A stretch of DNA of 24,831 bases, taken from positions 1 to 24,831 of IMG/VR virus record IMGVR_UViG_3300035180_000804. The stretch is one strand, 5' to 3'. The stretch is from a virus. The position numbers and the translations under genes were made by a program. Within the stretch, counting starts at the first letter, position 1. Each line of letters begins with the position of its first letter. Shown here in pieces: positions 1 to 24,831 of this stretch. The notes beneath the pieces were generated by a model. That model made no database searches. It was not told where the DNA came from and worked only from the letters and a program-made list of their open reading frames with translations.

Positions 1-105
1 ATGTTCTGGATTGACACCTACACCGACCCAGGTGGCGGCAGTCTGGATTTCCTGTACCAGTTCCAGCACAGCCGTGTTGAGCTGCTGCGCATGCTGCTGG
101 TGTGA
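1..105 (+). CDS. unidentified ORF, probably the 3' end of a gene cut by the window edge
   Basis: An open frame runs from the first base to TGA at 103-105 and encodes 34 residues rich in aromatic residues (FWIDTYTDPGGG near the start, then an amphipathic Leu-rich end). It begins with ATG at base 1, but the window starts there, so the true start may lie upstream. I do not recognise the sequence. In Mu-like phages this position is held by lysis or small late genes, but nothing here shows a lytic motif. Confidence 0.3.
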   Translation: MFWIDTYTDPGGGSLDFLYQFQHSRVELLRMLLV

Positions 106-111
106 TCCGCC

Positions 112-324
112 GTGCTGCTGACACTTCGGTCTCTGTTCATCCCCGCGCTGACGGCGCCAATCGGCCACGGGCAATCGGTACGTGCCGCGCCGCGTGATCT
201 GGTGTGCGTGGCCGAGCAGCGCCTACTGACTGCGGCAGTCGCCGCTCGTGATCAAGGTGCATCGGCAGCACCACGTCACACTGGCTTCACAAGCCCCCCG
301 AGACGGTACCGAGCCACGACATGA
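112..324 (+). CDS. small phage protein of unknown function, GTG start
   Basis: A 70-residue ORF starts with GTG shortly after the preceding stop in the same frame. It ends in an ATGA overlap with the next gene (ATG at 321, TGA at 322-324), and that 4-nt coupling is the main reason to believe it. The middle has a loose recurring Arg/Val/Ala pattern (AAPRDLV, AEQRLLT, AAVAARD). This resembles the short repetitive proteins that can precede a fiber-tail adaptor gene, but the similarity is recalled and weak. There is no signal peptide, lipobox or convincing membrane segment. It could be a spurious frame in high-GC DNA. Confidence 0.4.
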   Translation: MLLTLRSLFIPALTAPIGHGQSVRAAPRDLVCVAEQRLLTAAVAARDQGASAAPRHTGFTSPPRRYRATT

Positions 325-617
325 CCCAGACCTTCAGTCCCAAGGATCCCTCCGAGATCATCGTCGTCAGCTGCGACTTCGCGGCCGTCTGCGCCGCGCC
401 AAGCAACGCGGTCGTCACCGCCCAGCACGACGATGGTCCGGCTGATGCATCACCGCAGGCGCTGATCTCGGGCGCAGCGCAGATCAACGGCACTGTGGTG
501 CTGCAGCGCCTGCAGGGCGGTGTGGAAGGCACCGCCTACAAGCTGCGCTTCCAGGTCGATGGGGCCGACGGCTCACGCTTCGTCGAGGCCTGCCTGATCC
601 GCGTGATGTCGGCTTGA
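321..617 (+). CDS. probable phage fiber-tail adaptor protein
   Basis: This 98-residue protein has the pattern of the small beta-sandwich fiber-tail adaptor family. The N-terminus is FSPKDPSEIIVVSCDF, a variable centre follows, then an ISGA...VVLQRLQGG strand and a YKLRFQVDGADG...EACLIRV ending. Members are thought to link fibers to the tail tip. The start overlaps the previous ORF by ATGA, and no strong Shine-Dalgarno sequence is visible. Its place before the packaging genes, far from the tail-tip cluster at 16320-24674, is unexpected for this role. The family call rests on motif recall only; an Ig-like decoration protein is an alternative. Confidence 0.6.
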   Translation: MTQTFSPKDPSEIIVVSCDFAAVCAAPSNAVVTAQHDDGPADASPQALISGAAQINGTVVLQRLQGGVEGTAYKLRFQVDGADGSRFVEACLIRVMSA

Positions 618-624
618 CGATCGC

Positions 625-640
625 CTGAACCGGTTCCTCT
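625..640 (+). promoter_or_regulatory. 16-nt late-region motif, copy 1
   Basis: CTGAACCGGTTCCTCT contains the perfect 10-bp palindrome GAACCGGTTC (627-636). A 15-of-16 copy lies at 6834-6849 before the protease gene. Both copies end exactly 34 nt before an ATG, and both leaders carry ACCATG with that ATG 8 nt upstream of the start. A TTGACG hexamer at 614-619 could act as a -35, but no good -10 follows. By analogy with the activator-dependent late promoters of Mu, one of which lies before gene I, this may be an activator or repressor site. The function is inference. Confidence 0.4.
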
Positions 641-674
641 ACGGCTTTTGCAGCCCGGGCAGCACCATGCCCAC

Positions 675-1028
675 ATGCCTGCCATCCCACCCGAACTCAA
701 AGACTGGTTCAACCTGATCCAGTGGCTCATCACCGGCCTGCTGGCCGTCGCCGTCTGGCTGCGCAAGCCGGGCGAAGACGCCGGCCAGGCCGTATCGGCG
801 CTGCGGCGCGAGCTCGTCGATGAGCTGGCGGGTATGAGCCACCGCCTCACGGTCGTCGAGGAGCAGGCCAAGCACGTGCCGACGCGGGCTGACGTGGCCG
901 AGCTGGAGGGGTCGATCAAGGCCATCTCCATGCAGGCTTCCGGGCTGGCCGAGGCGATCTCCACGATGCGGGTGCAGCTCAACCGCATCGAGGCTTACTT
1001 GCTGCGCGCACAGGATTCACGTCTATGA
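675..1028 (+). CDS. DUF2730-like protein (Mu gp25 type), membrane anchor plus coiled coil
   Basis: The product has 117 residues when started at ATG 675. An in-frame TTG at 648 would add nine residues, but ATG 675 fits the leader shared with the protease gene. Residues about 13-30 form one membrane helix (LIQWLITGLLAVAVWL). The rest is a charged heptad-rich coiled coil from the region of ALRRELVDEL to RIEAYLLR. This shape and the position just before the gp26- and gp27-like genes match Mu gp25. Its role is not established. The stop overlaps the next ATG by 4 nt (ATGA at 1025-1028). No good Shine-Dalgarno precedes the start. Confidence 0.75.
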   Translation: MPAIPPELKDWFNLIQWLITGLLAVAVWLRKPGEDAGQAVSALRRELVDELAGMSHRLTVVEEQAKHVPTRADVAELEGSIKAISMQASGLAEAISTMRVQLNRIEAYLLRAQDSRL

Positions 1029-1318
1029 AGTTCGCCACCTTTCAGGAGGCGGACCGCCGCCTCGTCATCCTCAAGGGCCTGGAGGCTGCCGCGCAGTACC
1101 GCGCCAACCTGCTGCTGCTGCGCCGCTACTGCGACGCCGTCGGCCACGTGGTCAGCAGCGACCGCATCGCCGCCGACATGGCCTGGCTCGCCGAGCAGGG
1201 CCTGGTCGAGTGCGACCACAGCGGCCCGATCGGCGTGGCCACGCTCACCGCGCGCGGCATGGACGTGGCCACCGGCCGCACCGAGGTGCCGGGCGTGCAG
1301 CGTCCGCAACCGATCTGA
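1025..1318 (+). CDS. Mu gp26-like phage protein (VpaChn25_0724 type), winged-helix-like
   Basis: A 97-residue protein. The N-terminal helix has the pattern RRLVILKGLEAAAQYRANLLLLRRYCDAVGH. The following part (VSSDRIAADMAWLAEQGLVE, then a TLTARGMDVATGR wing) reads like a small winged helix. Proteins of this form regularly sit between the gp25-like protein and the small terminase in Mu-like phages and are often labelled VpaChn25_0724 family. The fold suggests nucleic-acid binding, perhaps with the terminase, but no role is proven. It is translationally coupled to the upstream gene by ATGA. The next gene begins 9 nt after its stop. Confidence 0.75.
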   Translation: MKFATFQEADRRLVILKGLEAAAQYRANLLLLRRYCDAVGHVVSSDRIAADMAWLAEQGLVECDHSGPIGVATLTARGMDVATGRTEVPGVQRPQPI

Positions 1319-1327
1319 GGGCACGCC

Positions 1328-1900
1328 ATGCCACCCGTCAGCAAGATCGCCCAGTTGCCGGAGGAGATCCGCGCCTGGTTGCATGCCACCCTCGTGAAGC
1401 GCTCGTTCGGCAACATCGAAGCCGTGACAGCCGATCTGCAGGCGATGCTGCAGGAGGCCGGCGTGGCGATGTACATCGGCAAGAGCGCGGTCGGCGCGGA
1501 GTCGCTGAAGATCAAGCGGGCGCAGGAGAGCATCCGCGCCACCACCGAAGCGGCGAAGCTGATCGCCGAGACCAGCCGCGACGATGGTGACACCCGCAGC
1601 GAGGCCGCCATGGCCATCGTGCAGAGCGAGGTGTTCGAGCTGCTGTTGCAAGTGCGCGAGGCTGACGATGAGGAAGACCCGGCCGCGCGCCTGGGCCTGA
1701 TGAACGAGGCCGCCCTGGGCCTGAGCCGGCTCAGCCGCGCCCGCGTCAACCAGAGCCGCTGGCGCACCGAGGTCGAGACCAAGGCCCGCGAAGCCGCCGA
1801 CGCCGTCGCCAAGATCGCCAAGACCGGCGGCCTGCAGGCCAGCCAGGTCGCCGAGATCCGCGCGCAGATCCTGGGCATCACGAAGCGGGGTGCCGCCTGA
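1328..1900 (+). CDS. terminase small subunit, DUF3486 (Mu gp27 type)
   Basis: A 190-residue, strongly helical protein. It opens with SKIAQLPEEIRAWLHATLVKRSFGNIEAVTADL, the helix-turn-helix-like N-terminus typical of DUF3486. Charged helices follow, ending near EIRAQILGITKRG. It is expected to recognise phage DNA and start headful packaging together with the large subunit encoded at 2109. GAGGG just upstream of ATG 1328 serves as ribosome binding site. The stop shares one base with the next start (TGATG at 1898-1902). Length and position between the gp26-like and large-terminase genes agree with the family. Confidence 0.88.
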   Translation: MPPVSKIAQLPEEIRAWLHATLVKRSFGNIEAVTADLQAMLQEAGVAMYIGKSAVGAESLKIKRAQESIRATTEAAKLIAETSRDDGDTRSEAAMAIVQSEVFELLLQVREADDEEDPAARLGLMNEAALGLSRLSRARVNQSRWRTEVETKAREAADAVAKIAKTGGLQASQVAEIRAQILGITKRGAA

Positions 1901-2112
1901 TGTGCGACTCGATCCTGGAGCTGCAGCTGTTCGGCATCATGGTGGTGTTCGGCAGCCTGGGCGTGTTCATGGGCTGGATCGCATGCCGCGTGTTCGGCAC
2001 CGGCATGGCTGAATACGACCGTGGCTATGAAGCCTGTCTGCGAAATCGTGCGCGGGCAGCCCGAGACGTGAAACGCCGGACTGGTCGGTCTGATGGCGAG
2101 GAAGCATCGTGA
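1900..2112 (+). CDS. small single-pass membrane protein
   Basis: This 70-residue ORF has one clear hydrophobic helix (about residues 8-30, LQLFGIMVVFGSLGVFMGWIACRVF) and a basic, Arg-rich C-terminal half. It overlaps the small terminase by one base and the large terminase by four (GTGA at 2109-2112), so it is embedded in the packaging operon and is probably real. I do not recognise a family. By topology it would sit in the inner membrane with the basic tail in the cytoplasm. A lysis-related (holin-like) role is possible, but nothing specific supports it. Confidence 0.6.
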   Translation: MCDSILELQLFGIMVVFGSLGVFMGWIACRVFGTGMAEYDRGYEACLRNRARAARDVKRRTGRSDGEEAS

Positions 2113-3692
2113 GCGCCATCCCACTGCTCACACCGGATGCCCCAGCCGATGCGCCGCCGCCGGTGCTGCTGGGCTACCAGCAGGCCTGGATCGCCGACAC
2201 CGCTCAGCTCAAGGTCTGGGAGAAGAGCCGGCGCGTGGGCGCCACCTGGGCCGAGGCGGCCGACGCCGTGCTCGATGCGGCGGCCGAAGGCGGCTCGAAC
2301 TACTTCTATATCAGTGCCGCCCAGGACATGGCGCGCGAGTTCATTGAAGCGGTGGCGATGTGGGCCAAGGCCTTCAGCTTCGCCGCCTCGACGATCGGCG
2401 AGGGCATCTGGGACGACGGCGTCGATCCGGAAGCCGGGCGGCGCTACATCAAGACCTTCGAGGTCAGCTTCCCGAACGGCAAGCGCGTCCTGGCGCTCAG
2501 CTCGCGGCCGACCAACCTGCGCGGCAAGCAGGGAAACATCGGCATCGACGAAGCGGCCTTCGCGCCGGAGCTGCCGGGGCTGCTGAAAGCCGCCATGGCG
2601 ATGCTGCTGTGGGGCAACAAGGTGCGCATCTGGTCCACGCACGACGGCGTCGAGAACCCATTCAACGCGCTGATCGAGGAGATCCGCGCCGGCAAGCGCG
2701 GCAGCGCCACCGTGCATCGCATCACCTTCGACGAGGCGGTCGATGCCGGCCTGTACCGCCGCGTGTGCCTGCGCAAAGGCATCACCTGGACGCAGGCCGC
2801 TCAAGACAAGTGGGTGGCCGAGGCGCGCGCCATGTACGGCGACGATGCGGCCGAAGAGCTCGACGTCATCCCGAGCCAGAGCGGCGGCGCCTACCTGAGC
2901 CTGGCGCTCATCAGCCAGCGCATGGTGCCGGCCTGGTCACCTGCCGCGCCGGCCGGCCCGGTGCTGGTGCGCGGCAAGTGGGACGACGGCTTTGCCTATC
3001 TGCCTGAGGACGTGCGGCGGTTCGCGATCGAGGGCTGGCTGGCCGAGAACGTCCGGCCGCACTTGGCACGCCTGAGCAAGGAGCGGCGCCACGTGTTCGG
3101 CAACGACTTCGCCCGCAACCGCGACCAGTCGGTCATCACGGTGCTGCAGCAGGACATCGACCTGGTCGAGCGCGTGGTGCTGGTGATCGAGCTGGCCAAC
3201 TGCCCCTTCAGCAGCCAGCAGCAGATCCTGTTCTGCCTGGTCGATGGGCTGCCGCGCTTCCGTGGTGGCGCGATGGATGCCACCGGCAACGGCGCGGCGT
3301 TGGCCGAAGCGGCGGCGCAGCGCTACGGCACGCAGATGGTCGAGCAGGTCAAGCTGAGCGACGGCTTCTACCTGGCGCACATGCCGAAGATGAAGGCCGG
3401 CCTGCAGGACGGCACCTTGACCGACATCCCGCGCGACGATGCGCTGCGCGATGACCTGCGCGCCATCAAGCTGATTCAGGGTGTGCCCAAGCTGCCGAAG
3501 GCCGACACGCAGAGCGCAGGCGCCAAGGCTGCTGCGGCTGACGGCGGCGGCAAGCTGCGCAGGCATGGTGACTTCGCGGTCGCGCTGTTCCTGGCGCACT
3601 ACGCCTTCACCCGTGAGGCGGGCGAGATCGACTTCCTACCGCTGCCTGGCAAGACAGACACCTGGGACGGCGATGACGATCTATGGGGCTGA
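2109..3692 (+). CDS. terL: terminase large subunit (Mu gp28 type)
   Basis: This 527-residue packaging motor has an N-terminal ATPase and a C-terminal RNase H-like nuclease. Residues 39-46 (KSRRVGAT) form the Walker A variant typical of large terminases. Residues 143-151 (NIGIDEAAF) carry Walker B with D147 and the catalytic glutamate E148. IWSTHDG at 174-180 fits motif III. Candidate nuclease acidic residues are D333 (FGNDFA), D390 (AMDATGNG) and D488 (HGDFAVALF). The start is GTG at 2109, coupled by GTGA to the upstream gene. The protein docks on the portal encoded next and cleaves concatemer-free, transposed phage DNA by headful packaging, as in Mu. The length is usual for the family. Confidence 0.93.
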   Translation: MSAIPLLTPDAPADAPPPVLLGYQQAWIADTAQLKVWEKSRRVGATWAEAADAVLDAAAEGGSNYFYISAAQDMAREFIEAVAMWAKAFSFAASTIGEGIWDDGVDPEAGRRYIKTFEVSFPNGKRVLALSSRPTNLRGKQGNIGIDEAAFAPELPGLLKAAMAMLLWGNKVRIWSTHDGVENPFNALIEEIRAGKRGSATVHRITFDEAVDAGLYRRVCLRKGITWTQAAQDKWVAEARAMYGDDAAEELDVIPSQSGGAYLSLALISQRMVPAWSPAAPAGPVLVRGKWDDGFAYLPEDVRRFAIEGWLAENVRPHLARLSKERRHVFGNDFARNRDQSVITVLQQDIDLVERVVLVIELANCPFSSQQQILFCLVDGLPRFRGGAMDATGNGAALAEAAAQRYGTQMVEQVKLSDGFYLAHMPKMKAGLQDGTLTDIPRDDALRDDLRAIKLIQGVPKLPKADTQSAGAKAAAADGGGKLRRHGDFAVALFLAHYAFTREAGEIDFLPLPGKTDTWDGDDDLWG

Positions 3693-3696
3693 CCTG

Positions 3697-3813
3697 ATGC
3701 ATGCCAGCACCTGCCCAAAACCGCCCAAAGGCCGCCCAAATCGCCGACCGGGGCTGCTGGGCTACATCCGGACGTTTGCACACGTCGCGGGGCTCCCTGG
3801 CCTGACTCACTGA
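3697..3813 (+). CDS. possible 38-residue basic ORF in the terminase-portal gap
   Basis: ATG at 3697 opens a 38-codon frame through to TGA at 3811-3813, filling most of the 142-nt gap between terminase and portal. The peptide is basic and Pro-rich at the start (CPKPPKGRPNRRPG) and then mildly hydrophobic. There is no clear ribosome binding site. It overlaps a repeated DNA motif whose 10-11 nt period does not keep codon phase, which argues that the DNA signal rather than the peptide may be what is conserved. I do not recognise it. Confidence 0.2.
   Translation: MHASTCPKPPKGRPNRRPGLLGYIRTFAHVAGLPGLTH
3713..3740 (+). repeat. three GCCCAAA direct repeats, one helical turn apart
   Basis: GCCCAAA occurs at 3713-3719, 3723-3729 and 3734-3740, so the starts are 10 and 11 nt apart. 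The last two copies extend to CCGCCCAAA. The array lies in the gap between the large terminase and the portal. Spacing of about one DNA turn puts all copies on the same face of the helix, as in binding arrays. A short inverted repeat, GACGT/ACGTC, follows near 3772-3787. The function is unknown. Confidence 0.5.
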
Positions 3814-3834
3814 ACACCACATTGGCAGCCCATC

Positions 3835-5481
3835 ATGGCAAACAAGATCCTGGACCAACACGGCAACCCGATCGACATGGCGGCCATCCGCGAGCCGCAG
3901 ACCGAGCAGGCCGCCACCGGCTCGACCATCGGCGCCGCGCGGGTCGGCTGGCTCAAGCGAGAGTTCGATGCGCACCCGGGCCGTGCACTCACGCCGCAGC
4001 GGCTCAACCACATCCTGCAGCAGGCCGAGGCCGGCGACCTGATCGCTCAGCTTGAGCTGGCCGACGACATGGAAGAGCGCGACGGCCAGATCTACAGCGA
4101 GCTGGCCAAACGCAAGACCGCCGTCACCACGCTGCAGTGGGACGTGGAGCCGCCCGACAACGCCACGCCGGCCGAGCAGGCCCAGGCTGACCAGGTGCGC
4201 GACTGGCTCAAGCAGATCTCGAACTTCGAGGAAGACATCCTGTTGGAGATGATGGATGCCGTCCTGAAGGGCTACAAGCCGATCGAGATGTGGTGGCAGC
4301 TCGACCAGGGCACCCTGCAGCCGCGCTTCGAGCCCCGGCCGCAGCGCTGGCTGTGCCTGGACGAGGACCGCGACTGCCTGCACCTGCGTGATGGCGCCAG
4401 CCCCTACGGCGTGCCGCTGCAGCCCTACGGCTGGCTGCTGCACATGCACCGCAGCCGCAACGGCTACCTGGCACGCGCGCCGCTGTGCCGCGTGCTGGCC
4501 TGGCCGTACCTGTTCAAGCACTACGCGGTGCGCGACCTGGCCGAGTTCCTGGAGATCTACGGCCTGCCGATGCGCCTGGGCAAGTACCCGGCCGGCGCCA
4601 CCGACGACGAGAAGCGCAAGCTGCTGGCCGCCGTGGTGAGCATCGGCCACAACGCGGGCGGCGTGATCCCGCAGAGCATGGCGATCGACTTCCAGAACGC
4701 CGCCCAGGGCAACGAGGCGCCGTTCAAGACCATGTGGGACGGCATGGACGCCGTCGAGTCCAAGATCATCCTGGGCCAGACACTCACCAGCAGCGAAGGT
4801 AAGAGTGGCAGCCAGGCGCTGGGCAACGTGCACAACGAGGTGCGGCTCGACATCCTCAAGAGCGACGCCAAGCGCGTGGCCGCCACGCTCACCGACCAGC
4901 TCATCAAGCCGCTGGTGATGTTCAACATCGCCGCCGCCGACCCGCGCCGCCTGCCACGCTTCTGCCTGGACGTGCCCGAGCCCGAAGACCTGGCGCTCTA
5001 CGCCGACGCGCTGCCCAAGCTGGCCGGCGCCGGCATGCGCATCGGCGTGAGCGATCTGCACCGGCGCCTGCGCATCGAGGAGGCTGACGACGGCGAGGAT
5101 GTGTTGCATGGCCCGGCGGCAGCGCCTGCGCCTGGCGTGCCTGGTGCGGCGCCCGTCACGCCACCAGGTGGAAAGACGCCGGCCGCCCTGGCAGGCACCA
5201 TGCCGGCCGCGCCCGCACAGCGCGACGCGCTCGACGACCTGGTCGATTCGGCGCTGAGCGACTGGCAGCCGGTGATGAGCGCGCTGGTCGAGCCGCTGAT
5301 GATGGAAATCGACAAGGCCCTTGCATCCGGTGAAAGCCTGCAGGCCTTCCGCGACCGCCTGCCCAAGATCGCCAAGCAGATGGACGACGCCCCGCTCGCC
5401 GAGCGCGTGGCGCGCGCCACGTTCGCGGCCAGGCTGGCTGGCGAGGCGGATCTGGATCTGTCCGGCGACGAGGTGGCCTGA
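3835..5481 (+). CDS. portal protein, DUF935 family (Mu gp29 type)
   Basis: This 548-residue protein forms the dodecameric ring at the head vertex through which DNA enters and leaves. Family features are visible throughout. The N-terminus has the DQHGNPID pattern. Next comes LTPQRLNHILQQAEAGD, then ELADDMEERDGQIYSELAKRKTAV. YKPIEMWW and the PRFEPRPQRWLCLDED strand come before EFLEIYGLPMRLGKYPAGA. The C-terminal core has IILGQTLTSSEG and a late SDLHRRLRIEE. An Ala/Pro-rich linker (about residues 425-465) leads to a helical tail. The start at ATG 3835 gives the usual N-terminus. It lies downstream of the terminase with a 142-nt gap, and the minor head gene follows after one base. Confidence 0.93.
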   Translation: MANKILDQHGNPIDMAAIREPQTEQAATGSTIGAARVGWLKREFDAHPGRALTPQRLNHILQQAEAGDLIAQLELADDMEERDGQIYSELAKRKTAVTTLQWDVEPPDNATPAEQAQADQVRDWLKQISNFEEDILLEMMDAVLKGYKPIEMWWQLDQGTLQPRFEPRPQRWLCLDEDRDCLHLRDGASPYGVPLQPYGWLLHMHRSRNGYLARAPLCRVLAWPYLFKHYAVRDLAEFLEIYGLPMRLGKYPAGATDDEKRKLLAAVVSIGHNAGGVIPQSMAIDFQNAAQGNEAPFKTMWDGMDAVESKIILGQTLTSSEGKSGSQALGNVHNEVRLDILKSDAKRVAATLTDQLIKPLVMFNIAAADPRRLPRFCLDVPEPEDLALYADALPKLAGAGMRIGVSDLHRRLRIEEADDGEDVLHGPAAAPAPGVPGAAPVTPPGGKTPAALAGTMPAAPAQRDALDDLVDSALSDWQPVMSALVEPLMMEIDKALASGESLQAFRDRLPKIAKQMDDAPLAERVARATFAARLAGEADLDLSGDEVA

Positions 5482-5482
5482 C

Positions 5483-6238
5483 ATGCCGACCGCCATCCCT
5501 ACCGGCTTCACCCTCGGCGCCGTGGCGCCCGAGGAGGCGATCGCCGCATTCCAGGCGCGCAAGCTGCTGGAGACCACCTTCAGCTGGCAGGACATGTGGC
5601 ACGAGGAGCACACCCGCGCCTTCACCGTCAGCCGGCTGGCCGAGACCGATCTGCTCGACTTCGTGCGGGCCGAGCTGGACAAGGCGATCGCGGCCGGCAC
5701 TGACATCCAGGACTGGGCCGACACCATCCAGCAGCGGCTGGAGAGCGCCGGCTGGTGGGGCAAGCGCGAGGTGATCGACACGACCACCGGCGAGCAGGTC
5801 AGCACGACCTTCGATCCGCGCCGGCTGCAGCTGATCTTCGAGGTCAACACCCGGCAGAGCTACGCCGCCGGGCGCTGGGCGCGCATCGAGCGCAGCAAGG
5901 ACACGTTGCCCTTCGTGGTCTACCGCACCCGGCGCGACGAGAAGGTCCGCGCCTCGCACCGGCCGTGGGATGGCCTGGTGCTGCCGGTCGATGACCCGTG
6001 GTGGGACACGCACTACCCGCCCTGCGGCTGGCGATGCCGCTGCACCGCCTACGCCATCAACCAGCGCGGCATCGACAAGCTGCGTGCCGCCGGCCTGCCG
6101 GTCAAGACCGAAGCGCCGCCTACTCAGTGGGTCGAGTTCATGAACAAGCGCACCGGCGAAGTGAGCAAGGTGCCGCGCGGCGTGGACCCGGGCTTCGGCT
6201 TCAACCCCGGCAAGGTGCGGCCGGTGCCCAGGTCATGA
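5483..6238 (+). CDS. phage minor head protein, Mu F (gp30) family
   Basis: A 251-residue protein started at ATG 5483, one base after the portal stop. Upstream in-frame codons overlap the portal gene and translate to low-complexity Arg/Pro sequence, so the longer form is rejected. The family signature is clear: ARIERSKDTLPFVVYRTRRDEKVRASHRPWDG at about 134-164, VDDPWWDTHYPP at 169-180 and CGWRCRC at 181-187. Such proteins help head assembly and may be ejected with the DNA. Mu F itself is about twice as long, so this is a short version carrying mainly the conserved core. It ends in an ATGA overlap with the next gene. Confidence 0.9.
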   Translation: MPTAIPTGFTLGAVAPEEAIAAFQARKLLETTFSWQDMWHEEHTRAFTVSRLAETDLLDFVRAELDKAIAAGTDIQDWADTIQQRLESAGWWGKREVIDTTTGEQVSTTFDPRRLQLIFEVNTRQSYAAGRWARIERSKDTLPFVVYRTRRDEKVRASHRPWDGLVLPVDDPWWDTHYPPCGWRCRCTAYAINQRGIDKLRAAGLPVKTEAPPTQWVEFMNKRTGEVSKVPRGVDPGFGFNPGKVRPVPRS

Positions 6239-6789
6239 GCGATCTGCTCGACATCAAGGTCAGTGATGCCGAGCTGCAGGCCACGCTCGATGCCGCAGTG
6301 CAGGCGATGGCGCACCCGCGCGAGCTGCTCGATGACGTCGGTGCCGTGCTGGAGCAGGACATCAACATCCGCTTCGACACGCACACCGACCCGAGCGGGA
6401 AGCATTGGCAGGAACTCAGCGCGCTGACGCCAGCCTTCTACGCAGCGACCACCGGAGCCAAGGGGCAGCGCCAGAACCCGAGCAAGGCTGGCTGGCAGAA
6501 GATCCGGGAGACGCCTCGCAGCGGCAGCGGCGGTGATGCCACCCTGCAGCAGACCGGCCACATGCGCGCCAGCCTGACCCACACCGCAGGTGACGACTTC
6601 GTCGCGATCGGCTTCAGCCGCGCAACCCCGGGCGGCAAGTGGCAGGTGGCGCTGTTGCACGAGTGGGGCACCAAGTCGATGCCGCGCCGTGGCCTGCTCA
6701 CTGCCAGCCCTGCCACCGGCGAGCTGGGCGAGGCAGACAAGGCCGACGTGCTCGCCGAAATCGAGCGCTTCCTCACTGGCCTGTTCTGA
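6235..6789 (+). CDS. phage virion morphogenesis protein (Mu G / P2 S type)
   Basis: A 184-residue protein started at ATG 6235 in a 4-nt overlap with the F-like gene. The pattern is that of the virion morphogenesis family (PF05069). An N-terminal helical part (ELLDDVGAVLEQDINIRFDTHTDPSGKHW) is followed by LQQTGHMRASLTHTAGDDFVAIGF and HEWGTKSMPRRGLL near residues 140-155. The last stretch corresponds to the usual H-x-G...PxRxFL ending. Family members act at head completion or head-tail joining. The gene closes the first head block; 94 untranslated bases follow before the protease gene. Confidence 0.87.
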   Translation: MSDLLDIKVSDAELQATLDAAVQAMAHPRELLDDVGAVLEQDINIRFDTHTDPSGKHWQELSALTPAFYAATTGAKGQRQNPSKAGWQKIRETPRSGSGGDATLQQTGHMRASLTHTAGDDFVAIGFSRATPGGKWQVALLHEWGTKSMPRRGLLTASPATGELGEADKADVLAEIERFLTGLF

Positions 6790-6817
6790 CGGCCCTGCCA
6801 CCGCGCAACCCCCTTGC

Positions 6818-6833
6818 AGCCCCTGAAAGGGCT
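6818..6833 (+). terminator. small stem-loop before the protease leader
   Basis: AGCCC (6818-6822), loop CTGAAA, GGGCT (6829-6833) form a 5-bp GC-rich stem directly before the second copy of the 16-nt late motif. No T-run follows, so it is not a standard intrinsic terminator. It may be an attenuating hairpin or chance. Confidence 0.2.
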
Positions 6834-6849
6834 CTGAACCGTTTCCTCT
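6834..6849 (+). promoter_or_regulatory. 16-nt late-region motif, copy 2, before protease I
   Basis: CTGAACCGTTTCCTCT differs from the copy at 625-640 at one base, which breaks the palindrome by one position. It ends 34 nt before ATG 6884, exactly the distance seen at copy 1. In Mu a late promoter (PI) lies before gene I. A phage-encoded regulator binding here is a reasonable but unproven reading. Neither leader has a Shine-Dalgarno sequence at the normal distance. Confidence 0.4.
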
Positions 6850-6883
6850 GCACCGCTGAGGGCTGCGCCGCGACCATGGCGGC

Positions 6884-8002
6884 ATGCCTTCCCGATCGCC
6901 CCGCCGCACCTACCTGGCCCTGCTGGCCGCCGCGCTGACACTGTCCGCACGGGCGGATGTGCAGCTGCTGCCGGCGGGCGAGTTCAAGGCCCGCGACGGC
7001 CGGCCCGGACCAGGCAAGACCTGGAAGATCGACGACCCGACCGGCCGCCGCATGGCAGCCGAGCTGACGGCGCAGTCGGCGCGCACCGAGTTCCTGTTCG
7101 ACTACGACCACCAGACCATCCGCTCTGAAGCCAACGGAGTCATCGCGCCGGCTGCGGGCTGGGCTAGGACATTCGCGTGGCGCCCGGGCCAGGGCCTCTA
7201 TGCCACCGGCGTGAGCTGGACCGAAGCGGCGCTGGCCAGCATCGAGCTGGGCGAGTACCGCTACGTCAGCCCGGTCATCACCTTCGATGACCAGGGGTGC
7301 GTCACCGGCGTGCTGATGGCCGCCATCACCAACTACCCCGCGCTGCTCGGCATGGAGCAGCTCGGCCAGTCGCTGGCGGCCCAGCTCAGCGCGCAGTTCA
7401 CCACCCCCACCACCCCCAACACACCGGAGCACGATGTGACCCTGCTCGAACAACTCATTGCCGCGCTCGGCCTCAAGGCGGGCACCACCGATGCCGAGGC
7501 GCTCTCGGCCGTCATCGCGCTGCGCACCGCAGCGGGCAAGCCGGCTGCGCTGAGCGGAGCCATCACCGGCGCGCTGAGCCTGGCGGCCACCGCCGACGAG
7601 GCCACCGCGCTGGCCGCGATCCAGACCCTGAAGACCCAGGCCACGGGCGCCGACGCCACGACCGCCACCACCATCGCCGCCCTGCAGGGTCAGCTCGCCA
7701 CACTGATGGCGCAGACGGCCGAGCGCGAGGTGAACGAGGTGGTGCAGGCTGCGCTGAGCGCCGGCAAGCTGCTGCCGGCACAGAAGGAATGGGCCACCAG
7801 TGTGGGCAAGAAAGATCTGGGACTGCTCAAGCTCTATGTCGCCGGCGCGCCGACCATGGCCAGCCTGCAAAGCCAAACCGGTGGCAAGGCGCCCGAAGGT
7901 GCTGGCGGCGCGGCCGCCCTGACGACCGAGGCCCGCGAGGCGCTCGCGCTCATGGGCGTGACCGAGGACGCCTGGACCAAGCAGTTCGGCACCAAGGCGT
8001 GA
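6884..8002 (+). CDS. head maturation protease, Mu gpI family, with C-terminal scaffold part
   Basis: A 372-residue protein. The N-terminal half is the protease: VQLLPAGEFKARDGRPG (26-42), FLFDYDHQT (70-78) and LGEYRYVSPVITFD (122-135) are the family signatures. A Thr/Pro linker (172-182) then leads to a helical, Ala-rich scaffold half ending in ALMGVTEDAWTKQFGTKA. It cleaves scaffold and head proteins during capsid maturation. The first 24 residues look like a signal peptide, but such hydrophobic N-termini are seen in this family and export is not expected. The start at ATG 6884 keeps the leader shared with 675; another ATG 8 nt upstream is out of frame. Confidence 0.9.
   Translation: MPSRSPRRTYLALLAAALTLSARADVQLLPAGEFKARDGRPGPGKTWKIDDPTGRRMAAELTAQSARTEFLFDYDHQTIRSEANGVIAPAAGWARTFAWRPGQGLYATGVSWTEAALASIELGEYRYVSPVITFDDQGCVTGVLMAAITNYPALLGMEQLGQSLAAQLSAQFTTPTTPNTPEHDVTLLEQLIAALGLKAGTTDAEALSAVIALRTAAGKPAALSGAITGALSLAATADEATALAAIQTLKTQATGADATTATTIAALQGQLATLMAQTAEREVNEVVQAALSAGKLLPAQKEWATSVGKKDLGLLKLYVAGAPTMASLQSQTGGKAPEGAGGAAALTTEAREALALMGVTEDAWTKQFGTKA
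7426..7429 (+). promoter_or_regulatory. internal ribosome binding site for nested scaffold
   Basis: GGAG at 7426-7429 stands 6 nt before an in-frame GTG at 7436 inside the protease gene. This is as good a Shine-Dalgarno arrangement as those of the nearby genes at 8053 and 8532, and it decides the proposed nested start. Confidence 0.6.
7436..8002 (+). CDS. nested capsid scaffold protein (Mu gpZ equivalent) from internal GTG
   Basis: The in-frame GTG at 7436 (Val185 of the protease) is preceded by GGAG at 6 nt and would give a 188-residue scaffold. It begins exactly where the Thr/Pro linker ends and the helical domain (TLLEQLIAALGLKAG) begins. In Mu, gene Z is the in-frame 3' part of gene I and makes the scaffold, so the arrangement is expected from biology. 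The product is Ala/Thr-rich and helical, with a conserved ending (TTEAREALALMGVTEDAW) that probably touches the major head protein. The separate product is inferred, not seen. Confidence 0.65.
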   Translation: MTLLEQLIAALGLKAGTTDAEALSAVIALRTAAGKPAALSGAITGALSLAATADEATALAAIQTLKTQATGADATTATTIAALQGQLATLMAQTAEREVNEVVQAALSAGKLLPAQKEWATSVGKKDLGLLKLYVAGAPTMASLQSQTGGKAPEGAGGAAALTTEAREALALMGVTEDAWTKQFGTKA

Positions 8003-8052
8003 CGGCCACCGGCTGACCGCTACCACCGTACCAATCACCCACGGAGACGCAC

Positions 8053-8466
8053 ATGGCTGCGACCACCACTGACCGCAACACCCGCACCCGGCAGGGCGCC
8101 CGGCGCAACTTCGGCCTGGCCGCCGCGACCCTCATCCCGGCCGGCGTCATGGCGGCGTTGAACGCCACGAACGAGCTGGTGAACGGCGCTACCTCGACGA
8201 CGCTGAAGTGCGTCGGCGTGACGAACGCATCCCTCAACAACAGCTCGGGCGTGTCCGGCGCGCTGCGCGGCGACGTCGAGCTGGGTGTGTTCGGTCCCTT
8301 CGGCAACAGCGCGGCCGGCGACCTGATCACCCTGGCCGACATCGGCAACGACTGCTACATGGTGGACAACCAGACCGTGGCCAAGACCAACGGCACGAGC
8401 ACCCGCTCGGTGGCGGGCAAGGTGTTCGACGTGGACACCGACGGTGTCTGGGTGCGGTTCGCCTGA
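8053..8466 (+). CDS. probable capsid decoration/cement protein
   Basis: A 137-residue protein between the protease/scaffold and the major head genes, with GGAG 6 nt before its ATG. Residues 1-50 are polar then helical (ARRNFGLAAATLIPAGVMAALNATNELV). The rest is beta-rich: LRGDVELGVFGPFGNSAAGDLITLADIGNDCYMVDNQTVAKTN...AGKVFDVDTDGVWVRF. This strand pattern, with a barrel-like AGD-x-I-T and a final V-D-x-D-G-V-W-V, is usual for phage capsid cement proteins at this position. No family name is certain. It probably binds the outside of the capsid lattice. Confidence 0.6.
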   Translation: MAATTTDRNTRTRQGARRNFGLAAATLIPAGVMAALNATNELVNGATSTTLKCVGVTNASLNNSSGVSGALRGDVELGVFGPFGNSAAGDLITLADIGNDCYMVDNQTVAKTNGTSTRSVAGKVFDVDTDGVWVRFA

Positions 8467-8531
8467 TCAGCCAGATCGACAACCTGACGCGCCCCCCCCA
8501 TCCCTATCCAGCCGTCCTGGCGGAGTGAATC

Positions 8532-9413
8532 ATGATCGTCAATGCATCCAGTCTCTCGATCCTCGCGCAGGCGGTGGATATTCGTTTCAACGCCGGCTTG
8601 GCACGCGCCTCCACGCCGTGGCAGTCGGTGGCCATGACCGTGCCATCGACCACGGCTGAGAACATCTACCCATACCTGAAGGACGTCGGCTCGATCCGCG
8701 AATGGGTGGGTGACCGGGTGATCCAGAACCTGGCCAAGGGCGATTTCTCGATCAAGAACAAGAAATACGAACAGACCCAAGGCGTGCCGCGTGATTCGAT
8801 CGACGACGACACCTATGGCGTTTACGGGCCGATGTTCGAGAACATGGGCATGAACGTCGGCAGTTTCCCGGCCGACATGATCTTCCCGTACCTGAAAGCC
8901 GGTTTCACGACGCTGGGGCCGGACGGACAGTATTTCTTCGACGTGGACCACCCGGTCGGCAGCGGTGTGGTGAGCAACCACATGGGCGGCGCCAGCGAAG
9001 CCTGGTATGTGATCGACGCCTCCAAGGTCTACAAGCCCCTCATCTGGCAGCCGCGCAAGGCATTCAACCTGGTCAAGCTGTTCAACGAGAACGACCAGAA
9101 CGTCTTCATGCAAGGCCAGTTCCTCTGGGGCGTGGACGGCCGCGCCGGCGTGGGTTACTCGCCGTTCTGGCAGCTGGCGTTCGCGAGCAAGCAGACCCTC
9201 GACGCCACAAACATCACCGCCCTGCTGACCGCCATGGCCAGCCAGAAGGGCGAGAGCGGCAAGCCGCTGAAGATCACCCCGACCCACCTGGTCTGCAGCC
9301 CGACGCTGGGCGAAACGGCCCGGGCGATCTTTGGCAAGGAGCTGATCAACGGCGGAGAAAGCAACGTGCTCAAGGGCCGTCTGCAGGTCATCGAGGCGCC
9401 CGAGCTGCTCTGA
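8532..9413 (+). CDS. major head (capsid) protein, Mu gpT family
   Basis: A 293-residue protein with GGAG 6 nt before ATG 8532. Features of the gpT family (PF10124) are the N-terminus VNASSLSILAQAVDIRFNAGL, then WQSVAMTVPSTTAENIYPYLKDVGSIREWVGDRVIQNL (family hallmark). YFDVDHP-type sequence (FFDVDHPV), VFMQGQFLWGVDGRAGVGYSPFWQLAFASKQ and PTHLVCSPTLGETARAIFGKELI follow. It is expected to adopt the HK97 fold and form the capsid shell, chaperoned by the nested scaffold and trimmed by the protease encoded before it. Length and completeness are normal. Confidence 0.93.
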   Translation: MIVNASSLSILAQAVDIRFNAGLARASTPWQSVAMTVPSTTAENIYPYLKDVGSIREWVGDRVIQNLAKGDFSIKNKKYEQTQGVPRDSIDDDTYGVYGPMFENMGMNVGSFPADMIFPYLKAGFTTLGPDGQYFFDVDHPVGSGVVSNHMGGASEAWYVIDASKVYKPLIWQPRKAFNLVKLFNENDQNVFMQGQFLWGVDGRAGVGYSPFWQLAFASKQTLDATNITALLTAMASQKGESGKPLKITPTHLVCSPTLGETARAIFGKELINGGESNVLKGRLQVIEAPELL

Positions 9414-9447
9414 CCGCTGACCCACTGACCAGAACCAGGAGCAAGAC

Positions 9448-9693
9448 ATGGCAACCGCCCAGAAAACCACATCCGAGAAGACCGCTGCCGGTGTGCCGGC
9501 CATCACTGTCACCAGCCGCAGTCCGATGGGCTCGATCTACCGCGCCGGCCGCCAGTGGGGCCCGACCGATGTCACCGTGCCGGTGAGCGAGTTCAAGAAG
9601 GAGCAGCTCGACGCCCTGCGCGCCGAGCCGCTGCTGGTGGTGTCCGACACCACCATCGACACCCCTGCCCCGTCTGACACGGCCCAAGGCTGA
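9448..9693 (+). CDS. FluMu_N / HI1506-like small phage protein
   Basis: An 81-residue protein with AGGAG upstream of ATG 9448. Its centre (SIYRAGRQWGPTDVTVPVSEFKKEQLDALRAEPLLVV) has the R-A-G-R-x-(W/F)-G-P ... L-x-x-L-x-x-(D/E)-P-x-L-V-V pattern of the FluMu N-terminal domain seen in HI1506-related proteins. These lie directly after the major head gene in Mu-like prophages, as here. The domain resembles a small DNA- or protein-binding motif; its function is not known. The Ser/Thr/Pro tail is probably disordered. The next gene begins 5 nt after the stop. Confidence 0.8.
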   Translation: MATAQKTTSEKTAAGVPAITVTSRSPMGSIYRAGRQWGPTDVTVPVSEFKKEQLDALRAEPLLVVSDTTIDTPAPSDTAQG

Positions 9694-9698
9694 ACGCC

Positions 9699-10115
9699 AT
9701 GCCCTACGCCACCCAGCAGGACATGATCGATCGCTTCGGCTCGTCACGTCTGCAGCAGCTCACCGACATCGAGGAGCCGCTGGTGGGCAGCATCCGCACC
9801 AGCGTGCTGGCCGCCAAGCTGGCCGACGCGGACGCCGAGATCGACGGCTACCTGGTCGGCCGCTACGAGCTGCCGATGGCGGCATGGCCGGCGATCCTGA
9901 AGGTGCATGCCTGCTCGATCTGCTGGTACCGACTGCTCGGCAGCGCAGCCGACGAGCCGGCCCGGCGCGACTACGAAGACGCGCTGGCCTACCTGGGCAA
10001 AGTGGCGCGCGGTGACGTCGTGGTGGTGGCAGCCTCGGCAGCGGTGCCGGTGAGCGGCATCGGCACGGTGCTGTTCGACACCGGCGCCAAGGTCTTCGGC
10101 CGCGAGCGCTGCTGA
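9699..10115 (+). CDS. head-tail connector protein, DUF1320 (Mu gp36 type)
   Basis: A 138-residue protein with the DUF1320 opening MPYATQQDMIDRFGSSRLQQLTD, then LADADAEIDGYLVGRYELPM and ILKVHACSICWYRLLGS...ARRDYEDALAYLGKVARGDV, all characteristic. It is thought to form the adaptor ring below the portal. The ATG follows the previous stop by 5 nt, with no strong ribosome binding site. The order after T and the FluMu_N protein is that of Mu-like phages. Confidence 0.92.
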   Translation: MPYATQQDMIDRFGSSRLQQLTDIEEPLVGSIRTSVLAAKLADADAEIDGYLVGRYELPMAAWPAILKVHACSICWYRLLGSAADEPARRDYEDALAYLGKVARGDVVVVAASAAVPVSGIGTVLFDTGAKVFGRERC

Positions 10116-10131
10116 GCGGGGAGACAGGCAC

Positions 10132-10584
10132 ATGGCCACGGCTCACACCCAGGTGCGCAATGCGCTGGTCGCGGCGCTGCAGCAGGCGCCAGCGCTGGCG
10201 GGCGGGCGCATCACCAGCGGACTCAAGCGGCCGGTGGTCAGCGAGTACCCGAGCCGCGTTGACGTGCAGCTGGTGCGCAGCAAGGGCGCCAGCCTGCTGG
10301 CCGGAGACGGCGCGCCGCGCACCTGGCAGACGCTGCTGGCCGTGACCGCGCTGGTGCGCGCTGCAGCGGGCGACACGCCGGATGACGATCTGGACGACCT
10401 GGTGCAGGCCGTCTCGGAGCGCATTGCGCTGCTGAGCGCACCGGCGCTGGGCGCGAGTTCGATCGCGCTCGATCCCGAGATCACCTGGGGTGTGGTCGAG
10501 GGCACACCGAATTTCGCGATGGCGCAGTGGAAGCTGACCATCACCCACGACACGGTGGGCGCCAGCCTGGCGCCGCGCCAGTGA
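10132..10584 (+). CDS. neck/tail-terminator-like protein, DUF1834 or gp37-like
   Basis: A 150-residue protein with GGGGAG upstream of ATG 10132. The N-terminus (THTQVRNALVAALQQAPALAGGRI) and the strand pattern VDVQLVRSKGASLLAG...WQTLLAVTALVRA...DDLDDLVQAVSERI...WGVVEGTPNFAMAQWKLTITHDT match the alpha/beta layout of tail terminator or completion proteins. Position after DUF1320 is that of Mu gp37 (DUF1834). It would cap the tail tube and join it to the neck. The precise family is uncertain because the tail type differs from Mu. Confidence 0.65.
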   Translation: MATAHTQVRNALVAALQQAPALAGGRITSGLKRPVVSEYPSRVDVQLVRSKGASLLAGDGAPRTWQTLLAVTALVRAAAGDTPDDDLDDLVQAVSERIALLSAPALGASSIALDPEITWGVVEGTPNFAMAQWKLTITHDTVGASLAPRQ

Positions 10585-10613
10585 ACCGTTGCACACACTG
10601 AACAGGACCGGCC

Positions 10614-10838
10614 ATGGCCAAGCGCATTGAACCCGTCATCGATCCGGAGACCGGCAAGCCGGTCGAAATGAACCCGCCTTGCGGCGGCACCTGGCTGCGT
10701 GATGCCGAGGGAGGCTTGACCCCGGCCGATGAGGCCACTGCGCGCGCCGCCGGCCTGCAGTGGGGCGATGCCACGGAGCCAGCCAGCGACACCAGCGCCG
10801 ACACGGCTTCGCCGACCACGCGCAAGTCCAGCAAGTAA
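10614..10838 (+). CDS. small DUF2635-like protein
   Basis: A 74-residue acidic protein. Residues 7-30 (PVIDPETGKPVEMNPPCGGTWLRD) have the V-x-D-P-x-T-G ... P ... x-W-x-R-D pattern of DUF2635 proteins (Mu gp38 position), followed by GLTPADEATARAAG and a disordered Ser/Thr-rich tail. Mu gp38 lies at the same place between the gp37-like gene and the tail sheath/tube genes. The role is unknown. The stretch TGAACCGTTGC at the previous stop (10582-10592) only partly resembles the 16-nt late motif. Confidence 0.55.
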   Translation: MAKRIEPVIDPETGKPVEMNPPCGGTWLRDAEGGLTPADEATARAAGLQWGDATEPASDTSADTASPTTRKSSK

Positions 10839-10873
10839 CTCACCCAGCGCCTTCAGACACTACGGAGCCCAAC

Positions 10874-11842
10874 ATGCCCGGAAGCATTCAGTCCACCGTC
10901 ATTCTCTTCAAACCGGAGACCACGTCCGGCACCGACGCTGCACCAGTTGAGGCATCCGATGCCGTGCTGGTGCGGGTGACAAACCTGAGCGTGCAGATCG
11001 ACGAAAAATTTGCCGATCGCGACGTGCTTGTCGGCGCGTTCGGCGCGTCGGATTCGCTGCCCTACGCTCGGCGCGGCACGATCAGCTTCAGCGTTGAGAT
11101 TCAGGCGTCCGGCGTGCTCGGTACGGCACCCATGTGGGGCGACTTGCTGCTGTGCTCCGCATTCAGCGAGACCGTGACGGCCACGACCCGGGTGGACTAC
11201 CTGCCTGCGAGCAGCTCGCTCAAGACCGGCACGATCTGGGCGCTGTGGAATGGGAGGCTGGAAAAGTTCAACTACGCCAGTGGCGACGTGACCGGCATGT
11301 CGTGGGAGGTCGGCAAGGTGCCGACGATGGACTACAAGTTCATGGCGCTCGTCAGCAGCTCGGCCGCCGGCTCGCTGAGCGCCCCGACGCTGACCGGCTT
11401 CAAGCGGCCGGAGGCGGTCTCGACTGCGGCGACGACCAAGTTGAGCATCGGTCCGGTGACATACACCGCCGGGGCCATCTCGGGCGGCACGCAGTACAAC
11501 TGGCAGAGCCTCAAGATCTCGATGGGCAACGATGTGCAGGATCTGGCACTGGTCGGCCAGGAGAACATCGCGATCTACGGGCGCAAGCCGACGGTCGAGA
11601 TCGTCGGCGACTTCGGCGCCACGGCCCATGCCGCCTTCAAGGCCGATATGCATGCCGGTACCACCCGGGCGTTTGGCTTCATCCACGGATCGGCCGCGAC
11701 GCTGAAGGTCGGCGTGCATGCCCCGGTTGGCGTGATCACCGAGGTCTCCGACCAGGTCAACGGCAACGTGATGCTCGACAAGCTCAAGATGACCTTGCGC
11801 CCGAGCACCGCGAACGACGAACTGCGCATCTTCTGCATCTGA
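10874..11842 (+). CDS. major tail tube protein
   Basis: A 322-residue beta-rich protein. The start is ATG 10874 with GGAG 6 nt upstream; in-frame codons further upstream run into the preceding gene and are not used. The pattern is that of siphovirus tube proteins: conserved opening strands (IQSTVILFKPETTSGTDAAP), ADRDVLVGAFGASDSLPYARRGTISFSVEIQASGVLG, and MWGDLLLCSAFSET. It also has a late ISMGNDVQDLALVGQENIAIYGRKPTVEIVGDF repeat of the same fold. It polymerises around the tape measure to form the non-contractile tube. Position before the tail chaperone and tape measure confirms the role. Confidence 0.85.
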   Translation: MPGSIQSTVILFKPETTSGTDAAPVEASDAVLVRVTNLSVQIDEKFADRDVLVGAFGASDSLPYARRGTISFSVEIQASGVLGTAPMWGDLLLCSAFSETVTATTRVDYLPASSSLKTGTIWALWNGRLEKFNYASGDVTGMSWEVGKVPTMDYKFMALVSSSAAGSLSAPTLTGFKRPEAVSTAATTKLSIGPVTYTAGAISGGTQYNWQSLKISMGNDVQDLALVGQENIAIYGRKPTVEIVGDFGATAHAAFKADMHAGTTRAFGFIHGSAATLKVGVHAPVGVITEVSDQVNGNVMLDKLKMTLRPSTANDELRIFCI

Positions 11843-11852
11843 CGGACTGGCC

Positions 11853-12203
11853 ATGATCAAGCTCACCCCGAATCCGACCTTCCGCGCCACGCTGGCGCTC
11901 ACCGTGCCAGGCAACGCCGAGGGCGCCAAGGTGGAGTTCGAGTTCTGCCACAAGGGGCTGTCGGCGCTCGACGCCTGGATCAAGAAGCCGGCGTTGATGG
12001 CGCGCGAGGGCGTCACGCTCAGCAGCACGCAGTACCTGGATGAGGTGATCGCCTCCTGGTCCGGTCCGGTGGACGAGCACGGTGCCGACGTGCCCTACAG
12101 CCCCGAGGCGCTGCAGAAGCTGCTCGATGCCTACTCGCCGGCCGCGCAGGAGATCTACGACGGCTACCGCAAGCAGCTGGAGACCAGCCGGGTAAAAAAC
12201 TGA
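11853..12203 (+). CDS. tail assembly chaperone (lambda gpG position), zero-frame product
   Basis: A 116-residue protein starting 10 nt after the tube gene. It has the layout of phage tail assembly chaperones: LTPNPTFRATLALTVPGNAEGAKVEFEFCHKGLSALDAWI, then DEVIASWSGPVDEHGADVPYSPEALQKLLDAYSPAAQEIYDGYRKQL, a helical C-terminus. It coats the tape measure before tube assembly. The last codons GTA AAA AAC are followed directly by TGA, forming the slippery sequence A AAA AAC, so a fraction of ribosomes probably shift to the -1 frame and add the domain encoded at 12200-12619. Confidence 0.87.
   Translation: MIKLTPNPTFRATLALTVPGNAEGAKVEFEFCHKGLSALDAWIKKPALMAREGVTLSSTQYLDEVIASWSGPVDEHGADVPYSPEALQKLLDAYSPAAQEIYDGYRKQLETSRVKN
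12194..12200 (+). promoter_or_regulatory. -1 ribosomal frameshift site, A AAA AAC
   Basis: The heptamer AAAAAAC is in the correct phase (A AAA AAC; codons GTA AAA AAC) immediately before the zero-frame TGA at 12201. It is the tail-chaperone position where lambda and many siphoviruses use a -1 shift. After the shift, translation continues at CTG 12200 without a stop to 12619. Confidence 0.75.
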
Positions 12204-12619
12204 GGGCCGCCGCCCGGGCCGTGCTGGAGGGGACGTCGCTGCCGCGTGACGAGACAACCCCCGCACAGCGCGGGAGTACGGCGGCGGCGGATCCGATGGC
12301 CGAGTACCAGGCCGCGCTGGACGCGTTCGGCGCGGTCGATCCGCATGCGCACGAGTTCGTGTCACGGCACAAGACCGGCTCGCACGGTGATGTGGATCTG
12401 TGGCCGGAGAACCACGATGCCTGGCAGCTCTTCGAGTGCATGCAGACCCAGTGGCGCACCGCCAACGGCGTGGTGATCGGCCTCGACTACGGGCCTCTGT
12501 CCTGGGTGTGTCCACGGGTCGGCATCGAGCCACAGAACGAGCGCCGGGTGTTCCAGGATCTGCGCGTGATGGAAGACGAGGCACTCGCCTGGTTTGACGA
12601 GCAGACGCGCAAAGACTGA
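12200..12619 (+). CDS. frameshift extension of tail chaperone (lambda gpT-like, DUF1799)
   Basis: This -1 frame adds 139 residues to the 116-residue chaperone, giving a 255-residue fusion. Conserved content begins near MAEYQAALDAFG and includes FVSRHKTGSHGDVDLWPENHDAWQLFECMQTQWRTA and GPLSWVCPRVG, the pattern of DUF1799 proteins, which in related phages sit directly before the tape measure. A free start is unlikely: the first possible GTG (12221) has no ribosome binding site at the right distance. As in lambda gpGT, this domain should recruit tube subunits to the coated tape measure. Confidence 0.75.
   Translation: MRAAARAVLEGTSLPRDETTPAQRGSTAAADPMAEYQAALDAFGAVDPHAHEFVSRHKTGSHGDVDLWPENHDAWQLFECMQTQWRTANGVVIGLDYGPLSWVCPRVGIEPQNERRVFQDLRVMEDEALAWFDEQTRKD
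12206..12288 (+). promoter_or_regulatory. predicted stimulatory RNA stem for the frameshift
   Basis: GCCGCCGCC (12206-12214) is perfectly complementary to GGCGGCGGC (12280-12288). The 9-bp GC stem would begin 5 nt after the slippery heptamer, a typical spacer. Inside the loop CCCGC/GCGGG (12260-12264 and 12270-12274) can form a second stem. A competing 4-bp hairpin GGGC/GCCC at 12204-12215 is possible. The structure is read by eye and no energy was computed. Confidence 0.45.
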
Positions 12620-12630
12620 CAGGAGCCAGC

Positions 12631-15600
12631 ATGGCAGACATCGGGGCCAAGATCGTCATCACGGCTGACAACAGCAATGCGATGACGGGCCTGCGCCAGG
12701 TGCGCGAAGAGGCGGGCAAGCTCGGCCCGGCTGCCGCCACCTCGGCACAGCAGGGCGCCCAGGCGCTGACGCAGCAGGGAGCAGCCGCCACCCGCGCCGC
12801 CGCAGAGACGGCCACGGCGGCAGCGGCCACCACCCAGGGGGCTGCTACCACAGCGGCGGCCAGCGAGCATGCAGCCCAGGCCAGCCGGCAGCAGGGCGAT
12901 GCCGCCACGGGCGCAGCCACCCAGACCACCGAGGCCAGCCGCACCACGGCGGCCGCCACCAGCCAGGGTGCTGCAGCGGCAGCTGCGGCCAGTGACCGCA
13001 CTGCCCAGGCGAGCCGGCAGCAGGCAGAGGCTGCTACGGGCGCGGCCACCAAGACCTCGGCGGCCAGTGGCACGACATCGAGCGCAGCAAGCCAGAGCGC
13101 CGCAGCGACTGCCGCCGCCAGCGACAAGGCGTCGCAGGCCATGCACGGCCAGGCAGAGGCGGCGGGAGTCAGCGCGCGCCAGACGGCTGCGGCCATGCGC
13201 ACGCTGCCAGCCCAGTTCACCGACATCGCGACCAGCCTGGCCGGCGGCCAGAACCCGCTGCTCGTCTTGATGCAGCAAGGCGGGCAGATCAAGGACTCGT
13301 TCGGCGGCATCGGGCCGGCCGCGCGGGCGCTGGGCGGCTACGTGGCTGGCCTGGTCGGGCCGTTCACGTTGGCGGCTGGTGCGGCAGCAGTGCTGGCTGT
13401 GGCGTACTCGCAGGGCAGCGACGAAGCGCAGGCGTACTCGCGGGCACTGATATTGAACGGCAACGCCGCCGGGCTGACGGCGGACAAGCTGCAGGCCGCT
13501 GCGGCACGCATCGACGGTGTTGTGGGCACACAGGCCGCTGCGGCCGCTGCCCTGGCCCAGTTTGCCGGTGCCACGGCCATCGATCCGAGCGGCATGGAGC
13601 AGTTCGCGACCGCTGCGCTGAAGATGGAGCGGGCGGTCGGTACCAGCGTGGCGGACACGGTCAAGCAGTTCTCGGCGCTCGGCCAGGCGCCGCTGCAGGA
13701 GTCGATCAAGCTCAATGCCCAGATCAACTACCTGACGGTCTCGACCTACCAGCAGATCCGCGCGCTGACCGAGCAGGGCAAGACCGTCGAGGCCGCCGCA
13801 GTGGCGCAGAAGGCGTATGCCGACGCGCTGGAGTCGCGCGCCGGGCAGATCGAGGAGCGCCTCGGCACCTTCGAGCGCATGTGGCGCGGCGTCAAGAGCG
13901 CGGCGGCCGAAGCGTGGGATGCGATGCTGGGTGTCGGCAGGCAGGCCACGCTGGGCGACCAGATCGACGCAGCGGCCAAGAAAGTCCAGGATCTGCAGGG
14001 CTTCGTGGCCAAGGGCGGCCGCAAGGGGCTGTTCGGCGAACAGATGGACGATGGCAAGGACGAACTGGCCGCCGCCCAGGCCGAGCTGGCCCGGCTGCGC
14101 GGCCAGAAATCCGACGCGGACACGAAGGCCCAGCAGGAGGCCGACCAGGCCGAGAACGTCAAGAAGACGATCTCGGCGCAGGACTACATCGACAAGCTGC
14201 ACCAGCAGACCGATGCCACTGGCGGCCTGACCCGCGCACTGGCCGAGTACCGCCGCAACGCCGAGCAACTGGCCAAGAACGGCAGCCCGATCAATGCCGC
14301 GCAGCAGGCCAAGGACATCGAGGCCATCCGGGCCAAGTACACCGACAAGAGCGCCCTGGCCGGTGCCGACGCTGCCCTGGCGCTGCAGCGCGCCCGCGAC
14401 CAGGCGGCCAGCAACGAGCGCATCCGCGCCGTGGAGGCCGACGAGCAGGCGCTGGCAGTGACCCGTGCCCAGGGGCTCCTCAGCACTGATGACTACGAGC
14501 GGCAGCGGGTCGATATCCAGCGCCGCCGCCTGGCCGAGCGTGAAACGCTCTTGCAGCAGGAGATTGCGCTGGAGCAGCGCCGGCGCCCACCGGATGCGGC
14601 CGGGCGCACCCAGCAACAGGCGCGCGTGGTCGGCCTGCAAGACCAGCTGGCCGGCGTGCGTCAGGAGCGTACGCAGTTGCCGGTGGTGGCGCAGGCGGGC
14701 ATCGAGCAGCGGGCGCTGGAAGAGTCGCGCCAGCGCGCTCAGGAGTGGTCGCAGGCATGGACTGAGGCCAACGGCCGCGTGACCCAGCTGGCGGAGCAGA
14801 ACGCCAAGTCACGCGCCGCGCTCATCAGCGACCCCGTGCAGCGTGCTGCAGCCGAGCTGGACCTGCAGGTCGGCGAGATCCAGCGCCAGGCCAAGGAGCT
14901 GACCGACAAGCTCGATCTAAAACTCAGCTTGACCGTGGAGCCGGGGCAGCGCGAGCTGCTCCAGACGCAGATCACCGAGATCGGCGAGCAGTCCGCCACT
15001 GCCATCACTCTCGCCAACGCCGGCCTGGCCGAGCGCATGAGGCCGGGCTGGCAGAAGATGGTCGAGGGCTGGACTGACAGTACCCGGCTGATGCGGGAGA
15101 CGTTCGACACGCTGACGACCGGCATCGTCCAGCAGGGAGAAGAGGCGTTCGTCAAGTTCGGCAAGGAAGGCAAGCTGAGCGTCAAGGAGCTGGCCGACTT
15201 CATTCAGACCGAGCTGCTGCGGGCGGCATACCGCAAGACGATCGGTGCTCAGCTGGGCAATGTCACGGATGGGCTGCTGAAAAGCGCCGCCGGGGCGTTC
15301 GGGTTCGGTGGCCAGACGGCGGGCGCTGGGTTGAGAGTGCCTGGCGTGGCGCCGGCAGGTGGCGCTGTGGATGCCTCCGGGGCAGTTGGTGCCATCAGCC
15401 TGGCCGGCGGACGGCTGGGAGTACCGAGCACCGGCCCACGGCTGGGTGGTGCCCCGGCTGCTGCTGCCAGCGCTGGCGCCACCAGTGCAGCGGATGCTGC
15501 CAGTTCGTTGCAGGGCGTCAGCACGGCGGCACAGCAGGTCACTACCAATGCCACCAGCAGTGCCGCAGCGCTGGCCAGCCAGGGCCAGGTGGTGGTCGAG

Positions 15601-16320
15601 AACGCTGCAGCCACGCAGACCATGACCGCAATCACGAAGGCAACCCAGTCGGCCGAGACGTCGAAGGCGGCTGACAAGCTGGTGGAGGATGCGACCGTGA
15701 GCACCGGCATGCGGGCGGTCGGCGATGCAGCTGTGGAGACCGCCATCAAACTGAAGGTGGCTGGGGCAGTGTCAGGCGGTGCATCGGGCTCGGCAGTCGG
15801 CCACGTCTTCACGGGTGCAACGCGCTTCGCCACAGGCGGTGCATTCACGAACTCGGTGGCGACAGCGCCGACCTTCTTCAACTTCCAGCACGGCGGTCGT
15901 CAGCAGCTGGGCGTGATGGGCGAGGCGGGCGACGAGGCGGTGATGCCGCTGCGCCGCAGCGGTGGCGCGCACACGGTGGATGCGGTCGATCGCTCCGGCC
16001 GGCTGGTCGGCGGTATGCAGCTGCGGCGCGGCCCGGGCGGGCGGCTGGCGGTGCAGGCGTTTGCCGATGGCGGCACCTTCGGCAGCACGGGCGGCAGCGT
16101 GAGCACCGGGACCGGCGCCCGCCTGGCGCAGACGATGTCCCGGCCCGCCAGCGCGGCAACGGCTGGTGCCGGCAGTGGCGTGACGGTCAACTTGCGGCCA
16201 GTGATCCAGATCGACAGCCGCACCGACCAGGGCCAGATCTCGCAGCTGGTCAGCAGCGCGCTGCAGCAAGGCCGCAAGCAGATGGTCGCTGAGCTGAAGG
16301 CACAGGGAGTGATGCGCTGA
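12631..16320 (+). CDS. tail length tape measure protein
   Basis: A 1229-residue protein with AGGAG 5 nt before ATG 12631. Order: coiled N-terminus, three Ala/Thr/Gln-rich repeats (48-172), the TMP-family core (AAMRTLPAQFTDIATSLAGGQNPLLVLMQQGGQIKDSFGG, 187-226), a hydrophobic segment (234-260), long coiled coils (about 400-800), an Ala-rich low-complexity region, and the C-terminal VMGEAGDEAVMPLRR (about 1093-1107) that marks many tape measures. It sets tail length and enters the host envelope during infection. At the usual rule of about 0.15 nm per residue, it predicts a tail near 180 nm. The chaperone and its extension lie directly upstream, as in lambda. Confidence 0.95.
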   Translation: MADIGAKIVITADNSNAMTGLRQVREEAGKLGPAAATSAQQGAQALTQQGAAATRAAAETATAAAATTQGAATTAAASEHAAQASRQQGDAATGAATQTTEASRTTAAATSQGAAAAAAASDRTAQASRQQAEAATGAATKTSAASGTTSSAASQSAAATAAASDKASQAMHGQAEAAGVSARQTAAAMRTLPAQFTDIATSLAGGQNPLLVLMQQGGQIKDSFGGIGPAARALGGYVAGLVGPFTLAAGAAAVLAVAYSQGSDEAQAYSRALILNGNAAGLTADKLQAAAARIDGVVGTQAAAAAALAQFAGATAIDPSGMEQFATAALKMERAVGTSVADTVKQFSALGQAPLQESIKLNAQINYLTVSTYQQIRALTEQGKTVEAAAVAQKAYADALESRAGQIEERLGTFERMWRGVKSAAAEAWDAMLGVGRQATLGDQIDAAAKKVQDLQGFVAKGGRKGLFGEQMDDGKDELAAAQAELARLRGQKSDADTKAQQEADQAENVKKTISAQDYIDKLHQQTDATGGLTRALAEYRRNAEQLAKNGSPINAAQQAKDIEAIRAKYTDKSALAGADAALALQRARDQAASNERIRAVEADEQALAVTRAQGLLSTDDYERQRVDIQRRRLAERETLLQQEIALEQRRRPPDAAGRTQQQARVVGLQDQLAGVRQERTQLPVVAQAGIEQRALEESRQRAQEWSQAWTEANGRVTQLAEQNAKSRAALISDPVQRAAAELDLQVGEIQRQAKELTDKLDLKLSLTVEPGQRELLQTQITEIGEQSATAITLANAGLAERMRPGWQKMVEGWTDSTRLMRETFDTLTTGIVQQGEEAFVKFGKEGKLSVKELADFIQTELLRAAYRKTIGAQLGNVTDGLLKSAAGAFGFGGQTAGAGLRVPGVAPAGGAVDASGAVGAISLAGGRLGVPSTGPRLGGAPAAAASAGATSAADAASSLQGVSTAAQQVTTNATSSAAALASQGQVVVENAAATQTMTAITKATQSAETSKAADKLVEDATVSTGMRAVGDAAVETAIKLKVAGAVSGGASGSAVGHVFTGATRFATGGAFTNSVATAPTFFNFQHGGRQQLGVMGEAGDEAVMPLRRSGGAHTVDAVDRSGRLVGGMQLRRGPGGRLAVQAFADGGTFGSTGGSVSTGTGARLAQTMSRPASAATAGAGSGVTVNLRPVIQIDSRTDQGQISQLVSSALQQGRKQMVAELKAQGVMR
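12772..13146 (+). repeat. three tandem 39-43 residue coding repeats in the tape measure
   Basis: Units are residues 48-86 (39 aa), 87-129 (43 aa) and 130-172 (43 aa), i.e. 12772-12888, 12889-13017 and 13018-13146. Each begins QQ(G/A)xAAT and ends with A-A-S-(D/E)-x-x-x-Q-A. The first lacks four residues in its middle. A degenerate fourth start (GQAEAAG) follows. They probably form extended helices; gain or loss of units would change tail length in steps of about 6 nm. Confidence 0.7.
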
Positions 16321-16919
16321 TGGCCATCATCACCCTGCCCACGGGCATCAAGTTCGCCGCCGGCAGCGGCGCTGGCCAGCGCACATATGGCATGTCCACA
16401 TCGAGCGACGCCACGGGCGCCGGGCAAGACCGCACCTTCGGCCCGAGCCGCTGGACACTGCGGCTGGTCAGCCCCGAGGAGATGTTGCCGACCGAGGCGG
16501 CGCTTTGGGAGTCGGTGGTGATCCGGCTGCGCGGCCGCATCAATCACCTGGCGGCGCACGACCCCGGCAAAGTGGCACCGCTGGGCACCCGGCGCGGCAC
16601 GCTCACCCTCACGGCCGCCGCTGCCGCCGGCGCGACCAGCATCTCGGTGTCGGGCACGGGCACGCTCGTGGCTGGGGACTGGCTGCAGATCGGCACTGGC
16701 CTGGGCACCTCGCAGCTCGTGAAGGTCGCTGTGGACACCAGTACCGCAGCGGTGACGATCGAGCCGCCGCTGCGCACCGCCTTCGCGATCAACGCCGCCG
16801 TGACCTGGGACAAGCCGCTCGGCTACTACAAGCTCGCCTCCCAGGTGGGGCAGTGGACCTACGGCGCCGGCACCCTGCAGGGCGGCTTCGCGCTCGACCT
16901 GGTCGAACAGTGGGCCTGA
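16320..16919 (+). CDS. tail tip protein, distal-tail/lambda M-like position
   Basis: A 199-residue protein whose ATG shares one base with the tape-measure stop (TGATG), with GGGAG upstream. The N-terminus is ITLPTGIKFAAGSGAGQRTYGM. The centre (TLTLTAAAAAGATSISVSGTGTLVAGDWLQIGTG) has the strand-turn pattern AAGATSISV...LVAGDWLQIG found in small tail-tip beta domains. The end (YYKLASQVGQWTYGAGTLQGGFALDLVEQW) resembles distal tail proteins. It probably forms the ring that closes the tube below the tape measure. The assignment is by order and fold pattern only. Confidence 0.6.
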   Translation: MAIITLPTGIKFAAGSGAGQRTYGMSTSSDATGAGQDRTFGPSRWTLRLVSPEEMLPTEAALWESVVIRLRGRINHLAAHDPGKVAPLGTRRGTLTLTAAAAAGATSISVSGTGTLVAGDWLQIGTGLGTSQLVKVAVDTSTAAVTIEPPLRTAFAINAAVTWDKPLGYYKLASQVGQWTYGAGTLQGGFALDLVEQWA

Positions 16920-16947
16920 TCGGCCCCGACCCTTCACCGGACACCCC

Positions 16948-17556
16948 ATGATCACTGTCGATGCAGCCACCACCGCGCGCCTGGCCACCGTGGCCGGCGT
17001 GTGCTACCTGATCGAGCTCGATTTCACCGGCGGCACGCTGCGCTACACCACCTATGGGCAGAGCATCTTCGCCACCACCTCGGTGAGTGCCACGTTCGAG
17101 GGCCTGGGCACCGCGCTCGCGCTCAGCCAGATCAAGGAGAGCGAGGACGCCAGCGCCGACAAGCTCACGCTCAGCCTGAGCCTGGCGAACACCGCCGTGC
17201 TCGCCGCCGCGCTGGGCAGCGTCGAGACCTACCGTGGCCGGCGCATGCGGGTCTACCTGCAGCTGCTCGACGAGAACCACCTGACCGTGGGCGTGCCGGT
17301 GCTGCGCTACAGCGGCTTCATGGAGCCGGTGAACGTGAACGTCGAGGTCGATAGCCAGACCGGCCAGCGCACCGGCCGCATCGACCTGCCCTGCAGCCGC
17401 GCCGGCATGGCCCGGGCGCGCAACTACCAGGGCCTGCGCCTGAGCGACGAGCAGCAGCGCGCGCGCTTCTCCGCCGATCGTGGCTTCGAGTACATCCGCA
17501 AGCTCATCGAGGCACCGCCGCCTTGGCTCACCGTCAAATTCCAGTGGCAGTCATGA
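16948..17556 (+). CDS. tail tip hub protein, lambda L-like position
   Basis: A 202-residue protein following the distal-tail-like gene by 28 nt. The first part is beta-rich (YLIELDFTGGTLRYTTYGQSI...SATFEGLGTALALSQIKES). The middle has a conserved strand pair (RRMRVYLQLLDENHL...YSGFMEP). The end carries ARARNYQGLRLSDEQQRARFSADRGFEYIRKL, close to the x-R-x-SDE-x-QQ-x-R-x-P-x-D-x-G-x-x-Y-I motif at the end of many siphovirus tip hub proteins. It should join the tube to the J-like tip protein. It overlaps the next gene by ATGA. Confidence 0.6.
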   Translation: MITVDAATTARLATVAGVCYLIELDFTGGTLRYTTYGQSIFATTSVSATFEGLGTALALSQIKESEDASADKLTLSLSLANTAVLAAALGSVETYRGRRMRVYLQLLDENHLTVGVPVLRYSGFMEPVNVNVEVDSQTGQRTGRIDLPCSRAGMARARNYQGLRLSDEQQRARFSADRGFEYIRKLIEAPPPWLTVKFQWQS

Positions 17557-17996
17557 CCGCATCACCACATCTCGGCGCCGACCTGGCTGCCTATCTGGCC
17601 TTGCAGCAGGCGCAAGCCTTTTGCTGGCAGCGCAACAACTGCTGCCACTTCACGGCGCGCTGGGTGGCACAGGTCACCGGGCGTGATCCGATGCAGGGCC
17701 TGGCAGACACACCCGACGCTCGCGCCGCGCTGCGCCTGGTGCAGCAGCTCGGCGGCGATCTGCGTGCGGCCTGGTCGCGCCAGCTCGCACAGGAGCCCAT
17801 CAGCGCGCTGCTGGCCCAGGTCGGTGATGTGGTGCTGTTCGAGGCTTTCGCAGCTGACGTGGCCGGTGTCGGCGCGCTGGTGGGCATCTGCGCCGGCCGC
17901 ACGGCCGTGGTGCTCGACGTCGTGGGCAACGTGCTGCACCTGCCGCTGACCGAAGCGGACTGCGCCTGGCGCATCACTCGTGGGGATCTGGCATGA
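17553..17996 (+). CDS. DUF6950 / NlpC-P60-like tail protein (lambda K position)
   Basis: A 147-residue protein started at ATG 17553 in a 4-nt overlap. The family core is CWQRNNCCHFTARWVAQVTGRDP at 24-46 and VGDVVLFE at 90-97, with a final HLPLTEADCAWRI. It matches the pattern W-x-x-x-DC-C-x-F-x-A-x-W-V-x-x-x-TGRDP of DUF6950. The usual Asp-Cys is Asn29-Cys30 here, and the histidine expected of an active NlpC/P60 peptidase after GDV is not obvious. A peptidoglycan-cutting role is therefore open. It ends in an ATGA overlap with the tip gene. Confidence 0.75.
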   Translation: MTASPHLGADLAAYLALQQAQAFCWQRNNCCHFTARWVAQVTGRDPMQGLADTPDARAALRLVQQLGGDLRAAWSRQLAQEPISALLAQVGDVVLFEAFAADVAGVGALVGICAGRTAVVLDVVGNVLHLPLTEADCAWRITRGDLA

Positions 17997-20900
17997 AGCG
18001 ATGGGGATTTGTCATCGTCGCTGCAGCCCTGGCTGCAATCCCGGCTGTTGCTGCTGCCGATCCGGTCACGATCGTGGCGACGGCCATGATCGTCCTCGGT
18101 GAGGGGATGGTGGTCTACGCCGGCTATGCGCTGCTCGTGGCTGCGGCCGTCTATGGCGCCGCCAATGCCCGCAGGCAGGCGCGCCGCGCCGCCGCCCAGG
18201 CGCGTGCCGAGTACAACGCCCGGCTGACCGAGCGGTCCGTGACCGTGCTGGCGGCCGACCCGCCCTGGCAGGTGGTCTACGGCCGCTGCCGGGTCGGTGG
18301 CTACGTGGTCGGCATGCTCACGACCGACAAGATCGGCATGCTCGACAACGGCAACTACCGCACCAAGCCCGACGGCTACCGGCACCTGGTGATCGCGATC
18401 GCAGCACACGAGGTGCAGGACATCCACGAGATGTACATCCAGGGCGTGCCGATCGGTGCCACGGATGCGACCGGCTGGGCCACGGCGGGGCCGAGTGAGG
18501 CGCCCTGGGGCAAGGTGAAGCGGGCGATCATCGAGTCGCCCACGGCACTGACGTTCAGTGCGGCCGGTCAGTGGTCGTTCGATCCGGTGCTGTTCGCCAA
18601 CAAAACCATCGTCAAGGTGCTGGCTGCCAACACCCAGCCGCTGAGTTCGAACGCGGATGGCGGCCCATCCGGAACGGCCTACTCGCTCACGGTGGCCGGT
18701 CCGCGCACCATCGGCGGCGCGCCGGCCAACGCGCAGCTCTACGTCAGCTGCGAGATCGAATGGGTCGAGTCCTGCGTGCGCTGGACCAAGCACCTGGGCA
18801 CCGACACCCAGACCGTGGACACGTACCTGAACGGTGTTGCTCCGGCTGACTGGACGGTCAACCACCGACTGCAGGGCCATGCCTACGTGACGGTGACGCT
18901 CGACCTTGAAGACCCGCGCTTCCAGGGTGGCGTGCCCGGCATCAACTTCGACGTGTCAGGCCGCAAGGTGCTCGACCCGCGCACCGGCACGACGGTCTGG
19001 ACGCGCAACCCCGCGCTCATCATCTACGACTGGCTGCGCCAACCCTGGGGCTACGAGTGCGCCGCGCAGGACGTGGACACCGCCAGCGTGATCACTGCGG
19101 CCAACGCTTGCGACGTGGCGATCAGCCTGACCGTGGGCACCACCACCGAGACCGGCCAGGCGACGTACACCTGCGACGGCGCCTTCACCACCGAGGCCAG
19201 CAAGGAAAGCGTGCTCGAAGACCTGGCAGAGACCATGGGCGGCTTCGCCAACTACGGTGCGAAGTGGAGCGTGCATGCCGGCATGTGGACGGCGCCGGTG
19301 ATGACGCTCACCGATGACTACCTGGCCGGCCCGCTGCAGATCGTGCAAGCCGGGGTCGGCATGGACGCCGCCTTCAACGGCGTGCGCGGCACCTACATCC
19401 AGAGCGGCACCGACACGCCCAGCGACATCGAGCCGTACAAGAACGCCTCCTACGTGACGGCCGACGGCCTGGAGCTGTGGACCAACGTCGGCCTGCCGTA
19501 CACCAACCACAAGGCGCGGGCCCGCAACCTGTGCCGGGTGATGGTGGAGCGCAACCGCGATGGCCTGGTGGCGCAGTACCCGGCCGACCTGCGCGCCTGG
19601 CCGCTCGAAGTCGGCGACCGGGTCAGCGTCACGAACACCGAGTACGGCTGGACCGCCAAGACCTTCCGGATCACCGACTGGCAGTTCGATCTGACCAGCG
19701 CAGTGGTGCTCACGCTGCAGGAAGACGCCGCCACGATCTACGACCTGGCCGATGCCTCGGCCGCCGATGCCGCACCGAACACCACGCTGCCGAACCCCTG
19801 GGCCATCGAGCAGGTCGCCGGGCTGGTGGCCACCAGTGGCACCGCCACGCTGATGCTGCTCGCGGACGGCACGATCGTGCCGCGTGTCCTGGTGACGTGG
19901 ACCGCGCCGACCTCGGCGCACATGAGCGGCACTGGCGCCCGCACCGAGGTCGAGTGGACGACGATCGGCTCCAGCACCTGGATGCGCGGCGCCACCCTGG
20001 GCGGCGACAACAGCCTCTACCTGGGCGGTCTGCGCGACGACGGCAGCTACCTGAAGATCCGGGCCCGCCACATCAACACAGCCGGCATCGATGGCCCCTG
20101 GGTGACCATCGTGCACCAGGTCATCGGCAAGTCGGCCGTGCCGGCCAACGTGGCCGGCCTGGCCGCCACCGTGGTGCAGGGCGGCGTGCGCATCAACTGG
20201 ACCGCGAGCAGCGAGATCGACTACGCCAGCACCCAGCTGCGCATCGGCACCAGCTGGGCCTCGGCCACACCGCTGGCCGACATCAAGGGCAACACCTACA
20301 CCTGGCCCTGGCCGGCCCAGGGCAGCTACACCCTCCTGGCGCGACACCTCGACACCAGCGGCGGCCTGAGCGCTGCAGCGGCATCGACAGCCGTGGTGGT
20401 CGATGCCAGCGCGCTGGTGCAGTGGAACAACATCACCGGGCAGCCGCAGCAGGGGCGCAACCTGGTGGACACGAGTGAGTGGGTTGCCGGCCTGGCCGAT
20501 GCGGCAGTGCCGTGGCTACGGATGCAGAGCACCGCTGGCGAAAACTCCATCATCTTGAATGTCGGCCCCAGAGGTGTTGGTGCGATGTTGTGGCGGGCGG
20601 TGGCATCGGGCGATAGCGCCACCAGCGTGAATGCCGATGGCGGGTTCGCGGCCAGCTATCCGACTGGCAAGCATATCGTTCCAGATGTAAATAAGGCCTA
20701 TCGTGTGGTCGTGCCGGTCAAACGGGTCGGTTCGACTGTCTCTGGAACCTGCTATGTGGGCATCGCGCCGCAATTCCCGGCGGTCGCACATATCGCCAAC
20801 CTCAACACCACGACGTTCAACAACAACCCGTACTTTGAAGGCATTGGCATGTCAGCACTGCCGGCCGACGTGTGGTGCGTCGTGGTGGGTTACGTCTACC

Positions 20901-23900
20901 CGGCTGGCAGTACCGGCATGAGTCACGATGGCTCTGGTGTCTACCGCTGTGACACCGGCAGCCTGGTCAGCGCCGGCACCAATTTCTGTTTCATGGCTGG
21001 GGCTACGATCTTTGGCGTGCGTGCTTTCCAGTACGGCTGCACCGTCGCCGGCACTGAACTGCACATCGGCGAGCCGCAGATCCACATCGCCGACGGCACC
21101 GAGCCCAGCATCCTGGCCCTGATGGGCGACGGTGCCTGGCGCGGCATTGCTGCCGTGCTCAGCAACGACAGCCACACCGTGCCGGCGGACAGCGCAGGCG
21201 TGGTCAGCACGTTTGCCGGTGCCGCCAGCACGATCACCGTGCTGCAGGCCGGCGCCGACACCACGGCGAGCTGGACGATCACGAAGGCCGACAGCGGCTG
21301 CACAAGCACCTTGGCTGGCACCACGGTGACTGTGACCGCGCTGGCAGCCGATGTCGGGTATGTGGACATCACAGCCACCAGACCGGGCTACGCGACGCTC
21401 ACACGGCGCTTCACCGTGGCCAAGGCAAAGGCCGGTGCTGCAGGTGCGGCCGGCGCGCCGGGCGCCACCGGAGCAACAGGCGCGACCGGTGCTGCTGGCG
21501 CCGCCGCCACCGCCTACTGGATCGAGCGCAGCGTGGGCGCCATCGGCAAGAGCGTTGCGGGCGTCTACACCCCGGCGACCGTGACGTTCAACGCCCGCTC
21601 GGCCACGGGTGCCGCCGCGCCAGCGGCCTACGCTGGCCGGTTCATCGTCGAGCAGACGACCGATGGCACGACCTGGACGACGGTCTACACCAGCGCCGCC
21701 AACGAGGCGAGCCGCACCCAGACACCGGCAGCAGGCATCAAGGCCTTGCGCGTGACGCTCTACCTGGCCGGCGGCACGGTGACGCAGCTCGACCAGGAAG
21801 TCGTGCCGGTCGTTGTCGATGGTGCGACGGGTGCCACTGGATCGACGGGCGCTACGGGGCCGACCGGCATATCTCCGATCTCGGTGATTCTTGGCAACGA
21901 GGCCCATGTCCTGCCCGCTGATGCATCTGGCAATGTCATCAGCTATGCGGGCAGCGGTACTACGGTATCGGTCTATCAAGGCAGCACGCTGCTTTTGTAT
22001 GACGGGGTTGGTACTTCAGCCGGGACTTGGCGGTTTTCTGGCTCGACATCTGTCAACTACACATTTGGGGCAGTGACGACGTCCAGCGGTGTTGCAGTCG
22101 TGGCGGATGGATCTGGGGTTGCGGTTGGTATCGATACGGCTAGCGCGACGTTTGGCATTGTTGGAAAAGCTCTTGACGGTACAGCGCTATCTATTTCACG
22201 GATACAAACGTTCGGCAAATCAAAGCAAGGCTCAGCGGGGGCTGCAGGCGCCACCGGAGCGACGGGTGCGGCCGGTGCTGCTGGCGCCGCCGCCACCGCC
22301 TACTGGCTGGCGCGCAGCGCCGGGGCCATCCGGCGCAGCGTGTCGGGTGCTTACACGCCAGCCAGCCTCACGGTCACGGCCTACAGCGCCACGGGCACCG
22401 GCGCGCCGGCTGCCTATGCGGGCCGATTCGTGATCGCCACCAGCACGGACGGCAGCACCTATACCGCCGCATACACCAGCGCCGCCAACGAGAGCAGCAC
22501 CGCCTACACGCCGCCGGCTGGTGTGGTGTCGCTGCGCCTGCGTCTATACCTGGCTGGCGGAACGACCACGCTGCTGGATGAAGAGGTGGTGCCAATCGTC
22601 AAGGATGGCATGGGCGTCACCCTGGTCGATGCCAGCAGCTGGGTGCCTGGATCTGCCACGCCCTGGCCGACTTATGAGGATGTCACCGGCGAGACCAGCA
22701 TTGTCTGGGCGCCCGGTATCAAAGGTGCCAGCGTGCCGGTGATGCAGTGCCTGGCGGACAGCATCAACAAGATCTGCCAACCCGAAGCGATTTCATCCAC
22801 TGCAACATGGTTTCCGTGCCAGACCGTCACAGGGGTTGCTGACACGTTTGCGGTGGATGCCACCACTTTCTATACAGGCACATCGAGCTTCAAACTGACG
22901 AAGGCGACGCTGGCTACAAATGCACAGGGGCGAGCCAGTCGCGCGATTGCAGTGACGCCCGGTCAGGTCTATCGCGTCCGGGTGGCAGTCAAGGGTGATA
23001 CGGCCACGGCGACGGGCGTTTATGTGCGCATCCACCAGGCGGCAGCGCTCCCGAGCAGTGGGGCGATTAACGAGACCAACCGATCCGGATTCACTGTCAT
23101 TCAGGACAACGGCGCTGTCACGACATCGTTTGTGGTCAAGAGCCTGACATACACCGTGCCGGCTGGCGTCAATGCGATATCTCTGGGTGTGTTCTCGTGG
23201 GCCAATGGGCCGCTGAATCTGTGGTTTGACGAGCCCGTCATCAATCTGGCATCCGGCACAGACAGTGCGGTAGGCCCGAGACAGAATTACGAAGGCGGTT
23301 TCGCCGCTGGCGCAGCGAACTCATTTGTGCCGGACACCACCAAGACCTACCGGTTCGTGATCCCGATCTGGCGTGACAGCGATGCAGCGTTCGGGTACCA
23401 GTATTTTGGCCCGGAGGCAAACAAGGTCTGCAACCTCAACACCAGCACACCAAACGGCAATCCGTACTTCGAGGTACAAGCCAACACACTCACTGCCGGC
23501 CGGTGGTACCTCGCTGTTGGCTACGTCTATCCGGCCGGATCAACCGGCATGACGAACAACGATGCGGGTGTCTGGGATACGCTGACTGGTGCGAAGGTGT
23601 TCAGCGGCACAAACTTCTGCTGGCTGGCTGGCGTGACATCGTGCGGCATTCGAGCGCTGCAGCATGTGGCCGACACAGGGAGCAAGACGCTGTTCGGGCA
23701 GCCGCTGGTGCATGTGGTGGATGGCAACGAGCCGCCGCTGCGGACGTGGCTGGCGGTGAGTACGACGGACATTGCGCCGGGTGCTGCAACAGCAATCTAT
23801 GAGACTGTTACGCCATCGATAAGTGTCTGGAACAATGGCAATTCTGCATTGGTTGGTACTTTGAATTTTACAGCAGATGCTGACGGAATTGTTTCCATAA

Positions 23901-24214
23901 GAGCCAGTGGTGCTTTTAGTGTTGTATATGATGCATATTCTGCAGGCCCTGGGAGCAACGTGGCATGTAATTTTTATTTGAATGGCACAAAAAACTTGCT
24001 TCCACTTAGTCTTCCTGGCGTATCAATTGGTGGCCCTGGAGATGGTGTGCATCCTGCTGGATTAATTAGCTCTTTATACTTTCTTGATTCTTCTGTACCT
24101 GCTTCCAATGGAGATATATTTAGTTTTTACGTAGTCTGTTATGCGCCAGCTTCCACATCGACAACAAATAGTGTTGCTAGCGGAACAATTCATGCTGAAT
24201 TAATAAAGAGGTAA
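17993..24214 (+). CDS. tip attachment / receptor-binding protein, lambda J-like, multidomain
   Basis: A 2073-residue protein. Residues 1-65 hold two hydrophobic segments, the first resembling a signal peptide, then Arg/Ala-rich sequence. The tip core runs about 80-590, ending in the TLQEDAATIYDLADA pattern typical of J-like proteins. Two fibronectin-III-like domains span about 596-805. Then come modules C1 (823-1045), A1 (1051-1147), collagen 1 (1148-1171), B1 (1172-1276), collagen 2 (1277-1291), A2 (1292-1412), collagen 3 (1413-1433) and B2 (1434-1538). C2 (1543-1914) follows, with an extra domain inside, and last an AT-rich tip (about 1920-2073). The protein should close the tail tip and bind the host surface. 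It overlaps the previous gene by ATGA and the chaperone follows. Confidence 0.88.
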   Translation: MKRWGFVIVAAALAAIPAVAAADPVTIVATAMIVLGEGMVVYAGYALLVAAAVYGAANARRQARRAAAQARAEYNARLTERSVTVLAADPPWQVVYGRCRVGGYVVGMLTTDKIGMLDNGNYRTKPDGYRHLVIAIAAHEVQDIHEMYIQGVPIGATDATGWATAGPSEAPWGKVKRAIIESPTALTFSAAGQWSFDPVLFANKTIVKVLAANTQPLSSNADGGPSGTAYSLTVAGPRTIGGAPANAQLYVSCEIEWVESCVRWTKHLGTDTQTVDTYLNGVAPADWTVNHRLQGHAYVTVTLDLEDPRFQGGVPGINFDVSGRKVLDPRTGTTVWTRNPALIIYDWLRQPWGYECAAQDVDTASVITAANACDVAISLTVGTTTETGQATYTCDGAFTTEASKESVLEDLAETMGGFANYGAKWSVHAGMWTAPVMTLTDDYLAGPLQIVQAGVGMDAAFNGVRGTYIQSGTDTPSDIEPYKNASYVTADGLELWTNVGLPYTNHKARARNLCRVMVERNRDGLVAQYPADLRAWPLEVGDRVSVTNTEYGWTAKTFRITDWQFDLTSAVVLTLQEDAATIYDLADASAADAAPNTTLPNPWAIEQVAGLVATSGTATLMLLADGTIVPRVLVTWTAPTSAHMSGTGARTEVEWTTIGSSTWMRGATLGGDNSLYLGGLRDDGSYLKIRARHINTAGIDGPWVTIVHQVIGKSAVPANVAGLAATVVQGGVRINWTASSEIDYASTQLRIGTSWASATPLADIKGNTYTWPWPAQGSYTLLARHLDTSGGLSAAAASTAVVVDASALVQWNNITGQPQQGRNLVDTSEWVAGLADAAVPWLRMQSTAGENSIILNVGPRGVGAMLWRAVASGDSATSVNADGGFAASYPTGKHIVPDVNKAYRVVVPVKRVGSTVSGTCYVGIAPQFPAVAHIANLNTTTFNNNPYFEGIGMSALPADVWCVVVGYVYPAGSTGMSHDGSGVYRCDTGSLVSAGTNFCFMAGATIFGVRAFQYGCTVAGTELHIGEPQIHIADGTEPSILALMGDGAWRGIAAVLSNDSHTVPADSAGVVSTFAGAASTITVLQAGADTTASWTITKADSGCTSTLAGTTVTVTALAADVGYVDITATRPGYATLTRRFTVAKAKAGAAGAAGAPGATGATGATGAAGAAATAYWIERSVGAIGKSVAGVYTPATVTFNARSATGAAAPAAYAGRFIVEQTTDGTTWTTVYTSAANEASRTQTPAAGIKALRVTLYLAGGTVTQLDQEVVPVVVDGATGATGSTGATGPTGISPISVILGNEAHVLPADASGNVISYAGSGTTVSVYQGSTLLLYDGVGTSAGTWRFSGSTSVNYTFGAVTTSSGVAVVADGSGVAVGIDTASATFGIVGKALDGTALSISRIQTFGKSKQGSAGAAGATGATGAAGAAGAAATAYWLARSAGAIRRSVSGAYTPASLTVTAYSATGTGAPAAYAGRFVIATSTDGSTYTAAYTSAANESSTAYTPPAGVVSLRLRLYLAGGTTTLLDEEVVPIVKDGMGVTLVDASSWVPGSATPWPTYEDVTGETSIVWAPGIKGASVPVMQCLADSINKICQPEAISSTATWFPCQTVTGVADTFAVDATTFYTGTSSFKLTKATLATNAQGRASRAIAVTPGQVYRVRVAVKGDTATATGVYVRIHQAAALPSSGAINETNRSGFTVIQDNGAVTTSFVVKSLTYTVPAGVNAISLGVFSWANGPLNLWFDEPVINLASGTDSAVGPRQNYEGGFAAGAANSFVPDTTKTYRFVIPIWRDSDAAFGYQYFGPEANKVCNLNTSTPNGNPYFEVQANTLTAGRWYLAVGYVYPAGSTGMTNNDAGVWDTLTGAKVFSGTNFCWLAGVTSCGIRALQHVADTGSKTLFGQPLVHVVDGNEPPLRTWLAVSTTDIAPGAATAIYETVTPSISVWNNGNSALVGTLNFTADADGIVSIRASGAFSVVYDAYSAGPGSNVACNFYLNGTKNLLPLSLPGVSIGGPGDGVHPAGLISSLYFLDSSVPASNGDIFSFYVVCYAPASTSTTNSVASGTIHAELIKR
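20459..21112 (+). repeat. module C1, first copy of a duplicated domain
   Basis: The encoded stretch from NLVDTSEWV to HIADGTEP pairs with the segment at 22619-23735 (TLVDASSWV to HVVDGNEP). Shared marks are GGFA, VPDxxKxYR, NLNT(T/S)xxxNPYFE, VGYVYPAGSTGM and GTNFC(F/W)xAG. It is probably a carbohydrate- or receptor-contacting beta domain. Confidence 0.75.
21434..21505 (+). repeat. collagen-like hinge 1 (eight Gly-X-Y triplets)
   Basis: Eight consecutive Gly-X-Y triplets, mostly GAA and GAT with one GAP, link modules A1 and B1. Such hinges form short triple helices in phage fibers. Its 3' end belongs to the 35-nt exact repeat shared with hinge 3. Confidence 0.85.
21486..21520 (+). repeat. 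35-nt exact direct repeat, copy 1 (hinge 1/module B1)
   Basis: These 35 bases are identical to 22272-22306 and lie at the junction of the collagen-like hinge and module B. The match is longer than needed to encode the shared residues and suggests a recent duplication or gene conversion. Confidence 0.85.
21506..21820 (+). repeat. module B1, first copy of a 105-residue duplicated domain
   Basis: The 105 residues from ATAYW to VVVD align without gaps to the 105 residues encoded at 22292-22606; by hand count 67 are identical. Conserved blocks include APAAYAGRF, YTSAANE and LYLAGGT. Confidence 0.85.
21821..21865 (+). repeat. collagen-like hinge 2 (five Gly-X-Y triplets)
   Basis: Five triplets (GAT, GAT, GST, GAT, GPT) separate module B1 from module A2. 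The base composition changes right after it, since module A2 is visibly richer in A and T. Confidence 0.8.
22229..22291 (+). repeat. collagen-like hinge 3 (seven Gly-X-Y triplets)
   Basis: Seven triplets (GSA then GAA and GAT types) link module A2 to B2. It shares the exact 35-nt repeat (22272-22306) with hinge 1. Confidence 0.85.
22292..22606 (+). repeat. module B2, second copy of the 105-residue domain
   Basis: Ungapped partner of 21506-21820. It starts with the same ATAYW encoded by identical bases and ends in EEVVPIVKD against QEVVPVVVD. Confidence 0.85.
22619..23735 (+). repeat. module C2, second copy of the C domain, split by an inserted domain
   Basis: The flanks (TLVDASSWV...; YEGGFAAG...HVVDGNEP) match module C1. 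About 170 residues encoded at roughly 22770-23283 have no counterpart in C1. The inserted part (TFYTGTSSFKLTKA ... VTPGQVYRVRVAVKG ... LWFDEPVINLA) has the jelly-roll pattern of carbohydrate-binding modules of the CBM4/9 type. Confidence 0.65.
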
Positions 24215-24218
24215 AATA

Positions 24219-24674
24219 ATGGACTTTGGTGTATGGAGCTTTTATTCAAAAGATACTGGCATTATCCACCCGTGTACGTATATTGGGCCAGTTGGATCGC
24301 TCTTTGAAAACACACCGGTTGGTATGGCGCCTATTGCTGGGCGGCATGACCATCAGAAGTGCTGCGTCAGTCTATCTACAGGCTTAGTCATCCCCTGGCA
24401 GCCTCCTGCGCCGCCAGATGACGCCTGGCAGACGTGGATATGGTTGGAGTCCGAAGAGCGCTGGATCAGCACACCGACTCCGGCGGCTGTGGCTCGCGAT
24501 GTGCGGGCACGCCGGACCAGCTTGCTCAAGGACTGCGACTGGGTGGTGGCGCAGGCCTTTGAAGACGGCACACCGGTGCCTGTGCTGTGGCGCAAGTACC
24601 GCAAGGCTCTGCGGGACATCACCACCCAACCAGGCTTTCCGTCCACGGTGGATTGGCCGATTCCGCCTGCGTGA
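24219..24674 (+). CDS. tail fiber assembly protein (tfa-like chaperone)
   Basis: A 151-residue protein starting 4 nt after the tip gene, with AGAGG 7 nt before its ATG. The C-terminus (LLKDCDWVVAQAFEDGTPVPVLWRKYRKALRDITTQPGFPSTVDWPIPP) is the classic fiber-chaperone ending: R-x-x-LL-x-x-x-DW, then Y-R-x-ALRDI-x-x-QPGFP-x-x-x-x-WP. The N-terminal half (FYSKDTGIIHPCTYIGPVG...) is AT-richer, like the fiber tip just upstream, while the second half regains high GC. Such proteins help the fiber tip fold and must match it, so both probably arrived together. Confidence 0.85.
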   Translation: MDFGVWSFYSKDTGIIHPCTYIGPVGSLFENTPVGMAPIAGRHDHQKCCVSLSTGLVIPWQPPAPPDDAWQTWIWLESEERWISTPTPAAVARDVRARRTSLLKDCDWVVAQAFEDGTPVPVLWRKYRKALRDITTQPGFPSTVDWPIPPA

Positions 24675-24682
24675 GACACTTT

Positions 24683-24711
24683 CAGCCAGCGGCATTTTGT
24701 TTCACTGGCTG
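24683..24711 (+). terminator. inverted repeat after the last phage gene
   Basis: CAGCCAG (24683-24689) and CTGGCTG (24705-24711) can form a 7-bp stem with a 15-nt loop starting 9 nt after the tfa stop. No T-run follows, so it would be a factor-dependent or weak terminator. Alternatively it may belong to the transposase-binding region of the phage end. The loop contains TGTTTCACT (24698-24706), which resembles half of a MuA site in outward orientation. Confidence 0.25.
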
Positions 24712-24722
24712 CAACGCTGCAG

Positions 24723-24771
24723 CACCCTCGTTTATCTCGCTAGGAGCGCTGATTTTTCGCGCGGCGCATCA
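24723..24771 (-). other. prophage right end with MuA-type R1 and R2 sites
   Basis: Read inward from 24771 on the minus strand, the first 19 bases are TGATGCGCCGCGCGAAAAA; Mu's right end, as I recall it, is TGAAGCGGCGCACGAAAAA, so 16 of 19 agree. After a further 16 bases both have GATAAA (here 24731-24736), the centre of Mu site R2. The terminal 5'-TG/CA-3' is kept. The transposase should bind R1 (about 24745-24766) and R2 (about 24723-24744) to pair the ends. The five bases after the end, CTGTG (24772-24776), would be the target duplication. Confidence 0.75.
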
Positions 24772-24831
24772 CTGTGCGCGTCGCGTCAGTTCGCCGAGGG
24801 CGACGTGCAGCACTGGTGGCACGCGCCGCAG
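24772..24831 (+). pseudogene. host GH94 / cyclic beta-glucan synthase-like gene, 3' part cut by the prophage
   Basis: The 20 codons from CTG 24772 to the window end read LCASRQFAEGDVQHWWHAPQ. The (R/x)QF-x-EGDVQHWWH-x-P block is the signature of the GH94 phosphorylase-like domain of cyclic beta-1,2-glucan synthases (NdvB/ChvB) and relatives. These make or trim periplasmic glucans. The frame has no start of its own: upstream of 24772 it runs through the phage terminus. The gene therefore seems split by the insertion, with its 5' part expected beyond the prophage's left end. Only this short piece is seen, so the exact family member is unsure. Confidence 0.7.

Follow-up and report, generated by a model that had tools for sequence, protein, structure and literature searches.

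A hairpin-bearing promoter-like element before late genes of a Mu-like phage and its relatives

Introduction

The stretch of DNA analysed here (the window, a whole IMG/VR record of 24,831 bases) is a fragment of a Mu-like phage, in which Pfam recognised gp27, the Mu-type portal, G, protease I and gpT, and which also encodes, at 17993–24214, a 2073-aa tail protein with collagen-like Gly-X-Y stretches (GATGATGATG). Two of its genes, encoding a gp25-like protein and the head maturation protease, raise the question of what the same short motif is doing ahead of both. The initial annotation had placed this motif, CTGAACCG(G/T)TTCCTCT, at 625–640 and 6834–6849 and had noted that an ATG begins exactly 34 nt after each copy (at 675 and 6884); both observations were confirmed. 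A third copy is not found in the window at up to 3 mismatches, and two copies arose in 0 of 100 dinucleotide shuffles (mean 0.18).

The twin motif is part of a larger element of ~53 nt, which is composed, in order, of a dyad (here GAACC-N2-TTCC), a non-conserved spacer, a −10-like box ANNAT, a discriminator of 6–7 nt and the ATG. The two sites are called W1 (gp25-like gene) and W2 (protease I) below, and their features are collected in Table 1. Neither a consensus sigma-70 promoter nor a terminator-like site was found between positions 500 and 7100 of the window, and hence no terminator-like site between W1 and W2; an Rfam search gave no match.

Table 1. Positions of the element parts and of the genes that follow them in the window
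Feature	Sequence	Position	Strand	Remarks
W1 activator dyad	GAACCGGTTC	627–636	+	Centre 631.5, −43.5 from ATG 675; same place in L018 and L051
W1 hairpin	GGGCA-GCACCA-TGCCC	657–672	+	Fold; covariation across sites; in relatives GCGGGC-ACCATC-GCCCGC
W1 −10-like box	CACCAT	663–668	+	A at −11 kept across sites
gp25-like gene (DUF2730-like, phrog_736)		675–1028	+	Predicted transcript start on A of ATG
W2 activator dyad	GAACCGTTTC	6836–6845	+	Centre 6840.5, −43.5 from ATG 6884; one-mismatch copy at the same place in L051
W2 hairpin	GCCGC-GACCATG-GCGGC	6867–6883	+	Covariation; compensatory change in L258 (GCCGGC-ACGAT-GCCGGC)
W2 −10-like box	GACCAT	6872–6877	+	A at −11 kept across sites
Head maturation protease I		6884–8002	+	PF10123, 5e-89; no Shine-Dalgarno; predicted leaderless start

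Promoter geometry and the putative activator

If the A of the ATG is taken as +1, the ANNAT box occupies −12 to −7 and the dyad centre of W1 and W2 falls at −43.5, which matches the Mor dyad in the Mu promoter Pm, likewise centred at −43.5 (PMC4287176, PMC4390567). An A at −11, a position left free in the search pattern, is present in 30 of 30 distinct sites (15 of 15 non-redundant), and a T at −35, outside the search pattern used, in 31 of 41. The distance from dyad to ANNAT is constant at 26–27 nt across the unconserved spacer, and the discriminators are G+C-rich. A usable −10 box (ANNAT) without a consensus −35, as seen at W1 and W2, fits a Mor/C-activated promoter, and the sites lie where Plys and PI would be expected. 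The element thus resembles Mu Pm, activated by Mor, and Plys, PI, PP and Pmom, activated by C, in having a dyad at −43.5, a weak −10, sites before lys and I, and an accompanying Mor/C-family gene; it differs from Pm and the Mu late promoters in the sequence of the dyad.

A Mor gene (PF08765) is present in 19 of 24 tested site-bearing contigs, i.e., in all 19 contigs of at least 28 kb, the five without it being fragments of at most 22 kb. None was found in the window (24.8 kb) or in its relatives L018 and L051, all of which are fragments. Taken with the dyad geometry, this co-occurrence suggests that Mor is very probably the activator of these promoters. The initial annotation had proposed the site of a different late regulator: a late regulator is supported, whereas a different kind of regulator is not, since the protein probably belongs to the known Mor/C family and has a different DNA specificity.

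Predicted leaderless starts

As the initial annotation had stated, neither ATG is preceded by a Shine-Dalgarno (SD) sequence. The same holds more widely: an SD-like tetramer at −17 to −5 occurs in 0 of 43 first genes, compared with 35 of 48 other D3112 genes and 12 of 22 other genes of the window. The missing SD is best explained by a leaderless mRNA; since +1 is predicted to coincide with the A of the ATG, no leader is expected, and we consider this start likely. In leadered variants of the element, the SD lies where it should if transcription begins at the predicted +1.

An ACCATG does precede both genes, its ATG lying 8 nt before the true start in another frame, but the suggestion that this ATG is coupled to initiation was abandoned, because it is simply the −10 box ACCAT followed by G, and the ATG is not conserved, reading ACCATC in L018 and L051 and ACCATT in DMS3 and MP29.

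The mRNA of lambda cI from PRM is a known leaderless phage mRNA, which the predicted transcripts resemble in having the AUG at or next to +1 and no SD. However, cI is a lysogeny gene without a lock hairpin, whereas the genes considered here would belong to an activator-dependent late operon.

Recurrence of the element

With its geometry intact, the element recurs in two close relatives, in the Pseudomonas phages D3112, LPB1, MP29 and DMS3, and in viral contigs, where pattern scans gave 76 distinct sites (43 without near-duplicates) in contigs also encoding Mu-like proteins. Genome searches with N{6,7} before CATG admitted only discriminators of 7–8 nt, so their low counts understate the element.

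The initial annotation had named absence of the motif from the same places in related phages as an outcome that would refute it, and two relatives were checked on this point. L051 carries the element before both homologous genes (at 2741 and 9832, with one mismatch in the second), and in L018 (83–85% identity) a longer element, CTGAACCGGTTCCYCT-N~23-ACCATG-N5-ATG, occurs three times, at 2131, 2532 and 5376; the last is at the homologous gp25-like place and the other two lie upstream of it. At 2532–2632 of L018, the second ATG of the element opens only a 16-codon frame and an SD-bearing gene follows ~98 nt downstream, showing that the element is not merely a gene start.

D3112 and LPB1 contain the element twice each, with the same 39-nt offset from the first motif base to the right-hand block. 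One copy, at the Plys position, lies directly after the Mor-like late activator gene and before the lysis region, and the other, at the PI position, lies before the head protease. Among the D3112 genes, orf19 is Mor-like. These positions, together with the dyad geometry and the co-occurrence of a Mor-family gene, give good support to the late-promoter reading of the initial annotation.

The element also bears on existing gene models. A 115-codon frame (MSTSSPPTSLRSPRDYAAAILAE...) begins at the Plys element in D3112 (L066, 10749–11096) and also in L067, and is unannotated in D3112 and LPB1. The protease starts of DMS3 and MP29 are annotated too far downstream. In D3112 (L066, 19793–19918), the protease orf33 is annotated from 19918, and the promoter-linked ATG is at 19793, matching the annotated protease start of LPB1 (18883). 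The frame from 19793 spans only 57 codons in this D3112 record, possibly through a frameshift or sequencing error; it stays open in MP29-type relatives.

When relatives of protease I were fetched by protein alone, with no use of the motif, the same layout was seen with unrelated dyads (TGAAGTGCTTCA, GCGAAACGTTTCGC, TCAAACCCTTGA and TAAACCGGTTTA) centred at −42.5 to −44.5 (−43.5 in L019 and L003, −44.5 in L025 and L006), with the box in register 6–7 nt before the ATG and often with the hairpin described below. Two of these relatives, L014 and Vibrio phage martha, are exceptions with conventional SD starts, and the signature of box and hairpin was not seen in B3 itself. In Fc02 and JBD25, the layout is related but the dyad is a different one. 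In Fc02 (L242), a motif TTTTCGC(C/T)CCTTCCAAAA is common to both late clusters, before the holin and before the protease, and is probably the Beetrevirus counterpart of the dyad.

RNA-seq of Fc02 has shown that the late clusters begin at the lysis and structural genes, with no start sites given (PMC9936078). Among the papers searched, there was no start-site map for these promoters and, with subscription papers outside the search, none joining leaderless, Mu-like, prophage and promoter. The layout is shared by dozens of related phages and appears to be previously undescribed.

A covarying hairpin around the −10 box

The most unusual part of the element, absent from the initial annotation, is an inverted repeat whose arms covary around the −10 box, the box sitting in the hairpin loop in most cases. 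Arms at other sites include GGTTGCC/GGCAACC, GTCGCC/GGCGAC and CATGCCGCC/GGCGGCATG. The span of the hairpin varies, such that it may stop just short of the ATG or include the ATG in its pairing; at W2, the right arm lies in the discriminator and adjoins the ATG. The W1 and W2 hairpins have only 5 bp and are singly not significant by shuffling (z −1.6 and −0.9, respectively). Across sites, the mean stem formed by a site's own arms is 4.79, compared with 3.13 ± 0.17 for swapped arms, the maximum over 2000 swaps being 3.69.

A stem of at least 5 bp was found at 50 of 61 sites with a gene at the +1 ATG and at 0 of 13 with a short frame at +1, sites that are not fully independent, the 13 stemming from few lineages and including the D3112 protease site, which was counted as short because its frame terminates early in the D3112 record. 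The non-redundant counts are 26 of 34 and 0 of 7 (Fisher p = 3e-4). An SD-bearing gene is listed downstream at 11 of the 13 short-frame sites, and in 8 of these it is endolysin-like and begins 21–26 nt after +1. This link between the hairpin and the predicted leaderless starts points to a function in translation rather than in promoter opening. Cases that distinguish G-U from A-C pairing are few, mostly from one lineage and too sparse to prove a role at the RNA level. A terminator hairpin was rejected, as there is no T tract.

Proposed mechanism and alternatives

We favour, on balance, an explanation that combines Mor/C-activated late promoters, leaderless first genes and a hairpin lock of read-through RNA. 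A dimer of the Mor/C family would bind the dyad at −43.5 and recruit sigma-70 RNA polymerase to the weak −10 box (ANNAT), and transcription would begin ~7 nt downstream of the box, on the A of the ATG, so that each late unit would have its first gene (gp25-like or protease I) translated from a leaderless mRNA. The inverted repeat would fold only in RNA read through from upstream genes, tying up the start codon, whereas initiation at the promoter would cut the hairpin, leaving an RNA without the left arm and with its start codon free. For the lock of the AUG by itself, we put the chances at about even. Read-through into W2 is plausible, since no terminator-like site lies between W1 and W2; what counts against the lock is that read-through RNA from W1 into the W2 gene would itself be late.

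The closest precedent for such a lock is found in the T4 genes e, soc, 49 and I-TevI: a hairpin in the longer early RNA conceals the start, and a late promoter lying within the hairpin yields RNA without the left arm (PMC3014915, PMC2988022). The likeness extends to both of these features. In contrast, T4 late mRNAs come from gp55 promoters and retain both an SD and a short leader, whereas at the present sites the loop contains the −10 box and a leaderless mRNA is predicted. The predicted start on the ATG also sets these sites apart from Mu PI, for which the published PI oligonucleotide places the inferred start ~23 nt before the I gene, making that transcript leadered (PMC4461284). The gene I leader of Mu (L251) contains a strong hairpin, CTGCTCA...TGAGCAG, around the approximate start site (z −5.2). 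As Mu PI is leadered and yet has this strong hairpin, the lock may predate the leaderless arrangement.

The same promoter and leaderless start could operate with a repeat that acts in DNA, where a cruciform, or a palindrome that melts easily, would expose the −10 box and aid opening, which would suit the location of the box in the loop in most cases and the G+C-rich discriminators. We regard this as unlikely, because the same dyad and box stand before leadered, SD-bearing genes with the repeat at none of the 13 sites, so that the repeat is unneeded for promoter function. Com is known to open a 5′ UTR hairpin of Mu mom, and a transcript begun upstream of the hairpin could be switched by a phage protein in the same manner; the hairpin touches the start codon and, besides this precedent in Mu-like phages, B3 annotates a Com homologue. 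Such a 5′ UTR switch is quite unlikely, however, as the constant dyad-to-ANNAT distance, the unconserved spacer and the conserved T(−35) fit a promoter, and leadered variants place their SD for the predicted +1.

Palindromes overlapping a −10 are typical operators, and a second dimeric repressor might therefore bind a repeat that overlaps the late promoters. This is improbable: the arms are wholly different between the two sites of one phage and between phages, yet their pairing is kept, and an operator for a second protein was rejected because the arms vary so freely. Shared ancestry of gene starts, or chance, without any function, would account for sites at homologous gene starts, but is highly improbable given that dyad, box and distances have persisted despite divergence of the spacer, that copies in L018 stand at non-gene starts, and that the arm-swap test separates own from swapped arms.

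Implications for Mu-like phages

The broadest reading, which we offer tentatively, is that, across a large group of Mu-like phages, late head proteins and sometimes lysis proteins are produced from leaderless mRNAs, which a Mor-type activator starts exactly on an AUG inside a hairpin that locks this AUG in read-through RNA; as part of the same tentative reading, a single element would act as a switch that couples promoter use to translation. In Gram-negative bacteria, leaderless mRNAs are regarded as rare and weakly translated. If the reading is true, widespread late structural-gene promoters that all start on the AUG would amount to a naturally occurring system of strong leaderless translation that could be tested in the well-known phages D3112, DMS3 and MP29, and a second lineage would join the T4-type start-site lock. 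The element also provides a simple rule for finding late promoters and correcting start codons in Mu-like phages.

Follow-up and report, generated by a model that had tools for sequence, protein, structure and literature searches.

A predicted lambda G/GT-type −1 frameshift site abutting the stop codon of a DUF1799-associated tail assembly chaperone gene, and its conservation among relatives

The tail chaperone locus

The window analyzed here, by which is meant the whole stretch of DNA, is a virus record of 24,831 bases. Its head module is Mu-like (Portal_Mu, Mu-like_Pro and Mu-like_gpT domains), and its tail module is siphovirus-like and includes the tape measure domain TMP_2. The combination of a siphovirus-like tail module with Mu-like head genes characterizes the window as a whole (bp 1–24831). 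When bp 10500–13500 were used as a nucleotide query against a phage collection, no record matched more than 80% of the query.

On the plus strand of the tail module, the tail tube gene (Phage_tube_2; bp 10760–11842, with its true start probably inside this open reading frame) is followed by a gene for a 116-residue, G-like tail assembly chaperone (bp 11853–12203), a T-like extension in the −1 frame (bp 12197–12619) and the tape measure gene (TMP_2; bp 12631–16320). This order of tail tube, G, T and tape measure is the placement seen in lambda G/GT-type loci. The chaperone matches the Phage_TAC_4 family (PF08748) over residues 2–116 with a score of 41.7 bits (curated cut-off 21.1; E 1.6e-10), and 56 of 60 aligned chaperone relatives match the same family (E 0.001). 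The T part matches DUF1799 (PF08809) at its residues 63–131 with 76 bits (curated cut-off 26; E 2.8e-21), and this was its sole match in a Pfam scan. Thus the −1 frame does run into a DUF1799-like domain, as an earlier note on this DNA had proposed.

The AlphaFold2 model of the chaperone has a mean pLDDT of 92. Helix 97–115 closes the modeled chaperone and helix 2–10 opens the modeled T part; because the first protein ends and the second begins in a helix in these predictions, one continuous helix spanning the G–T junction is plausible. Comparison of the chaperone model with the HK97 tail assembly chaperone (2ob9) by VIA-align gave Z 2.9 and an rmsd of 5.1 over 88 aligned residues. Sequence searches of the PDB found nothing credible, the best Foldseek matches against the PDB had E values of only 0.82 and 0.94, no tail protein was prominent in the VIA structure list for the T model, and none of five proteins scanned against NCBIfam had a match. 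The part of the downstream tape measure gene that encodes the N-terminal region contains about two copies of a 129-nt (43-codon) repeat with 74–78% matches (bp 12818–13160).

The slippery heptamer and the −1 frame

The 3′ end of the chaperone gene reads GTA AAA AAC TGA. The heptamer A_AAA_AAC (bp 12194–12200) is in phase for a −1 tandem slip and abuts the TGA stop codon (bp 12201–12203), just as the earlier note had it. The −1 frame is open from bp 12044 to 12616, with its stop codon at bp 12617–12619, and after a slip it reads K-L-R-A-A-A-R and continues to DUF1799. The predicted fusion has 255 residues (116 + 139), the length originally given for it.

Conservation of the heptamer among relatives

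The comparison covers 183 loci: the window, nine named phages, and 1, 80, 80 and 12 loci from later scans. The nine named phages came first, by tblastn. A single-protein scan of viral contigs then gave one relative with T and none with the chaperone, and genome contigs scanned with T alone gave none. Alignment-based scanning of viral contigs contributed 80 further loci, a bacterial genome scan another 80, and divergent DUF1799 phages the remaining 12; phage Loki (L103) and a short piece of phage Sushi (L105) are excluded from the 183. Two loci, L012 and L015, failed a position filter, and an earlier filter that kept 89 of 91 had dropped L015 and L038; all were restored to the set, the latter pair by reading. 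Statistics on stimulators and start codons use 85 representatives drawn from the 180 loci that have a heptamer. A start-finding script yielded chaperones from 71 of these 85, and 60 are in chaperone alignment A5; alignment A6 holds 50 T parts, and alignments A7 and A8 have 35 and 31 rows.

All nine named phages carry A_AAA_AAC or G_GGA_AAC in phase, with the stop codon abutting it in eight and lying 3 nt on in the ninth (PseuP_222). Over the whole set an in-phase slippery heptamer is present at the G–T junction in 180 of 183 loci, window included, as AAAAAAC in 72, GGGAAAC in 106 and GGGAAAT in 2. As a control, the ends of 1393 other plus-strand open reading frames of at least 100 codons (stop to stop) from the same loci and the Loki record were examined; one has such a heptamer, and it is the chaperone of Loki. 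AAAAAAC and GGGAAAC alternate among relatives: the tree of the 85 representatives, built from few columns and with numerous unresolved forks, shows 8 changes, and well-supported branches make at least 2 of them unavoidable. Each switch alters a residue in the 0 frame (Lys-Asn versus Gly-Asn) as well as the third base of the preceding codon, so it is slipperiness, and not the protein sequence, that appears to have been kept. The −1 frame residues K and L at the slip are invariant in the 50 aligned T parts, and the −1 frame is therefore coding from the slip onward. Judged by these sequence comparisons, conservation of the heptamer is the decisive evidence for a frameshift site here, and a chance heptamer is rejected; the loci share descent, however, and so the 180 are not independent events.

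Three of the 183 loci are exceptions to the full heptamer. Phage Koroua has the junction CAA AAG TAA, with the tetramer A_AAG directly at the stop codon, and Sushi has GCA AAA GTT TAA, with A_AAA one codon before it. In the third, a Photorhabdus australis locus (L133, around positions 1992–2018), the A-run is one base longer and the chaperone and DUF1799 consequently share one open reading frame, which counts in favor of the frameshift reading; the fusion may be natural, or the prophage may be decaying. Two other loci, from Superficieibacter (L109) and Pantoea (L115), have two in-phase heptamers 12 nt apart near positions 1990–2005: AAAAAAC sits at the stop codon, and the one upstream of it is GGGAAAC or GGGAAAT. 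These double sites are possible intermediates in heptamer replacement.

A frame change at a run of As could in principle mark a broken gene or a sequencing error, and homopolymer runs are generally error-prone. The identical frame relation recurs, however, in 180 loci, whether taken from phage records, from viral contigs or from bacterial genomes; a broken gene is rejected as contradicted by this conservation, and the chance that either explanation holds is negligible. Slippage during transcription on the A-run, which would yield a mixed mRNA population, part of it a base longer or shorter, and so join the frames, must also be weighed. The window has six consecutive As, and the longer A-run of L133 does join the frames; yet 108 of the 180 loci have GGGAAAC or GGGAAAT, with no run over three, and whatever the mechanism is, it must serve both types. 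In other systems transcriptional slippage has been associated with longer runs, of >7 A, in the portion of the source available (PMC3711429). Since G_GGA_AAC has no long homopolymer, tRNA slippage is favored, and transcriptional slippage seems highly improbable.

Translation of the T part

T lacks a usual start. In the window the GTG at bp 12221 sits 18 nt past the chaperone stop codon, a position that might suit coupled re-initiation after the TGA, and an ATG lies at bp 12296. Translation of T alone from one of these codons would agree with public annotations, which frequently give T as a gene of its own. The Shine-Dalgarno match of the GTG is poor, however (−2.1 kcal/mol), whereas that of the ATG is moderate (−5.0 kcal/mol), and a shorter separate product from the latter is conceivable. 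Among the 85 representatives, 26 lack any start codon and 54 lack an ATG over the opening 25 codons of the −1 frame. The earlier note had suggested looking among relatives for loci with no slippery sequence and a strong ribosome binding site for the second frame, and the outcome was the opposite: beside the near-universal heptamer (180/183), a start with a strong Shine-Dalgarno sequence occurs within those 25 codons in only 6 of 85 representatives. Separate initiation leaves both the heptamer and the −1 frame coding from the slip unexplained, and we consider it very unlikely.

It thus seems very probable (we would put it at roughly 93%) that the locus uses programmed −1 ribosomal frameshifting of the lambda G/GT type to make the 255-residue fusion. 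Most ribosomes would terminate at the TGA, giving the G-like protein of 116 residues, and a minority would slip back by one base, with the tRNAs on AAA and AAC moving to AAA AAA, and read CTG AGG onward to give the G–T fusion. By analogy with lambda, G and GT would act as their lambda counterparts do, and the DUF1799-containing T part would form the link between the tail tube subunit and a tape measure protein coated with chaperone. We infer that slippage does occur and that its frequency is low. A_AAA_AAC is a weak heptamer in Escherichia coli, and it and the GGGAAAC type are both described as low-efficiency there, though nevertheless used by IS elements, in the parts of that study available (PMC4066793). 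Against frameshifting stand the doubtful stimulators of the window itself, discussed below, and the lack of a full heptamer in Koroua and Sushi. Since nearly all relatives examined carry the slippery word, the locus is a well-conserved instance of a trick already known from phages rather than a novel one.

Candidate stimulatory elements

The earlier note also described a 9-bp perfect stem beginning 5 nt downstream of the heptamer. Its arms, GCCGCCGCC (bp 12206–12214) and GGCGGCGGC (bp 12280–12288) on the plus strand, do pair perfectly and the spacer is indeed 5 nt; the loop, however, is 65 nt long, and so this is not a compact hairpin. A 107-nt fold of the window has a predicted energy of −54.2 kcal/mol (z −1.84 against dinucleotide shuffles). 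Relative to synonymous shuffles, the 40- and 60-nt downstream stretches are less structured (z +1.19 and +0.84) and the 90-nt stretch is more structured (z −2.12). Stems of at least 9 bp arise at the same place in 598 of 5000 synonymous shuffles (12%), and four of 52 representatives have one (the window, L008, L079 and L090). As a conserved element the stem was therefore rejected, being frequent in shuffles while in relatives the hairpins are different, local ones or are absent, and a role for this long-range pairing in frameshifting is unproven.

Over the 85 representatives there is a modest folding signal just past the heptamer, with a mean z-score of −0.80 (se 0.17) at +5 nt that fades by +41. 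The effect is stronger in the 42 AAAAAAC loci (mean z −1.18) than in the 43 GGGAAAC/T loci (mean −0.42), which have their peak, z −1.01, at +29. In one subgroup, of 10 loci, a local hairpin shows changes on both sides of two pairs. Support is weaker in a T1-like set of seven, where one such pair is seen, and L011, which stands closest to the window on the tree, has a 10-bp local hairpin of its own. Stimulatory hairpins thus look likely in parts of the family, and they differ between subgroups.

Upstream of the slip, the Shine-Dalgarno-like sequence CTGGAG (bp 12177–12182, plus strand; position read from the sequence) is a candidate stimulator. The predicted anti-Shine-Dalgarno duplex in the window, −6.4 kcal/mol, is equalled or bettered by 63% of synonymous shuffles; averaged over the family, the upstream pairing goes about 0.6 kcal/mol (se 0.15) beyond shuffles at a spacing of 4–6.

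Relation to known systems

The lambda G/GT tail assembly frameshift is a well-known kind, as the available part of one account presents it (PMC5009743). Like lambda, the window has a chaperone followed by a −1 extension near the tail tube and tape measure genes, and this context together with the conserved in-phase heptamer supports the G/GT-type arrangement that the earlier note had recognized. The likeness is one of arrangement. The lambda heptamer is GGGAAAG, whereas the window family has A_AAA_AAC or G_GGA_AAC with the stop codon directly at the slip. The note's contrast between lambda and AAAAAAC at a stop codon thus holds for the window, but it has to be softened in that the pattern is a family rule with printed precedents in phages KL1 and Loki.

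For Burkholderia phage KL1, a −1 frameshift joining gp18 and gp19 was predicted in 2012, according to the part of that report available (PMC3483164). Its sequence, which was checked, has GGGAAAC directly before the chaperone TGA; unlike the window, its T part belongs to PF23812 (Phage_TAC_18) rather than DUF1799, and an extra tail gene precedes the tape measure gene. A frameshift with AAAAAAC next to the stop codon was similarly predicted for Acinetobacter phage Loki gp12/gp13 in the accessible section of its description (PMC5313236). The Loki sequence bears this out, AAAAAAC adjoining the stop codon as in the window, although its T part too is PF23812. Available excerpts on the phiCbK group give AAAAAAC as the predicted chaperone slip and GGGAAAC for phage Colossus (PMC3556154); these match the heptamers of the window family, the comparison being one of heptamers. 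Mu-like siphophages of Pseudomonas aeruginosa are reported, in the portion of the paper available, to use another slip sequence, T TTT TTC, well before the stop codon (PMC4378225). Klebsiella phage Sushi has a DUF1799-like T joined to its chaperone (its public record lists a tape measure chaperone with a joined CDS), but unlike the window it has no XXXYYYZ heptamer at the junction. Outside phages, frameshifting at A_AAA_AAC has been proven in E. coli for an IS cluster with no established stimulator, as far as the available text of that study goes (PMC4066793). The heptamer there, in the same text, is that of the window, but the gene is a transposase gene and not a phage tail gene. We take this cluster to be IS1.

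The VarioGold sequence has AAAAAAC at the stop codon. Its paper is the one among those searched that mentions DUF1799, and a search of it for frameshift and slippery gave nothing. A literature search found no DUF1799-wide rule, a weak negative given that the main survey, of 2004, lay outside its scope. G and T appear as two genes in gene-caller output and in many public records, so that the fusion is missing from the annotations of DUF1799 phages; the earlier note had expected this split. The rule of AAAAAAC or GGGAAAC against the stop codon, followed by KL in the −1 frame, permits automatic annotation.

The stop codon at the slip site

What stands out is the strict retention of slip-then-stop, in the PF23812 type too. 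The heptamer abuts the stop codon in 167 of the 180 loci; among the other 13 the stop codon lies at 3 nt in 11, at 9 nt in 1 and at 66 nt in 1. With the T parts of Loki and KL1 as queries, 27 viral loci of the PF23812 type (L186–L219 set) were found, and AAAAAAC, GGGAAAC or AAAAAAT abuts the chaperone stop codon in 26 and ends 3 nt before it in 1. In six more divergent named PF23812 phages the two abut in four, and M6 and CN2 keep GGGAAAC with the stop codon 39 nt on. An hhalign comparison of DUF1799 with a two-row PF23812 alignment gave a probability of 68%, so distant homology is possible and convergence is not claimed; by this sequence measure the two T families may be distantly related at best.

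The stop codon might be a working part of the signal, with slippage competing with termination while the TGA waits in the ribosomal A site. This refines the frameshift reading rather than opposing it, and the confidences attached to the two do not sum to 1; we hold it tentatively and think it less likely than not. Besides the adjacency itself, codon choice agrees with it: among 52 representatives, an Arg that directly follows the Leu in the −1 frame is encoded by AGA or AGG in 9 of 9 cases, whereas at other places in the same reading frames 5 of 117 Arg codons are of these two types. Koroua and Sushi, though without the heptamer, would slip within 0–3 nt of a stop codon all the same. For two further collections of tail genes with frameshifts, mean slip-to-stop distances are 26 and 36 nt in the part of the source available (PMC10885494). 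On the other hand, the codon cost follows from the presence of the stop codon and shows that it is kept, not why, and fixing the C-terminus of the chaperone, or plain inheritance, would give the same pattern. M6 and CN2, as well as L015, in which AAAAAAC is kept with the stop codon 66 nt later, show by these distant stop codons that adjacency is not required.

A broader proposal, which we regard as rather speculative and probably not correct as it stands, is that the TAC_4/DUF1799 and PF23812-type families share a module in which a weak heptamer ending in AAC is set against the stop codon, and the waiting stop codon raises slippage (termination-coupled slippage) and partly replaces a downstream structure. 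The near-fixed adjacency, together with heptamers that are weak in E. coli, makes these loci a clean natural set in which stimulation of −1 slippage by a stop codon in bacteria can be examined.

Other observations in the window

The window contains two copies of AAAAAAC against 0.17 expected. The other in-phase copy, at bp 23989, leads into a −1 frame that stops within six residues and was taken as chance. It lies in a stretch of low GC content (bp 23901–24200; 42%, against 56–71% in the preceding stretches from bp 20001) at the 3′ end of a large open reading frame (bp 17993–24214), and this drop in GC suggests a recent mosaic junction.
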